The notes beneath the pieces are model-generated. The model did not search any database. It saw only the letters and a list, made by a program, of their open reading frames with translations, and was not told where the DNA came from. From contig NZ_JAQSDC010000054.1 of the NCBI RefSeq assembly GCF_029945705.1, forward strand, positions 1 through 64,000: a DNA stretch of 64,000 nucleotides. Direction: 5' to 3'. Origin of the DNA: Methylotenera sp. (lineage in GTDB: Bacteria; Pseudomonadota; Gammaproteobacteria; Burkholderiales; Methylophilaceae). Positions 1 to 64,000 of this stretch are shown here, piece after piece. Made by a program: the position numbers and the translations under genes. Every line of letters starts with the position of its first letter. The first letter of the stretch is position 1.

Positions 1-131
1 GCTCTTTCTCATGCCATCCTTATAACATTTTATGTGTTATCTAGGACAGCCCCAATTTTTTATAATACTTTGGTTATAAATACTAAGTTTAAAGTTATAT
101 TTTCACGTTCTGTATACCAAGAAAGGTTTAT

Positions 132-533
132 ATGTTTAATAGTCAATTTTGCAGTAAATGGGCGCCTTGTATTTTAGGCTTACTTCGCATTGTCACTGGC
201 TTCCTTTTCCTACAACATGGTTCTGCAAAACTATTAGGTATGCCGCATGTTGCTATGTTTGACGGTTTACAGCTCGTGTCTTTAATGGGGCTTGCGGGCG
301 TACTTGAGTTAGTGGGCGGCACATTGGTGATGATTGGTTTGTTTACTCGACCAGCCGCTTTTATTTTATCTGGTCAAATGGCTGTGGCTTATTTTATGGC
401 ACATGCACCAGGTGGATTCTTACCCATCTTAAATCAGGGCGAGCTAGCGGTCATGTTTAGCTTTGTGTTTTTGTATTTCAGTGTGGCAGGCGCAGGTTCA
501 TTCAGCTTAGATTCGATGATCAAAAAATCTTAA
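132..533 (+). CDS. DoxX family membrane protein
   Basis: A 133-residue protein with about four hydrophobic segments and the DoxX-type N-terminal pattern: an RIVTGFLFLQHGSAKL segment, then G-L-x-x-LELVGG, then a Phe/Tyr-rich hydrophobic C-terminus. DoxX-family proteins are small inner-membrane proteins, some tied to quinone or thiosulfate oxidation or to redox stress; the role here cannot be read from sequence. The ATG start follows a GAAAGG element. The gene stands alone: its only neighbour, rlhA, is convergent and ends 15 bp away, so no operon partner hints at the substrate. Confidence 0.85.
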   Translation: MFNSQFCSKWAPCILGLLRIVTGFLFLQHGSAKLLGMPHVAMFDGLQLVSLMGLAGVLELVGGTLVMIGLFTRPAAFILSGQMAVAYFMAHAPGGFLPILNQGELAVMFSFVFLYFSVAGAGSFSLDSMIKKS

Positions 534-547
534 ATACAAATGCGCCA

Positions 548-2464
548 TTAAGGCCTTTTCGCGTGAAACATCATCGTTTGTGGAGGCCCCATTTTTATCA
601 CTGGTTTACGAATGCTGCCCATCACGTGCATTTCACAGGGTTTGCAATCAAATTTTAGCGTGAACCTGTCATTGCCATTGATGAGTGTCATCGGTTCCGC
701 CGTGACTGTGCCTTGCACGCCAATCACACCTTTGGCCTCTTTTGGGCAAAGACCGTGACTAAAACGTAAGCAGTGCTTGGTGATCATCAACGGCACTTCG
801 CCTAGCTCTTTGTTCGCTTCATAGGCTGACGCAATCAGTTTTACGCCGTGCTTCTCGTAAAAAGTGCGCGCTTTTTGGTTGTAAACATTGGCTAAATAAC
901 TGAGCGTATCTTCTGGAAAAATTGCTGCTGGCACTGCGGCTGGTTTAAGTAGTGGGCGCACATAGGCAGCTTGTCGCACTTTCTGTAATTGTTCAATCGC
1001 ATCGCGTCGTAAGTTGTTCACCACTGAGGCTGGTATGAACCAAGCTTGTGAGGTCTGTATATAAACTTCGGTTGCAGTAAAATCGGTATTACCCAGTTTG
1101 CTTAAGTTATCACGTAAGCTGGATTCGGCTTTCTCTAGGTTATCAGCAACTTGCTTCTCGGCAGTGCATTCTACTGTTGCGCTAAGACCTGCATCATCTG
1201 TCACGCTAAGTGTAAAGCCATCGCTGGTTTCAGCAAAAATCATTTGTAGCGCAATTTTTCGTATGGCTGAGTCTTTTTCTAGCAAGCGCATAAATGCATG
1301 GTCACGGTTTCGGTACACCGTCGTATTGTTTCTAATATCCACGGGCATTTCATTAGGATATAACTTTTTGCCATCCACCGTATTCACGCGCAAGCCAACT
1401 AGCTCTTTATGCACATCAAAAAAGCACACGCCATCGCCATTATGAAGTTGAGTGTCTGTTTCCACCTCAAAAAAATCTTTACCAACTTTGCTTACTTTGC
1501 CTAAAACCTCGCCCGAAAATTTAGGCGTATCGAATGCACCAATATCACCTTTGCGACCATTCACAAAATAGTCTGTCGCGCTGCGGTTAAAGGTTTTTTC
1601 AGGTTGCGGTGTAAATGTAAAAGTGCTGCTGCCAGCAGATGATTTTGCTAGTTCTGGCGATTCGTTAAGAATTTCATCCAGCATTTGGCGGTAATGTGCA
1701 GTAGCGTTTTTGACGTAAGGTAAATCTTTATAACGCCCCTCGATTTTGAACGAGCTGACTCCCGCATCTATTAAAGCCCGCAGGTTAGCGCTTTGGTCAT
1801 TATCTTTCATGGAAAGATAATGTTTATCTTTGCCGATAATACGACCTTTTTGGTCTTCCAGCGTGAAAGGCAAACGGCACTCTTGCGAACATTCACCACG
1901 GTTAGCACTACGGCCAGTATGTGCGTGGCTAATAAAACACTGCCCGCTAAACGCTACACAGAGAGCGCCGTGAATGAAAAACTCTAAGTTGCAACTGGTT
2001 GCATCGGCAATTTGTTTAATCGTGCGTAAATCTAACTCGCGTGCTAAGACAATCTGCGAAAAGCCAACTTGGTCTAAAAACACGGCTTTTTCAACCGTAC
2101 GAATATCAGTTTGCGTACTTGCATGTAGCTGAATCGGCGGTAAATCCATTTCCAACAAACCCATGTCTTGCACAATTAGGGCATCTACTTCAGCATCATA
2201 AAGTTGCTGAACTAATTCGCGTGCACCGACCAACTCGTTATCGTGAAAAATCGTATTCAACGCCACAAATACTTCGGCATGATAACGATGTGCATGTTTC
2301 ACTAAACGCGCAATATCTGCCAGGGTATTTGGTGCTTTTGCCCGCGCCCCAAAAGCAGGGCCACCAATATATACTGCATCTGCACCATGATTAATGGCTT
2401 CAATGCCAAAATCAGCGTTTCTAGCGGGGGAAAGAAGCTCTAGGTGTTTGCGGGTTTTTTGCAT
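548..2464 (-). CDS. rlhA: Peptidase U32 family protein, 23S rRNA C2501 hydroxylase RlhA-like
   Basis: A 638-residue U32-family protein. The N-terminal half is the U32 TIM-barrel-like domain, starting LELLSPARNADFG and containing the clustered cysteines typical of the family (HGALCVAFSGQC, then GECSQEC). A long C-terminal extension carries further Cys residues near the end (KHCLRFSHGLCP and CKPCEMH). This length and extension match the RlhA (YdcP) branch, which hydroxylates C2501 of 23S rRNA, rather than the shorter tRNA-modifying TrhP/YegQ branch of about 450 residues. The substrate assignment is by family architecture only. The cysteines probably hold an Fe-S cluster. The gene is monocistronic and convergent with the DoxX gene. 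Confidence 0.8.
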   Translation of the reverse strand: MQKTRKHLELLSPARNADFGIEAINHGADAVYIGGPAFGARAKAPNTLADIARLVKHAHRYHAEVFVALNTIFHDNELVGARELVQQLYDAEVDALIVQDMGLLEMDLPPIQLHASTQTDIRTVEKAVFLDQVGFSQIVLARELDLRTIKQIADATSCNLEFFIHGALCVAFSGQCFISHAHTGRSANRGECSQECRLPFTLEDQKGRIIGKDKHYLSMKDNDQSANLRALIDAGVSSFKIEGRYKDLPYVKNATAHYRQMLDEILNESPELAKSSAGSSTFTFTPQPEKTFNRSATDYFVNGRKGDIGAFDTPKFSGEVLGKVSKVGKDFFEVETDTQLHNGDGVCFFDVHKELVGLRVNTVDGKKLYPNEMPVDIRNNTTVYRNRDHAFMRLLEKDSAIRKIALQMIFAETSDGFTLSVTDDAGLSATVECTAEKQVADNLEKAESSLRDNLSKLGNTDFTATEVYIQTSQAWFIPASVVNNLRRDAIEQLQKVRQAAYVRPLLKPAAVPAAIFPEDTLSYLANVYNQKARTFYEKHGVKLIASAYEANKELGEVPLMITKHCLRFSHGLCPKEAKGVIGVQGTVTAEPMTLINGNDRFTLKFDCKPCEMHVMGSIRKPVIKMGPPQTMMFHAKRP

Positions 2465-2511
2465 ATAAATACAGTTAAATCAAATAGATGCGTACTATAG
2501 CACATAATTCT

Positions 2512-2540
2512 TTGACAGGCTTGGAATAAGGTGTTACTTT
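2512..2540 (+). promoter_or_regulatory. Putative sigma-70 promoter of the toxin-antitoxin pair
   Basis: A perfect TTGACA -35 hexamer lies at 2512-2517. A weak -10 (TACTTT, 2535-2540) follows after 17 bp. It sits 33 bp before the antitoxin ATG at 2573. Confidence 0.5.
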
Positions 2541-2549
2541 GGTAGCACC
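2530..2549. promoter_or_regulatory. Inverted repeat overlapping the -10, probable antitoxin operator
   Basis: GGTGTTAC and GTAGCACC form 8-bp arms around TTTG with one mismatch. The repeat covers the likely -10 element, which is where an autorepressing ribbon-helix-helix antitoxin would be expected to bind. The operator role is inferred from position and symmetry. Confidence 0.45.
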
Positions 2550-2572
2550 TTTGTTGATGTTAGGAGTTAAAA

Positions 2573-2854
2573 ATGGCAACGACCAGCTTAAAATTACCCG
2601 ATAGTCTAAAAGACCGAATTTTTAAAATTGCTGAAGAAACAGGCAAATCTGCGCATGCGTTTATGGTGGAGGCTATTATTGAGCAAACCGAGCAAAAGGA
2701 AAAGTATCAAGCATTTGTAGCTCGCGCCTTAGAATCAAAACAAGATTTTGATGCCACAGGCATGGCTTATGATGCCGATGAGGTGAATGCGTATTTTCGT
2801 GCCAAAATCCAAGGAATAGCACTTGCAAAACCTCAAGCTAAAAAATACAAATAA
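2573..2854 (+). CDS. Ribbon-helix-helix (CopG/ParD-like) antitoxin
   Basis: A 93-residue protein. The N-terminus ATTSLKLPDSLKDRI is a classic ribbon-helix-helix beta strand plus helix, followed by a second helix containing GKSAHAFMVEAIIEQTE. The C-terminal half is charged and probably wraps the toxin. A GGAG Shine-Dalgarno precedes the ATG. The next gene, 14 bp downstream, is a ParE/RelE-fold protein, so this is the antitoxin of a type II pair that should repress its own promoter. The pair sits alone between housekeeping genes, as such modules often do. Confidence 0.85.
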   Translation: MATTSLKLPDSLKDRIFKIAEETGKSAHAFMVEAIIEQTEQKEKYQAFVARALESKQDFDATGMAYDADEVNAYFRAKIQGIALAKPQAKKYK

Positions 2855-2868
2855 ATTGGGGAGTTTGC

Positions 2869-3162
2869 ATGGCATCAATCAGCTATTCATCTGATTTTTT
2901 TGATGACTTATCTCGCCTGACGGATTTTTTAATGTTGCAAAATGTGGATGCTGCATTAAGCACATACGATATTGTAATGGACGGTATTAGACTTCTGAAA
3001 ACGCATCCAGAAATCGGTAGGCCTTCATTGAAAGGTGGTTTGCGTGAACTGGTCATTTCACGTGGTAACACGGGCTATATTGCATTATATAGTTATGATG
3101 AGTTTCTTGATTTGGTGCATGTAGTCAGTATTTGGCACCAGAGAGAAACTAATATCAATTAA
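2869..3162 (+). CDS. ParE/RelE-superfamily toxin
   Basis: A 97-residue protein with the ParE-type layout: an N-terminal strand (ISYSSDFFDDLSRLTDFL), a helical hairpin, the motif HPEIGRPSLKGGLRELVISRG, then strands ending VVSIWHQRE. In this family the toxins either poison DNA gyrase (ParE) or cleave mRNA on ribosomes (RelE). The sequence, with its RELVI strand and WHQRE ending, looks closer to ParE, but the target cannot be proved. GGGAG lies 7 nt before the ATG. It is cotranscribed with the antitoxin. Confidence 0.82.
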   Translation: MASISYSSDFFDDLSRLTDFLMLQNVDAALSTYDIVMDGIRLLKTHPEIGRPSLKGGLRELVISRGNTGYIALYSYDEFLDLVHVVSIWHQRETNIN

Positions 3163-3182
3163 AATAAATTAGAAAGAATCAA

Positions 3183-4001
3183 TTGATAAAAAAAATAATC
3201 GTCTATGGTTTTTTGATATTTATAACTTATGTCGGCTTAAAATATTATTCAGCTTATACATTAGCCATTAAATTGCCTAGTTGCGCTGATATGCAAAAGT
3301 TTAAGCAGTTTGATTCAAGTGAAAAAAACTCCATAAAGCGTGAGGACTACTTGTTGATGGCTAAAACTTATCGTTGCCTAGAGACAAAGCAAAATTTCTT
3401 AGAAAAGTGGTATTTTAGCTTTCCTAAAGAATGGTCTAATCCATCTCGGCAATATGTTGATCCTCCCTTTACTGAAGCAGAGTTGAACGCAAATACCACA
3501 GCTATAGATGCTGATATAAAAAAGGACGGACAACATCTTGCGCGAATATTCTCATCTGATTTTGTCAGTGAAACTACTCAGATGCTCCCCGACGCTAACT
3601 TCACCGTATCTGACAGTGAAGAACGTAAAATTAGCGTTCAACACACAATCGTCGCAGTTAAAAAACTAATAGAAAATTTAAGAAACTTTAATCCTGACTC
3701 TACTGAGGTGATGATCTTAAAAACACGGCTCGTATATTCATTAGACCAGTTAAAGTTAGCTTATGAAGACGGACTTGGTCTTTATGAAAAGGCAAGTGTT
3801 TCAATGGCGGAAGGTGAAGCTCTTCTTGCAAAGCCGCAAAGTGAGCTTAAATTACATCGAGATGAATTGCTACGATTAAAGTATGAAATGAATGACTATG
3901 AGCTTAAATTTAGAAGCATTCAATTAAAAGTGAGTGAAATTGAAAAAGATTTAACTCAAGCGGCAGATGAACTTAATCGTCTATTACAGGTGAATCAATA
4001 G
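3183..4001 (+). CDS. Unknown membrane-anchored coiled-coil protein
   Basis: I do not recognise this 272-residue protein. It begins with a Lys-rich N-terminus and one hydrophobic segment (about residues 5-21), so it is probably anchored with the bulk outside the cytoplasm. The middle is polar. The last 70-80 residues are strongly helical and charged with a coiled-coil look (for example ELKLHRDELLRLKYEM). The only usable start is TTG, with AGAAAG upstream. It follows the toxin by 20 bp, and its stop codon shares one base with the GTG start of bioA, so it may be translated with bioA. A trafficking, cell-envelope or TA-linked role would be a guess. Confidence 0.6.
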   Translation: MIKKIIVYGFLIFITYVGLKYYSAYTLAIKLPSCADMQKFKQFDSSEKNSIKREDYLLMAKTYRCLETKQNFLEKWYFSFPKEWSNPSRQYVDPPFTEAELNANTTAIDADIKKDGQHLARIFSSDFVSETTQMLPDANFTVSDSEERKISVQHTIVAVKKLIENLRNFNPDSTEVMILKTRLVYSLDQLKLAYEDGLGLYEKASVSMAEGEALLAKPQSELKLHRDELLRLKYEMNDYELKFRSIQLKVSEIEKDLTQAADELNRLLQVNQ

Positions 4002-5332
4002 TGAAAAATTTAACACTACTTCACCGCTCGCTCAAGTCCGTTTGGCATCCTTGCACGCAGATGAAGCAACACGAGACTTATCCGCTTATTCCAATTCAGC
4101 GTGGAGATGGCGTGTGGTTATACGATGCAGACGGAAAACGTTATTTAGACACGGTCAGTTCGTGGTGGGTGAATTTGTTTGGGCATAACAACCCACGTAT
4201 TAAAGATGCGATTAAGTTACAGCTGGATACGCTTGAGCATGTGATGCTGGCAGGCTTTACGCATGAGCCAGTGGTTGAGCTTTCAGAGAAGCTTGCAAAA
4301 TTAACAGGATTAGGCCACGCGTTTTACGGTAGCGATGGCGCTAGTGCCACTGAAATTGCGTTGAAGATGAGTTTCCATTATTGGCGGAATATTGGGAGGA
4401 TAAATAAAACCAAATTTATCAGCCTGCAAAATAGTTATCACGGCGAGACGTTGGGTGCTTTATCAGTCACGGACGTAGCAATTTTTAAAGATACTTACGC
4501 GCCGCTATTAATGCAATCTGCCCAAATGCCAAGCCCAGATTTTAGATTGGCAGAAGCGGGTGAGGATGCAGAAGCATTTGCCTTGCGTTGCGCGCGAGCT
4601 TTAGAAAACCATGTCGCAGCGCATCATGCCGAATTGGCAGCCTTTATTATTGAACCTTTGGTTCAGTGTGCCGCGGGTATGGGCATGTATCATCCAACGT
4701 ATTTGCGTCGCGTGCGTGAGATATGCAATGAGTACGACGTGCATTTAATTGCTGATGAAATTGCGGTGGGTTTTGGCCGCACTGGGACTATGTTTGCTTG
4801 CGAGCAAGCCGCTGTTGCGGTGAGCGATATAGCCGATTTTATTTGCCTATCTAAAGGTATTACAGGTGGTTATTTGGCTTTATCGGCCGTACTTACCACA
4901 GATAAAGTCTATCAAGCTTTTTATGATGACAGCACCGTGCGGGGGTTTTTACATAGCCATAGTTACACGGGAAATCCATTAGCTTGCAGTGCGGCGTTGG
5001 CAACCTTGGCGATATTTGAAGCTGACAATATTGTACAAAGCAACCAAGAAAAATCTAAGTTGATACAAGCTAAAATGCAAGTGCTTACTGACCTGCCAAT
5101 TAAGCACTTACGTACTCCTGGCTTAAAAAACACAGGCATGATATTTGCGTTTGATGTCGATACGCAAAATGCGCAGTTCGCTAAACAGTGCTATCAAGCG
5201 GCCGTGCAACATGAGCTGCTTTTACGCCCAATTGAAAATACGGTGTACTGGATGCCGCCTTACACAATTAGCGAAGATGAAATTGATTTTATGGTGAATG
5301 CTACTTTAGAGGCGGTTAAATGTTCTTTGTAA
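4001..5332 (+). CDS. bioA: Adenosylmethionine-8-amino-7-oxononanoate aminotransferase
   Basis: A PLP-dependent class III aminotransferase of 443 residues, normal for BioA. It transfers the amino group of S-adenosylmethionine to KAPA to give DAPA in biotin synthesis. Diagnostic pieces are the N-terminal SVWHPCTQMKQHE and SSWWVNLFGHNN, the cofactor-binding FYGSDGASATEIALKM, the HLIADEIAVGFGRTGTMFA block with the PLP-contacting Asp, and the Schiff-base lysine in CLSKGITGG (about K285). The start is GTG. No other bio genes are adjacent, so bioA is separated from the rest of the pathway here. It overlaps the next gene by 13 bp. Confidence 0.95.
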   Translation: MKNLTLLHRSLKSVWHPCTQMKQHETYPLIPIQRGDGVWLYDADGKRYLDTVSSWWVNLFGHNNPRIKDAIKLQLDTLEHVMLAGFTHEPVVELSEKLAKLTGLGHAFYGSDGASATEIALKMSFHYWRNIGRINKTKFISLQNSYHGETLGALSVTDVAIFKDTYAPLLMQSAQMPSPDFRLAEAGEDAEAFALRCARALENHVAAHHAELAAFIIEPLVQCAAGMGMYHPTYLRRVREICNEYDVHLIADEIAVGFGRTGTMFACEQAAVAVSDIADFICLSKGITGGYLALSAVLTTDKVYQAFYDDSTVRGFLHSHSYTGNPLACSAALATLAIFEADNIVQSNQEKSKLIQAKMQVLTDLPIKHLRTPGLKNTGMIFAFDVDTQNAQFAKQCYQAAVQHELLLRPIENTVYWMPPYTISEDEIDFMVNATLEAVKCSL

Positions 5333-6789
5333 TAGATTTGTTAAAGGGTTTATTGAGCCTGACTTGCAAGTCGAGTGGACAGTTTAAAAGCTTACCTAAA
5401 GTAACGCTGGTATTGCTATTGCTTAGTTTTACTGCCCATGCCGAGCTCCCTAGTACCGTTGCAGATGCGCTTAAAGCTGCAGGTATTCCAGCAAAAAATG
5501 TAGCAGTCTATGTGCAGTCAGTTGAAAGCAATAGCCCAGCACTTAGCCATAATGCCGATAAAAGTATGAATCCTGCATCAGTGATGAAATTGGTCACCAC
5601 CAATGCAGCACTTGATTTGCTAACGCCTGCCTACCGTTGGAAAACGGAAGTGTATCGCGACAGCGATGTGGTTAACGGTGTACTTCAAGGCAACTTAATA
5701 ATTAAGGGTTATGGCGACCCTAGTTTTAAAGCGCAAGACTTTTGGCGCATGTTAATGAGTGTGCAGCAAGCTGGTATTAAAGAAATCAAAGGCGATTTAA
5801 TTATTGATACAAGCTATTTTATAAAAAATATCGCCAATAAAAAAGCGTTTGATGATGAAACTTGGCGTGCCTATAACGCCGAACCTAGCGCTTTTTTAGT
5901 GAATGGTCGTAGCACTAGCTTTAAGTTTAACGCGACCGATACTAGTGTGAATATTAACCAAGAGTTTGAATTAAACGAAATTCAAATTGTGAATAATATG
6001 AAGCTAGTGCAGGGTCCTTGTGGGGAATGGCGCAGCCGATTTGGCTATGTTGTTAAGCCTAATGCAAGTGGCGCGACAGTCACTTTTAGCGGGACATTTT
6101 CACCAGACTGCGGTGAGCGATATTTGGAGTTAAGTGTATTTGATGATGAAAAGTATGCTTTTTATACTTTTAAAAAACTATGGAAAGAGTTAGGTGGTAA
6201 GTTTAGTGGGCAGTTAAAAATACAAGACACTCCAATGAGTGCAGTGAAGGTATTAGAGCAGCTTTCTGACCCATTAGCTTATGTAGTTCGAGACATTAAT
6301 AAATGGAGCAATAACTTGATGGCACGCCAGTTACTGCTCACATTGGCCGCAGAGAAGCTGACTGCGCCAGCAACTGAATTGAATGGCGCAGCTGTGCTCA
6401 AAAACTGGCTTGCCGATAAAGGTAGTAAGTTTGATGAACTGGTCATTGAGAATGGCTCAGGACTTTCTCGCATAGAACGCATTAGTGCAGAGCATCTCGG
6501 TAAAATGCTGGTCAGTACTTACAATAGCCCAGTGATGCCAGAATTCATGGCGTCGTTACCAATACTGGCGCTCGATGGTACGGTAAAGAAGCGTCTAAAC
6601 GATAGCCAATCAAACGGTAGGGCTCATCTTAAAACTGGCTCTCTAGATGGGGTGAGTGCTATTGCTGGCTATGTATTAGATGCGAATAATCATCGCCATG
6701 TGTTAGTGATGCTTGTTAACCACCCCAAAGCATCAGCAAGTAGAAATGCGCAAGACGCCTTGATTGAATGGGTGCATCAGCAGCCTTAA
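5320..6789 (+). CDS. dacB: D-alanyl-D-alanine carboxypeptidase/endopeptidase (PBP4, peptidase S13)
   Basis: A 489-residue periplasmic penicillin-binding protein that trims peptidoglycan stem peptides and cross-links. The S13 active-site triad is complete: SVMK (about residue 87), SNN in KWSNNLMARQ, and KTG in HLKTGSLDG. The large insert typical of PBP4 lies between the first two motifs. A hydrophobic signal segment ending AHA is preceded by an unusually long polar N-terminus of about 25 residues. The ATG at 5320 has a GAGG element but overlaps bioA by 13 bp, so a later start remains possible. It is translationally close to bioA but functionally unrelated. Confidence 0.92.
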   Translation: MFFVIDLLKGLLSLTCKSSGQFKSLPKVTLVLLLLSFTAHAELPSTVADALKAAGIPAKNVAVYVQSVESNSPALSHNADKSMNPASVMKLVTTNAALDLLTPAYRWKTEVYRDSDVVNGVLQGNLIIKGYGDPSFKAQDFWRMLMSVQQAGIKEIKGDLIIDTSYFIKNIANKKAFDDETWRAYNAEPSAFLVNGRSTSFKFNATDTSVNINQEFELNEIQIVNNMKLVQGPCGEWRSRFGYVVKPNASGATVTFSGTFSPDCGERYLELSVFDDEKYAFYTFKKLWKELGGKFSGQLKIQDTPMSAVKVLEQLSDPLAYVVRDINKWSNNLMARQLLLTLAAEKLTAPATELNGAAVLKNWLADKGSKFDELVIENGSGLSRIERISAEHLGKMLVSTYNSPVMPEFMASLPILALDGTVKKRLNDSQSNGRAHLKTGSLDGVSAIAGYVLDANNHRHVLVMLVNHPKASASRNAQDALIEWVHQQP

Positions 6790-6864
6790 TGCATGAACTT
6801 AGTTAAGTTTGCGGTATCATATCGCTAAGTTTATTTAAGCTAATTTTAACTTTAAGGTTACATA

Positions 6865-7359
6865 ATGAAATTATTCAATCTTTTGCTTGCAAGTGTATGT
6901 GTGCTTTCACTTGGCGCTTGTAAAGCGCAATCAACAGAACCCAAAACATCAACTCAGGAAGCTACAACTCAAAGCGCTTCTACAAAAGGAACCCCAGCAA
7001 TGACTGCAAAAATTACAGATTTACAAAAAATTGATACACAAGTTGGTACAGGCCGTGAAGCTGAACCAGGCTTTAACGTAACCGTACATTACACAGGTTG
7101 GTTATACGACGAAGCGGCAGAAGGTCACAAAGGCAAAAAGTTTGATAGCAGCTTAGATCGTAAACAACCTTTTGTATTTTTCTTAGGCGGTGGCCAAGTG
7201 ATTCAAGGTTGGGATGAAGGTTTTGCTGGTATGAAAATTGGTGGCAAACGCACTTTAGTGATTCCATCAGAGATGGGTTATGGCGCGCGTGGTGCTGGTG
7301 GCGCAATTCCTCCAAATGCGGACTTAATTTTTGATGTTGAATTGCTAGACGTTAAATAA
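6865..7359 (+). CDS. FKBP-type peptidyl-prolyl cis-trans isomerase, lipoprotein
   Basis: A 164-residue protein. A lipoprotein signal ends LSLGAC at Cys19, then comes a Thr/Ser/Gln-rich linker to about residue 50 and a single FKBP domain. The FKBP hallmarks are present: VTVHYTGWLYD, KFDSSLDRKQPFVFFLG, VIQGWDEGFAGMKIGGKR and the terminal IPPNADLIFDVELL. It should speed proline isomerisation in proteins of the periplasm or outer-membrane inner leaflet. It has its own upstream gap of 75 bp and is followed by the OsmC gene after 58 bp, so it may or may not be in one transcript with it. Confidence 0.92.
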   Translation: MKLFNLLLASVCVLSLGACKAQSTEPKTSTQEATTQSASTKGTPAMTAKITDLQKIDTQVGTGREAEPGFNVTVHYTGWLYDEAAEGHKGKKFDSSLDRKQPFVFFLGGGQVIQGWDEGFAGMKIGGKRTLVIPSEMGYGARGAGGAIPPNADLIFDVELLDVK

Positions 7360-7378
7360 ATTGGCTTTTAAATAATAT

Positions 7379-7408
7379 TGTAGGTGTGATGTGAATTTCA
7401 CATCTACA
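7379..7408 (+). promoter_or_regulatory. Hairpin abutting the ribosome binding site of the OsmC gene
   Basis: Eleven-base arms (7379-7389 and 7398-7408) pair with a single G-U wobble around an 8-nt loop. The stem ends exactly where the AGGAG Shine-Dalgarno of the gene at 7418 begins. There is no U-tract, so it is not a simple terminator. Confidence 0.5.
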
Positions 7409-7417
7409 GGAGAAAAA

Positions 7418-7849
7418 ATGCACGCAACAATTAAATGGATAGACGGCGTTAGTTTTGTCGGCGAGTCAGAAACTGGTCATGCCGTTGTGCTGGATGGCGC
7501 ACCTGAGAATGGTGGACGCAATATTGGTATGCGCCCTATGGAAATGTTGTTAATTGGCATGGGTGCTTGCACATCGTTTGATGTAGTCGCTATTCTTAAA
7601 AAAGCGCGTCAACCAATTACAGCTTGCGTGGCCGAAATTGACGCAACGCGTGCTGATGAGATTCCAAAAGTGTTCACTAAAATCCACGTACACTTTGTGG
7701 TGACTGGCGATAATTTGAACGAAACTCAAGTAGAGCGTGCCGTAAAACTATCCGCTGAAAAATATTGCTCAGCTTCAATCATGTTGAGCAAGAGTGTAGA
7801 AATTACACATGATTTTGAAATAAGACCTACAGCATATGCACAAGCCTGA
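7418..7849 (+). CDS. OsmC/Ohr family protein
   Basis: A 143-residue OsmC-fold protein. The family's active cysteines are seen in MLIGMGACTSFDVV and in SAEKYCSASIML. The YhfA/OsmC-like subgroup mostly handles small electrophiles or organic peroxides by thiol chemistry. The first cysteine follows MGA as in YhfA-type members rather than Ohr. I chose the ATG at 7418 because AGGAG stands 6 nt before it; the frame is open further upstream to a GTG at 7391, but that lies inside the hairpin. The downstream VOC gene overlaps by 14 bp, which suggests coupled translation and a shared detoxification role. Confidence 0.88.
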   Translation: MHATIKWIDGVSFVGESETGHAVVLDGAPENGGRNIGMRPMEMLLIGMGACTSFDVVAILKKARQPITACVAEIDATRADEIPKVFTKIHVHFVVTGDNLNETQVERAVKLSAEKYCSASIMLSKSVEITHDFEIRPTAYAQA

Positions 7850-8249
7850 AGCTAAAGTGCCAGGCGGAATGCTCGGTATCAGGCATGTGGCTTTGTTTGT
7901 AAAAGAATTAGAAGCTTGCGTCAATTTTTATGTCGATATTATGGGCATGCAGATAGAGTGGCAGCCAGATGCAGATAATGTTTATTTGACCAATCAAGGT
8001 GATGTTTTTGCTTTGCATCGTGTTGACTATGCACCGCAAGCACAACAACGGCTTGATCATATAGGCTTTGTGCTAAATTCTATTGAAGATGTAGATAGCT
8101 GGTACGATTATTTGGTGAAAAACGGTGTCAAAATTACTGAGCCGCCTAAGACACACCGAGATGGCGCGCGAGGTTTTTACTGTTTAGATGCGGTAGGGCA
8201 TTTGCTAGAGCTGATCTACCATCCACCCATCAGCATGAAGTTTAGTTAA
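7836..8249 (+). CDS. VOC family (glyoxalase/bleomycin-resistance fold) protein
   Basis: A 137-residue vicinal-oxygen-chelate protein made of two paired beta-alpha-beta-beta-beta modules. It starts IRHVALFVKELEACVNFYVDIMGM, has a metal-type His in RLDHIGFVL, and ends with a Glu in GHLLELIYHP. These His/Glu positions are where VOC enzymes hold a divalent metal. The substrate (glyoxalase, dioxygenase or resistance protein) cannot be told. It overlaps the OsmC gene by 14 bp and ends 9 bp before the convergent DUF2322-like gene. Confidence 0.87.
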   Translation: MHKPEAKVPGGMLGIRHVALFVKELEACVNFYVDIMGMQIEWQPDADNVYLTNQGDVFALHRVDYAPQAQQRLDHIGFVLNSIEDVDSWYDYLVKNGVKITEPPKTHRDGARGFYCLDAVGHLLELIYHPPISMKFS

Positions 8250-8258
8250 AACCTATAT

Positions 8259-8576
8259 TTACTTCTCGGTCACCTTTACTGTAAGTGGCTGCTCGTCTTC
8301 CAGAAGATTCAGCAGTCTATCTACATTAGGGTGTTTTCCAGGGCAGTTTTCCGCATCGGCAGCATGCTCAGCAAATAAGCTTAAACCTTCTACTGCGGCA
8401 TCTAGAGAAATTTCTCCATACATACGAAACAGGTGGTAATACACTTTTACCGAACCTTGGCTGCCAGGCTTATTTTCTAAGGTACCTGCGGAACTGCCAT
8501 CGCTGTTAAAAAGCTCAATACGTTGCACATGCGAGGCATCGTCTAGCGTTTGTAAAACGTCACTGAATTTTTGCAT
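8259..8576 (-). CDS. Small conserved protein, DUF2322-like
   Basis: A 105-residue soluble protein. Its central ENKPGSQGSVKVYYHLF and the later EHAADAENCPGKHPNVDRLL are conserved-looking and recall the DUF2322 family, whose function is unknown. That match is from memory and should be treated as tentative. It lies 15 bp after coq7 on the same strand with an AAGAAGG ribosome site, so it is almost certainly cotranscribed with coq7. A role near ubiquinone synthesis is only suggested by this position. Confidence 0.7.
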   Translation of the reverse strand: MQKFSDVLQTLDDASHVQRIELFNSDGSSAGTLENKPGSQGSVKVYYHLFRMYGEISLDAAVEGLSLFAEHAADAENCPGKHPNVDRLLNLLEDEQPLTVKVTEK

Positions 8577-8591
8577 TGAATACTTACCTTC

Positions 8592-9221
8592 TTATAAATA
8601 ATAACTTGATGATGTCATCAATTTTGAAACTTTTTGCATTAAAAACTTTACTGGAGCGGGAAGCTCTGCCGCGCCGAGCTGATTGGCTTCATTCGCATGT
8701 TTGGCTTCATCTTCTTGCATTTGTTCAATAATTTTACGCGTTTTCTGGTCTGCTTGTGGCAGTTTTTCAAGGTGGCTAGTTAAGTGTGCGCCTACTTGCT
8801 TTTCAGTTTCCTCCACAAAGCCTAAGCTCCATTTATCGCCTACTGCACCTGCAATCGCACCCAAACTAAACGAACCTAGATAAAACAAAGGATTGAGCAG
8901 ACTTGTACGACCACCTAGTTGAGTGATTCGTGATTCGCACCAAGCTAGATGTTCGGTTTCCTCCTGCGCAGCATGTTTTAAAGCAGCGGTAGTTTCTGCA
9001 CTTTTCGATGTTAATGATTGACCACTGTACAAGGCCTGCGCGCAGACTTCACCAGTATGGTTCACGCGCATTAGCGCACCAGCTTGTTTCTTTTCCGCCT
9101 CGGATAAATCCGCTTCGGCAATGTTTGCATCTGGGTGCGCACGAACGCTATGTGGCTTCGCAAGCAAGGTGCGTAGGCCAGTGTCGAGCTCAGTAATCAG
9201 TGTGTCAATTCTATTTATCAT
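8592..9221 (-). CDS. coq7: 2-polyprenyl-3-methyl-6-methoxy-1,4-benzoquinone hydroxylase
   Basis: A 209-residue di-iron carboxylate protein of the Coq7 family, which adds the C6 hydroxyl group in ubiquinone synthesis. The iron ligands are in two ExxH repeats: Glu in NHTGEVCAQALY, EETEH, Glu in FVEETEKQ, and EDEAKH. The C-terminus (KFLMQKVSKLMTSSSYYL) is the usual membrane-associating end. Coq7 takes the place of the flavin enzyme UbiF in many beta- and gammaproteobacteria. It is the middle gene of a tight minus-strand operon: Fe-S protein, coq7, DUF2322-like, with 15-bp gaps. Confidence 0.93.
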   Translation of the reverse strand: MINRIDTLITELDTGLRTLLAKPHSVRAHPDANIAEADLSEAEKKQAGALMRVNHTGEVCAQALYSGQSLTSKSAETTAALKHAAQEETEHLAWCESRITQLGGRTSLLNPLFYLGSFSLGAIAGAVGDKWSLGFVEETEKQVGAHLTSHLEKLPQADQKTRKIIEQMQEDEAKHANEANQLGAAELPAPVKFLMQKVSKLMTSSSYYL

Positions 9222-9236
9222 GATGATAGTTTACGC

Positions 9237-10418
9237 TCAAATTTCGTTAGAAGGCCTCATTTGTTTGGCAATTATCTGAATGGGGTGCATTACAGAAACG
9301 CTCAGATTTTTCTCACGCAAGCCATTTGCGATATGCAAGCTGCAACCGATGTTAGATGTAGCAAGTATCGCAACATTGCTTGCAGTAATCGCGTTTAGTT
9401 TGTCGTTCAGTAAGCTATTAGCCATTTCACTTTGAGTCAGCATGTAAGTACCTGCACCGCCACAGCATTGGCTATTACCTGCAAGTGCGGTGACTGTGGC
9501 ATTAGGTATTTTTTTTAGTAAGCTATATACCGCCTGATGGCTTTTTTGTACGTTTCTTAATGTGCATGGGTCTTGCACATAAATTTCCTTGTGGAGCGGT
9601 TTTATATCAACATTAGACCAATCACACGCCATTAAGAATGCGCTGATGTCTTGGATTTTATGCGTAGGTAAATAATCATTGAGCCCAGCACCGCAACCGC
9701 TTGCGGTGGTTAAGATAAGTAAGCTGGTATTGAAGCTGCTCTGATTTTGTGCGACCAGCTTACTAGACTCTTCCGCGTCGCCCATTTGTCTTGCTATGCC
9801 GCCGCAACAAGTTTGCTGCGCTGGAATATGCACGTCATAGCCAAGTTGGTTCAGTACTTGAATGCTAGCTTGTAATGTCTGTGTATCAAGCGCATTGCCT
9901 GCGCAGCCTAAAAATAAGCTGACCGCACCTTTCTTCTCACTACTTGCTGGATTAAGACTTTTCCATGAAACGGGTTTTTCAACCCTTGGTAGTATCTTTG
10001 CTGCAGGATTGATGTGTTTGAGTGTGCTGGAAAGCCTGCACTTTTGCATTAACCAAATAATCCAAATAAATGTGTTGGTAAAAAAACGGTTTCGTATGAA
10101 TAGCTTTGTAAGTGCTGTAAATGGACTATTTTTCGGAATGTAGAGTGCGCGGGTGGTGTCGACTAGCGCACCGTAATTGACGTTATTTGGGCAAGCAGAC
10201 TCACAGCTACGGCAACTTAAACATAAATCGATATGTTCATTAAAACGGGTATTGTTTGGCAAAATTTCTTGTGCTACTGCGCGCATCAACTGAATGCGTC
10301 CACGTGGGGAATCAGCCTCCGAGCCAGTTTTTCTGTAAGTTGGGCAATGCGGCAAACATAAGCCACACGCTACGCAACGGTCAGCTTCTACAATCAATTC
10401 TTTTATAAATAAAGTCAT
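9237..10418 (-). CDS. GlcF-like (Fe-S)-binding oxidoreductase subunit
   Basis: A 393-residue protein with two ferredoxin-type 4Fe-4S motifs near the N-terminus (CVACGLCLPHCP and CLSCRSCESACP). Two CCG domains follow, seen as TCCGG in PAQQTCCGGIAR and QCCGGAGTY in the C-terminal half. This is the architecture of the glycolate oxidase iron-sulfur subunit GlcF and the lactate-oxidation protein LutA. No flavin partner (GlcD or LutB/C) is adjacent, so its electron donor is unclear. It precedes coq7 by 15 bp, which hints at electron transfer to the quinone pool. The name GlcF is therefore not given as a firm symbol. Confidence 0.85.
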   Translation of the reverse strand: MTLFIKELIVEADRCVACGLCLPHCPTYRKTGSEADSPRGRIQLMRAVAQEILPNNTRFNEHIDLCLSCRSCESACPNNVNYGALVDTTRALYIPKNSPFTALTKLFIRNRFFTNTFIWIIWLMQKCRLSSTLKHINPAAKILPRVEKPVSWKSLNPASSEKKGAVSLFLGCAGNALDTQTLQASIQVLNQLGYDVHIPAQQTCCGGIARQMGDAEESSKLVAQNQSSFNTSLLILTTASGCGAGLNDYLPTHKIQDISAFLMACDWSNVDIKPLHKEIYVQDPCTLRNVQKSHQAVYSLLKKIPNATVTALAGNSQCCGGAGTYMLTQSEMANSLLNDKLNAITASNVAILATSNIGCSLHIANGLREKNLSVSVMHPIQIIAKQMRPSNEI

Positions 10419-10504
10419 ACAGTTATTATAAGCCTTGCAATGAACGCTTGGGGCTAGCTAGCCTTAGAAAATATTTTAGAAAGCCTATTAAATAGCTATC
10501 GGGC

Positions 10505-10537
10505 ATAAAAAATCCGCCTTCATCACAAAGGCGGATT
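10505..10537 (-). terminator. Rho-independent terminator after ctpA
   Basis: Reading the minus strand, a perfect 10-bp GC-rich stem (AATCCGCCTT/AAGGCGGATT) with a 7-nt loop is followed by six Ts. It lies 20 bp after the ctpA stop codon. Confidence 0.9.
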
Positions 10538-10556
10538 GATTAAGTGTTAAAAACTA

Positions 10557-12089
10557 TTATTTATCAGCAGGTGCATCCACTTTAGCTGCTTCGACTTTAG
10601 CAGGCGGAGCCACTACCACTGGTTTGCCTTTAAGGAAATTCATGGCCTGAGCAAACTGTAAATCTTCTTTACTTGTCGGCTCAATCGGACCAGCAGGTTC
10701 CGCATATTTTTTCTCATTTAATTTATCTTTAGCAGCCTCTTTTGCAGGAGTAGTTGCATCAGATTTTTTTGCTACGCCAGCTTGCGGATCTTTAGGGTTA
10801 GATAAGTGACCCGTTAGATCAGCTTCATGAATGTTATATGATTGGTCTGTACCATCATCAACAATGTAGTCAGGGTCGATACCTTTAGCCTGTATCGAAC
10901 GACCTTTTGGTGTGAAGTAGCGTGCAGTCGTTAGTTTGATAGCTGCGCCGTTGTTCATTGGCATGATAGTTTGCACAGAACCTTTACCAAAACTTCTAAT
11001 GCCAATGAGCGTTGCACGTTTATGATCTTGCAAGGCGCCCGCTACAATTTCGGAGGCTGAAGCAGAACCCGCGTTAATCAGCACTACCATAGGTACGGTT
11101 TTAAGGTCATCTGGTAAATCATTAATATAGTCGTTATCGGCGATTGCACGAGAGTAGCTTAATGGGTTGTTTGGATTTAGATTGTTTTTCTTCATGTAAG
11201 CACTAGTCGTGCTGCTACTTACGTAATTTTCAGCATTCACGGTTAACTTCATTTTAGAATCTGCCGCACGACCTTCCGTGTATACCACTAACGTATCTTT
11301 TGGTAAAAATGCTGCAGATACACCAACCGCGCCATTCAATAAACCGCCTGGATCGTTACGCAAATCTAAGACAAATCCTTTAAATGGGCCTTTGTTTTCA
11401 TCGTGCATGGTTTTAATGGCTTTTGCTAAATCTTCGCCAGTATGCTCTTGGAACTGTGTTACGCGAGCGTAAGCATAACCAGGCTCAGTCATTTTGTATT
11501 TAACGCTTTTATTTTTGATAATGGCACGAACTAGCGTAAATGTAAGCGGTTTAGGCTCGTTTTTACGTAGAACAGTTAACACAATTGACGTATCTGGTTT
11601 GCCGCGCATGCGTTTTACCGCATCATTTAAGCTCAAACCTTTGACTGGCGTGTCATCTAACTTCATGATTAAGTCACCACTTTTGATGCCAGCAGCAAAA
11701 GCAGGTGAATCTTCGATAGGTGAAACCACTTTAACCAAGCCGTCTTCCATACCGACTTCAATACCCAGTCCGCCAAATTCACCTTGCGTTGCCGCTTGCA
11801 TATCTTTAAATGCGTCAGGATCCATATAAGTAGAATGCGGATCTAAGCCTGTCAACATACCGCTGATGGCTTCTGAAATTAGTTTTTTATCTTCAACAGG
11901 TTCTACATAATCACTTTTGATTTTGCCAAATACTTCTGCAAACGCACGTAAGTCATCGATTGGAAATTGTTGTTTAGTCATTTTTTCAGCTACGGCTGAA
12001 TATGTTAGACTAAGCATTAGGCCAAGGATTAAGCCTGAGCCTACTAAAGCAACTTTAGTAAAACCCTTATGTTTATTTTTAGCTTGCAT
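10557..12089 (-). CDS. ctpA: Carboxyl-terminal processing protease (peptidase S41)
   Basis: A 510-residue periplasmic serine protease. An N-terminal hydrophobic anchor (about residues 13-34) is followed by a PDZ domain (about 95-170, starting GEFGGLGIEVG) and the S41 core. The catalytic serine sits in NAGSASASEIVAGAL and the lysine partner in SFGKGSVQT. CtpA-type proteases clip the C-termini of envelope proteins and peptidoglycan hydrolases. The last 70 residues are a low-complexity Lys/Ala/Pro-rich tail outside the catalytic fold. The gene is transcribed alone, diverges from the SelW-like gene across 147 bp and ends at a clear terminator. Confidence 0.93.
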   Translation of the reverse strand: MQAKNKHKGFTKVALVGSGLILGLMLSLTYSAVAEKMTKQQFPIDDLRAFAEVFGKIKSDYVEPVEDKKLISEAISGMLTGLDPHSTYMDPDAFKDMQAATQGEFGGLGIEVGMEDGLVKVVSPIEDSPAFAAGIKSGDLIMKLDDTPVKGLSLNDAVKRMRGKPDTSIVLTVLRKNEPKPLTFTLVRAIIKNKSVKYKMTEPGYAYARVTQFQEHTGEDLAKAIKTMHDENKGPFKGFVLDLRNDPGGLLNGAVGVSAAFLPKDTLVVYTEGRAADSKMKLTVNAENYVSSSTTSAYMKKNNLNPNNPLSYSRAIADNDYINDLPDDLKTVPMVVLINAGSASASEIVAGALQDHKRATLIGIRSFGKGSVQTIMPMNNGAAIKLTTARYFTPKGRSIQAKGIDPDYIVDDGTDQSYNIHEADLTGHLSNPKDPQAGVAKKSDATTPAKEAAKDKLNEKKYAEPAGPIEPTSKEDLQFAQAMNFLKGKPVVVAPPAKVEAAKVDAPADK

Positions 12090-12236
12090 TTAAGATTCCC
12101 ACAAATTAATGACACAACGAGTTGTATGACAAACTGAGCTTTAATAGTTCCAAGTTTATCTAGCAACCACAACAATAATTAAACTTAACTTCAAAAACCA
12201 AACCCAAATTAAAGTATAACAGTAAGGACAGCTAAA

Positions 12237-12530
12237 TTGGCTACGTACAACATTGAAATTACTTATTGCACACAATGCCGTTGGCTTTTACGTGCTGCTT
12301 GGTTGGCGCAAGAGTTATTGACAACATTTGAGCAGGATTTGACAGGGGTGACTTTAAAGCCAGGCACTAATGGTATTTTTGAAATTAGCTTAAATCAACA
12401 GCTGCTTTTTTCTCGCAAAGAGGCGGGTCGCTTTCCTGAGGCTAAAGAAGTTAAACAGTTGGTGCGAGATTGCATAGACCCAGAGCGGGATTTGGGCCAC
12501 AGCGATAGACCAAAGCACATGGATACCTAG
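12237..12530 (+). CDS. SelT/SelW/SelH (Rdx) family selenoprotein-like redox protein, Cys form
   Basis: A 97-residue thioredoxin-like protein of the Rdx family. The redox motif is CTQC in ITYCTQCRWLLRAAWLAQ near the N-terminus; eukaryotic relatives carry Sec at the second position. The conserved C-terminal part contains the LFSRKEAGRFPEAKEVKQLVRD block. The function in bacteria is unsettled but is probably a thiol-redox one. The start is TTG with AAGGA 7 nt upstream; no ATG fits. No in-frame UGA is needed, so this is an ordinary cysteine protein. It is convergent with the NlpC/P60 gene. Confidence 0.87.
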   Translation: MATYNIEITYCTQCRWLLRAAWLAQELLTTFEQDLTGVTLKPGTNGIFEISLNQQLLFSRKEAGRFPEAKEVKQLVRDCIDPERDLGHSDRPKHMDT

Positions 12531-12557
12531 TTAAATGGATACTTAATTAAATTAGTC

Positions 12558-13130
12558 TTAATCAGCGGTTTTGATGTTTGCGGCGTCTTTGTCTGCATCA
12601 ATACGTTGAGCGCCATTGTAGCGTTTGGCCCAGTAGTCTGCTTCTAAGTTCTCAACTCGCACTACACCACCACTGCGAGGTGAGTGAATAAAGCGATTAT
12701 TGCCAACATAAATGCCTACGTGAGAAAAAGCAGATTTTAATGTATTAAAGAACACTAAGTCGCCTGGTTGCAAATCATTTTTGCGTACGGACTTACCTAA
12801 TTGGCTCATTGCCAACGCTGAGCGTGGAAGACTTAAACTGGTGGCTTGCTTAAATACGTAACGCACAAAGCCGCTGCAATCAAAACCCGTATCTGGTGAA
12901 TTGCCGCCATATTGATAACGGATGCCGCTTAGGCTGAGCGCGTTCATCAGCACTTCACTTGCGCGAGTAGACCATTTTTCCGGAACTTCACCTTCTGAAC
13001 GTGCTGACAATGCGGCTTGTTCGTCAGTCGGCATTGGTTCATTGCCTGCAATAGTGTCAGCTGTCGCACACGAAGACGTGGCCAAAACCAACATTAGGCA
13101 CAACATAAAATGACTGATAAATTTTTGCAT
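12558..13130 (-). CDS. NlpC/P60 family (C40) peptidoglycan endopeptidase, lipoprotein
   Basis: A 190-residue protein with a lipoprotein-like signal (VLATSSC, Cys about residue 22) and a C-terminal NlpC/P60 domain from about residue 60. The catalytic cysteine is in GFDCSGFVRYVF and the histidine in FSHVGIYVGNNRFIHSP. Enzymes of this class, such as Spr/MepS and NlpC, cut peptidoglycan cross-link peptides and help sacculus growth. The short linker and single domain match MepS-like proteins. It is transcribed alone and diverges from the helicase gene across about 150 bp. Confidence 0.92.
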   Translation of the reverse strand: MQKFISHFMLCLMLVLATSSCATADTIAGNEPMPTDEQAALSARSEGEVPEKWSTRASEVLMNALSLSGIRYQYGGNSPDTGFDCSGFVRYVFKQATSLSLPRSALAMSQLGKSVRKNDLQPGDLVFFNTLKSAFSHVGIYVGNNRFIHSPRSGGVVRVENLEADYWAKRYNGAQRIDADKDAANIKTAD

Positions 13131-13279
13131 GTGCGTTAATTATAAGAATTTAAACAAAAAAAGCAAATTAGCGCTGAATTAAAAACATTTTCCTTAAAAT
13201 AAAACGCATCGTTAAGTGATGAGTTTAAGCATAAAACATCCCATCAAACTTTCTAAGTCGTGGGATAATCACAGCCCTT

Positions 13280-15217
13280 ATGAGTGAACAATCCATACGC
13301 CAAGTTTTTGAAAAAGACGGTACTTTAGCTAAGCATATTGACGGCTATAGCGAACGGTCGCAGCAATTAGAAATGGCATTGGCGATTGGTGATGCGATTG
13401 AAAACAATACGCAACTAGTGGCTGAGGCTGGCACAGGTACAGGTAAAACTTTTGCTTATTTAGTGCCTGCTCTGCTCACAGGCGGAAAAGTCATTATTTC
13501 TACGGGTACTAAAAATCTACAAGATCAACTGTATAGCCGTGATTTGCCCAATGTGCGTGATGCACTCAAAGTGCCTGTCACTGTGGCGATGCTCAAAGGG
13601 CGCGCAAATTATGTGTGCCACTATCATCTTGAGCGCGCAGAGCAAGAAGGGCGCTTTGCCTCGCGTGAAGATGCCAAATATGTGCATGTGATTAAAACTT
13701 TTGCTGAAAATAGCAAAACTGGGGATAAGAGTGAGCTTAATTCGGTGCCAGAAAATGCCATGATCTGGGCGAGTGTGACCTCTACACGCGATAATTGTCT
13801 GGGCGGCGACTGCGCTTACTACAAAGAATGCTTTGTGATGGAGGCGCGTAAGAAAGCGCTAGAGGCTGATGTGGTGGTGGTTAATCATCACCTGTTTTTT
13901 GCGGATGTGATGTTGCGTGATGAAGGCGTTGCGGAGTTATTACCAAGTGCAAATACTGTGATTTTTGATGAGGCACATCAACTACCAGAGGTTGCAGGGC
14001 TATTTTTTGGTGAAGATGTTTCTACCAGTCAGTTGCTTGAACTGGCTCGGGATTGCACTACTGCATATTTGACGCTAGCTAAAGATTGTGCTGCGCTAGG
14101 CGATGCGATTCCTGTGCTGGAGAAGGCGGCTAAAGACTTTAGGTTAGTTTTCGCTTATGAAGGCTCGCGCTTACCAGTGCAAAAGGCTTTGGCGCTAAAA
14201 GGTTTCGAAGAGGCTTTTGACCATATGCAAAATCAATTGCGGATATTGGCGATGGTGCTTGAAACCCAAGCCGCACGAGACCCATTGCTAGAGAAATGTT
14301 GGCAACGAAGCGAGGCTTTGTGCGATTTATTTCGGCGTTGGAAGGCTGCGGAAAATAATAATTTGGTACGCTGGGTTGAGGTGTTTACTCACTCAGTGCA
14401 GCTACATGCCACGCCCTTGAGTGTGGCAGAAGGCTTTGGTAAACAGCTGAATGCTCAACCCCGCGCTTGGATTTTCACATCGGCGACATTGGCTGTCAAA
14501 AGCGACTTCAGTCACTATTTAGAGCGTATGGGTTTGCAGGATGCCAAAACGGGCTACTGGGAAAGCCCATTCAATTATCAAGAACAAGCTTTGTTTTATG
14601 TGCCTGCGGAGATGCCTGACCCCAATAGCCCGTCTTACACCGCCAGCGTAGTTGCCGCAGCACTACCTGTATTGCAAGCCAGTGGCGGCCGCGCTTTTGT
14701 GCTCTCGACTAGCTTACGTGCTATGCGAGAAATTCATGCTTTATTAAAAGAAGAGTTCGTAGAAAATGGCATAGAAAGCCCGTTACTGCTGCAAGGTGAA
14801 AGCTCACGTACCGAGTTATTGGACCGTTTTCGTAAGCTGGGTAACGCCGTGCTGGTTGGCTCGCAAAGCTTTTGGGAAGGTGTCGATGTACGCGGCGAAG
14901 CATTGAGTGTCGTGATTATTGATAAATTGCCGTTTGCTCCACCAGATGACCCCGTTTTATCTGCACGCGTGGATAAATTGAACGCGGAAGGTAAAAATGC
15001 TTTTATGGAATATCAATTGCCTTATTCTGTGATTACCTTAAAACAGGGCGCAGGTCGTTTGATCCGCGATGAAAATGACCGTGGTGTATTGATGATTTGC
15101 GATCCGCGATTAATTACTAAATCTTACGGAAAGCGTATTTGGCAAAGCTTGCCGCCATTCAAGCGCACTCGAGTGTTGGCCGATGTTCAGGCTTTTTTTG
15201 CCGATGCTGAGAATTAA
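13280..15217 (+). CDS. DinG/YoaA-family ATP-dependent DNA helicase (XPD-like)
   Basis: A 645-residue superfamily 2 helicase with Walker A (AEAGTGTGKTFAYL), DEAH (IFDEAHQLPE) and motif VI (KQGAGRLIRDENDRG). Four cysteines between motifs I and II (YVCHY, DNCLGGDC, YKECF) match the Fe-S cluster domain of the XPD/DinG group. The length is that of the YoaA type, without the exonuclease domain seen in Gram-positive DinG. These helicases unwind 5'-3' and deal with R-loops, forked DNA or damage. It precedes the ccm operon by 130 bp and is unlikely to be part of it. Confidence 0.92.
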   Translation: MSEQSIRQVFEKDGTLAKHIDGYSERSQQLEMALAIGDAIENNTQLVAEAGTGTGKTFAYLVPALLTGGKVIISTGTKNLQDQLYSRDLPNVRDALKVPVTVAMLKGRANYVCHYHLERAEQEGRFASREDAKYVHVIKTFAENSKTGDKSELNSVPENAMIWASVTSTRDNCLGGDCAYYKECFVMEARKKALEADVVVVNHHLFFADVMLRDEGVAELLPSANTVIFDEAHQLPEVAGLFFGEDVSTSQLLELARDCTTAYLTLAKDCAALGDAIPVLEKAAKDFRLVFAYEGSRLPVQKALALKGFEEAFDHMQNQLRILAMVLETQAARDPLLEKCWQRSEALCDLFRRWKAAENNNLVRWVEVFTHSVQLHATPLSVAEGFGKQLNAQPRAWIFTSATLAVKSDFSHYLERMGLQDAKTGYWESPFNYQEQALFYVPAEMPDPNSPSYTASVVAAALPVLQASGGRAFVLSTSLRAMREIHALLKEEFVENGIESPLLLQGESSRTELLDRFRKLGNAVLVGSQSFWEGVDVRGEALSVVIIDKLPFAPPDDPVLSARVDKLNAEGKNAFMEYQLPYSVITLKQGAGRLIRDENDRGVLMICDPRLITKSYGKRIWQSLPPFKRTRVLADVQAFFADAEN

Positions 15218-15347
15218 ATCCAGAGTTTGAGAGTCGAAACGCTGCTGCTGAGTTTTGGATGGCTAACTCATTGAGTGTTAGAATGGTGGCGAATACTTTA
15301 TTTACGAAATTGGCGATACTTTTTAATATGTTAATGGCACAAGACTT

Positions 15348-15965
15348 ATGTTAACTGTAGATGGTTTGGCCTGCTTACGCGGCGATCGCCTGCTGTTTAA
15401 AAATGTAGGGTTTGAGCTTAAAGCAGGCGGCTTGCTCTATGTGCTGGGTGAGAACGGTAGCGGCAAAAGTAGTTTACTGCGCATGCTATGCGGCTTATTG
15501 ATGCCAGAGAAAGGAACAGTTTTCTGGAATAAACAAACAATCAAAAAAGAGTCTGAAAGTTTTTTGTCCAATTTGACTTACATCGGACATTTAAATGGCC
15601 TTAAAGATGACCTTACCGCACTAGAGAATTTAACGATGGGTGCACGTGCCGCAGGTAATGACGTATCAGAAGATAAAGCGTTGGCGGCATTAGCGGCCAT
15701 TGGAATTGAGCGTTGTGCAAATTTGCCAGCACGCGTGCTATCGCAGGGACAGAAAAGACGAGTAACGCTTGCTAAGCTTTGGTTGGCAGAAGGTAAATTA
15801 TGGATATTGGATGAACCCTTTGCTGCGTTAGATATTGCGTCAGTAAGTAAGCTTGCTGCAAAGTTAGCTGAGCATCTATCTAGTGGAGGAATGGCAATTC
15901 TCACCACTCATCAGGATGTCACAATTCATGCTCAGTCGGTACAAACGTTGAGGTTAAGTGAATGA
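15348..15965 (+). CDS. ccmA: Haem exporter ABC ATPase CcmA
   Basis: The 205-residue ATPase of the CcmABCD complex, which frees holo-CcmE from CcmC during cytochrome c maturation. Walker A is LGENGSGKSSLL, the signature motif is LSQGQKRRV and Walker B is LWILDEPFAALD. It is the first gene of the complete ccmA-I cluster. Its end overlaps ccmB by 4 bp. The 130-bp upstream gap should hold the operon promoter, but I do not see a clear -35/-10 pair. Confidence 0.95.
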   Translation: MLTVDGLACLRGDRLLFKNVGFELKAGGLLYVLGENGSGKSSLLRMLCGLLMPEKGTVFWNKQTIKKESESFLSNLTYIGHLNGLKDDLTALENLTMGARAAGNDVSEDKALAALAAIGIERCANLPARVLSQGQKRRVTLAKLWLAEGKLWILDEPFAALDIASVSKLAAKLAEHLSSGGMAILTTHQDVTIHAQSVQTLRLSE

Positions 15966-16630
15966 ACGGTGCATGGATGACCGTGCTGAGGCGCGATCTG
16001 TTACTGGCTTTCCGTAGACGTTCAGATGTTGCGACAACGCTTTTTTTCTTCTTGATTGTATCTAGCTTATTTCCGCTTGGTATTGGCCCCGAGCCTGCCG
16101 TGCTAAGCAGCATCGCACCAGGTGTTTTATGGGTGGCGGCATTATTGGCTGGCATGCTTTCGCTTACACGTTTATTTGCAGCCGATTTTGCAGATGGCAG
16201 TTTAGAGCAAATGTTACTCGCACCTCAGCCTCTAACCTTATTAGTGACGGCAAAGGTGCTAGCGCACTGGCTGGTTTGCGGCTTGCCAGTCGTCTTACTA
16301 GCGCCATTAATTGGCTTGCAGTATGCCCTGCCAAATGATGCATTATTCGTGCTCATTATTTCTTTATTATTAGGTACGCCGGCATTGAGTTTAATTGGCG
16401 CAATTGGCGCCGCGCTTACACTAGGCGTTCGGGGTAGTGGGTTGTTGGTGGCATTATTAGTGTTACCTTTATACATTCCAGTGTTGATTTTTGGTGCTGG
16501 CGCAGTTGCGGCAAGTCAGCATGGTATGAGCGCACAGGCGCATTTGTCATTATTAGCAGCCTGCTCTCTACTCTCGCTGGTGTTGGCGCCACTAGCTACA
16601 GCGGCTGCATTACGTATCTCTGTAGAATAA
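15962..16630 (+). CDS. ccmB: Haem exporter permease CcmB
   Basis: A 222-residue inner-membrane protein with about six hydrophobic segments. The CcmB-type N-terminus RRDLLLAFRRRSDVATTLFFF and the PLGIGPEP loop are diagnostic. CcmB is the membrane partner of the CcmA ATPase. The ATG overlaps the end of ccmA by 4 bp (ATGA), so the two are translated together. A gap of 101 bp separates it from ccmC, the only sizeable gap in the first half of the operon. Confidence 0.95.
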   Translation: MNGAWMTVLRRDLLLAFRRRSDVATTLFFFLIVSSLFPLGIGPEPAVLSSIAPGVLWVAALLAGMLSLTRLFAADFADGSLEQMLLAPQPLTLLVTAKVLAHWLVCGLPVVLLAPLIGLQYALPNDALFVLIISLLLGTPALSLIGAIGAALTLGVRGSGLLVALLVLPLYIPVLIFGAGAVAASQHGMSAQAHLSLLAACSLLSLVLAPLATAAALRISVE

Positions 16631-16731
16631 TCCTTAGGTAGAATAAAGCTTAGAGTAGAGTAAAATATGTGCGACTTTAAAATACGGCAAGCCAAACAGC
16701 CACATTACAGAGCAATTTGAGCAAATAAATT

Positions 16732-17481
16732 ATGAGCATTAATTGGTTTAAATATTCATCACCACAAGCTTTTTACCCGCTAGCAGGAAAAATGATTCCA
16801 TGGTTTGCTTTGCTAGCCACAATTTTCGCTATCGCTGGTTTATATATTAGCTTTGCCGTTGCTCCTACTGATTTTCAGCAAGGTGAAGCCTACCGCATCA
16901 TCTTTGTTCATGTGCCTGCAGCTTGGATGTCTATGGTGATTTATATTGTCATGGCAGGTTGGGCTGCGCTGGGGCTGGCGCTCAATGCGCGACTATCCGC
17001 CATGATGGCGCAGGCTTTAGCACCAACAGGCGCAATATTTACCTTACTGGCTTTGGTCACGGGTTCGCTTTGGGGCAAGCCTATGTGGGGTGCATGGTGG
17101 GTGTGGGATGCACGATTAACCTCTGAACTGATTTTACTGTTTTTGTATTTAGGCTTCATTGCTTTGCAGGCTTCGATTGATGATCCGCGTCGTGCTGATA
17201 GAGCGGGGGCTTTATTAGCGCTGGTTGGTGTGGTGAACGTGCCGATTATTTATTTTTCAGTGAAATGGTGGAATACCTTACATCAAGGCTCTAGCATCAA
17301 TATGGGAGCGGCGCCAAAAATGGCAGCGACTATGTTGATGGGGATGCTACTCATGGCTTTAGCATTTTGGATGTATACCGTGGTCGTTGCTTTGATGCGC
17401 GTGCGCTGCATCATGCTAGAACGTGAGCGCGCATCCGATTGGGTTAAAGCGCTGTCAGTATCAGCAGGAGAAAAATCATAA
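16732..17481 (+). CDS. ccmC: Haem lyase/handling protein CcmC
   Basis: A 249-residue six-TM protein that loads haem onto CcmE. The tryptophan-rich WWD haem-handling motif is intact (WGAWWVWDARLTSE), as are conserved histidines flanking it, one in IIFVHVPAAWMSM and one in WWNTLHQGSSI. The stop codon shares one base with the ccmD start, which indicates coupled translation. Confidence 0.96.
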   Translation: MSINWFKYSSPQAFYPLAGKMIPWFALLATIFAIAGLYISFAVAPTDFQQGEAYRIIFVHVPAAWMSMVIYIVMAGWAALGLALNARLSAMMAQALAPTGAIFTLLALVTGSLWGKPMWGAWWVWDARLTSELILLFLYLGFIALQASIDDPRRADRAGALLALVGVVNVPIIYFSVKWWNTLHQGSSINMGAAPKMAATMLMGMLLMALAFWMYTVVVALMRVRCIMLERERASDWVKALSVSAGEKS

Positions 17482-17645
17482 TGCAATGGGCAAGTTGGTC
17501 AGCGTTTTTTAATATGGGCGGCTACGCATTTTATGTGTGGTTTTCTTTTGGTTTAACGGCACTTTGTGTCGTTTGGGAAGTCATATCCCTGCGCAAACGA
17601 AGTAAAGCTGCATTACGGTTATCTAAAATTTTGGCACAAGGTTAA
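17481..17645 (+). CDS. ccmD: CcmD, small haem exporter subunit
   Basis: A 54-codon gene between ccmC and ccmE. It starts ATG at 17481, overlapping the ccmC stop by one base, and ends TAA at 17643-17645. The product begins [20 protein letters not shown] and has one transmembrane segment followed by a basic tail ([11 protein letters not shown]), exactly the CcmD layout. CcmD is needed to release holo-CcmE from the CcmABC complex. Only one base separates it from the ccmE ATG. Confidence 0.93.
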
Positions 17646-17646
17646 T

Positions 17647-18105
17647 ATGGCTATAAAAGCACGACATAAACGATTTATTTTGATAGCTATTGGTTTGGCC
17701 TTGTTAGGTTTAGCGGCAATGCTGATATTGAATGCTTTCCAAAGCAATATGGTATTTTTCTACACACCAACTCAGGTAGATAAGGGCGAAGTGCCACATG
17801 GTACAGGCTTTCGTATCGGTGGCTTAGTAGTAAAAGACAGTTTAAAGCGCCAAGATGATGGTTTAACCGTGCATTTTGCTATTACAGATACCGCCAAAAC
17901 GGTGCCAGTCGTTTACAAAGGTGTTTTGCCAGATTTGTTTAAAGAAGGTAAAGGCGTGGTAGCACAAGGTAAAGTAGGCGCAGATGGTATATTTGTCGCC
18001 AGTGAGGTACTTGCAAAGCATGATGAAAACTACATGCCGCCAGAAGCTGCAGAAGCGCTAAAACGCGCTCAAGAACAAGGTAAAACGGTCGTGATGCCTA
18101 AGTAA
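17647..18105 (+). CDS. ccmE: Periplasmic haem chaperone CcmE
   Basis: A 152-residue haem chaperone. It has an N-terminal signal anchor (residues 9-29), an OB-fold beta barrel, and the covalent haem-binding histidine with its tyrosine in [13 protein letters not shown]. The C-terminal tail is flexible. The start is the ATG at 17647, just after the ccmD stop; the frame is open further upstream, but that part is read as ccmD in another frame. An inverted repeat follows in the gap before ccmF. Confidence 0.95.
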
Positions 18106-18135
18106 TATCACTGACAAAATATTCTCTAGCGGTAT

Positions 18136-18161
18136 ATAAATCGGCTTAAAAGCCGATTTAT
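18136..18161 (+). other. Perfect 12-bp-arm hairpin between ccmE and ccmF
   Basis: ATAAATCGGCTT and AAGCCGATTTAT form perfect arms with a 2-base loop. No run of Ts follows, so it is a poor terminator. It could be an mRNA-stabilising or processing hairpin separating the ccmABCDE and ccmFGHI parts of the transcript. Confidence 0.6.
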
Positions 18162-18237
18162 AACAAGCAGGCTTAAGTCATTATCAACATACTCACCATT
18201 CAATAAATATATAGATTAAATTCACTAAGGATATAAC

Positions 18238-20220
18238 GTGATTCCTGAAATTGGCCATTTTTCTCTCATTCTTGCTTTGCTGGTGGCGCTCACGCTAGGT
18301 AGTCTGCCTATCATAGGGGCAGCTCGAGGCAACATTGTGTGGATGGGTTTAGCTAGGCCGCTTGCACGCGCGCAATTTTTGTTGATTGCATTCGCTTTCT
18401 TCTGTTTAGCCTATGCTTTCGCCACCAAAGACTATTCAGTCATGTATGTTGCCTCAAACTCAAATTCAAAACTACCTATCCAGTTTCGTATTGCAGCGGT
18501 GTGGGGTGGTCATGAAGGTTCATTATTACTTTGGGCGCTTATATTGAGTATTTGGTCAGTGGCTGTGAGTGCATTTTCTAAGCATCTACCAGATGATATG
18601 CGTGCGCGTATCTTAGGAGTCATGGGCTTAATCAGTGTTGGGTTCTTGCTGTTTATGTTGATGGTTTCAAATCCATTTGATCGCTTAATTCCAGCAGCTT
18701 TAGACGGCCGTGATTTAAATCCATTACTGCAAGATCCTGGCATGATTTTTCATCCACCTATGCTATACATGGGCTACGTTGGCTTCTCTGTGGCATTTGC
18801 CTTCGCTATTGCCGCCTTGCTTGGTGGTCAGTTGGATGCAGCCTGGGCGCGCTGGTCACGCCCTTGGACAACCATGGCTTGGGTATTCCTAACTTTGGGT
18901 ATTATGGGCGGCAGTAACTGGGCGTATTACGAGCTTGGCTGGGGCGGATGGTGGTTTTGGGATGCGGTAGAAAATGCATCCTTCATGCCGTGGCTAGTTG
19001 GCACTGCGCTTATTCATTCGCTTGCGGTGACTGAAAAACGTGGTAGCTTTAAAGCTTGGACAGTACTACTTGCTATTTGCGCATTCTCTCTAAGTCTATT
19101 AGGAACATTCTTAGTACGTTCTGGTGTGCTCACTTCCGTGCATGCTTTTGCCACAGATCCAAGACGTGGTGTATTTATTCTAGCTTTTCTAGTGGTTGTG
19201 ATTGGTGGCTCATTGGCATTATTTGCTTGGCGTGCACCAACCGTTGGTCGTGGTGGTAAGTTTGATGTGGTTTCCCGTGAGAGTTTTCTATTAGCGAATA
19301 ATGTGTTACTAGCCGTTGCGGCAATGTCTGTATTGCTCGGCACGCTATACCCATTGTTTCTGGATGCGCTCAATTACGGCAAAATCTCTGTAGGTCCTCC
19401 TTATTTTGATGCAGTATTCGCGCCACTCATGACACCAGCATTATTCTTGATGGGCGTCGGTCCAATCGCAAGCTGGAAAAATGCATCATTACCAGAATTA
19501 GCTATGCGCTTACGTTGGGCTTTTGGCGTGAGTGTTGCCACAGCCATCATCTTGCCGTTATGGTTAGGTAATTTAACGCCGATGATCGGCTTAGGCTTGT
19601 TCTTAGCTTTTTGGATTATTGCGACCACATTTAATATGGTGCGCCATCGTTTACGTGGCACTGGACAATCTTTAGTTTCTCGCGTTAGAGCTGTTCCACG
19701 CGCTTGGTGGGGTATGGTGATTGCACATTTAGGAATTGCCGTGTTCACTATTGGCGTCACCATTGTCAAAGGTTTTGAATCAGAAACTGCGGTGCGTATG
19801 TTGCCCGGTGATGTTGCGCATTTAGCAGGTTTTGATTTTACCTTTAAAGGCGTAGAAGAAATACAAGGCCCAAATTACACCGCAAATAGAGGGCAACTTC
19901 TAGTGAGTAAAAACGGAGTTGAGCGCACAACTCTCAATACTGAAAAAAGACTATATACCGTTACCAACATGCCGATGACCGAGGCTGGTATTAGCCCCGC
20001 AGTGATTCATGACTTATACGCGTCACTCGGTGAGCCGCTCAGTGACGGTGCTTGGAGTATACGTATTTACCATAAACCAATGGTGGAATGGATATGGGTA
20101 GGCTGCATTCTAATGGGACTAGGTGGATTGTTAGCTTTATCCGATAGGCGCTATCGTATGAAAAAACGCAATAAAAATTCAAATAATGATGAGCTGCTAG
20201 AGCAAGAGGTGCCTGCATGA
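18238..20220 (+). CDS. ccmF: Cytochrome c haem lyase subunit CcmF
   Basis: A 660-residue polytopic membrane protein that, with CcmH and CcmI, ligates haem to apocytochrome c. The WWD motif is intact (WGGWWFWDAVENASFMPWL). The conserved histidines appear in WGGHEGSLLLW, HPPMLYMGYVG and IHSLAVTEKRG. The length matches the family. The start is GTG at 18238. The end overlaps ccmG by 4 bp. Confidence 0.96.
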   Translation: MIPEIGHFSLILALLVALTLGSLPIIGAARGNIVWMGLARPLARAQFLLIAFAFFCLAYAFATKDYSVMYVASNSNSKLPIQFRIAAVWGGHEGSLLLWALILSIWSVAVSAFSKHLPDDMRARILGVMGLISVGFLLFMLMVSNPFDRLIPAALDGRDLNPLLQDPGMIFHPPMLYMGYVGFSVAFAFAIAALLGGQLDAAWARWSRPWTTMAWVFLTLGIMGGSNWAYYELGWGGWWFWDAVENASFMPWLVGTALIHSLAVTEKRGSFKAWTVLLAICAFSLSLLGTFLVRSGVLTSVHAFATDPRRGVFILAFLVVVIGGSLALFAWRAPTVGRGGKFDVVSRESFLLANNVLLAVAAMSVLLGTLYPLFLDALNYGKISVGPPYFDAVFAPLMTPALFLMGVGPIASWKNASLPELAMRLRWAFGVSVATAIILPLWLGNLTPMIGLGLFLAFWIIATTFNMVRHRLRGTGQSLVSRVRAVPRAWWGMVIAHLGIAVFTIGVTIVKGFESETAVRMLPGDVAHLAGFDFTFKGVEEIQGPNYTANRGQLLVSKNGVERTTLNTEKRLYTVTNMPMTEAGISPAVIHDLYASLGEPLSDGAWSIRIYHKPMVEWIWVGCILMGLGGLLALSDRRYRMKKRNKNSNNDELLEQEVPA

Positions 20221-20744
20221 AACGCGCTTTAGTCCCGTTAGTTATTTTTCTGGTGGTGGTAGGGTTTCTTTTTAAGGGGTTGTTTTTAAACCCGAGAGAA
20301 GTGCCTTCGCCATTGGTAGGTAAGCCCGCGCCACAGTTTAATTTGGTGCGATTGGATGCGGCGGACAAAACATTTTCCCCAAAAGAAATGTTAGGCAAAG
20401 TTTGGCTGCTTAACGCATGGGCATCATGGTGTGCTGCCTGTAAAGATGAGCATCCACTGTTAGTAGAGTTATCAAAGTCAGACTTTGTGCCAATTATTGG
20501 TTTAGATTACAAAGATAATAATCAAGACGCACAAAAATGGTTAGATGAGGCGGGTAATCCTTATGCTATCAATGCGGTGGATGCGGATGGTCGTGTGGGG
20601 ATTGATTATGGCGTGTATGGCGTACCAGAAACTTATGTGATTGATAAAAAGGGCAGCATTGCTTACAAGCAAATAGGCCCCATCACGATGGAAGCGCTGC
20701 GGGATAAAATTGTTCCATTAGTTAAACAATTGCAGGCTCAATAA
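20217..20744 (+). CDS. ccmG: Thiol:disulfide interchange protein CcmG/DsbE
   Basis: A 175-residue membrane-anchored thioredoxin. It has one N-terminal TM segment (residues 4-22), a thioredoxin fold and the active site WASWCAACKDEHP. The conserved cis-proline region is YGVYGVPETYVID. CcmG keeps apocytochrome CXXCH cysteines reduced for haem attachment. The middle residues of the motif are Ala-Ala rather than the more common Pro-Thr or Pro-Ser. Its last base is the first base of ccmH. Confidence 0.95.
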   Translation: MKRALVPLVIFLVVVGFLFKGLFLNPREVPSPLVGKPAPQFNLVRLDAADKTFSPKEMLGKVWLLNAWASWCAACKDEHPLLVELSKSDFVPIIGLDYKDNNQDAQKWLDEAGNPYAINAVDADGRVGIDYGVYGVPETYVIDKKGSIAYKQIGPITMEALRDKIVPLVKQLQAQ

Positions 20745-21205
20745 TGCTCAATAAACTATTAAATTTAGTAGCAGCTTGTTTTTTAATGCAGGCTTTAAAC
20801 CTCAGTGCACAAGAAGCGCAGCCTATGCAAAATAATGCGGCGGTTGAAGTGCAAGTGCAGCGTTTATCTACTCAACTTCGTTGCTTGGTGTGCCAAAACC
20901 AGACATTGGCTGATTCACATGCCGCACTCGCACAAGATTTAGTGCAAGAGATTCGTGAAATGGCGGCTAAAGGCATGAGCGATCAAGAGATTATTGATTA
21001 CTTGGTCGCCCGCTATGGTGATTTTGTGCGCTATCGCCCACCTCTTAAAGCGAGTACCGTTTTATTGTGGTTAGGGCCATTTGCCTTGCTATTAATTGGT
21101 GGGTTTGGATTATTTCTTCAATTGCGTAGACGTCAAACAATGGCCAGTGATGCGCCGTTGACTGCAGAAGAAACCCGTAAAGTACGCGAATTACTCAATA
21201 AGTAA
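20744..21205 (+). CDS. ccmH: Cytochrome c maturation protein CcmH
   Basis: A 153-residue protein with a signal peptide, the redox motif LRCLVCQNQTLADS, a helical bundle (VRYRPPL region) and a C-terminal TM segment with a basic tail. It is the short CcmH form; the TPR part found fused to it in E. coli is supplied by the separate ccmI gene next door. It reduces or holds the apocytochrome cysteines at the CcmF complex. Confidence 0.95.
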   Translation: MLNKLLNLVAACFLMQALNLSAQEAQPMQNNAAVEVQVQRLSTQLRCLVCQNQTLADSHAALAQDLVQEIREMAAKGMSDQEIIDYLVARYGDFVRYRPPLKASTVLLWLGPFALLLIGGFGLFLQLRRRQTMASDAPLTAEETRKVRELLNK

Positions 21206-21223
21206 TTCATAAAATAAGGAAGC

Positions 21224-22450
21224 ATGATGTTGTTATTTTGGGTAGTAGTAATTGCAATGATAGTCGCTACGCTGGCGCTCATTCTGCCAGCTTTGTTAAA
21301 GCCAAGTAAAACCGTCACCACAGACGCTAATGCTGAAAGGCGTGCAATTTTTCGTCAGCAGTTTTATGAAATTGGGCAAGATAAAACCAACGGCATACTG
21401 GACGCTAAGCAGTATGAGCTTGCTAAAACTGAACTTGAGCGACGCATGCTTGATGAAATTGGTACAAATAACGTGCTAACTGCCAACAGCAAGCCAGACC
21501 GTACATTGGCGTTGATTTTATTTATAGTATTGCCATTAGCTTCATTATTAATTTATTACAAAATTGGTAGTCCAGCAGCCATCAATATGCCAAATGCAGC
21601 TCAAACTATTGAAGAGCAAAGCGCGCGAGCGGGTGACGTAGAACCGCTGCTAGCAGCAATGAATGCTAAGTTAGCGCAAAATCCAACCGATGGGAAAGGT
21701 TGGGCGCTATTGGCAAGAACTTATGTAGAGCTTGGCCGAGCTTCTGATGCTGTTCCAGCTTATGAAAAAGCCTTAAAAATAATACCGAATGATGCGCAAC
21801 TGTTAGCCGACTATGCAGATGCTTTAGCAGTTTCGAATGGTTATAACCTAGCAGGTAAACCAACCGAGCTAGTGGATCAGGCCCTAAAGCTAGACCCACA
21901 TCATGTTAAATCCTTATTGTTAGCTGCTGCGGCTGCAACCAATCGTAAAGATTACAAGCAAGCCATTATTTATTGGCAGAATCTGCAAAAAGAATTGCCG
22001 GCTGACTCTGACATCGCGCCTAAAGTAAAGGCTTCGTTAGATGAAGTGTATCGATTAGCGGGTATTAAAGTACCTGTAGCTAGTAATGCGCCAACCGCGC
22101 CAGCCGCTCAAGGTGTTAGTGGGATGGTTAAAATAGCACCAGCGCTAGCCGCCAATCTTGACCCTGCTGCTACGGTATTTGTGTATGCGCGTGCCGCGCA
22201 AGGCGCGGCTATGCCACTTGCCATTGAGCGCACTACTGTTAAAGAGTTACCTTACACTTATCAATTAGATGACAGTAAAGGGTTAATGCCAGCGAATAAG
22301 CTTTCGCAAGCGAGTGAAGTGATTATCGTGGCGCGAATCTCTAAAACTGGCGACGCTAAACCGCAAGCAGGTGATTTACAAGGTATGTCAGCGGCAGTTA
22401 AACCTAATGGTGGCAAAGTTGATATTGAAATCAATGAACTGCTAAAGTAG
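21224..22450 (+). CDS. ccmI: Cytochrome c biogenesis protein CcmI (TPR)
   Basis: A 408-residue protein with two N-terminal TM segments (about residues 2-22 and 90-108). Between them is a cytoplasmic loop of RRAIFRQQFYEI type, and after them come TPR repeats (about 135-270) and a C-terminal periplasmic domain. CcmI chaperones apocytochrome c to the CcmF/H ligase. Two adjacent ATGs are possible; the second (21227) has better spacing to AAGGA. It is the last gene of the ccm operon. Confidence 0.93.
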   Translation: MMLLFWVVVIAMIVATLALILPALLKPSKTVTTDANAERRAIFRQQFYEIGQDKTNGILDAKQYELAKTELERRMLDEIGTNNVLTANSKPDRTLALILFIVLPLASLLIYYKIGSPAAINMPNAAQTIEEQSARAGDVEPLLAAMNAKLAQNPTDGKGWALLARTYVELGRASDAVPAYEKALKIIPNDAQLLADYADALAVSNGYNLAGKPTELVDQALKLDPHHVKSLLLAAAAATNRKDYKQAIIYWQNLQKELPADSDIAPKVKASLDEVYRLAGIKVPVASNAPTAPAAQGVSGMVKIAPALAANLDPAATVFVYARAAQGAAMPLAIERTTVKELPYTYQLDDSKGLMPANKLSQASEVIIVARISKTGDAKPQAGDLQGMSAAVKPNGGKVDIEINELLK

Positions 22451-22528
22451 GTCGCTGCTCATTTCGCGCAGGCGATAAGCTATTGCGCATTGCCCTTTGA
22501 TAATTAAGATAGATAACCGAAATAAATT

Positions 22529-25141
22529 ATGACAATGCCAATAGAAAAAGACCTGACACCTAAGACCATTTACTTAAAAGACTATCAGCCAGCGCCGTAT
22601 AAAGTAGCGCATGTGAACCTCAGTTTTACATTGCTTGAAGATAAAACAATTGTGAAGTCTGAAGTGTTGTACGTTAAAAACCCTGACAGCGCTTCAAATG
22701 ACTTAATCTTAAATGGTGAAGGTCAAACAATTACCTCGGTTGAGCTTGATAACAACGCGTTTGCTGGCTACAGCATCACTAACGATACGCTGACCATCAA
22801 CAATGCGAGTGAGAAGTTTACACTGACGATTACCTCCGTAATTGATCCAGCATCCAACACATTGCTTGAGGGTTTATATAAATCTCAAGGCACTTACTGC
22901 ACGCAATGTGAAGCAGAAGGCTTTCGCCGCATCACATACTTTCAAGATCGTCCAGATGTGCTCAGCACGTTTACTGTGCGTGTTGAGGGTGATAAAAATA
23001 AGTATCCTGTGTTGCTTTCTAACGGCAACCTCGTCGACTCAGGCGAAAGTGTTGATGGGCGACACTTTACCGTTTGGCATGATCCATTTCCAAAACCTTG
23101 TTACCTTTTTGCTTTGGTTGCTGGCAATCTCGTGCGAGTTGCAGATACATTTAAAACAATGTCTGGACGCAATGTCGACCTGCACATCTATGTTCGTACA
23201 GGTGATGAAAAACAATGTGACCACGCCATGCAGTCGCTCATTAAAGCCATGAAATGGGATGAAGAAAAGTACGGCCGTGAGTATGAGCTGGATTTGTTTA
23301 ATATCGTCGCGGTGAGTGATTTCAACATGGGCGCCATGGAAAACACCTCACTTAATATTTTTAACACTTCGCTAGTACTCGCCCATCAAGATACCGCGAC
23401 TGACAATGATTTTATGAGTGTTGAAGGCGTGATTGGACATGAGTATTTCCATAACTGGACTGGCAATCGTGTGACTTGCAGAGACTGGTTTCAACTCTCA
23501 CTCAAAGAAGGCTTTACCGTTTTTAGAGACCAAGAGTTTAGTGCTGATATGAACTCTCCAGCCGTGCAGCGGATTGATGATGTTAACTCTTTGCGCCGCC
23601 TGCAATTCTCAGAAGATGCTGGACCACTGGCGCACGCTGTGCAGCCTGATCAATTTATCGAGATTAGCAACTTCTATACAAAAACCGTGTATGAGAAAGG
23701 TGCGGAAATCATTCGTATGCAGCACACCTTATTAGGTGAGGAAACATTTCGCAAAGCGACTGACCTATATTTTGACCGTTATGATGGGCACGCTGTCACC
23801 TGTGATGACTTTGTACAATGCATGGCAGACGCATCAGGCCGTGATATGTCGCAATTCTTTTTATGGTATAAGCAAGCGGGAACGCCAACTTTAAAAGTTT
23901 CTAGCCAATACAATGCTGCATTGAGCACATATACACTCACGCTTCAGCAATCTCAACCTGCAACGGCTGGGCAGGTAGATAAAAAGCCACTCCATATACC
24001 CGTGGCAGCTGGTTTGCTTGATGCAACAGGCGCACAAACGCATGACACACAAATACTTGAAGTGACTGAGCGTGAGCAAAGCTTTACATTCAATAACGTC
24101 AATACGCCGCCAGTGCCGTCAATCTTGCGTGGTTTCTCTGCGCCAGTAAAATTAATCACAGACTTGAGCGATGATGATCTTCGTCTATTGCAGCTTAAAG
24201 ATACCGATGGTTTCAACCGATGGGATGCAGGTCAAACCCTTGCTTTGCGTAACATCGAGCGTGTAATGGCAGATAGCGAAGCTGATATCTCTCTATTTGT
24301 AGATGATTTTGGTGCGATGGTTGAGCAAGGTCTTGCCAATAAAGGCGACAAAGCATTACTTGCGCGCGCGCTCACTTTACCTGCAGTAGCGGTCATTGCA
24401 CAAACGCAGAAAGTGATTGACCCTGCAGCCATAGATAATGCTCGCACGCACTTACTTAAAACAATTAAACAGACGCACAAAGAAGTGTTGCAACGCTTGT
24501 ATCAAGACAATAGTAATACTGGTGAGTTTTCATTATCACCAGAAGCAATGGGTCGCAGAGCACTACAAAATACCGTGCTTGAGCTATTAACTGTCACCAA
24601 TGGAACTGGATGTGCTGCTTTTGCCAAGGGGCATTATGATGCAGCTGATAATATGACCGATATTATTGCTGCGGCATCGTGCTTGTCTGACAGTGTGCAT
24701 GTTCAAAGAGAAGAGGTTTTAGCGGATTTCTATCGTCGGTTTAAGGGCTATCCGCTGGTGGTGGATAAATGGTTCTCTCTCCAAGCGATTGCAAACAGAG
24801 AGGCTATCTTTGATGACTTTGCGAAACTACTGAAGCATCCAGATTTTAATATTAAAAACCCTAATCGGGTGCGCTCACTTTATTCTGCATTCTCAATCAA
24901 CAATCCAGTAAAATTTCATGACCCAAGCGGTCAAGGCTATGCCATTTTGAGAGATGTGATTATTGAGTTAAATGAAATCAACCCACAAATTGCATCACGC
25001 CAAGTGACGCCGTTTCGTGAATGGAAGCGTTATACACCAGCTTTGCAAGCGCAGATGAAAGACGCACTGCAAACAATTATGAATACACCCAAGTTATCAA
25101 GCGATGTGTTCGAGATTGTGAGTAAAAGCTTAAACGGTTAG
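22529..25141 (+). CDS. pepN: Aminopeptidase N (peptidase M1)
   Basis: An 870-residue cytoplasmic zinc aminopeptidase of the PepN branch. The substrate-anchoring motif is NMGAMENTSLNIF and the zinc site is HEYFHNWTGNRVTCRDWFQLSLKEG, with the third ligand in that last Glu. The C-terminal helical domains of PepN are present to full length (ending RYTPALQAQMKDAL...). It degrades peptides from the N-terminus in protein turnover. It stands alone, with gaps of 78 bp before and 196 bp after. Confidence 0.97.
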   Translation: MTMPIEKDLTPKTIYLKDYQPAPYKVAHVNLSFTLLEDKTIVKSEVLYVKNPDSASNDLILNGEGQTITSVELDNNAFAGYSITNDTLTINNASEKFTLTITSVIDPASNTLLEGLYKSQGTYCTQCEAEGFRRITYFQDRPDVLSTFTVRVEGDKNKYPVLLSNGNLVDSGESVDGRHFTVWHDPFPKPCYLFALVAGNLVRVADTFKTMSGRNVDLHIYVRTGDEKQCDHAMQSLIKAMKWDEEKYGREYELDLFNIVAVSDFNMGAMENTSLNIFNTSLVLAHQDTATDNDFMSVEGVIGHEYFHNWTGNRVTCRDWFQLSLKEGFTVFRDQEFSADMNSPAVQRIDDVNSLRRLQFSEDAGPLAHAVQPDQFIEISNFYTKTVYEKGAEIIRMQHTLLGEETFRKATDLYFDRYDGHAVTCDDFVQCMADASGRDMSQFFLWYKQAGTPTLKVSSQYNAALSTYTLTLQQSQPATAGQVDKKPLHIPVAAGLLDATGAQTHDTQILEVTEREQSFTFNNVNTPPVPSILRGFSAPVKLITDLSDDDLRLLQLKDTDGFNRWDAGQTLALRNIERVMADSEADISLFVDDFGAMVEQGLANKGDKALLARALTLPAVAVIAQTQKVIDPAAIDNARTHLLKTIKQTHKEVLQRLYQDNSNTGEFSLSPEAMGRRALQNTVLELLTVTNGTGCAAFAKGHYDAADNMTDIIAAASCLSDSVHVQREEVLADFYRRFKGYPLVVDKWFSLQAIANREAIFDDFAKLLKHPDFNIKNPNRVRSLYSAFSINNPVKFHDPSGQGYAILRDVIIELNEINPQIASRQVTPFREWKRYTPALQAQMKDALQTIMNTPKLSSDVFEIVSKSLNG

Positions 25142-25203
25142 GCTCGAATACTGAAAACTGTCTATGTTGTTCTGTTGTGAAATGAATCACACAAGGTTAA
25201 AGA

Positions 25204-25220
25204 CACCTCAAGGTGAGGTG
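25204..25220. repeat. Short perfect hairpin after pepN
   Basis: CACCTCA and TGAGGTG pair around AGG, 63 bp after the pepN stop. No T-run follows on either strand, so this is not a convincing terminator. Confidence 0.4.
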
Positions 25221-25337
25221 CGCAAGTTATTTGTTAAGTTCAATATTTACATGTAAGTAGTGATGCGATATTTAAAGTAGCTTTTATCAATCTGAAACTA
25301 ACTAAAGACTGATATGCTTCACTAAAAAGGCGAATAT

Positions 25338-27029
25338 ATGGATCATGACTTAACACTCATTACAACTATTGCATCAGGCTTCGGCCTTGCTTTAATTTTT
25401 GGTTTTATCGCCGAACGTTGCAAGCTGCCAGCGTTAGTCGGTTACTTATTCGCGGGTATTTTGATTGGTCCAGCAACACCTGGATTTGTTGCAGATGTCA
25501 GTATTGCCTCTCAGTTATCTGAAATTGGCGTGATGCTACTCATGTTCGGCGTTGGCTTGCACTTCTCAATTAACGATTTGATGTCAGTGAAGCGAATTGC
25601 CTTACCAGGTGCTGTCATACAAATGACAATCTCTACCGTGCTTGGCATGTTGCTAGCTAATTGGTGGGGCTGGACATTAGGTGAAGGCTTAATCTTTGGT
25701 TTAGCGCTATCTTGTGCCAGTACTGTTGTGTTGTTAAAGGCGCTTGAGTCCAGAGGCATACTCGAGAGTATGAATGGTAAAATAGCTGTGGGTTGGTTGG
25801 TGGTTGAAGACCTAGTCACTGTATTAGTCTTAGTGTTAATGCCGCCACTAGCAGCCATTTTAGGTGGCGTTACTACAGAAGTGACTTCTACGCCATTATG
25901 GCAGACCATTAGCTTTACGCTTTTGCAGGTGACAGGCTTTATCGTTTTGATGCTGGTCGTTGGTAAGCGACTGCTGCCTTGGATCCTGTGGCATGTTGCA
26001 AAAACAGGCTCAAGAGAACTCTTCACTTTATCTGTTGTTTCCGCCGCAATTGGCATTGCCTACGGCGCGGCAATATTGTTTAGCGTGTCGTTCGCACTAG
26101 GGGCTTTTTTTGCAGGCATGGTGATGCGTGAGTCTGAGTTCAGTCATCGAGCCGCTGAAGAATCATTGCCACTTAGAGATGCCTTTGCTGTGTTGTTCTT
26201 TGTGTCCGTTGGAATGCTATTTGAGCCTTCGATATTACTTTCGAAACCATTGAGCGTATTAGCCGTTGTAGCCATCATTGTTTTTGGTAAATCCATTGCT
26301 GCCATGGTGATCACGTTGGTACTTCGCTACCCGCTCAACACGGCACTTACTGTGGCTGCAAGTTTGGCTCAAATTGGTGAGTTCTCTTTCATTCTAGCCG
26401 GCTTGGGCGTTTCATTAGGCATTCTGCCAGCTGAAGGCATGAGCCTAATTCTAGCAGGTGCTTTAATTTCAATTGCCATCAATCCATTGGTATTCTCAAT
26501 CATTAAACCATTTAAAAAATGGGTGCTCGGTGTTTCTGAAGTGGCTCGCCAATATGAACAGCGTGTGGATCAGTTTTCTGAACTGCCAATGAGCACCGAG
26601 CGCAAATACTTGGAAGGCCAAGTCGTGCTGGTGGGTTATGGGCGCGTTGGCAAAAGGATTGCTAAAGCATTAAGTGACAGCAATATTCCTTACGTTGTCG
26701 CTGAAGAGAATAGAGAGATTGTTGAGAGCCTGCGTAAAAAAGGCATACCAGCAGTATCCGGAAATGCCTCTGAACCATCTGTATTAATTCAAGCGCATAT
26801 TGCAAACGCATCCATGCTGGTCATTGCAACTCCAGATACGATTAATATAAGAAAAATGGCCGAAACTGCAAAAGCACTTCGACCTGAGATTAAGATTGTA
26901 GTTAGAACACATAATGAAGATGAATCTAAATTACTCACAACAGAAAATATTGGTGAAGTATTTTATGGCGAAGAAGAACTCGCAAGTGGAATGAGCAAGT
27001 TTATCGTTGGGCAATATATTCCACAGTAG
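25338..27029 (+). CDS. CPA2-type cation:proton antiporter with RCK domain (KefB/YbaL-like)
   Basis: A 563-residue protein. The N-terminal 390 residues are a CPA2 antiporter core of about 12 hydrophobic segments, starting with the family's LPALVGYLFAGILIGP. The C-terminal part is a TrkA-N/RCK nucleotide-binding domain (LVGYGRVGKRIAKALSD, a GxGxxG Rossmann loop). Such proteins move K+ or Na+ out in exchange for protons under ligand control. The closest well-known type by length and shape is YbaL/KefB; the transported ion is not certain. It is monocistronic. Confidence 0.88.
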   Translation: MDHDLTLITTIASGFGLALIFGFIAERCKLPALVGYLFAGILIGPATPGFVADVSIASQLSEIGVMLLMFGVGLHFSINDLMSVKRIALPGAVIQMTISTVLGMLLANWWGWTLGEGLIFGLALSCASTVVLLKALESRGILESMNGKIAVGWLVVEDLVTVLVLVLMPPLAAILGGVTTEVTSTPLWQTISFTLLQVTGFIVLMLVVGKRLLPWILWHVAKTGSRELFTLSVVSAAIGIAYGAAILFSVSFALGAFFAGMVMRESEFSHRAAEESLPLRDAFAVLFFVSVGMLFEPSILLSKPLSVLAVVAIIVFGKSIAAMVITLVLRYPLNTALTVAASLAQIGEFSFILAGLGVSLGILPAEGMSLILAGALISIAINPLVFSIIKPFKKWVLGVSEVARQYEQRVDQFSELPMSTERKYLEGQVVLVGYGRVGKRIAKALSDSNIPYVVAEENREIVESLRKKGIPAVSGNASEPSVLIQAHIANASMLVIATPDTINIRKMAETAKALRPEIKIVVRTHNEDESKLLTTENIGEVFYGEEELASGMSKFIVGQYIPQ

Positions 27030-27135
27030 TTTAGTTTTGTTGCTGGTCAAACTGATCCCTGCTAAGACGAACTATATGGGACAGCTTACAATATTTGTAT
27101 TTTATAGATACATTAATCCAAACGAAATTAACAAT

Positions 27136-27927
27136 ATGAGCATTCGACAATCCACAAAATACCTCAGCGTTTTATCTTTTTGCCTGCTAATTGTTTCATC
27201 ATTAGTTGCCAAAGCTGAAGACTCTACCTCTACGGCAACCCCTTATCGACCTACGGTCTCCAATCCAGCCACTTTGTCAGCACCTGGTTGGTTAGAAATG
27301 GAGTTGGGGTGGCAGACAATCAAGGGTGGCGGCGATAAATGGCGCAACAGTCTTCCATTTTTAGCCAAGTTAGCATTTACTGATGATTGGGGTGTTTTAG
27401 TCGGCAATGAATTAGCCGTTAGAAGAACAGATTTTGATGATGCGAAATATGAGGGAGTTGGAGACACAACACTCATTGTCAAACATCGCATTTCAAGTGG
27501 AGTCGAGGGTATCGATTGGGGTGTAGAAGCGGGTTATAAATTGCCGACTGCAAAAGATACGATAGGTAGTGGGAAAGGAGATTTCATTCTTAATGGAATT
27601 TATAGTGCTGACTTTTCAGCTAGCCATCTTGATTTGAATCTTGGTGCAACACGCTTAGGTGCAATAGATGATGGTGATGGGCGCTTACAATATAATTGGG
27701 CGGCATCTGTGTCACATAACCTAAATGAAAAATGGGGAGTGTTTGGTGAGTTAAGTGGAGTTTATCAACATAATGCCTCTACACAATTCCAATTGATGAC
27801 AGGTGCAAGTTATAACTACAGCAATCGTATAGTTCTTGATGCGGGTTTGACGGTTGGACTTGCTACAGCTTCACAAGACTGGTCTATTTTCTCTGGAGTA
27901 ACTGTATTATTGGACAACTTGTGGTGA
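27136..27927 (+). CDS. Putative outer-membrane beta-barrel protein
   Basis: A 263-residue exported protein. The signal peptide (about residues 1-29, ending AKA) follows the ATG at 27136. The mature part alternates hydrophobic and polar residues and has many Gly/Trp/Tyr residues, for example GVEAGYKLPTA and WAASVSHNLNEKWGVFGELSG. It ends on aromatic Trp after a hydrophobic strand (VTVLLDNLW), as outer-membrane barrels do. It recalls the transporter/MetA-pathway family of phenol degradation, which is of uncertain function. The frame is open upstream into the antiporter gene, but the signal peptide fixes the start. An intrinsic terminator follows. Confidence 0.75.
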   Translation: MSIRQSTKYLSVLSFCLLIVSSLVAKAEDSTSTATPYRPTVSNPATLSAPGWLEMELGWQTIKGGGDKWRNSLPFLAKLAFTDDWGVLVGNELAVRRTDFDDAKYEGVGDTTLIVKHRISSGVEGIDWGVEAGYKLPTAKDTIGSGKGDFILNGIYSADFSASHLDLNLGATRLGAIDDGDGRLQYNWAASVSHNLNEKWGVFGELSGVYQHNASTQFQLMTGASYNYSNRIVLDAGLTVGLATASQDWSIFSGVTVLLDNLW

Positions 27928-28042
27928 TGGTGAAGTGCTACTGAGGCTTCAATGGCTGTTATCTGCTTCAACAGAAATGAGCCACAAATATACGTTAGCT
28001 TCTTTAAAAGTATCTAAGACTTATAATCCATAGTGTCGAATG

Positions 28043-28084
28043 AAAATGGTTGAAACCCATTAGGTGTCAGCCATTTTATTTTTA
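28043..28084 (+). terminator. Intrinsic terminator between the barrel gene and tRNA-Arg
   Basis: An 11-bp stem (28043-28053 with 28067-28077, one G-U pair) and a 13-nt loop are followed by a T-rich stretch. It ends the gene at 27136-27927. On the other strand it is also followed by Ts, so it may serve the tRNA gene as well. Confidence 0.65.
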
Positions 28085-28161
28085 TGGTGCGCCCGGCGGG
28101 AGTCGAACCCACGACCTTTGGCTTCGGAAACCAACACTCTATCCAGCTGAGCTACGGGCGC
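28085..28161 (-). tRNA. tRNA-Arg (anticodon CCG)
   Basis: A 77-nt tRNA on the minus strand with the CCA end encoded. The acceptor GCGCCCG pairs with CGGGCGC. The D arm is GCTC/GAGT, the anticodon arm TTGGT/GCCAA with loop TTCCGAA, and the T arm GTGGG/CCCGC with TTCGACT. Anticodon CCG reads the arginine codon CGG. Confidence 0.97.
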
Positions 28162-28174
28162 AAATAATGCACGC

Positions 28175-28180
28175 ATTATA
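28175..28180 (-). promoter_or_regulatory. -10 element of tRNA-Arg
   Basis: A perfect TATAAT on the minus strand, 13 nt before the mature tRNA 5' end. The element lies in a short palindrome (ATAATGC-AC-GCATTAT). No good -35 is visible. Confidence 0.6.
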
Positions 28181-28227
28181 GCAAACCATGGCTTTCCATG
28201 TGTTTTTACCTGAATGAGTATGACCTT

Positions 28228-28255
28228 TTGCCATAAGTTAAAGTGTGGGTATAAT
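28228..28255 (+). promoter_or_regulatory. Sigma-70 promoter of the two-haem cytochrome gene
   Basis: TTGCCA (28228-28233) is followed after 16 bp by a perfect TATAAT (28250-28255), 45 bp before the ATG at 28300. This is among the best promoter matches in the window. Confidence 0.7.
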
Positions 28256-28299
28256 GTTAATAATATGTATCTATTAACTAAACTAGGAAATGTGCTGTT

Positions 28300-29211
28300 A
28301 TGAGCAATAACGATAAAGAATATAAAGGCTCCACAATAAAGCAATTAATTTTGGTGATTCCAGGTGCTATTTTAGCGTTTACCTTATTGATTTCATTGAT
28401 TGCAAAAACCTCTAGTGTTGTTGGTACGCCAGCAGCTGAAGTACCACAAGCTGTGGTTGCTCAAGTTGAAGAGAATATTAAGCCACTAGCAACTGTTGAA
28501 GTCGCAGTAGCTGATGCTGGCCCACATGTTGATAAAAGTGGTGAGGAGATTGTTAATGGTGTTTGTAGTGCATGTCATGGCGGCGGTTTAATGGGCTCAC
28601 CTAAAATTGGTGATAAAGGTCAATGGGGTCCTCGTATTGCTCAAGGCTACGATACGTTGATTAGCCATGCTATTAATGGTATTCGTAGCATGCCTGCTCG
28701 TGGTGGTAATGCTGCATTGACTGATGGTGAAATTGCAAATGCGGTGGCGTATATGGCAAATCAAGGCGGCGCTAACTTTACGCCACCAGCATCAAAAACT
28801 GCTGCCCCTGCAGATGCGAAAACAGCTGAAGTGGCTCCAGTCGCGACTGCTGCGGTACCTGCAACAAAAGCGGTAGAGAAAAAAGCCGAAGCTGTAGCCG
28901 TTGTAGAAAAAGCTGCAGCGCCAGTAGTTGTTGCAACTGCATCACCTGCTGCAAGCAAAGGCAAAAGCGGTCAAGAAGTCTACAAAGCAGTTTGCAGTAT
29001 GTGTCACGGTGGCGGTTTGATGGGTGCGCCTAAATTTGGTGATAAAGAACAATGGGCACCACGTATTGCACAAGGTCACGACACATTGGTCACTCATGCG
29101 CTTAAAGGTATTCGTATGATGCCAGCAAAAGGTGGCAATGCTGATTTGAGCGATGATGAAGTGGCTGGCGCAGTAAAATACATGGCGAATGAAGCTGGCG
29201 CAGGATTCTAA
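28300..29211 (+). CDS. Membrane-anchored c-type cytochrome with two class I haem domains
   Basis: A 303-residue protein with an N-terminal TM anchor (about residues 14-35) and two cytochrome c5-like domains. Haem sites are CSACH (residues 89-93) and CSMCH (about 232-236). Each is followed by GGGLMG and, further on, a Met ligand in the SMPARGGN and MMPAKGGN loops. An Ala/Lys/Val-rich linker of about 65 residues joins the domains. The two domains are close copies, an internal duplication. It probably carries electrons between inner-membrane complexes and a terminal oxidase in the periplasm. It has its own promoter and terminator, and depends on the ccm system encoded 6 kb away. Confidence 0.9.
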   Translation: MSNNDKEYKGSTIKQLILVIPGAILAFTLLISLIAKTSSVVGTPAAEVPQAVVAQVEENIKPLATVEVAVADAGPHVDKSGEEIVNGVCSACHGGGLMGSPKIGDKGQWGPRIAQGYDTLISHAINGIRSMPARGGNAALTDGEIANAVAYMANQGGANFTPPASKTAAPADAKTAEVAPVATAAVPATKAVEKKAEAVAVVEKAAAPVVVATASPAASKGKSGQEVYKAVCSMCHGGGLMGAPKFGDKEQWAPRIAQGHDTLVTHALKGIRMMPAKGGNADLSDDEVAGAVKYMANEAGAGF

Positions 29212-29271
29212 TTAAACTGAATAATCTAGCTTTAATTAAATTTAGTTTTAAATAGTAAAATCATGAAAAAT

Positions 29272-29306
29272 AAAAAAGCCACTTACATCGTTAAGTGGCT
29301 TTTTTA
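29272..29306 (+). terminator. Rho-independent terminator after the cytochrome gene
   Basis: A perfect 10-bp stem (AAGCCACTTA/TAAGTGGCTT, 29276-29285 and 29292-29301) is followed by a T-run. The A-run on the other side makes it potentially bidirectional. Confidence 0.9.
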
Positions 29307-29323
29307 TTACGGGTAAGGAATCA

Positions 29324-30160
29324 ATGGCAACATACGCAATAGGTGATATTCAGGGTTGTTACCATGCTTTTCAGGCATTGTTGGCGCGTATTGGGTTTAA
29401 TCCAAAAGTCGATGAACTCTGGTTGGTTGGGGATTTAATCAATAGAGGAAGTGGTTCGCTTGAAGTGCTGCGTTGGTGCTATGAGCATCAAAATAGCCTA
29501 AAAGTGGTGCTTGGTAATCATGATTTGCATGCGCTGGTTGTTGCGGCTGGGTTTGTTAATGCACATAAGGGCGATACGCTAGACGCAATACTGCAGGCTG
29601 GTGATCGCGATGTTTTGTTAAATTGGTTGCGACATCAGCATATGGTTTACCAAAATGAATCGTATTTAATGGTTCATGCGGGTTTACTACCGCAATGGAC
29701 CAGCGAGCAAGCCGCTGACTACGCCACAGAAGTGGAGGCGGCTTTACGAAGCGAAGATTACTTAAATTTTTTAGCCCATATGTATGGTAATCAGCCTGAT
29801 AGTTGGAATGATGGCTTACTGGGTTTGGACAGATTGCGTGTAATCACTAATGCCATGACACGGCTAAGAGTATGCACAGAGCAGGGTGTGATGGAGTTTA
29901 GCTTTAAGGGTGAGCTAGCCGATGTGCCTGATGGATTTGTGCCTTGGTTTGATATGAAAAATCGCGCAAGCCAAGATAAACATGTAATTTTTGGACACTG
30001 GTCTGCACTTGGTTTGCAGCAACGGCAGAATGTGTACGCATTGGATACGGGCTGTTTATGGGGCGGTCAGCTGACAGCAATGAATCTAGAAACCAAAGCA
30101 ATTACACAGGTGCAATCACACCCACTCGACAAGCCAATCAAGCTTAAGTTAAAGCTTTAA
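29324..30160 (+). CDS. apaH: Symmetrical bis(5'-nucleosyl)-tetraphosphatase (Ap4A hydrolase)
   Basis: A 278-residue metallophosphatase that splits Ap4A into two ADP. Metal-site motifs are AIGDIQGCYHAF, LVGDLINRGSGSLEVL and VLGNHDLHAL, with the later histidines in MVHAGLLPQW and IFGHWSALGL. The length is normal for ApaH. The GGTAAGG ribosome site overlaps the end of the upstream terminator. Its stop codon overlaps the stop of the convergent olsA by 3 bp. Confidence 0.95.
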   Translation: MATYAIGDIQGCYHAFQALLARIGFNPKVDELWLVGDLINRGSGSLEVLRWCYEHQNSLKVVLGNHDLHALVVAAGFVNAHKGDTLDAILQAGDRDVLLNWLRHQHMVYQNESYLMVHAGLLPQWTSEQAADYATEVEAALRSEDYLNFLAHMYGNQPDSWNDGLLGLDRLRVITNAMTRLRVCTEQGVMEFSFKGELADVPDGFVPWFDMKNRASQDKHVIFGHWSALGLQQRQNVYALDTGCLWGGQLTAMNLETKAITQVQSHPLDKPIKLKLKL

Positions 30161-31017
30161 TTTAAGCTTAACTTTTCTCTAATTAAATGCTCAATATGTG
30201 AAGTGAGTTTTCGGCGATCTTTATCAACTGCCGTTAACTCAGAGGTGGCTATAGGAGCTAAAAAATGTAGCTCAACTACCACTTCTTTTTGCTGTAATAC
30301 CAACTGTATAGATTCTATTAAAGTTGTTTCTCCAGCATATGCAATCTCCGTATTTACGCCGCCATCCTGACGAGGGTAGCGAAATGCAATTGGCCAGATC
30401 AGAGCATTTGCATGTATTGCCCCTTGAATAATGCTGCTCTTGAATGGCTTAATCTCAGTGCCATCTGTCGTTGTGCCTTCAGGAAACAAGCAAAGCGTAT
30501 CACCATCTAATAGGCTTTGATTGGTCGCATGCACAATGCGAGCAGCATCTTGACGCCGCTCTCTGGAAATAAATAACACATTCGATTTTTTAGCGAGATA
30601 GCCAAATACAGGCCAACTTTGAATGTCTGACTTTGCGATAAATCTTGTTGGAATAACGCTATTGAGCGCATGAATATCAATCCAAGAAATATGGTTGGCA
30701 ACAAACATGATGTTGCCCGCAGTTTGATATGGCGGTGGTAAATGCCCTTTACTCACAAGCCGTATATTAAAAACCCCTAATAAATATTTACACCACCACT
30801 TGATTAACCGTAATTTAAACAATTTATTAGATAGCGGAAACACCAATGCCGCTACTGCTATTCCTAGCAAAGTATGTAAAAAAATGCGGCTGATTCTAAA
30901 GTAGCGAGTGAGTCTGCTAGCTCTAGTAGGTGTGATAGTAGGCGTATTAATGGCGTTATTTTTAATCGATTTCAATACCTCATATTTTATACGTAACGCA
31001 CTTGCAAAACTAATCAT
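30157..31017 (-). CDS. olsA: 1-acyl-glycerol-3-phosphate acyltransferase family; probable lyso-ornithine lipid acyltransferase OlsA
   Basis: A 286-residue PlsC-type acyltransferase. An N-terminal hydrophobic region (about residues 42-65) precedes the HX4D motif (ANHISWID), the FISRERR motif and the substrate-binding FPEGTTTDG. By family it could make phosphatidic acid. The gene directly upstream, 27 bp away, is an OlsB-type ornithine N-acyltransferase, so the better reading is OlsA, which adds the second acyl chain to lyso-ornithine lipid. It ends convergent with apaH. Confidence 0.78.
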   Translation of the reverse strand: MISFASALRIKYEVLKSIKNNAINTPTITPTRASRLTRYFRISRIFLHTLLGIAVAALVFPLSNKLFKLRLIKWWCKYLLGVFNIRLVSKGHLPPPYQTAGNIMFVANHISWIDIHALNSVIPTRFIAKSDIQSWPVFGYLAKKSNVLFISRERRQDAARIVHATNQSLLDGDTLCLFPEGTTTDGTEIKPFKSSIIQGAIHANALIWPIAFRYPRQDGGVNTEIAYAGETTLIESIQLVLQQKEVVVELHFLAPIATSELTAVDKDRRKLTSHIEHLIREKLSLN

Positions 31018-31044
31018 TTATTCTAGATGTTTCTTCTAGGCAAT

Positions 31045-31845
31045 TTATTTCAAAAAATGCGTTGCGTACCTAGTATTCATTCTGCTCAGCGGCAACATGA
31101 CCAACATATCTGCCGTGTTGAAATAAGGATCCCATGCAGGTTCGCCGCAAATGTAAGCGCCAAGACGTAAGTAGCCTTTAATTAATGGAGGACAAGCCGC
31201 TTGCATATCGGTGCGTAAAGAATCATTTAGCAATGGATTCCGTGGAAATACGCGGTATTCAAGTGGGCATAAGTAGTCATCTTGCAGTCTGTGATACAGG
31301 CTTGCCGCAGCGTGACCGCCATCAGCCATGCTCACACTGCCACAACCTATCATGTACTCATAGTTGTGAACTTGCATATATTTAGCTAAACCTGCCCAAA
31401 GCATTGTAATGGTGCCACCGTTACGATAGTTCTGGTGTACGCATGCACGTCCAACTTCAACCGTGCGGTCAAATAAGTGCGACAGTCTGCTTAAATCAAA
31501 CTCAGCAGCAGAGTAATAGCCGCCTGCTTCATTTGCCTTTGAGGGGCTAAGCATTCTATAAGTACCAATCACTTGGTTAGTGCTTGTGTCTCTTACAATT
31601 AAGTGGTCGCAATACTGGTCAAAGCCATCTACATCAAGCCCGCCAGTACCTAATAGTTGGGCACCCATTTCCTCAGCAAAAACCTTGTAACGTAAGCGTT
31701 GAGCTTCTTCAATTTCTAGTTGGCTGTGTGCAAGACTGATGCTAAGGCGCTTTTGATCGTGAGTTGCGACGTGCGTCAATTTTTGATTGGCTGCGAGTGT
31801 GCTACCGAGAGTAATATCAAGTGCTGAAAACTCTTTATTTATCAT
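31045..31845 (-). CDS. olsB: L-ornithine N(alpha)-acyltransferase (OlsB-like GNAT)
   Basis: A 266-residue GNAT-fold acyl-ACP-dependent N-acyltransferase of the OlsB/haemolysin-like group. Characteristic stretches are AQRLRYKVFAEEMGAQL, DQYCDHLIVRD, VIGTYRMLSP, TVEVGRACVHQNYRNGGTI and GCGSVSMADGGHAA. OlsB joins a 3-hydroxy fatty acid to ornithine to give lyso-ornithine lipid, the first step to phosphate-free ornithine lipids. A GAGGAG ribosome site precedes the ATG. Upstream lies a row of Pho-box-like repeats (31889-31928). This fits known phosphate-starvation control of olsB in rhizobia and suggests PhoB control here. Confidence 0.83.
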   Translation of the reverse strand: MINKEFSALDITLGSTLAANQKLTHVATHDQKRLSISLAHSQLEIEEAQRLRYKVFAEEMGAQLLGTGGLDVDGFDQYCDHLIVRDTSTNQVIGTYRMLSPSKANEAGGYYSAAEFDLSRLSHLFDRTVEVGRACVHQNYRNGGTITMLWAGLAKYMQVHNYEYMIGCGSVSMADGGHAAASLYHRLQDDYLCPLEYRVFPRNPLLNDSLRTDMQAACPPLIKGYLRLGAYICGEPAWDPYFNTADMLVMLPLSRMNTRYATHFLK

Positions 31846-31888
31846 TAAATGTCTCCTCTTAAATTTAAGGTGACTTTAATGAACAAAA

Positions 31889-31928
31889 GTGAACAATAGA
31901 TGACGGAAATATGACTTTTTGTTGACAG
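31889..31928 (-). promoter_or_regulatory. Tandem Pho-box array upstream of olsB
   Basis: On the minus strand the heptamers CTGTCAA, AAGTCAT, CCGTCAT and TGTTCAC occur with exact 11-bp periodicity and 4-bp AT-rich spacers. This is the form of PhoB-binding direct repeats (consensus CTGTCAT). The GTCA core is perfect in three and has one mismatch in the fourth. The array lies 44-83 bp before the olsB start. Confidence 0.7.
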
Positions 31929-31992
31929 TCAATTTGCAGGTAAAAAAACCCAAATGGAGATGACTAATAAGTATTTACAGGGGAAATTTAGA

Positions 31993-32025
31993 AAATAAAA
32001 AAAGACGCAAGGAGCTTGCGTCTTT
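31993..32025 (-). terminator. Rho-independent terminator of the glycine-zipper lipoprotein gene
   Basis: Perfect 11-bp arms (AAAGACGCAAG/CTTGCGTCTTT) surround a 3-nt loop, followed on the minus strand by a T-rich run. It lies 24 bp after the stop of the gene at 32050. Confidence 0.9.
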
Positions 32026-32049
32026 AATATGTCATTAGTAAGAATTTAA

Positions 32050-32502
32050 CTAGTGTGTCACGCGTGAAGTACCAGAATTCTCAACTATGCGCACTTTATC
32101 ACCGGCTCTGAACTCTTCATCGGCTTCTTGTACGATAGCGATTAACGCGCCACCATCAAGTTTAACGGTAATTTCATAGGCATTTTTACGTGTTACGCCT
32201 TCTTCAACTGCTGAACCTGCCAAACCGCCAGCCACAGCGCCAATCACCGCTGCAATAGCACTACCGCGACCGCCACCTATCGTGCTGCCAGCAATGCCAC
32301 CAACCGCGCCACCTGCGATGGTGCCGACAGGGGATTTAGTACCTTCTAGTTTCACTGAGCGTACACTTTCTACCACGCCAGTTCTAACAGTTTGCACTTT
32401 ACGTGCATCGTCACGGCTATAAACGCTGCCAGAATTGGAGCTAGCGCATGCTGCAAGAAATACACTCAATATACCGACGGCTAATAATCTTGTTGTTTTC
32501 AT
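32050..32502 (-). CDS. Glycine-zipper 2TM lipoprotein (SlyB/PcpA-like)
   Basis: A 150-residue outer-membrane-type lipoprotein. The signal ends FLAAC (Cys19). A central Gly/Ala-rich segment (GTIAGGAVGGIAGSTIGGG and on) is the glycine zipper, and the C-terminus is a small beta domain (YEITVKLDGGALIAIVQ). SlyB-type proteins stabilise the outer membrane under stress and bind LPS. A GGAGG ribosome site precedes the ATG. It is monocistronic with a strong terminator. Confidence 0.88.
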   Translation of the reverse strand: MKTTRLLAVGILSVFLAACASSNSGSVYSRDDARKVQTVRTGVVESVRSVKLEGTKSPVGTIAGGAVGGIAGSTIGGGRGSAIAAVIGAVAGGLAGSAVEEGVTRKNAYEITVKLDGGALIAIVQEADEEFRAGDKVRIVENSGTSRVTH

Positions 32503-32591
32503 ATGATGCCTCCTAAAATGTTGTTAACTAATATTTGTTAGTACTATAACTTTAATTCAGACTGTTTATGGCTCTCTATAGTTGCGTTTAC

Positions 32592-33545
32592 TTAAGCTAA
32601 GTTTTCAGTGAGCGCAGTTTCATCAACCAGTGCTTGAGTGTAAATTGCCTCAATATCTGCGCGGCTAGGCTTGTGGTTTTGTCCGCCACGGCTTTCAATT
32701 TTAATCGCGCCCATAGTAGAAGCTAACCTGCCGCAAGTAGGCCAATCCCAACCTTTTGCTATGCCGTATAGCAAGCCAGCGCGATATGCGTCACCGCAAC
32801 CCGTTGGGTCGACAATCTTCATCGCTTTAACGCATGGAATGTCATAACGTTGACCATCTGCATAAATTTGTGAGCCAGCACCGCCGAGTGTCACGATTAA
32901 GGCTTTTACCTTAAGTGCTAATTGGTCTAAATTTAACCCAGTTTTATCTTGAATAATTTGTGACTCATAATCGTTTACTGCTAAATAGTCGGCCATTTCA
33001 ATAAATTCTAAAAGCTCTTTGCCATCAAACATTGGCAAGCCTTGGCCTGGGTCAAACAAAAATGGAATGCCAGCTTCATAACATTCAAGTGCATGCTGAA
33101 ACATGCCGCCACGGCCATCGGGAGCAATAACTGCTAATGTGACGTCTTTGGCATCGTTAACACTGTTTTGGTGTGACTCGACCATTGCGCCTGGATGAAA
33201 AGCGGTGATCTGATTGTCATCGGTATCGGTAGTAATAAATGCTTGTGCTGTGAAGCTACCTTCAATGGTTTTAATATGAGAGGTATTGAGTTTGTTTTGA
33301 TTTAGCCATTGGGTATAAGTAGAAAAATCTTCACCTACGGTTGCCATGATGAGTGGATTACCTTCAAGTAATTGCATATTGTATGCAATGTTGCCTGCGG
33401 TGCCGCCGAACTCACGGCGCATTTCGGGTACATAAAACGCCACGCTTAAGGCATGAATTTTATCTGGCAAGATATGATTTTTGAATTGATCTTGAAACAC
33501 CATGATGGTGTCGAAGGCAAGCGAACCGCAAATAAGAGTGTTCAT
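32592..33545 (-). CDS. PfkB-family carbohydrate/nucleoside kinase (adenosine kinase-like)
   Basis: A 317-residue ribokinase-fold kinase. The N-terminal GSLAFDTIM and REFGGTAGNIAYNM resemble the substrate-binding glycines of the family. The C-terminal DPTGCGDAYRAGLLYG contains the catalytic aspartate and anion hole. Close relatives in betaproteobacteria are often labelled adenosine kinase; the sugar or nucleoside accepted cannot be decided here. An inverted repeat (33550-33578) lies just upstream of the start. Confidence 0.87.
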   Translation of the reverse strand: MNTLICGSLAFDTIMVFQDQFKNHILPDKIHALSVAFYVPEMRREFGGTAGNIAYNMQLLEGNPLIMATVGEDFSTYTQWLNQNKLNTSHIKTIEGSFTAQAFITTDTDDNQITAFHPGAMVESHQNSVNDAKDVTLAVIAPDGRGGMFQHALECYEAGIPFLFDPGQGLPMFDGKELLEFIEMADYLAVNDYESQIIQDKTGLNLDQLALKVKALIVTLGGAGSQIYADGQRYDIPCVKAMKIVDPTGCGDAYRAGLLYGIAKGWDWPTCGRLASTMGAIKIESRGGQNHKPSRADIEAIYTQALVDETALTENLA

Positions 33546-33549
33546 GAAA

Positions 33550-33578
33550 ATAATAGATTAAATTAAAGATTCTATTAT
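33550..33578. repeat. AT-rich inverted repeat before the PfkB gene
   Basis: ATAATAGA and TCTATTAT are separated by 13 bp, directly before the PfkB start codon at 33545. It could be an operator or simply AT-rich chance symmetry. Confidence 0.35.
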
Positions 33579-33586
33579 CTAAGGTA

Positions 33587-33608
33587 TTGGCTTGCGCAAG
33601 CAAGCCAA
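33587..33608. repeat. Perfect hairpin between TetR and PfkB genes
   Basis: TTGGCTTGC and GCAAGCCAA pair around GCAA, just after the TetR stop codon (minus strand). A T-run is lacking, so termination would be weak or factor-dependent. Confidence 0.5.
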
Positions 33609-33621
33609 ATTAATACTAAGG

Positions 33622-34185
33622 CTAATTTGTAAGCGCGCTATCTATTAATATTTTTGAAGCTTTTTTCGCATATTTCATCGCGCCAGAACCGCGTTTCATT
33701 TGCTCAGCCTGCACCGCACCCTCAAATATGAGTGAAAGCTGCAGTGCTAAACCGTCTGCGTCTTGAATGTTGGCCTCTGAGGCTAAGCTACTGATGTATT
33801 GCCTAAACTGCCGTGATTGCTCTGAAGACAGTTGATGTACAGCACTTTCTTCATTAGGAAACTCTGCAGAAGCCTTGATGAAGCCCATGCCACGAAAATT
33901 GGGTGATGTGACCCACTCCTCAATAAACTCAAATAGCTTTTGTAGTTTATCGCTTGGTTTTTTGGCGTTGGAATTGAGTTGTTCGCTCAACCAACTTTGA
34001 AAGTCTTGATGGCCTTTTTCTAGCACTTCAAGAATTAAATTTTCTTTGCTAGTAAAGTATTTATAGAGTGTCATTTTAGTTGTACCAGCAACTGCTACAA
34101 TAGTATCCACTCCAGTCGAGTTTATACCTCTCGTTTGGAAAAGGTCAGTAGCGACTACTAAGATTTTACTTTTCAACGAAGACAT
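33622..34185 (-). CDS. TetR/AcrR-family transcriptional regulator
   Basis: A 187-residue regulator. The N-terminal HTH (about residues 8-50) shows the family pattern ILVVATDLFQTRGINSTGVDTIVAVAGTTKMTLYKYFTSKENLI. The C-terminal ligand domain runs LFEFIEEWVTSPNFRGMGFIKASAEFP. I chose the ATG at 34185 because GGAGG lies 8 nt upstream; a TTG at 34200 is in frame but inside the ribosome site. It diverges from the SRPBCC gene across 212 bp that contain two matching inverted repeats, so it most likely represses both. The inducer is unknown. Confidence 0.92.
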   Translation of the reverse strand: MSSLKSKILVVATDLFQTRGINSTGVDTIVAVAGTTKMTLYKYFTSKENLILEVLEKGHQDFQSWLSEQLNSNAKKPSDKLQKLFEFIEEWVTSPNFRGMGFIKASAEFPNEESAVHQLSSEQSRQFRQYISSLASEANIQDADGLALQLSLIFEGAVQAEQMKRGSGAMKYAKKASKILIDSALTN

Positions 34186-34243
34186 TTTTATTGCCTCCAA
34201 TAAATATTTAGAATTTATTTTATACTAAAATAAATAAAAAATC

Positions 34244-34263
34244 TATATACAGACCTGTATATA
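34244..34263. promoter_or_regulatory. TetR-type operator 1
   Basis: A perfect 9-2-9 palindrome around ATATACAG-AC-CTGTATAT. Its core fits TATAC-N6-GTATA. It lies about 60 bp before the TetR start, in the divergent intergenic region. Confidence 0.6.
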
Positions 34264-34364
34264 TAAGATAAACTATTTTCACAGTTGCAGTTTATATACG
34301 TTTCATTGTTGATTTAAAAGAACATTGTAAATAGTCATGCTGCAATAATGCGAAGTTAAATGTC

Positions 34365-34380
34365 TATACCAATTTGTATA
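34365..34380. promoter_or_regulatory. TetR-type operator 2
   Basis: TATAC-CAATTT-GTATA repeats the core form of operator 1. It lies 18 bp before the SRPBCC ATG and just before its AGGAG ribosome site, where a bound repressor would block transcription. Confidence 0.55.
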
Positions 34381-34397
34381 TTTTTAGGAGAATTATC

Positions 34398-34901
34398 ATG
34401 AGTAAATTACTAATAGCACTATCTTTAGCAACAATTGGTTTTGCGGCACAGGCTAATGCAGCATCACCAGCAACGCTTTATGTGATTAAGTCAGTCAACA
34501 TCAATGTGCCTGCTGCGACAGCTTGGGAAAAAATTTCTAAGTTTGGCGATTTAGGTGCTTGGCATCCAGCTGTTGCAAAAACAGAAATTAACGCTGGGTC
34601 TGAAGGTAAAAAAGGCGCTAAACGCACACTTACTTTGCAAGATGGTGGCAAAATCAATGAAACGCTCACAGCTTACAATGCTAAAAATAAAACCATGAGC
34701 TACATCATTACTGGTGGTGTATTGCCAGTGACTAGCTATGCTTCAAACTTACATGTGTATTCAAATGGCGCTGATAAATCAGTAGTTGTGTGGGAAGGCA
34801 GCTTTTTGCCAAAAGCACCTGCGGATGAAAAAGCGGCATCTGATGCTATTGGTGGCGTATACGAAGGTGGTTTAGCTAATCTTAAGAAAATTTTAGAGTA
34901 G
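34398..34901 (+). CDS. Exported SRPBCC (START/PR-1-like) family protein
   Basis: A 167-residue protein. A signal peptide (residues 1-21, ending QANA) is followed by an SRPBCC fold: VNIPAAT-like opening (NINVPAATAWEKISKFGDLGAWHP), KRTLTLQDGG and the terminal helix GGVYEGGLANLKKIL. The family holds hydrophobic ligands in a deep cavity; periplasmic members of this type are often annotated only by fold. The ATG at 34398 is supported by AGGAG and by the signal peptide. It is probably under the divergent TetR regulator, so its ligand may be related to the inducer. Confidence 0.85.
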   Translation: MSKLLIALSLATIGFAAQANAASPATLYVIKSVNINVPAATAWEKISKFGDLGAWHPAVAKTEINAGSEGKKGAKRTLTLQDGGKINETLTAYNAKNKTMSYIITGGVLPVTSYASNLHVYSNGADKSVVVWEGSFLPKAPADEKAASDAIGGVYEGGLANLKKILE

Positions 34902-34965
34902 TTGCTTAAAGCAGGTGTGGCGATATGAGCGTGTCGCCACACTATTATTAATGCAGTAACAATGA

Positions 34966-35766
34966 TTATCTAGAGTTTGCCATTAGCATTGGCGTGAAAT
35001 TACAGCGTACTTTTTCTAAATACGAATTGGCAATTGCCAAGTCATGGAGATTGGTTGGTATTTTGCCACCCACTACATTTTCTAAGTAAACCGCTTTATC
35101 TTTATCTGGAATCTGAATCGCTTCGGGAAACTGACAGGTGCCATTACGCATTTGCTCATACCTTGCATACATCGCTGCTGCTTCTTGAGCAGTTAATCTG
35201 GTTGTGGCTGGACTTTTTGCAACGCTCACTTTTGTTGTTTCATTGTTAAAAGATTTAGCGATTAAGGGGCTTGTTTGCTTGTGTAAAAGCGCAGGTAGCC
35301 ACATAGAGCTAATTCCAACAATTAGAAATATACTTGCGGCTATTCCAAAAATAGCTGGCTTAGACATGCTAGGTTTAAAAGCCGAGAGTTTATCGCGTAG
35401 GTTTTCTAACCAAACCCACTCGTTTTGAGTTTGTGCCAAAATAAGAGCATTTGCCGCTTTTTTTGCATGCATTAAACTGCCGCAGCCAGGTTGATTAATT
35501 TCTTGCTGTGCCGCATTACGCGCAATCAGAGTGATGTGTTCAGCAAGAATGGACGGGTTAGCAGCGCCTAAATTTTTAGCTTGTGCTGTTAAAAACTCAA
35601 TGAGTTGACCGCTAGCCAGTGATGTTTGTGTGATGATCATCTGCGTGTCAGGTGCAGCCAGCCAGTCATTTAAAATATCAAACAGGCTAAGTATTCGGCC
35701 TTGTGGCGTCTTACTGGATTTAGCCAGCATATTTAGTAACCACTGCGAATTGAAAATATCCATCAC
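34966..35766 (-). CDS. Membrane-anchored protein with a TetR C-terminal-like domain and no HTH
   Basis: A 266-residue protein that I do not know under a name. Residues 9-118 follow the C-terminal ligand domain of the TetR protein at 33622-34185: a WL start, K-x-P, LFDILNDWLAAPD against LFEFIEEWVTSPN, then a helix with SLMHAKKAANALI against GAMKYAKKASKILI. The first helices with the DNA-binding motif are missing. One TM segment (about 138-161) follows, then a periplasmic C-terminal part of about 100 residues with two cysteines (211 and 255) and an AAAMYARYEQMRNGTCQFP block. The start is GTG at 35766 or ATG at 35763. It follows hemJ by 20 bp and is cotranscribed with it. Confidence 0.65.
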   Translation of the reverse strand: MMDIFNSQWLLNMLAKSSKTPQGRILSLFDILNDWLAAPDTQMIITQTSLASGQLIEFLTAQAKNLGAANPSILAEHITLIARNAAQQEINQPGCGSLMHAKKAANALILAQTQNEWVWLENLRDKLSAFKPSMSKPAIFGIAASIFLIVGISSMWLPALLHKQTSPLIAKSFNNETTKVSVAKSPATTRLTAQEAAAMYARYEQMRNGTCQFPEAIQIPDKDKAVYLENVVGGKIPTNLHDLAIANSYLEKVRCNFTPMLMANSR

Positions 35767-35786
35767 TTAAATGATCTCTTAACCCA

Positions 35787-36197
35787 TTAAAACGGTTTAA
35801 CAACAACCAGTATGACAATGATGGTGAGTGCAACAACTGGAAGCTCATTAAACCAGCGATACCAGATATGGCTGCGTGTATTTCTATCATGTTTAAAGTC
35901 GTTCACAAGCTTGCCACAATAAAAGTGGTAGGCAACAAGTATGGCAACCAGCGTTAATTTTGGGTGCATCCATTTACCAGTTACGCCATAGCCTAACCAT
36001 AACCAAAGGCCAAAAATAAGCGCTAATACAGCAAGAGGAAACATGAATCGATACAATTTACGTTCCATGAGTTTAAGTCGCTCTGATGTCGCGACATCAG
36101 TCACCATGGCGTGATTCACTAAAAGCCTAGGCAGGTAAAATAGCCCAGCAAACCAGCTCGTGACAAAAATAATGTGAAATGCCTTAACCCATAACAT
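35787..36197 (-). CDS. hemJ: Protoporphyrinogen IX oxidase HemJ (UPF0093/CopD-like)
   Basis: A 136-residue four-TM protein. The N-terminal MLWVKAFHIIFVTSWFAGLFYLPRLLVNH carries the conserved histidine of HemJ, and a later conserved segment is FGLWLWLGYGVTGKWMHPKL. HemJ oxidises protoporphyrinogen IX to protoporphyrin IX in haem synthesis in bacteria lacking HemG or HemY. The ATG at 36197 has AAGGA 8 nt upstream; a TTG one codon earlier is less likely. It lies between a TlpA-like gene and the TetR-like membrane protein in one minus-strand run. Confidence 0.88.
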   Translation of the reverse strand: MLWVKAFHIIFVTSWFAGLFYLPRLLVNHAMVTDVATSERLKLMERKLYRFMFPLAVLALIFGLWLWLGYGVTGKWMHPKLTLVAILVAYHFYCGKLVNDFKHDRNTRSHIWYRWFNELPVVALTIIVILVVVKPF

Positions 36198-36216
36198 CAA
36201 TAAAATCCTTTAATTA

Positions 36217-36726
36217 TCATCCATTTTTTGCAGTGAACTCTGCGCTTAATAGCTGATTTAACTTAATAAAATCTAACACACCAATTGTACGTTGTAACAG
36301 CCTACCTTGCTTATCAAAAATAAAGGTTGTCGGCGTTAAATCAACGTTACCAAATTTTTTTGTTACTTCTGCAAGTCCGTCATGCATCACTGGAAAAGGT
36401 AACTTCTTCTGCGTAACATAATTCAACACTTGTGCAGGAGGGTCGTAAGGCATAGCTACGGCAATAATTTCAAAGCCTTTTTTTTGGTATTGCTGATACG
36501 TATTCACCAATGCTGGCATTTCTGTTACACAGGCTAGGCAGTCAGTTGCCCAAAAATTGACTAATACTACTTTACCTTTTAAGCCCACCATGTTGATTTC
36601 TTTACCTTCAATGGTAGTGAAAGTCACGTCTGGTGCGGTATTTCTATTGTGGATAAGCACTGCTATAAAACCAAGTATTACCAATATAACGGCAGCAATT
36701 AATGATTTTTTAAATAATTTGTTCAT
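36217..36726 (-). CDS. TlpA-family thiol:disulfide oxidoreductase
   Basis: A 169-residue membrane-anchored thioredoxin-fold protein. The N-terminal TM segment is residues 8-25, and the active site is WATDCLACVTEMP with CxxC spacing. The cis-Pro region is NVDLTPTTFIFDKQG. TlpA/ResA-type proteins reduce periplasmic disulfides, often for cytochrome c or copper-site assembly. The partner is unknown. It is upstream of hemJ by 19 bp, which suggests a haem or cytochrome connection. Confidence 0.88.
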   Translation of the reverse strand: MNKLFKKSLIAAVILVILGFIAVLIHNRNTAPDVTFTTIEGKEINMVGLKGKVVLVNFWATDCLACVTEMPALVNTYQQYQKKGFEIIAVAMPYDPPAQVLNYVTQKKLPFPVMHDGLAEVTKKFGNVDLTPTTFIFDKQGRLLQRTIGVLDFIKLNQLLSAEFTAKNG

Positions 36727-36927
36727 ACAAATAGTCTATCTTATTTATAGTGGTAGTTCGCCCACATTGATGCGCAACTTAATGATTTATAGTCGGTCAT
36801 AAAAAACTTAAATAACCACAAAACAGTCGCGCTTATTTGCAGTGATTCAACATGTTATAATCACGTATCGTAATAGCAAAGCTATTTATCTAGACATTTA
36901 TGAAAAAAGACGTTGATCAAAAAAACA

Positions 36928-39900
36928 ATGAACGCACCTCTACATAGCAATATTCATCATGCAGAAGCACAGCCTGCAGCGCGCTTGCGCGAGATTCCTT
37001 ACAACTACACTTCATTTTCAGATCGAGAAATTGTCATTCGGTTCTTGGGCGAAGGTATATGGGAAACTCTAAACGAATTACGCGGTGAGCGTAAAACAGG
37101 CCGCTCTGCGCGCATGCTGTTTGAAGTTTTGGGTGATTTGTGGGTAGTGTCCCGCAACCCTTACTTGCAGGATGATTTGTTAGAAAATCCTAAACGTCGC
37201 AAGGCTTTAATAGATGCATTACATCATCGCATTGCTGCGATTGATGAACGTAATACTGGCAGCACAGCTAGCGATAAAGTCCAAAAAATGGTCTCTGCTG
37301 CCAAAAAAGCGGTAGATAAATTTGCTGATGATTTCCGTCAAACTTATGATTTGCGTAAAAAAGCACTGGCTAAGTTTACGAAAATCACGCGTAAAGATAA
37401 CGTTCAGTTTGATGGTTTAGCCAGAGTTTCACACGTAACAGACGCTACTGACTGGCGCGTTGAGTACCCGTTTGTGGTGCTTAACCCAGACACGGAAAAA
37501 GAAATTGCTTTCTTAGTGCGTGCTTGTATTGAGCTAGGGCTTACAGTGATTCCACGCGGTGGTGGTACAGGTTACACAGGCGGTGCGATTCCATTAACAC
37601 CTATGTCTGCCGTAATTAATACGGAAAAGCTAGACCAGCATACTGGCGTGCAAATGCGTACTTTGCCAGGTGTGGCAAGACAAGTGGCGACCATTGAGTG
37701 TGGTGCAGGTGTGGTGACACGCCGCGCGATGGAGGCTGCGACTGATGCAGGTTTAGAGTTTGCTTGTGACCCTACCTCAGCAGATGCCTCATGCATAGGT
37801 GGTAACGTTGCGATGAACGCGGGCGGTAAAAAAGCGGTGCTTTGGGGCACGGCTTTAGATAACCTCGCGTCATGGCGCATGGTGACGCCTGATGCCGAAT
37901 GGCTAGAGGTGGAGCGCTTAGACCATAACCTAGGCAAAATTCATGATATTGCCATCGCGCGCTTTAAAGTGAGCCGTTATGCGGAAGACATGAAAACTTT
38001 GCTGGCGAAGCCTGAAATATTAGAAATCGCAGGGCCTAGCTTCCGTAAAGTGGGTTTGGGTAAAGACGTTACTGATAAATTTTTGAGTGGATTACCAGGC
38101 ATACAAAAAGAAGGTTGCGATGGCTTAATTACTTCTGCGACATTTATTTTGCATCGTATGCCTAAGCATGTGCGCACGGTAGCCTTGGAATTTTTTGGCA
38201 ATGTATCGCACGCGGTACCAGCCATTGTTGAAATTAAAGATTATTTAGACGCGACTGCAAGAAAAGACCCGCTAGTGTTAATGGCTGGTCTTGAGCACAT
38301 GGATGAGCGCTATATCAAAGCCGTTGGTTATGCGACAAAAGCCGCACGCCAGCAACGTCCCAAAATGGTGTTGATTGCTGATATTGCCTCTGACGATGAG
38401 AATGCAGTGGGTGAAGCTGCTTCACATATCGTTCGGCTGTGTAATGCACGCGACGGCGAAGGTTTTATTGCTGTCTCAGCAGAGGCACGTAAAAAATTCT
38501 GGCTTGATCGTGCCCGCACTGCTGCCATTGCTAAACATACCAATGCCTTCAAAATCAACGAAGACGTGGTGATTCCGTTGCCACGTTTGGGTGATTACTC
38601 AGATGGTATCGAACGCATTAACATTGAACTTTCTATTAAAAACAAGCTGCAGTTGTTAGATGCTTTAGAGGCATTTATGCAAGGTGATTTACCCTTGCAA
38701 GCCGATGAAGATGGCAACGCTGATGCGCAAATGGTGCAATCAAAGCAATTGATTGCTTTACAATTGCTGCGTGATTTACGCGCTAAATGGCGCATGATTT
38801 TGAACACGCTAGATGAGCCCGTGAATGTGCTCGGTCAGCTTGGCGATACACTTGGTCAATATGAAAATGTGTTCCGCGCCGTGCAATCTTATGATTTACG
38901 CATTTCATGGAAGCGTGAACTTAAACGCCCGATGGCAGATATTTTTGCAGGTCGAGAGTATCAAAAAATATTAAATCGATGCGATGAGATTCACAAAACC
39001 GTACTCAAAGGTCGCGTATTCATTGCCTTGCATATGCATGCGGGTGACGGTAATGTTCACACTAACATTCCAGTGAACTCAGATGATTACGAAATGATGC
39101 GCACCGCGCATGAGGCCGTAGCGCGTGTAATGGCGCTAGCTAAGGGCTTGGATGGCGTGATTTCAGGCGAGCATGGTATAGGTATCACTAAAATGGAGTT
39201 TTTAGAAACTTCAACCATTGAAGCCTTTACCAAATACAAAAATAAAGTGGATCCGAATGGTCACTTTAACAAAGGTAAACTCATGGCAGGTTCAGGGCTT
39301 GAGAATGCTTATACGCCTAGCTTTGGTTTGCTTGAGCAAGAATCTATCATTATGGAGCAATCTGCTATTGGCGAGATTGCAGATTCAATCAGCGACTGTT
39401 TACGCTGCGGTAAATGTAAGCCAGTGTGTACCACGCACGTGCCGCGAGCTAATTTATTGTATAGTCCACGAAACAAGATTTTAGGCACATCTTTGTTGAT
39501 TGAAGCCTTCTTGTATGAAGAGCAAACGCGACGCGGTATTTCACTGAAACACTTTGACGAGTTTAACGATGTGGCAGACCATTGTACGGTTTGTCATAAA
39601 TGCCTAAACCCATGCCCAGTGGATATTGATTTTGGCGATGTTTCAGTGGCGATGCGTAACTTCTTGCGTGAGCAAGGTAAAAAACAATTCAACCCTGGTA
39701 CTGCCCTAGGTATGGCATTTTTGAATGCTAAAGACCCTGCAACGATTAAGTTGATGCGTACTTTTATGGTCACCATTGGCTATCGAGCACAAAGTTTTGC
39801 GCATAATTTAGCGAAGAAATTTCACCTGTTAAAAGATAAAATCAGACCGCCAGCCACTGTGGGCAAGCCGGAAATTAAGGCGCAGGTGATTCATTTTATC

Positions 39901-40806
39901 AATCGACCAATGCCGAAAAAGATGCCGACTAAAACGTCACGTGCGCTTTTGGGCATTGAAGATGACGCGATGATTCCAGTCATTCGCAACCCTAAACTTG
40001 TGACTGAAGATTCAGATGCGGTGTTTTACTTTCCAGGTTGTGGCTCAGAGCGTTTGTTCTCAAACGTAGGTTTGGCAACGCAAGCCATGTTATATGAAGT
40101 GGGCGCAATCACCGTATTGCCACCAGGTTACTTGTGTTGCGGCTACCCGCAAACGTCAAGCGGTAATCACGATAAAGGTCAGCAAATCACCACGGATAAC
40201 CGTGTGCTGTTCCATCGTGTGGCCAATACGCTGAATTATTTAGATATTAAGACGGTGATCGTATCTTGCGGTACATGTATGGACCAACTGCAGAAATACG
40301 AGTTTGAGAAAATATTCCCAGGTTGTAGGCTGTTAGATATCCACGAATATTTAATGGAAAAAGACATGAAGCTGGCAGGTATTACTGGTACAAAATATAT
40401 GTACCATGATCCATGCCATACGCCGATGAAAACATATAAGCCGCTCGAAGTGACGAATAAACTCATGGGTACAGATGTTCAGTTGAATGACCGTTGTTGT
40501 GGTGAAAGCGGTACCTTTGCTGTTGCACGCCCAGACATTGCCACGCAGGTGAAAATGCGTAAGCAGGAAGAGCTGGAAAAAGGCATGGGTAAAATGGGCT
40601 TAACAGTTGGTAATCCAGAAGAGAAAGTGAAAATTCTGACTTCATGTCCAAGCTGTTTGCAAGGTTTGTCTCGTTATGGCGAAGATACTGGTATCGAGGC
40701 AGATTACATTGTGGTTGAGATGGCGAAGCATATTCTAGGTGAGAATTGGATGCAGGAATATGTGGCGCGAGTAAACAATGGTGGGATTGAGAAGGTGCTG
40801 TTGTAG
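36928..40806 (+). CDS. Giant FAD/FMN and Fe-S oxidoreductase (DUF3683, GlcD-GlcF-type fusion)
   Basis: A 1292-residue multidomain protein. The order is an N-terminal DUF3683-like region (about 1-180), an FAD-binding PCMH domain ([14 protein letters not shown], about 190-370), an FAD-oxidase C-terminal domain (to about 760, with [13 protein letters not shown] and GEHGIGITK), two 4Fe-4S motifs ([11 protein letters not shown], about 824, and [12 protein letters not shown], about 888) and two CCG domains (FPGCGSERL...CCGYP and HDPCHTP...CCGESG). It joins what are GlcD and GlcF elsewhere, so it should oxidise a 2-hydroxy acid such as D-lactate or glycolate and pass electrons on. The substrate is not certain. 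The start is taken at ATG 36928; a TTG five codons earlier is possible. No strong ribosome site is visible. Confidence 0.9.
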
Positions 40807-40856
40807 GTGATCTCTTTTTCATGTTGATTAATGTGAAATTGATGAAAGACGTGGAT

Positions 40857-40912
40857 AAAACCACCAAATACATTCTCTAAGGTAATGAGTACTTGTGTTT
40901 TGGTGGTTTTTT
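40857..40912 (+). terminator. Probable terminator after the giant oxidoreductase
   Basis: Twelve-bp arms (AAAACCACCAAA at 40857-40868 with TTTGGTGGTTTT at 40899-40910) surround a 30-nt loop that may fold further. A T-run ends the 3' arm. The long loop lowers confidence. Confidence 0.6.
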
Positions 40913-40969
40913 ATCGAATACATTAACAATGTAATTACTTAACGGTTCCTCAATTAATCACATTAATTC

Positions 40970-41455
40970 ATGATTCAAAAGATTCGATTATGTCTGTTTA
41001 ACTTGGCATTTAGATGCGCTCATAGCTCGTTGCATTTACCTCCTAAAGTCTTTCCTACAAGAGATTTGCCAGTATGCTACTCAAAAGAATCGTACGCGCC
41101 TGAGCAAGTCCGAGCATTAAATCGTTACCACATTGTTGTTGGAAAAAGTGAGTATGTATTTTGGTTTAAAGAGGGTGACCAGAATACTTGTTGGGTATCA
41201 ACTGTTTCAAATAGTATTGATGAGTTTATTCGGCAATTCTATAGAGAAAAAATATTTGGTCAGTTTGCCCCATATTCTCTTATAGTCACTCAAATGCTAT
41301 ATGGGCAATATATTGAGTTTGAAAAAAATGGTAAAGTAGGTGATTTTGAAAGAAAAAAATTAGAAGTTCAAAACAAACTTAGTTCTTTTCTTAATAGTTA
41401 TTTTAATACTAGCAAGTATAGGTTTTTGAAGTTTGTAATTAAGCTAATCGATTGA
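40970..41455 (+). CDS. Orphan hypothetical protein
   Basis: A 161-residue protein that I do not recognise. It is rich in Phe/Tyr/Lys with no signal peptide or clear TM segment. Residues 60-90 (YVFWFKEGDQNTCWVSTVSNS) look like beta strands, and the C-terminal third is charged and helical. No Shine-Dalgarno is seen before the ATG. It sits in AT-rich DNA between an intrinsic terminator and a 332-bp empty stretch, and its codon use is more AT-rich than neighbours. It may be a recently acquired gene, or a chance reading frame. Confidence 0.45.
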   Translation: MIQKIRLCLFNLAFRCAHSSLHLPPKVFPTRDLPVCYSKESYAPEQVRALNRYHIVVGKSEYVFWFKEGDQNTCWVSTVSNSIDEFIRQFYREKIFGQFAPYSLIVTQMLYGQYIEFEKNGKVGDFERKKLEVQNKLSSFLNSYFNTSKYRFLKFVIKLID

Positions 41456-41787
41456 AGTTGTAATTCGCAAACTAAATGCGAAGTTATTTTTTATACACCA
41501 CCTCGATAAGTGTTGAAATAGCTAGCTTTTGGTTTTTCTCTCAGTAACATGTTTATGTACCACAAAATTAATTACGATTCTTTACGTTTAGTTAACATGT
41601 TTGCTGAATTAATGTTGTTAAACTAATCTTCTAGTGTGCGTTAACCAACATAAATATTTTTTTATCTAGTTCATAATTAAAGTTATTCTTGAGTTTCTAT
41701 TTCATTTCTCGACGGGTTTATCTGCGTGAATGGATGGTTAATTTGGTTGGTTAATCAATCGTCGTTTTATTAGTTAAGGAAGTTGAT
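41456..41787. other. 332-bp AT-rich gap without a recognisable gene
   Basis: No ORF, RNA gene or good promoter was recognised. Several GTTAA/TTAAC words recur (for example near 41591, 41640 and 41738) without regular spacing. The end of the stretch should hold the promoter for the OmpA-like gene, whose AAGGAAG ribosome site is at about 41775. Confidence 0.5.
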
Positions 41788-42456
41788 ATGCGTAATAAAA
41801 TTATTGTAAGTTCTATCCTGGTTGCGTTTACATTGGGTGGTTGTGCCAACATGACGGAAACCCAAAAAGGCACCGCTAAAGGCGCGGGAATTGGCGCTGG
41901 TGTAGGTGCTGTTGTCGGTGCAATTGCAGGTAATACAAGAGGTGCTGTAATTGGTGCTGCCGTTGGTGCTGCTGCTGGTGGTGTAGCTGGTAACGTTTGG
42001 ACTAAGCGTCAAGAAGAGCAGAAAAGACAAATGGAAGAGGCTACCGCTGGTACAGGCGTTGCCGTTACGCAGACCGCTGATAATCGTTTGAAGTTAGATA
42101 TTCCAAGTGATATTTCGTTTGCTGTCGGTCGTGCGGATGTGCAACCTAACTTCAGAGCGATATTAGATACGTTTGCGAGTGGTTTGGTGACTAATCCAAA
42201 TAGTAATGTGACTATTATTGGTCACACTGACAGTACAGGTAGCGATGCTGTGAATAATCCATTGTCATTGAATCGTGCTGCCAGCGTGCGTGATTACCTA
42301 ACGAGCCGAAAAATTGCCAGCAGCCGTATTGCGATTGACGGTCGCGGTTCACGTGAGCCTCTAGTGGCGAATGATACTGCAGCAAATAAAGCTAAAAATC
42401 GTCGTGTAGAAATTTTTGTAGCTGAGCCTGCGGTTGCGCCAGCAACTAATAAGTAA
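41788..42456 (+). CDS. OmpA-family lipoprotein with glycine zipper (YiaD-like)
   Basis: A 222-residue outer-membrane lipoprotein. The signal ends TLGGC (Cys19). A glycine zipper spans about residues 30-70 (GAGIGAGVGAVVGAIAG and on) and the C-terminal OmpA domain spans about 105-215. The peptidoglycan-binding pattern is clear: TIIGHTDSTGSDAVNNPLSLNRAASVRDYL and GRGSREPLVANDTAANKAKNRRVEI. It should tether the outer membrane to peptidoglycan. A small Ala/Lys-rich lipoprotein gene follows by 45 bp. Confidence 0.93.
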   Translation: MRNKIIVSSILVAFTLGGCANMTETQKGTAKGAGIGAGVGAVVGAIAGNTRGAVIGAAVGAAAGGVAGNVWTKRQEEQKRQMEEATAGTGVAVTQTADNRLKLDIPSDISFAVGRADVQPNFRAILDTFASGLVTNPNSNVTIIGHTDSTGSDAVNNPLSLNRAASVRDYLTSRKIASSRIAIDGRGSREPLVANDTAANKAKNRRVEIFVAEPAVAPATNK

Positions 42457-42501
42457 TAAACTTTTCTACCCGTAGACCTACTATTTATAAAGGATTTAGA
42501 G

Positions 42502-42798
42502 ATGAATAAATTACTAAAAGTGTTGTTATTAAGTTTGGTTGTGACTGTAGGTTTTGCCGCATGTAGCAAAAAGGCAGAAGATGCAGCAGCAGAATCTGCT
42601 GAAAAAGCAAAAGAAGCTGTCACGGAAATGAAAGCAACGACTATTGATGCTGCCAAAGATGCAGCAGCTAAAACTGAGGATGCGGCTAAAGAAGCTGCTG
42701 CAGCTACACAAGCCGCAGCTGGTGAAGCTAAAGACGTTGCAGTAGATGCCGTGCAAGCGGCCAAAGATGCTGCTGCAAAAGACTCAGCAGCTAAGTAA
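42502..42798 (+). CDS. Small Ala/Lys-rich helical lipoprotein
   Basis: A 98-residue lipoprotein. The signal ends GFAAC (Cys21). The rest is almost entirely Ala, Lys, Glu and Asp in an alternating pattern (DAAKDAAAKTEDAAKEAAAATQ), which should form one long amphipathic helix. It resembles LEA-like or Lpp-like spacer proteins in composition, but no family can be named. An AAGGA ribosome site precedes the ATG. A perfect bidirectional terminator follows. Confidence 0.8.
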   Translation: MNKLLKVLLLSLVVTVGFAACSKKAEDAAAESAEKAKEAVTEMKATTIDAAKDAAAKTEDAAKEAAAATQAAAGEAKDVAVDAVQAAKDAAAKDSAAK

Positions 42799-42824
42799 TT
42801 TTTACGTATCTGTTCTCGGGATAC

Positions 42825-42860
42825 GCAATAAAAAAGGAGCCTAGGCTCCTTTTTTATTGC
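42825..42860. terminator. Bidirectional terminator, 36-bp perfect palindrome
   Basis: Each half reads GCAATAAAAAAGGAGCCT, with the exact reverse complement following and no spacer. Runs of A and T on both sides let it stop both the lipoprotein gene (+) and the convergent gene at 42875 (-). Confidence 0.92.
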
Positions 42861-42874
42861 CTGCTTTACGTTTG

Positions 42875-43603
42875 CTAAAAAGGCAAAAATACTGCGGTTG
42901 CAAGGCTTTGCACCACGCGTGAAATAAGTCGCTGTGACTTTTCCGCTAGAGTAATGGCAAATAAATCTGTACGACCTATCATTTTTCCAAACTCACGTTC
43001 AAATGATAAATTTTTGTCTTTATCATTAATTTCATTGCTCAATAAATATAGCGCGCCAGTTTCATCTCTAGCATTTGAGAGCTTCCAAGCGGCAATCTCA
43101 ATATTTCTCGACACGTTATACATGTGTTGCGGATCTATGCTGTCATTTAAGTAGAAGTCGGTTTTGTTACCGTGCGCTTTAAGGAGCATCGTGTGCAAGC
43201 CAACAATAAAGGCTAATACTCGGTCACCACTGAACTCCGGTTTAAACGCCAAGAATATAGCCTCGGTGCCTTGTTGATTGTTGATAGATTCAAATTGGTA
43301 ATGATGTTGCGCCACACCATTGAAGACCCAATTCACCATTTTTTCTGCGACATCTGGAGTGCTTTTTTGCAATTCGTGCGGGTTGCGCTTATATAGCTTT
43401 AGCATCAGTAAGCGCAAGCTTTCAGTATTTTCACGTATTTCAACATCTGCCATACGATCAGAGTCGCCCTTGCCAAGCTGGTTAATAGTGCTGCGGTCAT
43501 CTTGTTCAGGAATCGGCTTGGCGGCTTGAGTGGCTGTGTTGTTTGAAATGTTTGCGCAGGCTGGCAGCATTACAATTAGCAAAGCAACAATTGCGGGGCG
43601 CAT
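42875..43603 (-). CDS. Putative lipoprotein downstream of phoR
   Basis: A 242-residue protein. The N-terminus MRPAIVALLIVMLPAC is a lipoprotein signal with Cys16, which is why I start at 43603; the frame is open further upstream into phoR. The rest is mixed alpha/beta with no named motif (for example GVAQHHYQFESINN and RVLAFIVGLHTMLLKAH). It lies 10 bp after the phoR stop, so it is probably cotranscribed with phoB-phoR. The function is unknown; the place in the operon suggests a link to phosphate signalling or uptake. Confidence 0.7.
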   Translation of the reverse strand: MRPAIVALLIVMLPACANISNNTATQAAKPIPEQDDRSTINQLGKGDSDRMADVEIRENTESLRLLMLKLYKRNPHELQKSTPDVAEKMVNWVFNGVAQHHYQFESINNQQGTEAIFLAFKPEFSGDRVLAFIVGLHTMLLKAHGNKTDFYLNDSIDPQHMYNVSRNIEIAAWKLSNARDETGALYLLSNEINDKDKNLSFEREFGKMIGRTDLFAITLAEKSQRLISRVVQSLATAVFLPF

Positions 43604-43613
43604 TTTTAAGCTA

Positions 43614-44948
43614 TTATTTTTTAAGCGCAATACGTGCTTTAGGGAATACTGCGCTGAATGTGCTGCCTGCACCTAACTCACTAGAAATTTCCAGCTTAGC
43701 TTGATGGCGAATTAATATATGTTTAACAATTGATAAGCCAAGCCCTGTGCCGCCAGTTTCTCGGCTGCGACTGCGGTCTACTCGGTAAAATCGCTCGGTT
43801 AGTCTGTCAATATGTTGTTGTTCAATGCCAATCCCTGTGTCGCGCACTGAAAATACAGGTTCGCCATTCTGCAATGCCCAGCGGATAAAGATTTCACCCG
43901 TTTTGCCTGATTTCTTATCACCAGCTGGCGTATAACGTATGGCATTGCTGACTAAATTGCTAAAAACGCTACGGAGTTCATCTGCGGCGCCATGCAGGTT
44001 GAGTGTAGGATCAGCTTCAAGATGAATGATATGTTTAGCTTTATTCAAGCCCTGACTTAACCCAACACCATCATTTTGTACAGATTCTAATAAGTTCGAC
44101 ATATCGATTTCACTGTCGTCAGGCTCTTCGGTATTGCTTTCTATGGTGGATAGTGTGAGTAGGTCCTCAATAATCCGACGCATGCGTATGGTTTGGTCTT
44201 CCATCATCGTGAAATAATTTTTTAAGTTATCTGGTACCGCACCTTCCATGTCGGTCAACGTTTCTAAAAAGCCGCCGACTACGGTGAGAGGTGTGCGCAA
44301 CTCATGCGAAACATTTGCAATAAAATCTCTACGCATAATGTCTACTTTTTCGTACTGCGTCATGTTGCGACTAATTAATAACTTTTGATTATTGGCGAAT
44401 GGTATTAGTTGCATTTCGAGAGTGAGCTCAGCGTTGCGCCAAGATTTGAGCTTAAATGGCTCGTCATATTTTTCATTATATAAGTAAGCAATAAAGTGAC
44501 TATTGCGAATTAAATTAACCACTGGGAGCATTCTGTCAGTGACTAAATTTAATCCAAGCTGATGTTCAGCATTGGGCGTACACCATTCAATTTCATTACT
44601 GGCGCTTAGTATCACCAATCCGTCTGGCATTGCGCTGGTAGCAAGGTTAAAGCGCTCAAGTGCAGCGTTTAGTTGATTCTGATTTTGGTTGTTATTGCGC
44701 TCATATTTGAGTAGAGCAATGAAAATATCTTCCCACACACCTGAACCTTCGGGAATCTCTTTGAGACCCGGAGATTTAAACCAGTTTTGTAGTGCATGTA
44801 GCCAATAGATATGGCTTGCTATATAGAACAATAGGCCAGCAATGAATACGATAAGTGCGGTATTGATGCTAGTTATTAGCCAGAAAAATAGGCTGATGAC
44901 ACTTAGCGCACAAACGAATAGACCAGCTTTCCAACGAATATCTAGCAC
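43614..44948 (-). CDS. phoR: Phosphate regulon sensor histidine kinase
   Basis: A 444-residue membrane kinase with two N-terminal TM segments (about 8-27 and 30-50) and no periplasmic sensor domain. It has a PAS-like domain (about 97-200), HisKA with the phosphorylated histidine about 215 (FIANVSHELRTPLT) and a HATPase domain (NLVSNAIRYTPAG, DTGIGI, GGTGLGLSIVKH). This shape is PhoR: it senses phosphate through the Pst/PhoU system, not a ligand of its own. It follows phoB by 101 bp. Confidence 0.93.
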   Translation of the reverse strand: MLDIRWKAGLFVCALSVISLFFWLITSINTALIVFIAGLLFYIASHIYWLHALQNWFKSPGLKEIPEGSGVWEDIFIALLKYERNNNQNQNQLNAALERFNLATSAMPDGLVILSASNEIEWCTPNAEHQLGLNLVTDRMLPVVNLIRNSHFIAYLYNEKYDEPFKLKSWRNAELTLEMQLIPFANNQKLLISRNMTQYEKVDIMRRDFIANVSHELRTPLTVVGGFLETLTDMEGAVPDNLKNYFTMMEDQTIRMRRIIEDLLTLSTIESNTEEPDDSEIDMSNLLESVQNDGVGLSQGLNKAKHIIHLEADPTLNLHGAADELRSVFSNLVSNAIRYTPAGDKKSGKTGEIFIRWALQNGEPVFSVRDTGIGIEQQHIDRLTERFYRVDRSRSRETGGTGLGLSIVKHILIRHQAKLEISSELGAGSTFSAVFPKARIALKK

Positions 44949-45049
44949 AGATTAACTTTTTCAATAAATTGACGTCTACAATTATAGCGAGCTTTTTAGC
45001 AGAAAATTGAGCTATAACGTATATATTTAGTGACTGTTTAATCCTATGT

Positions 45050-45742
45050 TTAATCGTTTTTTTCTGACAATCTATAGCCTGCACCACGTACGGTTTGAAT
45101 TAAATCTTCATGACCTGAAAGTGAAAGCGCATTACGCAAGCGGCGAATATGTACATCGACTGTGCGATCTTCAACAAAAACGCGGTCGCCCCAAACTTTA
45201 TCTAAAAGCTGGCTGCGTGTGTGTACTCGTTCTGCATTCGTCATAAAGAAGTGTAATAGTCTAAATTCGGTTGGACCTAAGTCTATTGTTTTACTGTTAC
45301 CAGTGACGCGATGAGTGGTAGGGTCTAAGCGTAGGCCAGCCATTTCAATAGGGTCATCTGTCATTTGTGGTGCGCGGCGACGTAACACCGCTTTAATACG
45401 CGCATTTAATTCACGCGGGCTAAATGGTTTAGTCACGTAATCATCTGCGCCAACTTCTAAACCACGTACTTTGTCGTATTCATCGCCACGAGCCGTCAGC
45501 ATGATAATCGGGATAGTCTTTGTTAGGCTGTCTGATTTCAATAGGCGAGCAAACTCTAAGCCGTTCATGCCTGGTAGCATCCAATCCAACAGAATCAAAT
45601 CTGGAATAGTTTCGCGCATTAGGTTTTGTGCAATCTCTACACTTAATGCACGCATAGCATTGTGTCCCGCTTGAGTAATGTTTAGCGCGAGCAGTTCTTG
45701 AATCGCTGGTTCATCTTCCACAACTAATATATTGGCAGGCAT
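45050..45742 (-). CDS. phoB: Phosphate regulon response regulator
   Basis: A 230-residue OmpR-class regulator. The receiver domain has the phospho-acceptor D53 (LILLDWMLPGMNG) and the conserved Thr and Lys (MLTARGDEYDKVRGL, DDYVTKPFSPREL). The C-terminal winged-helix domain carries VDVHIRRLRNALSLSGHEDLIQTVRGAGYRL, typical of PhoB. GAGGAAG precedes the ATG. A Pho box at 45800-45817 suggests it controls its own gene. Its array-type sites also lie before olsB. Confidence 0.95.
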   Translation of the reverse strand: MPANILVVEDEPAIQELLALNITQAGHNAMRALSVEIAQNLMRETIPDLILLDWMLPGMNGLEFARLLKSDSLTKTIPIIMLTARGDEYDKVRGLEVGADDYVTKPFSPRELNARIKAVLRRRAPQMTDDPIEMAGLRLDPTTHRVTGNSKTIDLGPTEFRLLHFFMTNAERVHTRSQLLDKVWGDRVFVEDRTVDVHIRRLRNALSLSGHEDLIQTVRGAGYRLSEKND

Positions 45743-45799
45743 AGCTTCCTCTTGAATGTACTTTTTATTACTTTATTTTTGCCAGTTTATGATTTAAAT

Positions 45800-45817
45800 G
45801 TGACATATTCATGACAA
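45800..45817 (-). promoter_or_regulatory. Pho box upstream of phoB
   Basis: On the minus strand, TTGTCAT-GAAT-ATGTCAC: two 7-bp direct repeats with a 4-bp spacer, close to the PhoB consensus. It is 58 bp before the phoB ATG and about 9 bp before a weak CATAAA -10. Confidence 0.7.
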
Positions 45818-45951
45818 ATAATAAGTTTTAAAATCCGACAACAGTGCTTTTATCAAATTGCCACTTTTTAAATTGCCATTTTTTTTAATTTGTTACACTA
45901 TGTAACATAATGTAATTACGCAATCATAATACTTAAATATAAGAGGGTGGC

Positions 45952-47625
45952 ATGGCGAATTTTTTATCTAAAGAGCATATTACCGCAAATGCAAATTTTA
46001 ATCGCTGGCTAGTACCGCCAGCTGCATTGGCCGTACATTTATCCATTGGTATGGCGTATGGTTTTAGTGTGTTCTGGAAGCCATTGGGGAATGCGCTGAT
46101 GGGTGTGGATGGTAAGCCTCTAGCGGCTTGTGCGGCTGGAGCGACTAATTTATCTGAAAAGCTCTCAGGCACCGCAAGGGCTTTATTTGCGACAGATTGT
46201 AATTGGACACAGTTTGATTTAGGTTGGATGTTTACTTTGTTTTTTGTGTTGCTAGGTTGCTCGGCTGCGCTTTGGGGTGGCTGGTTAGAGCGTGAGGGGC
46301 CACGAAAAGCAGGTTTGGTCTCTATGGTCTTGTGGTGTGGTGGCTTGCTTATTTCTGCATATGGCGTTTACGCGCATCAGCTGTGGTTAATGTGGCTAGG
46401 CAGCGGTGTTATTGGTGGTATTGGACTTGGTTTAGGCTACATTTCACCTGTTTCAACTTTAATTAAATGGTTTCCTGATCGTCGTGGCATGGCCACTGGT
46501 ATGGCTATTATGGGTTTTGGTGGTGGCGCGATGATAGGCTCACCACTTGCCACTAAATTGATGGGTCATTTCGCAACACCAAACAGCCCTGGCGTTTGGC
46601 AGACATTCGTTGTTTTAGCGGCTATTTATTTCATATTTATGTTGTGGGGTTCTTTGAGCTATCGCGTGCCACCAACTGGCTGGAAACCTGCCAATTGGAC
46701 GCCGCCAGCAGCGCAAAATAATGTGATGATTTCCAATAAACATGTACACCTTAACAATGCCCACAAAACACCACAGTTTTGGTTGTTGTGGTTAGTGTTG
46801 TGCATGAATGTGTCTGCAGGTATCGGTATTATTGGCGCTGCTGCACCAATGCTACAAGAAACCTTTGGCGGAGCACTGATAGGTCAGCCAGATATTGGTT
46901 TCGCTGATATTAAAAAGGATGAAGCACTCACAGCTGCTGCGGCGGCAGTAGGGGCGGGTTTCGTTGGCTTGATTTCATTATTTAATATTTTTGGCCGTTT
47001 TGCTTGGGCTACTTCGTCAGATAAGTTAGGGCGTAAACGCACTTACTATATTTTCTTTGTATTAGGAACCCTAATGTATTGCGCTGCAACTTACGTAGCC
47101 GGTTTTAAGTCGCTAGCTTTGTTTGTGGGCGCTTTTTGTGTGATTGCCTCCATGTACGGCGGCGGTTTTTCTACCATACCCGCATACTTGGCAGATATGT
47201 TCGGCACCCAGTTTGTGGGTGCGATTCATGGGCGCTTACTGACAGCATGGTCTACAGCAGGTATCTTAGGGCCAGTCGTAGTGAATTATATGCATGACAC
47301 ACGCTTGGAGGCTAAAGTGCCGTTTGACCAAGTATATGCGCCAATATTTCTGGTGCTGGCAGGGTTGCTTGTGGTGGGCTTTATTGCGAATTTTTTAGTG
47401 ATACCAGTGGCAGAAAAATACTACATGACAGATGCAGAACTTGAAGCGGTAAGAAAATTGGCGCATGAAAAAGCTGATGCGTCAAATCCAGCTGGCTCGA
47501 TGAATAGTACCTCGCAATCAGTTAGCCATCCAATATTGGTCGTGCTTGCGTGGGCCTTGGTGTTGATTCCGATTAGTTATGGTGTTTGGAGTACCGTACA
47601 AAAGGCTTGGGGATTATTTCATTAA
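45952..47625 (+). CDS. OFA-family MFS transporter (oxalate/formate antiporter-like)
   Basis: A 557-residue MFS protein with 12 core TM segments plus a C-terminal segment. The OFA features are the opening RWLVPPAALAVHLSIGMAYGFSVFW, the GIGLGLGYISPVSTLIKWFPDRRGMATGMA motif and the second-half DKLGRKRTYY. An insert of about 40 residues after TM1 (containing CAAGATNLSEKL) makes it longer than OxlT. Members exchange small organic acids such as oxalate/formate or take up monocarboxylates; in a methylotroph a formate or C1-linked substrate is conceivable but not shown. It diverges from phoB across 209 bp. Confidence 0.88.
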   Translation: MANFLSKEHITANANFNRWLVPPAALAVHLSIGMAYGFSVFWKPLGNALMGVDGKPLAACAAGATNLSEKLSGTARALFATDCNWTQFDLGWMFTLFFVLLGCSAALWGGWLEREGPRKAGLVSMVLWCGGLLISAYGVYAHQLWLMWLGSGVIGGIGLGLGYISPVSTLIKWFPDRRGMATGMAIMGFGGGAMIGSPLATKLMGHFATPNSPGVWQTFVVLAAIYFIFMLWGSLSYRVPPTGWKPANWTPPAAQNNVMISNKHVHLNNAHKTPQFWLLWLVLCMNVSAGIGIIGAAAPMLQETFGGALIGQPDIGFADIKKDEALTAAAAAVGAGFVGLISLFNIFGRFAWATSSDKLGRKRTYYIFFVLGTLMYCAATYVAGFKSLALFVGAFCVIASMYGGGFSTIPAYLADMFGTQFVGAIHGRLLTAWSTAGILGPVVVNYMHDTRLEAKVPFDQVYAPIFLVLAGLLVVGFIANFLVIPVAEKYYMTDAELEAVRKLAHEKADASNPAGSMNSTSQSVSHPILVVLAWALVLIPISYGVWSTVQKAWGLFH

Positions 47626-47728
47626 ATCAGTTGTATAGCGCTTACCTCAGCATTTTACTAAATCATTAGTAGCGATATGCGGTAAAATACGGTTTTGTGA
47701 ATTGTGCGGTAGCGCTTAAGGATAAAAC

Positions 47729-48178
47729 GTGAGAGAAATTGAAAAAAACCTAGATGGAACAGGTCTGCAAATCGGTGTGGTGCTTTCCCGATTTAACAGT
47801 GATATTGGCGATGGTTTACTTAGTGCATGTACCGCTGAGTTGTTGAAGTTAGGCGTTGCAAGCGATGACATTACCATTGCAAGCGTGCCTGGCGCATTAG
47901 AAACACCATTGATTTTGCAGCACATGGCGATTAGCGAAAAATTTGACGCCTTAATTGCGCTAGGTGCAATTATTCGCGGTGAGACTTATCATTTTGAAGT
48001 GGTTTCTAATGAATCAGCACGCGGTATTTCAGAAGTACAATTTAACACAGGCGTTCCTGTAGCTAATGCCGTACTCACTACTGAAGACGATGATCAAGCG
48101 ATTGCACGTATGCACATTAAAGGTGCTGAAGCCGCACAAGTAGCCATTGAAATGGCTAATTTGGTTAGATCGCTATGA
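47729..48178 (+). CDS. ribH: 6,7-dimethyl-8-ribityllumazine synthase
   Basis: A 149-residue lumazine synthase, the penultimate step of riboflavin synthesis. The marks are [62 protein letters not shown] and the [17 protein letters not shown] block. The start is GTG with AAGGA upstream. It overlaps nusB by 4 bp, the common ribH-nusB pair. No FMN riboswitch is recognised in the 103 bp upstream. Confidence 0.96.
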
Positions 48179-48702
48179 TGGCTGAGAATGACGTTTCATT
48201 AACTAGTTTAGTCGTAGAAACGGTAACTGATCAAAAAACTGCAGTAAAAAAGCCATCAGCTAAAAAAAAATCTGGTCAGAACCGTAGAAAATCACGCGAG
48301 CTGGTATTAAAAGCGGTTTATCGCGGTATGTTGAATCAGTCCGAAATGAGTGCAGTGTACCGTGATATGGCAGAAGATCCAGATTACGCCAAGGCCGATG
48401 AAGCTTATTTTAAACAGTTACTTGAAGCTGTTGGTGAACATACCGCTGAACTTGATGAAAAAATGGCCGCATTTATTGACCGCAAAGTCAGTGAGTTAAG
48501 CCCAATAGAACACGCCATTTTACAAATTTCTGGTTGTGAATTGATGTTCGATATGAGTATTCCATACCGAGTAGTGATTAATGAGGGCGTAGAGTTAGCC
48601 AAGATATATGGCGGGGTTGATGGTCATAAATATATCAACGGCGTGTTAGATAAATTGGCTGCAGATGTGCGTGCTTCAGAAGTTTTAAATAATAAGAGTT
48701 GA
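48175..48702 (+). CDS. nusB: Transcription antitermination protein NusB
   Basis: A 175-residue NusB with an N-terminal Lys-rich extension of about 35 residues. The helical core ([65 protein letters not shown]) is complete. NusB with NusE (S10) binds boxA in rRNA leaders to stop early termination. It is coupled to ribH by a 4-bp overlap; the longer N-terminus compared with about 140 residues in E. coli is a lineage feature. Confidence 0.95.
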
Positions 48703-48895
48703 TATTGCTACATTAAAACGTTTAGGCGATTAAATGATACGCACTAATCTTTGATGGCAGTTGATGATTAATGAGATGCTTATGCCCTTGAAGTTTCTGA
48801 CACCATTATGTTGTTAATCTTACAGCATAACGTTTGCGAAGAAGTGTTGAGGGGCATGGGTTCATGCTACGCCAGCATCGGGCTAGTCAGATAAG

Positions 48896-49720
48896 ATGAA
48901 TTTAAGTGGTGTGCTAGAAATTGTGCGTTTAACGGATGTTGGTTTGCAGCGTGACCATAACGAAGATGCCATTGCTAGTGATGACGCGATGGGTTTTGTC
49001 GTACTTGCTGATGGTATGGGTGGTTACAGAGCGGGCGAAGTAGCAAGCGAAATGGCGGTGCTCAGCATTACCGCTGAGTTGATGGAAGGGTTGGCAAATG
49101 AGCAGCCTGGAAAAGTTTATTCGGCATTAGGTAAGCAATCCCAGATGCAGTTGATTTTTGATGCAGTTAAAAGTGCTAATGAAGTCATTTATAATGTTTC
49201 TCAATCTCAGCCACAGTGTGCTGGCATGGGCACCACCCTGGTTGTTGGAGTTTTTACTAATAATAAATTGCTCGTTGGACATATTGGCGATTCACGCATG
49301 TATAGGCTACGCGACCAAGTATTAAGCCAAATAACGGTAGACCATTCATTATTGCAAGAGCAGATTAAATCAGGTCTTATTACGCCTGAACAAGCAAAAT
49401 ACTCCGTTAATAAAAATTTAGTCACACGTGCTTTGGGAATCGACCCAGAGGTAGAATTGGAACTGAATGAGTATGATGTTGAAGTAGGTGATGTATACCT
49501 AGCTTGTTCAGATGGTTTAAGTGATTTAGTAGATGATGACGTCATTGAGTCTGCGCTTAACAGGCTCATGCCAGATGTCAATGTTGCCGCACAAGCGTTA
49601 GTGCAGTTGGCAAATGAAAATGGCGGAAAAGATAATATTTCTGTCATACTTATTAAGGTAAAAGAGTCTTTTGAGTACACTAAGACTTGGCGCGATAACT
49701 TTTTTAGTTGGTTGAAATAG
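48896..49720 (+). CDS. PP2C-family protein serine/threonine phosphatase
   Basis: A 274-residue PPM/PP2C phosphatase (Stp1/PrpC type) with a full metal site. The motifs are GLQRDHNEDAI, VLADGMGGYRAGEVAS, CAGMGTTLVVGV, VGHIGDSRMYRLRD, CSDGLSDLVDDD and GGKDNISVILIKV. It removes phosphate from Ser/Thr of target proteins. No Ser/Thr kinase lies in the window. The next gene, 11 bp on, encodes FHA domains that read phospho-Thr, so they probably work in one pathway. Confidence 0.94.
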   Translation: MNLSGVLEIVRLTDVGLQRDHNEDAIASDDAMGFVVLADGMGGYRAGEVASEMAVLSITAELMEGLANEQPGKVYSALGKQSQMQLIFDAVKSANEVIYNVSQSQPQCAGMGTTLVVGVFTNNKLLVGHIGDSRMYRLRDQVLSQITVDHSLLQEQIKSGLITPEQAKYSVNKNLVTRALGIDPEVELELNEYDVEVGDVYLACSDGLSDLVDDDVIESALNRLMPDVNVAAQALVQLANENGGKDNISVILIKVKESFEYTKTWRDNFFSWLK

Positions 49721-49731
49721 CAGGGTGGATA

Positions 49732-50478
49732 ATGGCTAAGCTGATTTTTACTTTAGATGATAAGATTTTGAATGAATTTCAACTCGATAAAGAGCGCACT
49801 ACAATTGGTCGACGTCCAACGAATGACATTCATATCGACAATCTAGCTGTGAGCGGCGAGCATGCGGTGGTATTAAAGAAGAGTAATGACTTTTATATAG
49901 AAGATAAAGAGAGTACGAACGGTACTGAAGTGAATGACAAGTTGGTCAAAAGCTATTTGTTGAAGTCAGGAGATTTGATTTCATTCGGCAAGCATCAGTT
50001 GAAATTCATCAATGAGGCAAAGTTACAAAATCAAAGCACTAGTGATTCAGGTTTTGAGAAAACCGTGTTTTTTCGCCCAGCAGAATTAACTGAAATGATG
50101 AAAGCACAGGCTCAAGCGGAATATAAAGTAGAGGCCGGTCCTGCAGTCCCAGATTCAGTCATCTTAGAGAAACCGGCATTACTATTAGCTGAAAAACCTG
50201 CACCTGCGATGGCTGTTGGCAGAATACAAGTGTTAAATGGTTCTAGCGCAGGCCGCGAACTGATTCTTAATAAAGCACTCACCACCTTAGGCAAAACTGG
50301 CGTGCAGGTAGCCGTGATTACTAAACGTCCACAGGGTTACTTCGTTACGCATGTTGAAGGTAAAGTGTTCCCTCTCGTCAATGGACACTCTACCGGTTCG
50401 CAGGCATTCGAACTGAGCGATCATGATGTGATAGAGCTTGCAGGCGTGAAAATGGAGTTTTATTTAGACAAAATTTAG
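49732..50478 (+). CDS. FHA-domain protein
   Basis: A 248-residue protein with an N-terminal FHA domain (about 1-90). The phosphothreonine-binding core is TIGRRPTNDIHIDNLAVSGEHAVV, then ESTNGTEVND. A Pro/Ala-rich linker follows, then a second FHA-like fold (about 160-248, LNGSSAGRELILNKALTTLGKTG) that lacks a clear GR..H motif. It should recruit phosphorylated partners. The ATG at 49732 is chosen over an upstream in-frame start inside the phosphatase gene. It sits between PP2C and HD-GYP genes. Confidence 0.9.
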   Translation: MAKLIFTLDDKILNEFQLDKERTTIGRRPTNDIHIDNLAVSGEHAVVLKKSNDFYIEDKESTNGTEVNDKLVKSYLLKSGDLISFGKHQLKFINEAKLQNQSTSDSGFEKTVFFRPAELTEMMKAQAQAEYKVEAGPAVPDSVILEKPALLLAEKPAPAMAVGRIQVLNGSSAGRELILNKALTTLGKTGVQVAVITKRPQGYFVTHVEGKVFPLVNGHSTGSQAFELSDHDVIELAGVKMEFYLDKI

Positions 50479-50549
50479 TCTAAATTAATGAATATGCAAA
50501 TCAATATACACATCACCTTCATACCAAGTCACTTCATTGATTTACCAGC

Positions 50550-52181
50550 ATGATTGATCAACAGCACCCTTATTTATTAAAGCGACTTGAGCGCTTGAAC
50601 ACGATAGGTGTTGCGCTTTCGGCTGAGCGAGATAATAAACGTCTATTGGAAACGATATTGCTCGGCGCGCAGGAAATTACCAACGCAGATGGTGGAACGC
50701 TGTACACCATTACTGATGACAAGCATCTTAAATTTGAAATCATGCGCAATAAAACACTAGATCTTGCGATGGGTGGTACAACTGGCAAGGAAATTCCATT
50801 TTTACCCATCCCTTTGTACTTAGATGACGGTAGGCCGAATTTAACCACGGTGGCAGCCTATGCTACTGTGAATGATAAAACCGTCAATATTGAAAATGCG
50901 TATAGCGCTCAAAATTTCGACTTCACTGGTACGCGTAAATTTGATGAGAAAACAGGTTATCACTCGCAATCATTTTTAACGATTCCAATGAAAAATCACG
51001 AGTCAGAAGTCATAGGCGTACTTCAGCTCATTAATGCGATTGATATTGATACACAAGAGATTATTCCTTTTTCACAGGCTAATCAGAGCTTGGTTGAGTC
51101 ATTAGCATCACAAGCTGCGGTTGCGATGACCAACCAGAATTTGATTGAGGGCTTGAAAGGTTTATTTGAAGCTTTTATTGAATTGATGGCGGAAGCTATT
51201 GATCAAAAATCTCCCTACACTGGCGGACATTGCAGGCGTGTGCCAGAGCTTACTTTGATGTTAGCGCAAGCTGCAATTGATGCTAAAGAAGGGCCGCTTA
51301 AAGATTTTACGCTCAATGAAAAAGAGTTTTATGAGTTGAAGATTGCTGGTTGGTTGCATGACTGCGGTAAAGTTACCACGCCAGAATCTGTGATGGATAA
51401 ACCCACTAAGTTGTCTGGAATATTCGACCGCATTGATTTGGTTGATCAGCGGTTCGAGTTACTGAAAAAGCAAGCGGAGTGCGACATCCTGAAAAAACAG
51501 GTAGAAGCATTGAGAAACGGGCAGCTGCAAGATGTTGCAAAGTTAGACTCTCAGTTAATCGCGTTTAATCAGCAATGTGATGAAGACCTGCAGTTTTTAA
51601 GAAAGTCTAATTTCGGCAGCGAGTCTATGACGGATGAAGATCAGCAGCGAGTAGTTAACATTGCGGCCTATCAGTTAGTCGATGCAAATGGCAGCTCAAG
51701 GCCATTTTTGAGTGAAAATGAAGTTTATAACCTAAATATTACACGTGGTACGCTGACCAAAGAAGAGCGAGAGATTATTAATAATCATATCGTTGTCACC
51801 ATACACATGCTAGATTCATTACCCTACCCAAATGGCTTAAAACGCGTACCAGAATACGCCTGTGGCCATCATGAACGTATGGATGGTCGAGGTTACCCAA
51901 AAGGACTAACACGTGATCAAATGTCGGTTCCAGCACGTGTAATGGGTATTGCGGACATTTTTGAAGCGCTTACTTCAAAAGATAGACCATACAAGAAGAC
52001 TAAAACGCTATCAGAGTCATTAAATATTTTAGGCAAGATGAAAGTAGATCATCATATTGATCCCGATTTATTCGATATTTTCGTGCGTGAAAAAGTTTAC
52101 TTGAAATACGCCGAGCAGTTCTTAGAGCCTGAACAGATCGATGATGTTGATGAATCTAAGATTCCTGGTTATCAACCCTAA
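50550..52181 (+). CDS. GAF and HD-GYP domain protein, probable c-di-GMP phosphodiesterase
   Basis: A 543-residue protein with an N-terminal GAF domain (about 10-195) and a C-terminal HD-GYP domain. The metal-site motifs are HCRRVPEL, WLHDCGKVTTPE and GHHERMDGRGYPKGL, so the HD and GYP signatures are intact. A stretch of about 120 residues between the HD and the GYP part (DRIDLVDQRF...) is an insert relative to short HD-GYPs. It probably hydrolyses c-di-GMP in answer to a small ligand or redox signal read by GAF. It follows the FHA gene by 71 bp. Confidence 0.9.
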   Translation: MIDQQHPYLLKRLERLNTIGVALSAERDNKRLLETILLGAQEITNADGGTLYTITDDKHLKFEIMRNKTLDLAMGGTTGKEIPFLPIPLYLDDGRPNLTTVAAYATVNDKTVNIENAYSAQNFDFTGTRKFDEKTGYHSQSFLTIPMKNHESEVIGVLQLINAIDIDTQEIIPFSQANQSLVESLASQAAVAMTNQNLIEGLKGLFEAFIELMAEAIDQKSPYTGGHCRRVPELTLMLAQAAIDAKEGPLKDFTLNEKEFYELKIAGWLHDCGKVTTPESVMDKPTKLSGIFDRIDLVDQRFELLKKQAECDILKKQVEALRNGQLQDVAKLDSQLIAFNQQCDEDLQFLRKSNFGSESMTDEDQQRVVNIAAYQLVDANGSSRPFLSENEVYNLNITRGTLTKEEREIINNHIVVTIHMLDSLPYPNGLKRVPEYACGHHERMDGRGYPKGLTRDQMSVPARVMGIADIFEALTSKDRPYKKTKTLSESLNILGKMKVDHHIDPDLFDIFVREKVYLKYAEQFLEPEQIDDVDESKIPGYQP

Positions 52182-52194
52182 AAACGGCAATTGC

Positions 52195-52971
52195 TTATAG
52201 TGGCGATATTGCCTGACAGCCAAACTGATCGCAGCAAAGGTAGCTGCCTTGTTCGTACCAGTCGCCTAATACCCACCTTGTGATATTGTGACCGTCTAAT
52301 TGAATATGGTGTTGATTGGGTCGGTGTGTGTGGCCGTGGATTAGCAGCTCAGGATAGTGGAATGTTTTTAATACGTGGTCAACAGCTGCTTGATTAACGT
52401 CCATGATTTGCATGGATTTCTGTGATTTTTCATCCTCACTGCGCTTACGGATAGTTTCAATTTGGTCTTTTCTAACTTGTAACGGTAATCGCAGAAAATC
52501 TTCTTGCCATTTAGCTGCGCGAACTTGTAACCTGAATTTTTGGTATTCCACATCATCGGTGCATAAATCATCGCCATGACTGAGTAAAGTAGTTTTGCCG
52601 TGTAGATTGATGAGGCTCGGATCTGGCAGTAAAGTCATTCCCGCAGCATCGCAAAATACATTAGAAATTAGAAAGTCACGATTGCCATGCATCAAGTAAA
52701 GCTTAATGCCATCATCAGAGAGGCGCTTAAGTGCTGTGATTATAGGTTGATGATGGGGATCTTGAATATCATCGTCACCCGCCCAGTATTCAAACAAATC
52801 GCCTAGAATATAAAGAGCAACTGCCTTTGATGCAGTATTTTTTAGAAAATCTAAAAACGCCGCAGTAATATGCGGCCGACTGGCGCACAAATGCAGATCG
52901 GAGATAAATAGGCTGTGACCCATTAAGCTTTGGCTTAATTGATTGTCCGGTTTATCTCCGAGATTTTTCAT
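52195..52971 (-). CDS. lpxH: UDP-2,3-diacylglucosamine pyrophosphatase
   Basis: A 258-residue metallophosphatase of lipid A synthesis, cleaving UDP-2,3-diacylglucosamine to lipid X and UMP. The motifs are LFISDLHLCASRP, YILGDLFEYWAGDDD, LMHGNRDFLI, LLSHGDDLCTDD and LIHGHTHRPNQH. The start may be the ATG at 52971 or, giving the usual N-terminus, the ATG at 52923; neither has a good ribosome site. It is downstream of ppiB and convergent with the HD-GYP gene. Confidence 0.94.
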   Translation of the reverse strand: MKNLGDKPDNQLSQSLMGHSLFISDLHLCASRPHITAAFLDFLKNTASKAVALYILGDLFEYWAGDDDIQDPHHQPIITALKRLSDDGIKLYLMHGNRDFLISNVFCDAAGMTLLPDPSLINLHGKTTLLSHGDDLCTDDVEYQKFRLQVRAAKWQEDFLRLPLQVRKDQIETIRKRSEDEKSQKSMQIMDVNQAAVDHVLKTFHYPELLIHGHTHRPNQHHIQLDGHNITRWVLGDWYEQGSYLCCDQFGCQAISPL

Positions 52972-53024
52972 GCTAAACAGCGTAATCCAATATCATTCTA
53001 GACTACAGCGTAACGTCACACGTT

Positions 53025-53516
53025 TTAGCAACGTGTCGCTTTTTCAATGATGACATTCTCTACCGGCACATCTTGATGGCCTTTTTTGCTGCCGGTTTTC
53101 ACTTTTTTGATTTTATCAACAACATCCATACCTGCTGTCACTTTACCGAAAACGCAGTAACCCCAGCCGCTGCTGGTAGGTGCAGAATGGTTAAGGAAGT
53201 CATTGTTACCAGCGTTAATAAAGAATTGATTGCTGGCTGAATGTGGCGCAGAGGTACGAGCCATCGCAATAGTGTATTGATCATTTACTAGGCCATTGTC
53301 TGCTTCATTCTTAATTTCGTCTGCAGATTCTTTTTGGCTCATAGATGTATCAAAACCGCCGCCCTGAATCATGAAGCCATCAATTACACGGTGAAAAATC
53401 GTGCCATCATAAAAACCGTTATCTACATATTGCAAAAAATTTGCTACGGTAATTGGTGCTTTTTCTGCATCGAGTTCTAAAGTAATTTCGCCAAAGTTTG
53501 TAAGTAGTTTAACCAC
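53025..53516 (-). CDS. ppiB: Cytoplasmic cyclophilin-type peptidyl-prolyl isomerase
   Basis: A 163-residue cyclophilin without a signal peptide. The active-site stretch is [15 protein letters not shown], with [20 protein letters not shown] and [15 protein letters not shown]. It catalyses proline isomerisation in cytosolic proteins. It is the second of two cyclophilin genes in tandem, 44 bp after ppiA, and the two are clearly paralogues. Confidence 0.95.
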
Positions 53517-53560
53517 AAAATATCCTTAATGTTAAAAGTGTAAATAAAGCCCTTAAAGGC

Positions 53561-54154
53561 CTAGTTGTTAGTTGCGTTGGTGTTGAGTTTCACTTGGTGT
53601 ATCAATATTGCTGATTTCGGAACGTCATAATATGGCCCAACGTTTATCGTTGGAGTAATGCCAATTTCACGCACAACATCCATGCCTTTTAATACACGAC
53701 CAAATACGCAATATCCGATAAGCTCTGGGTCTGGGCCTTGATAGTTGAGCGGAACATTATTTTCAACATTGATAAAAAATTGAGCTGTTGCAGAATCTGG
53801 GTCACTGGTTCTTGCCATGGCAATCGTACCAATTTCATTTTGTAGCCCGTTAGCTGCCTCATTGCTAATAGGCGCGAGTGTTTGTTTTTCAGACATGTCG
53901 GCATTAAAACCACCGCCTTGTATCATAAAGTGATTAATGACACGGTGAAAAATAGTCTCTTTATAGAAACCAGAGTTAACATATTTCAAGAAGTTGGCGA
54001 CCGTTTTTGGCGCCTTTTCAGGATAAAGCTCAACAACAAAATTACCGCGATTCGTTTCAAATGTGACTTGAGGGTTTGCGGCTAGTGCAGACCCGCTAAG
54101 CAGAGCAAGGGTAGAAGAAACTGCAAGTATGGCAACAGCATAAAATTTACGCAT
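53561..54154 (-). CDS. ppiA: Periplasmic cyclophilin-type peptidyl-prolyl isomerase
   Basis: A 197-residue cyclophilin with a signal peptide (residues 1-25, ending ALA). The core shows [35 protein letters not shown] and GYCVFGRVLKGMDVV. It acts on exported proteins. It is followed by ppiB and preceded by the L,D-transpeptidase gene 49 bp upstream. Confidence 0.95.
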   Translation of the reverse strand: MRKFYAVAILAVSSTLALLSGSALAANPQVTFETNRGNFVVELYPEKAPKTVANFLKYVNSGFYKETIFHRVINHFMIQGGGFNADMSEKQTLAPISNEAANGLQNEIGTIAMARTSDPDSATAQFFINVENNVPLNYQGPDPELIGYCVFGRVLKGMDVVREIGITPTINVGPYYDVPKSAILIHQVKLNTNATNN

Positions 54155-54203
54155 AGACTTCCTGAGGGTTAAAGCAAACGTTATGGTGACTTAAGATGGC
54201 AAC

Positions 54204-55430
54204 TTAAGCTGAACCTTCGTAGATGATTTTCCAAGTATTATCTTCTTGAATCCAGTATTGGCGCTTTTGCATTTTATTGCTTAAAGTCGGACTCTTAAAG
54301 TCTTGTGTAAAATCAACTACCACTAACTTTTTATCGGCATCAGGGTAGGCAAACATGCTGATGTTAGATAGTGCAATATCAACTTTTGGCTTACTTGCTT
54401 GCACTGTAAATTTATGGTCAGACCATTGCTGGAAGTTGATGCCATCAGTAGAGAACTCTCGCGAGTAATGCGAAAGATACTTAGGCGTGTTTTGTGACTT
54501 CCAGTCGTTCAGCCAATTATTAATCGCCACTTGCAAAGCATCTTTGTCAGCGCTTGTGTTATCTGCATCAATCCACTTTAAATGATTCGCAATAATTACA
54601 GGCGTTTTACCTCTTTGCAGTATCGGGGCAATCGCATTTAAGTCTTGATTAGTTAATACTACGCAGCCGTCACTTGCGTTAGGTGGTCTGCTATAGGTGG
54701 TGCTAGGTGTGCCGTGCAGCCAAATGCCAGAGCCACTTCTGTTATGCTGCACATCCCATTCGTTAGGGTAGTTCAGTGGGTAAGCACCATTGCCATACAT
54801 ATCAGCTAGCGGCTTGGTTAATTTAGAGCTGGCAAAATACACGCCAATCGGAGTGCGTTTGTCACCTTCAGTTTTTTTGCCTACGCCATTTTTGCCTACC
54901 GTAACATAATAGTCGGCAACATAGCTCAAGTTGCCAGCATTATTCTTATACAAATATAAGCGCGATTTATCGGTATCAACGACAATCAGATGACTTTGTT
55001 GATTATTAGGAGCGAGCAGTAAATTAGGTAATTTATCTAAATTTTCATTAGATAAATAACGCTCAATTCTTACACGCGCTTCTGCTTGCAGATCTTTAAC
55101 TGCATCAGCTTGATTCACATTGGCGTTACCAAAAGCTTGCAAATGTTGTGCTTGAGCCATCAGCAAATCACCGCGCACGAGGTAAGCGAGTTTGAAGTTG
55201 GGGATTTTTTGGATGAGCTCATCCACGGTGTTGAGCGCTTGTTGGTTTTTACCCTGCGTAATTTCTAGCAGGCTTTTTACTAGCAGATTTTCAGCTATGC
55301 CAGTTAATGCGCGCAACTCAGGTTTATGCAATAAATTGCTCAAACTGTAGCTATTGACCGCCGTCGCATTCCACGGCACAAGAGTAATCGCCGCCAATAG
55401 TACGTATGTTAAACCTTTATTTAAAGCCAT
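54204..55430 (-). CDS. L,D-transpeptidase (YkuD) with C-terminal Cds6/NTF2-like domain
   Basis: A 408-residue exported protein. A signal segment (residues 5-24) precedes an N-terminal helical region, then a YkuD catalytic domain (about 147-285). The catalytic histidine is in GIWLHGTPSTT (H239) and the nucleophile in NASDGCVVLT (C256). A C-terminal domain (about 300-408, WLNDWKSQNTPKYLSHYS...) has an NTF2-like fold. It forms 3-3 peptidoglycan links or attaches proteins to them. The TPR protein upstream shares the C-terminal domain. Confidence 0.92.
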   Translation of the reverse strand: MALNKGLTYVLLAAITLVPWNATAVNSYSLSNLLHKPELRALTGIAENLLVKSLLEITQGKNQQALNTVDELIQKIPNFKLAYLVRGDLLMAQAQHLQAFGNANVNQADAVKDLQAEARVRIERYLSNENLDKLPNLLLAPNNQQSHLIVVDTDKSRLYLYKNNAGNLSYVADYYVTVGKNGVGKKTEGDKRTPIGVYFASSKLTKPLADMYGNGAYPLNYPNEWDVQHNRSGSGIWLHGTPSTTYSRPPNASDGCVVLTNQDLNAIAPILQRGKTPVIIANHLKWIDADNTSADKDALQVAINNWLNDWKSQNTPKYLSHYSREFSTDGINFQQWSDHKFTVQASKPKVDIALSNISMFAYPDADKKLVVVDFTQDFKSPTLSNKMQKRQYWIQEDNTWKIIYEGSA

Positions 55431-55480
55431 TTCTCAACAAATTACCTTATAAAACTGCAATGAAGTCGCAACTGCAAAAG

Positions 55481-55526
55481 CCAAAATAAAGTTGCTGTCA
55501 ACAATGACATGCAACTTTATTATTGG
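55481..55526 (-). terminator. Hairpin terminator of the TPR gene
   Basis: Arms AATAAAGTTGC (55485-55495) and GCAACTTTATT (55511-55521) are perfect. An inner TGTCA/TGACA stem closes the loop. A TTTTGG run follows on the minus strand, 20 bp after the stop codon of the gene at 55546. Confidence 0.65.
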
Positions 55527-55545
55527 AATGGAAAGCTAGTACGTT

Positions 55546-56580
55546 TTAGTTACTAGCAATTTCTTGCTCAATGAACCAGTTGTTACCTTCTTTTTTCATC
55601 ATCAATGTTTTGCTGGTGTAAATAGGCTTAGAGCCCGCGCGATATGATTGCTTGAAGCGAACTTTAGCATTGGTATCATCTGAAGAAGTAATGATAATGT
55701 TGGAGATAGATACGTCGATTTTAGACGGCTTGGTCACGCGTTCGCGACGTTGTTGCTCCCAAGCTTTACGGTTTAAACCTTTTTCTGGTTTGAAGTTTGC
55801 GCCATAACTGGATAAATACTTGTCAATGTTTTGTGATGACCACGCTTCTGCCCAATTATTCACAGCAGAAGTAATTTCTGCATCATTATTTTTCGCGACC
55901 TCAACATTCTTAGTTGGCTCTACTTTTGTAGGTTCAATAGCCGCTTTGGTTGGAGCCACAGCTACTTTTTTAACGTCAGCAGGTTTTGTATCTGCAGGAC
56001 GAATTGGATTCGCTACTTTAGCTGGCTCTTTAGAAGCTAGCGTAGTTTTGTTACCTGTACCAAATAAGTCTTTGATCATGGATAACTTGCCTTCTGCACG
56101 CGTATTGCTGGTGTCTAGTTGCAGCGCTTTGTCGTAAGCTTCAGAAGCCATACGTGCATAAATGTCACCTAAGTTTTCATGCGCTGTGGCATAGCTTGGG
56201 TGAGTTTTTATTGCCGTTTCAAGTGCTTTTCTAGCTTTATCGAATTGACCTTGGTCAGCGTAAAGCACCGCTAAATTGTTATATGGCTCAGGTAAATTAG
56301 GGAATTTTTCAGTCACATCAGTAAATGTGCGAATAGCTTCATCGCGACGCCCCTGTTCTGCCAGTAAAACGCCTTTCATGAACATAGCTTGTGCATTTTT
56401 TGGATTAGCAAGAATGTAGGTATTCAAGCGGTCAATGGCAACAGCAGCTTGACCTTGATCTGCAAGTTGTGAAATGTCTTTAAGCTCGTCTGCGTGTGCC
56501 GCAGGCGCTAATAAACTCACGGCGGCTACCAAGAAAGACCGTGCGATTAAAGCGTTTAGCAAAGAAATATATTTATTCAT
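55546..56580 (-). CDS. Exported TPR protein with C-terminal Cds6/NTF2-like domain
   Basis: A 344-residue protein with a signal peptide (residues 1-30, ending AHA). TPR repeats span about 35-160 (for example AMFMKGVLLAEQGRRDEAI and PYNNLAVLYADQGQFDKA). A Lys/Pro/Ala-rich linker follows, then a C-terminal domain (about 240-344, WAEAWSSQNIDKYLSSYG...) like that of the L,D-transpeptidase downstream. TPRs suggest protein binding in the periplasm, perhaps presenting partners to the cell-wall enzyme. It diverges from cysS across 175 bp. Confidence 0.88.
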   Translation of the reverse strand: MNKYISLLNALIARSFLVAAVSLLAPAAHADELKDISQLADQGQAAVAIDRLNTYILANPKNAQAMFMKGVLLAEQGRRDEAIRTFTDVTEKFPNLPEPYNNLAVLYADQGQFDKARKALETAIKTHPSYATAHENLGDIYARMASEAYDKALQLDTSNTRAEGKLSMIKDLFGTGNKTTLASKEPAKVANPIRPADTKPADVKKVAVAPTKAAIEPTKVEPTKNVEVAKNNDAEITSAVNNWAEAWSSQNIDKYLSSYGANFKPEKGLNRKAWEQQRRERVTKPSKIDVSISNIIITSSDDTNAKVRFKQSYRAGSKPIYTSKTLMMKKEGNNWFIEQEIASN

Positions 56581-56755
56581 TGTGATATACTTTTTCTAGT
56601 TAAATGACAAAGCGTAATTCTATCAATAGCCTAGCTAACATCCAATAGCTCATTTGAGATTATTGCCATATATTTAGCAAAAACTTCTAAATCATTCATT
56701 TACTTAACAACTATTCATTAACAATTTCTTTTAATTCTCGTTTAACCATCAGATT

Positions 56756-58144
56756 ATGCTAAAAATTTATAATACGCTCGCTCGTGAAAAACAAACATTC
56801 ACGCCAATTGTCGCTGGAAAAGTGAGTATGTATGTCTGTGGTATGACTGTTTATGACTATTGCCATTTAGGTCATGCTCGCGTCATGGTGGTTTTTGATA
56901 TTGTGAGTCGTTGGTTGCGCAGTTCTGGCTATGTCGTTACCTATGTACGTAATATCACAGATATTGATGACAAAATTATTAAGCGTGCAAATGAAAATGG
57001 TGAAACGATAGGTCAATTAACGCAGCGCTTTATTGATGCGATGGATGAGGACTCTGCAAAGTTAGGCATAATTCGCCCTGATATTGAGCCAAAAGCTACT
57101 GAATTTATTGATGGCATGATACAAATGATTTCAGCCTTGATTGAAAAAGGCTTTGCTTACATCGCTGCGAATGGCGATGTATTCTATTCAGTGAATAACT
57201 TTGAAGGCTACGGCAAGCTATCTGGCAAGTCGCTTGAAGATTTACGTGCAGGCGAGCGCGTAGAAGTTGATACGCATAAAAAAGACCCCATGGACTTCGT
57301 GTTGTGGAAATCCGTGAAGCCAAACGAGCCAAGCTGGGATTCGCCTTTTGGCGGCCCTAATGGCGGAAAAGGTCGTCCAGGCTGGCATATTGAGTGTTCA
57401 GCGATGAGTTCACATCATCTCGGTGAGCGTTTTGATATTCATGGTGGCGGCCAAGATTTACAATTTCCGCATCATGAAAATGAAATTGCGCAATCAGAGG
57501 CGGCTCACAGCCATGATGGCGAACCTTGCCAAATGGTTAATTATTGGATGCATAATGGTTTCGTACGGGTGGATGAAGAAAAAATGTCTAAATCTTTAGG
57601 CAACTTTTTTACCATTCGTACCGTGTTGGAAAAATACGATGCGGAAGTGATTAGGTTCTTCATTTTGCGCGCGCACTATCGCAGCCCGCTTAATTATTCT
57701 GACCAGCATTTGGATGATGCAAAGTCAGCGCTCACCCGTTTGTATACGTCTTTACGTGGCCACGAAGTTGCTGTTGATGCGATTGATTGGCAGCATCCTG
57801 ATGCAGCACGTTTTAAAGAGGCGATGGATGACGACTTCAATACGCCAGAAGCGATGGCGGTATTGTTCGATTTGGCGAATGAGGTGAATAAAACTAAGTC
57901 ATTGGAAGTCGCAGCTTTACTTAAAAATCTAGCTGGCGTATTAGGGTTGTTGCAGCGTGATGCAGATGTTTTTTTGCAAGGTGACGATGTGCAGGCACTT
58001 GATGTGGACGCATTAATATTGGCTAGAATAGCCGCCAAAAATAACAAAAACTTTGCTGAAGCTGATGCGATTAGAAAGCAATTGCTAGAGGCCGGTATAG
58101 TATTGGAAGATACTGTGCAAGGTACAACTTGGCGCAAGTTGTAG
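56756..58144 (+). CDS. cysS: Cysteinyl-tRNA synthetase
   Basis: A 462-residue class I synthetase of normal length. The HIGH-type motif is [10 protein letters not shown], with the zinc cysteine in [12 protein letters not shown] and others in [14 protein letters not shown] and [11 protein letters not shown]. The KMSKS loop is [12 protein letters not shown]. It charges tRNA-Cys. It stands alone between the TPR gene and the diguanylate cyclase gene. Confidence 0.97.
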
Positions 58145-58244
58145 TAATACGCTTCTTTTTCAGCGAAAGAGCGCTTTAATCAATCAGGTGTTGCGCTTTG
58201 CACTTGAATACGCCGTTGTTTCTTTATTGCCGTAAAGGGTATTG

Positions 58245-59876
58245 ATGATGGGTAGTATAGTGAAAGACTCTTTTTCTGAGCGCCTTGCAGCGATGAACAG
58301 CCACTGGAAGCGCTATCTGCTTGAGGGTAAGTTTGAGCAGTCTATTGAGTTTATCGTAGCCGTTAACAGCTTAGTGGATAGCTTTAATCGCTTACGCATG
58401 TCTGGTTTAGTACGTTTGTGCGAACGGCTGGAAAGTTATGCTTTCGCCAAGCTCTCTACTGAAAGCGCACATCCAATTTCTAGTGATGATCAAGAAAGTA
58501 TACAAAAGAAAATTGACACCCTAAATGGCATGGTTGAATCAATTTTTTTGTCACAAGAAGCCTGCCGCCACCAAGAAAAAGGGCTTAGCAATGCCCTTAT
58601 TGAGACTAAAGACGATCCATGGATAAAACCACGTAATGTCTTAGTAGTCGCTGATAACCATGGCTTTGATGTTGCGAACGAGCTCAAAGAGCAATTGTCT
58701 TTTTTTGGTTTTAAAATTGAAATTATCGCTTGGGAAGACAGTCCAGCAATCGACAGCGCATCTTTAGCGGTAATTTTTATGAGTGTAAATACAGAGGCGA
58801 CTGAACAGCAACTCGCAGTCATTGCTCACTTGCGTCAACAATTCTTTTCTAGCTCAATGCTATATTTAGGCGAGCCATTAAAGCCCGAATCGATTGTTAA
58901 GTTAATGCGTGCTGGTGTAGATGCGACCATTCCCATTAAAAATCACTCAACCATGGTGCTCAGTCGTATCTTAGATTTAGTAAAGACTGCACCTCAAGAA
59001 AAAAGCCATGTGTTGGTAGTGGAGGACTCTAGAGTTGCTTTAGCATCGATAGAAAGAACACTGGCTCAGTATGATATTGATACTTTTTCTATCAATAGCC
59101 CAGATAAGCTATTCGATGCGCTTGAGATATACAGGCCAGATTTGATTTTGATGGATATGCACATGCCGAAATTTAATGGTGTAGAAGCTACTCGTGTACT
59201 ACGCCAAACAGAACCTTATGCGACAATTCCTATTGTATATTTGTCTGCGGATTCTGAAGTCAGTATGCAAGTTGAGGCACTCAGGTTAGGTGGCGACCAG
59301 TTCTTAATGAAGCCGTTTAACCCTGTGTTATTAGCTGCTGTAGTGGAGGCTAAAATTTCACGCTATCGTGAGATGCAGCGTTCTACACAAATGGATGGCT
59401 TAACAGGCTTGCTTAACCATGCGAGTTCTAAAACTAAGTTGGCAGACATGTTGCGAGATTTATCGCTAGGTCAAGAAATGGCGGTAGTCATGCTCGATAT
59501 TGACCACTTTAAATCCATTAATGACTCTTATGGTCACCCCGTGGGTGACTTGGTGATACGCACTTTGGCATATTTACTCAAAGGACGTTTGCGCTCAATT
59601 GACTTGATTGGACGCTATGGCGGCGAAGAGTATATTATTGGTTTGCTAGGCGTTGGTGCAAGCCAAGCCGCCGTTATTGTTGATAAAATTAGGCAGGATT
59701 TTGCGCGCTTCGCGCATCATTATGTAGGTGGCGTCATTCATGCTACATTCAGTGCAGGTGCAGCCTCTTATCCCAATCTTGGTAGTGATTTCGAGCTTAT
59801 TGAAGCCGCAGACAATGCCTTGTTACAAGCCAAGCGCTTAGGTAGAAATCGTGTAGAGCAACATCAATCTGAATGA
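58245..59876 (+). CDS. Response regulator diguanylate cyclase (pseudo-REC, REC, GGDEF)
   Basis: A 543-residue protein with an N-terminal helical stretch (about 1-115, Hpt-like in look), a degenerate receiver (about 120-240) and a full receiver (about 255-375, phospho-acceptor in LILMDMHMPKF, Lys in QFLMKPFNP). A GGDEF domain follows (about 385-543). The active site is GGEEY (about 458), with the inhibitory I-site RSID placed five residues before it. It should make c-di-GMP when phosphorylated and be product-inhibited. The ATG at 58245 follows AAAGGG. No cognate kinase is adjacent. Confidence 0.92.
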   Translation: MMGSIVKDSFSERLAAMNSHWKRYLLEGKFEQSIEFIVAVNSLVDSFNRLRMSGLVRLCERLESYAFAKLSTESAHPISSDDQESIQKKIDTLNGMVESIFLSQEACRHQEKGLSNALIETKDDPWIKPRNVLVVADNHGFDVANELKEQLSFFGFKIEIIAWEDSPAIDSASLAVIFMSVNTEATEQQLAVIAHLRQQFFSSSMLYLGEPLKPESIVKLMRAGVDATIPIKNHSTMVLSRILDLVKTAPQEKSHVLVVEDSRVALASIERTLAQYDIDTFSINSPDKLFDALEIYRPDLILMDMHMPKFNGVEATRVLRQTEPYATIPIVYLSADSEVSMQVEALRLGGDQFLMKPFNPVLLAAVVEAKISRYREMQRSTQMDGLTGLLNHASSKTKLADMLRDLSLGQEMAVVMLDIDHFKSINDSYGHPVGDLVIRTLAYLLKGRLRSIDLIGRYGGEEYIIGLLGVGASQAAVIVDKIRQDFARFAHHYVGGVIHATFSAGAASYPNLGSDFELIEAADNALLQAKRLGRNRVEQHQSE

Positions 59877-59987
59877 TGGGCAACATTTGAGTTCTCAGTT
59901 TTGCATATTTAAAACCTCGCTTGATATATTCAATACTCATTAACTAATACGTTAAAATAACCACATCGATCATTATGGAAAATTGCT

Positions 59988-61214
59988 ATGCCCGTTAAAC
60001 TAAACTCTCCACAAGCAGTATCACTATTGCCTGTTAAAGGTGTTCAATTAGGTTTTGCTGAAGCGCATGTTCGTAAGCCAAATCGTAAAGATGTCTTGGT
60101 GATGACATTAGTTGAAGGCAGCAAGGTGGCTGGCGTATTTACCCTGAATCAGTTTTGCGCAGCACCAGTTATTTTGTGTAAAGAGTTTCTTGCACAAAAG
60201 TCGAGTATTCGTGCTCTGGTTGTTAATACTGGTAACGCAAATGCAGGTACTGGTGAAGATGGCTTGAATCGTGCAAAACAAACTTGTGAGGCATTAAGTG
60301 GGCTACTGAACTTGCAGGCCAAGCAAATTTTGCCATTCTCAACAGGCGTGATTTTAGAGCCATTGCCCGTCGATAAAGTCATTGCCGGTTTGCCAGCAGC
60401 GATAGCAAATCTAAAAGAAGATAATTGGCTGAATGCGGCTGAAGCGATTATGACGACAGATATAGTTGCAAAAGGCACATCGCGTCAAATTCAGCTTGGC
60501 GGCAAAAATATTACCATCACGGGTATTAGCAAGGGCTCTGGCATGATTCACCCTAATATGGCGACTATGTTAGGTTATATTGCGACCGATGCCGCTTTGA
60601 GCCAGCCTGCGCTTGAAAGCATTATTCAATATGCCGTGAATAAATCATTTAACTGCATCACGGTGGATGGCGATACATCGACCAATGACAGTTTGATTCT
60701 GATGGCTACTAATCTTGCAGGTAACGCGGAAATTAATGAAACGAGTACTGATTTCATTGTCTTGCGTGACGCCATGACTGATGTGGCTATTGAGTTAGCC
60801 CAAGCCATTGTCCGTGATGGCGAAGGCGCCACTAAATTCATGACCGTTAAAATTGAAAGTGGTCGTGATGAAGCGGAGTGTCGTAAAGTGGCTTATGCGA
60901 TTGCACACTCACCATTGATTAAAACTGCGTTTTTCGCATCTGACCCTAATTTAGGCCGTATCTTGGCTGCCATTGGCTATGCGGGTGTCGATAATCTCGA
61001 TGTAAACGCACTGAAGCTTTATTTAGGTGATGTATTAGTAGCTGAAAATGGCGGTAGAGCAGCGGCTTATTTAGAAGAGCAAGGCTCAGCTGTGATGAAA
61101 GAGCCTGAAATTTTAGTGCGAGTAGATTTGGCGCGTGGTAATGCTTCATGCACCGTTTGGACCTGTGACTTTAGCTATGATTACGTCAAAATTAATGCTG
61201 ACTATAGGTCTTAA
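59988..61214 (+). CDS. argJ: Glutamate N-acetyltransferase/amino-acid acetyltransferase
   Basis: A 408-residue ArgJ that moves acetyl from N-acetylornithine to glutamate in the arginine cycle. It is cleaved into alpha and beta chains before the Thr of [11 protein letters not shown]. Further marks are [40 protein letters not shown] and [15 protein letters not shown]. It is normal in length. It is followed directly by the DUF815 gene, whose ATG is the next base after the stop codon. Confidence 0.97.
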
Positions 61215-62090
61215 ATGAGCGACTTTAGTCAGTTAATACAACGTGCGGAAGACTTACTGGCACGTCTAGAGGCATTTATTCCAAGCGTGCCAAGTGAGCC
61301 AGATTGGTCAGCCATTGCATGGCGCTGGCAGCATAATAAAGGGCATGGTTATTTGGAAGTGATTCCAGATCCACATCTTATTCAACTGGAAGACTTGCAT
61401 AATATCGACCAACAAAAAACTGAAATCATCCGCAACACCGCGCAATTCGTTCAAGGCTATACCGCAAACAATGTGTTACTGACAGGTGCGCGTGGCACAG
61501 GTAAATCCTCTATCGTCAAGGCTTTACTAAGCCAATTCTCGCAAGATGGACTACGTATTGTTGAGATAGATAAGAAAGATTTAACTGACTTGCCACAAAT
61601 TACTGCGTTGTTGCGTAACCGATTAGAGCGATTCATTGTGTTTTGTGATGATCTGTCTTTTGAGGTTGGCGATGCTGGCTATAAAGCCTTGAAAGTGGTG
61701 TTGGATGGCTCTATGGCGGCGACGTCAGATAATATCTTAGTCTATGCCACGTCTAATCGACGCCACTTGTTACCTGAGTTTATGGCAGAAAGCTTAGAAA
61801 CGCAGCATTTAGGCGGTGAGATTAGACCAGGCGATTCCATTGAAGAAAAAACTTCTTTGTCAGACCGATTTGGCATGTGGTTGGCTTTTTACTCGTTTGA
61901 TCAAGATGAATACCTAATCATTGCCGCGCAGTGGTTGCGCCATTATGGAATCTCCATATTTGACGAAGCTGCGACCACTGCAGCTTTGCAGTGGTCGCAT
62001 ACACGCGGCTCCCGTAGTGGCCGAATCGCCTACCAATTTGCACGAGATTACGCAGGTAGAAAACAACTTGCCGCTAAGCATTCTGTCTGA
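61215..62090 (+). CDS. DUF815-family AAA-like ATPase
   Basis: A 291-residue P-loop ATPase. Walker A is LTGARGTGKSSIVKALL and Walker B-like is FIVFCDDLSFEVG; the sensor region is VYATSNRRHLLPEF. The family is common in proteobacteria but of unknown function. It starts one base after argJ, and the Nudix-ThiE gene follows by 12 bp, so the three form an operon. Confidence 0.9.
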   Translation: MSDFSQLIQRAEDLLARLEAFIPSVPSEPDWSAIAWRWQHNKGHGYLEVIPDPHLIQLEDLHNIDQQKTEIIRNTAQFVQGYTANNVLLTGARGTGKSSIVKALLSQFSQDGLRIVEIDKKDLTDLPQITALLRNRLERFIVFCDDLSFEVGDAGYKALKVVLDGSMAATSDNILVYATSNRRHLLPEFMAESLETQHLGGEIRPGDSIEEKTSLSDRFGMWLAFYSFDQDEYLIIAAQWLRHYGISIFDEAATTAALQWSHTRGSRSGRIAYQFARDYAGRKQLAAKHSV

Positions 62091-62102
62091 CACATTCAAC
62101 GC

Positions 62103-63095
62103 ATGAATACAACAAAACCTAAAGTGACGCATGCTGCGGTCGGTATTATCCAGCGTGAAGATGGTTGGGTGTTGCTGGCGGAACGACCTGTTGGTAAGCC
62201 TTGGGCAGGTTATTGGGAGTTTCCTGGGGGCAAGGTGGAAGAGGGCGAAACGCCACAACAAGCACTCAAACGCGAGCTGCAAGAAGAACTTGGTATCGAG
62301 GTGGCATCACTCTATCCATGGCTAACACGTAGCTTTGATTACGCGGCGAAATATGATGCAGCAGGGCAATTAGACTCAGCAGCCAAAACAGTTAAACTAC
62401 ATTTTTTTATTGTGACAAAGTGGAATGGCGAGCCACTTGGTTTGGAAAATCAACAGCTGGTTTGGCAGCCTTCTGATAAAGTTGAAGTTTCGCCGATGTT
62501 GCCAGCTAACGCGCCTATATTTGCCGCACTGAGTTTGCCTTCAAATTATGCCATTACAAATTTAAGTGAATTAGGCGAAGATTTGTTTTTTGAACGCCTC
62601 CAAATATCCTTAGATAACGGACTGAAAATGTTACAGCTGCGCGAGAAGCAGCTTTCAACTCAAGCATTTGATGCATTTGCCGAACGTGTTATTAAGCTAG
62701 CCTCTCCATATGGCGCCAAAGTACTGATTAACTCAAGTCATCAATCTGCTCTAGCTATATTGAATGTTGCGGGTATACATTTTAGTGCTACAGATTTAAT
62801 GCAGATCCAGACAAAACCAACAGCAATAATATGTGGCGCCTCTTGTCATAATGACAAAGAGTTAGCGCATGCCGCTGCACTTGGTCTGGATTATGTGATG
62901 TTGTCGCCAGTAAAAGCGACACTTAGTCATCCCGATGAAGAATCTATGGGGTGGAGCAAGTTTGCTGATTTAATCGCTGATTACCCTTTGCCCGTTTATG
63001 CGCTAGGCGGTATGCAGGCCGTAGATTTGCATGAAGCAAAATCGCATGGTGCGCACGGAATCGCCATGCTGCGCAGCACTTGGCTTAGTGAGTAG
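62103..63095 (+). CDS. Nudix hydrolase (MutT-type) fused to a ThiE-like domain
   Basis: A 330-residue bifunctional protein. Residues 1-135 are a Nudix hydrolase; the box GGKVEEGETPQQALKRELQ with EELGIE matches GX5EX7REUXEEXGU. Residues about 150-330 are a thiamine-phosphate-synthase-like TIM barrel (LQLREKQLS, INSSHQSALAI, DYVMLSPVKATLSH, YALGGMQ). MutT clears 8-oxo-dGTP; the ThiE part may be degenerate or act on a related substrate. This fusion occurs widely in beta- and gammaproteobacteria. It overlaps the convergent copper chaperone gene by 11 bp. Confidence 0.92.
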   Translation: MNTTKPKVTHAAVGIIQREDGWVLLAERPVGKPWAGYWEFPGGKVEEGETPQQALKRELQEELGIEVASLYPWLTRSFDYAAKYDAAGQLDSAAKTVKLHFFIVTKWNGEPLGLENQQLVWQPSDKVEVSPMLPANAPIFAALSLPSNYAITNLSELGEDLFFERLQISLDNGLKMLQLREKQLSTQAFDAFAERVIKLASPYGAKVLINSSHQSALAILNVAGIHFSATDLMQIQTKPTAIICGASCHNDKELAHAAALGLDYVMLSPVKATLSHPDEESMGWSKFADLIADYPLPVYALGGMQAVDLHEAKSHGAHGIAMLRSTWLSE

Positions 63096-63609
63096 CACTC
63101 TCTGGCGGAGCTTGCACCATCACGTTGATAGTTTGTTTGTAATCAGGTGAGTTTTTTTGATGGTTTTTATTGTTGATGTTAGATTTGGCAGTAGATTTAA
63201 AGTGAAGCGTAAATCGCACTTGTTCACCCACAGTCAGCGGTTTTTTTAAATCAAAAAGCATTAAGTGATAGCCGCCTGGTGCAAGCTTATAGGGTTCGCC
63301 AGCTTTTAATGCTAAGTTTTCAAGCATGCGCATTTTCATCACACCATTTTCCATGGTCATATTGTGAATCTCTACACTGTCAGTCATGCTACTTTCTATA
63401 CTCACAAGCGTCAAATCTTGCTTGCTCAAAAATGTCATGTAAGCTGCGCCTACTTCTTGTCCAGGATTAGTCGGGCGTACCCAAGCATCGCTGATTGATA
63501 CAAGATTTTTTGGTTCTATAACTTCTTTAGCATGTAACTGAGTGCTAATTAACGCCAATAGTAGCAATAAGCAGTAGCGACCAAAGTATTGGTATAAAGT
63601 ATTTTGCAT
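63085..63609 (-). CDS. Periplasmic copper chaperone PCu(A)C
   Basis: A 174-residue exported protein. The signal peptide ends at about residue 28 (LHAK). The copper-site pattern is clear: EIHNMTMENGVMKMR, then YHLMLFDLKKPL, giving the H-M...H-M ligands. PCu(A)C delivers copper to the CuA centre of cytochrome oxidases. The C-terminal end is a polar insert and tail (SNINNKNHQKNSPDYK...) of about 35 residues beyond the core. The ATG at 63609 starts right after the yacG stop, and the in-frame TTG at 63657 is rejected. It is cotranscribed with yacG. Confidence 0.9.
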   Translation of the reverse strand: MQNTLYQYFGRYCLLLLLALISTQLHAKEVIEPKNLVSISDAWVRPTNPGQEVGAAYMTFLSKQDLTLVSIESSMTDSVEIHNMTMENGVMKMRMLENLALKAGEPYKLAPGGYHLMLFDLKKPLTVGEQVRFTLHFKSTAKSNINNKNHQKNSPDYKQTINVMVQAPPESATH

Positions 63610-63616
63610 ATCAATT

Positions 63617-63829
63617 TTATTGCCTAGAAAAGTTAACGTCAGTAAATCCCTGCTCAAGATCTTCTTCTTTAATTTCTACTGGAATCGCGTACTGCTCACT
63701 CGCCCAAAGTCCTAAATCTATCATTTTGCAGCGTTCACTACAAAAAGGCCTAAAAGTATTGCTAAGTGAGTATTCAGATAGTTTTTTACAGTTAGGACAA
63801 GTCACTAAACGTTTCTTTGTGGTTTCCAT
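63617..63829 (-). CDS. yacG: DNA gyrase inhibitor YacG (zinc-binding)
   Basis: A 70-residue zinc protein. The four cysteines are CPNC and CSERC in the pattern C-x2-C-x15-C-x3-C, with [23 protein letters not shown] following. YacG binds GyrB and inhibits gyrase. Usually it lies next to coaE and pilD; here no coaE is seen in the remaining bases. It is 7 bp before the copper chaperone start on the same strand. Confidence 0.93.
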
Positions 63830-63959
63830 ATTTGTGAGCCGTGTTTTTAAGTTGAGGGTAATGCGACACTGTTTCTGCGTATCTGTTTAGTGACGGCTTT
63901 TGCTTAAAAGCTCGCTACAGACATTGCAACCCTTGTTAGTCTTTTAAGGAGATTATAAG

Positions 63960-64000
63960 TTGCACAACGTTAATGTAAAGTTGACATCTTCGTCATATTT
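63960..64000 (+). CDS. Possible 5' end of a gene running off the window
   Basis: A TTG at 63960 has AAGGAG at 63946-63951, 8 nt before it. The frame is open for 13 codons to the window edge. Too little is present to name a product. Confidence 0.25.
   Translation, partial: MHNVNVKLTSSSY

Follow-up and report, generated by a model that had tools for sequence, protein, structure and literature searches.

Upstream of olsB and olsA in a Methylotenera genome (Methylophilaceae), we find a row of four 11-bp direct repeats that very probably binds PhoB and thereby activates a sigma-70 promoter driving both genes, such that low phosphate would lead to ornithine lipid replacing phospholipid. PhoB control of ornithine lipids is already published in other bacteria; new here are the family-wide scope, the apparent loss of the row in a streamlined clade and a second lipid locus with a similar site. 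The window, as we call the whole stretch of DNA analysed, comprises 64,000 nucleotides (NCBI RefSeq assembly GCF_029945705.1, contig NZ_JAQSDC010000054.1, positions 1 to 64,000), and sequence is what shows the genes, the PhoB/PhoR pair, the row, how well the row is conserved and the geometry of the promoter.

The repeat row and the genes behind it

The row occupies positions 31889–31928 of the minus strand. Its heptamers, CTGTCAA (31928–31922), AAGTCAT (31917–31911), CCGTCAT (31906–31900) and TGTTCAC (31895–31889), follow one another in steps of exactly 11 bp and lie 44–83 bp before the ATG of olsB (31845). The original prediction, of four GTCA-type heptamers in just this arrangement on the minus strand, is borne out by direct reading, with the precision that three cores are exact GTCA and the fourth is TTCA. 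Direct repeats of GTCA-core heptamers at 11-bp steps, a feature expected of Pho promoters, are thus present before olsB.

How far such an arrangement could arise by chance depends on how strictly it is defined. For the exact pattern GTCA-N7-GTCA-N7-GTCA, the window has a single instance and 100 shuffled windows have none; across the whole genome (2,931,772 bases) its single occurrence is the olsB row, and a reversed control has none. Under looser scoring, by matches to the consensus heptamer of E. coli, the best three units of the row reach 17/21, which 4 of 100 shuffled windows equal; a two-unit score of 11/14 is equalled by all 100, at 5.4 such sites per shuffled window. Because shuffled windows also attain these looser consensus scores, it is conservation that carries weight for the row. 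A two-unit consensus scan of the window was likewise set aside as a locator: it did not single out the olsB site, for which a row of 3–4 units or conservation is needed. We also rejected an apparent fifth repeat, TTCATTAAAGT, which is out of register and belongs instead to the conserved −10 region.

The genes behind the row are a candidate ornithine N-acyltransferase of 266 amino acids (olsB, 31045–31845, minus strand; PF13444) and, after a gap of 27 bp, a candidate lyso-ornithine lipid O-acyltransferase of 286 amino acids (olsA, 30157–31017, minus strand; PF01553). The best NCBIfam models are OlsB and OlsA, respectively, with scores that miss the cut-offs (180.6 bits against 320 for olsB, 131.9 against 300 for olsA); the names of these models (BRUA, RHOCB) suggest that they point to narrow lineages. 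An OlsB GNAT acyltransferase adjoining an OlsA PlsC-type acyltransferase is the arrangement of the OlsBA pathway, and it is widely kept: olsA comes after olsB in 77 of the 80 named relatives, and the three misses are a locus that ends at olsB (L027) and two with 179 (L084) and 1,319 (L066) bases left. The closest named OlsB relatives are from Methylotenera, at 96% and 93% identity, and olsB is present in 104 of 120 family genomes.

Conservation of the row among relatives

Each named locus was scored on both strands against the E. coli heptamer and compared with 200 dinucleotide shuffles of its own; 79 of the 80 loci had sufficient upstream DNA, the exception being L058. The original prediction had staked itself on the repeats being kept upstream of olsB in related species, and kept they are: at p ≤ 0.01 the coding strand is significant in 61 of the 79 loci and the opposite strand in none, leaving 18 loci that miss this threshold. 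When 20 genome stretches, some of which repeat named loci, and the window itself are added, the counts become 65 of 100 against 0 of 100 at p ≤ 0.01, and 81 against 6 at p ≤ 0.05. One repeated pair, L084 and L208, gave p values of 0.02 and 0.01, a difference that shows the noise of the shuffles.

Alignment of 36 sites on the row, drawn from 40 loci (L009–L048) and 35 of them distinct in sequence, defines its edges. Mean pairwise identity is 0.25–0.29 per ten bases from −120 to −10, rises to 0.41 in the last ten bases before the row and reaches 0.89 in the first ten of the row itself. The four cores stand at 0.99, 0.96, 0.95 and 0.90, against 0.79, 0.60 and 0.49 for the spacers between them; anchoring on the row inflates these core identities, whereas the sharp upstream edge is not favoured by it. 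Four loci (L033, L045, L046 and L048) were omitted from this set because their rows are shifted or expanded. In L033 (Methylotenera mobilis 13), one 11-bp unit of the olsB row, GCGTCATCTAC, is duplicated.

Upstream of olsB, then, the row stands out as an island of conservation, both across the genus and in most family loci examined. As expected of a Pho promoter, the site is kept before the orthologous gene, with exceptions. In the streamlined genus g15, whose olsB is 45–48% identical, five of six loci (L210–L214) have no significant row and the sixth (L215) gives p = 0.02 on both strands, from which the row appears to have been lost in this clade. It is also not significant in four g13 loci (L219–L222), L209 and L223. 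Outside the family, 90 of 120 genomes of the order had a match, and among the 26 best-matching loci taken from them 12 olsB regions reach p ≤ 0.01, as does the other strand in 1 of 26. No clear row (11/21) precedes a homologue from Sinorhizobium meliloti (CP090106, 38.6% identical), which makes it unusable as a positive control.

Promoter geometry

Beyond the row lie a −10-like hexamer, TAAAGT (31873–31878, minus strand), 15 bp from the fourth core, and a probable ribosome-binding site, AGGAG (31853–31857, minus strand), read from the sequence. The spacing of the hexamer is the same in all 36 relatives, in each of which it begins exactly +15 from the start of the fourth core, as TAAAGT in 33, TACACT in two and TATAGT in one; the accepted hexamers were picked after the sequences had been viewed, and position was left free. 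A −10 hexamer at fixed spacing with the repeat units in the place of the −35 element is accordingly seen in 36 of 36, as in a Pho promoter. In L082 and L083, where the row has another layout, the distance of GTAAAGT from the last GTCA core is unchanged by eye.

Three E. coli Pho promoters share this spacing. In phoA (TATAGT), phoB (CATAAT) and pstS (TATTTT) a hexamer, which we take to be the true −10 element in each case, likewise stands +15 from the last core; at ugpB a good hexamer was looked for at +15 and is absent. Like the olsB row, the phoA, phoB and pstS promoters are built of 11-bp GTCA units, and they differ in what they drive, namely phosphatase, the regulator itself and phosphate uptake. 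A position scan of the named olsB loci peaks at +26, where a fraction of 0.71 has at least four matches to TATAAT; since the scan counts from the third core, this peak is +15 from the fourth. The +15 geometry is the layout expected if PhoB were to stand in for the −35 contact.

PhoB, PhoR and other Pho-type sites

The window itself encodes the putative regulators. The phoB response regulator gene (45050–45742, minus strand) scores 347 bits against TIGR02154, with a cut-off of 296, and the phoR sensor kinase gene (43614–44948, minus strand) 396 bits against TIGR02966, with a cut-off of 334. PhoB is 58% identical to its E. coli counterpart, and the stretch VEDRTVDVHIRRLR, which we take to be the recognition helix, is unchanged. 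Judged by these matches, the pair is genuine. Searching the PDB with this PhoB at E ≤ 1e-50 returned no match. Across the family, PhoB exceeds the cut-off in 110 of 120 genomes; weaker matches, found in all 120, include other OmpR-type regulators. PhoB of G015, G034, G046, G065 and G092 scores under the curated cut-off, and the g15 genomes hold a diverged olsB.

A placement of phoB and phoR about 12 kb from olsB had been offered as a tie between them. The distance stands, at 12–14 kb in the window, and the olsB–phoB spacing is 11–14 kb in 13 of 14 other genus genomes, the two genes lying on different contigs in G102. As an argument for a regulon, however, linkage is weaker, and we set it aside: the row is retained at loci with a distant phoB, for example L053 (p = 0.005), and phoB of G048 is 1.6 Mb away. 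It is therefore not linkage that ties phoB to olsB.

A Pho-type row also precedes phoB (TTGTCAT, ATGTCAC and AAATCAT at 11-bp steps; 45789–45817, minus strand) and is probably a site of autoregulation. With 15/21 it ranks second to the olsB row among the three-unit sites of the window, level with a shifted reading of the olsB row itself. By a plain pattern, Pho-type pairs stand before phoB, pstS and a Porin_5 gene of the same genome, a pattern that numbers 22 occurrences against 11 in a reversed control, only a twofold excess. The Porin_5 gene (L177:12195–13715, G000:C4), with a GTCAT-N6-GTCA pair just upstream, may encode a phosphate-induced porin.

As a reciprocal test, we built a sequence model, R1, from the olsB rows of 35 relatives, leaving out the window, and searched its own genome and 15 genus genomes, scoring 150 of 2,300 first-look candidates. 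Within the window, R1 gives the olsB row 45.5 bits and the next best site 11.6. At that depth of scoring, matches of at least 33.9 bits occur in 14 of the 16 genomes, and in the five genomes compared with the olsB listing (G000, G090, G102, G006 and G040) the match lies directly before olsB. When R1 was run over E. coli phosphate-gene regions (47.5 kb), five of the six top-scoring sites fell upstream of pstS or phoB, though at no more than 6.5–9.2 bits. In G125 it places a 21.0-bit site roughly 160 bp ahead of a PstS-like match, one that does not reach the TIGR00975 cut-off. For the phoB box of the window the R1 score is only 4.6 bits, and pstS of the same genome is absent from the R1 matches listed among the 150 candidates scored. 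The next R1 matches listed in this genome, at C1:18176 (28.9 bits) and C1:19764 (17.9 bits), precede genes for a zinc-dependent phospholipase C (PF00882) and a PAP2 phosphatase.

A second lipid locus

In the same genome a glycosyltransferase of the GT4 family, the zinc phospholipase C and the PAP2 phosphatase form a cluster with Pho-type rows (L170:4846–7709, G000:C1), the GT4 gene being divergent from the phospholipase gene. The best NCBIfam match of GT4 is alpha-monoglucosyldiacylglycerol synthase, at 141.5 bits with a cut-off of 400. The phospholipase has a match in 78 of 120 family genomes, and among the best 30 loci all three genes occur together in 26, with a prokaryotic diacylglycerol kinase, identified by PF01219 in L208, beside the phospholipase gene in 16 and between it and GT4 in 14. 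The two PF01219 matches of our own genome, on C19 and C4, are away from the locus. In at least two genomes (G037 and G003) a glycosyltransferase gene, a 122-amino-acid gene, the phospholipase and PAP2 genes and olsB are contiguous; the 122-amino-acid gene of G037 is a kinase by PF01219, and olsB of G003 has no significant row (L209).

Rows in this locus are most frequent before the phospholipase, where p ≤ 0.01 is reached in 15 of 30 loci (other strand, 2 of 30). Before PAP2 the count is 4 of 27 (other strand, 1 of 27), and before GT4 it is 3 of 27, with 8 of 27 on the other strand of a divergent spacer that GT4 and the phospholipase have in common. A hexamer scan of the GT4 promoters peaks at +15 (0.42); no clear peak emerged for the phospholipase, whose highest value at +10 lies inside the row, or for PAP2, with its highest value at +7.

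In the phospholipase, residues A25-W26-G27, H31, D68, H80, H107, D111, H115, H134 and E138 are invariant in 30 of 30 relatives, and we take them to resemble the zinc ligands of the Bacillus enzyme. Mature Bacillus phospholipase C starts with an N-terminal tryptophan, and in the Methylotenera protein an AxA end precedes a tryptophan; given this likeness and the invariant A25-W26-G27, the enzyme would act in the periplasm. An in-frame stop was counted within the match at L188 and within the phospholipase matches of G003, G007, G043 and G053, and in G003 the match simply overruns the gene's own stop.

A different phospholipase C, PlcP, is presumably a PF00149 metallophosphoesterase, whereas the Methylotenera enzyme belongs to PF00882. 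A PF00149 search of the Methylotenera genome returned ApaH and LpxH only, and no PlcP; a PlcP too diverged for that model may be present. According to PMC9239053, about 3% of PlcP homologues in a lake metatranscriptome were assigned to Methylotenera. In the PlcP–Agt system of Pseudomonas aeruginosa, the genes for phospholipase C and the glycosyltransferase carry Pho boxes, and glycolipids are the product (PMC8528852); the GT4–phospholipase–PAP2 locus would work similarly. Perhaps it constitutes a second, PlcP-independent arm of lipid renovation. The wider scheme, which we put forward tentatively as falling just short of probable, is a two-armed, PhoB-controlled membrane renovation in Methylophilaceae: olsBA would yield ornithine lipid, and the island of GT4, in some genomes diacylglycerol kinase, PF00882 phospholipase C and PAP2 would strip phospholipid and make glycolipid, with a periplasmic phospholipase as an alternative to PlcP.

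Discussion

The reading of the olsB row as a Pho box, as originally proposed, draws support from its conservation and from a −10 spacing shared with three E. coli Pho promoters. By this account, PhoR would phosphorylate PhoB when phosphate is scarce; phosphorylated PhoB molecules would sit next to one another on the 11-bp units, where a −35 element would otherwise stand, and bring in RNA polymerase at the hexamer TAAAGT, 15 bp away from the fourth core; and OlsB and OlsA would then make ornithine lipid, which is phosphorus-free and would substitute for phospholipid. PhoB binding, induction, the lipid product and its benefit are the steps that we infer.

Several known systems resemble the proposed one. 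In Acinetobacter baumannii a Pho box precedes olsB and aminolipid synthesis is PhoR-dependent at low phosphate, although olsA is reported to lie elsewhere and not to be phosphate-regulated (PMC11828411), unlike in Methylotenera, where only 27 bp separate olsB from the olsA behind it and the row is made up of four units. Vibrio cholerae OlsF is described as being under PhoB control (PMC12186959), and Sinorhizobium is also named for phosphate control of ornithine-type lipids (PMC11828411, PMC12186959). Methylosinus trichosporium OB3b, another C1 user, responds to limiting phosphate by making glycolipids and ornithine lipid, but it is a methanotroph of another lineage, and the available text states the role of olsBA there as awaiting validation and describes no Pho box at its olsB (PMC9239053). 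Searches of the open-access literature found nothing joining Methylophilaceae with ornithine lipid, and nothing on olsB with a Pho box in betaproteobacteria; within those searches, the view that Pho control of olsB is little described for this lineage holds. Ornithine lipid in Methylotenera may already have been looked for in published lipid data: PMC11844350, which in its accessible parts treats hopanoids and quinones and gives no result on ornithine lipid in Methylotenera, refers to a data set on the intact polar lipids of M. mobilis (Richter et al. 2023).

Other explanations of the row have to be set against this evidence. That the repeats arose by chance and serve no function is barely credible: shuffled windows do reach the three-unit score of 17/21 (4 of 100), but the exact triple is unique in 2.93 Mb and the row is conserved in relatives on one strand only. 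Alternatively, the row might be a relic or a conserved basal promoter, with olsBA expressed constitutively, as ornithine lipid is in Burkholderia sensu stricto (PMC7814305). The 14 of 26 order-level olsB regions outside the family that miss p ≤ 0.01 would fit such a state, which is nonetheless very unlikely here, as four cores at 0.90–0.99 identity beside essentially random DNA just upstream argue against it, as does the hexamer distance kept under a different row layout in L082 and L083.

There is also a small chance that the row is bound by some other regulator of the OmpR/PhoB family that reads 11-bp direct repeats, in which case olsBA would answer a different stress. The genome offers candidates, with 21 scored matches to the PhoB model, most of them presumably other OmpR-type regulators; ornithine lipids have been linked to other stresses too (PMC12186959), and under R1 the olsB row is unlike the phoB box. 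Against this stand the fit of the cores to the published Pho consensus CTGTCATNNNNCTGTCAT (PMC11828411), the Pho-type pairs before phoB, pstS and the Porin_5 gene of the same genome, and the +15 spacing, which equals that of three E. coli Pho promoters. These points favour PhoB as the protein that would bind the olsB row.

Methylophilaceae are common freshwater methylotrophs. As the row is kept in most of the relatives examined, exchange of membrane lipids on exhaustion of phosphate, known from some other bacteria, is probable for this family too. The GT4–phospholipase–PAP2 island adds a specific lead as to how phospholipid might be removed in the absence of PlcP. If olsBA is indeed a Pho gene family-wide, ornithine lipid in lake samples could report the phosphate stress of Methylophilaceae, and genomes alone would predict which clades are able to renovate their membranes via olsBA and which, apparently including the streamlined g15, are not.
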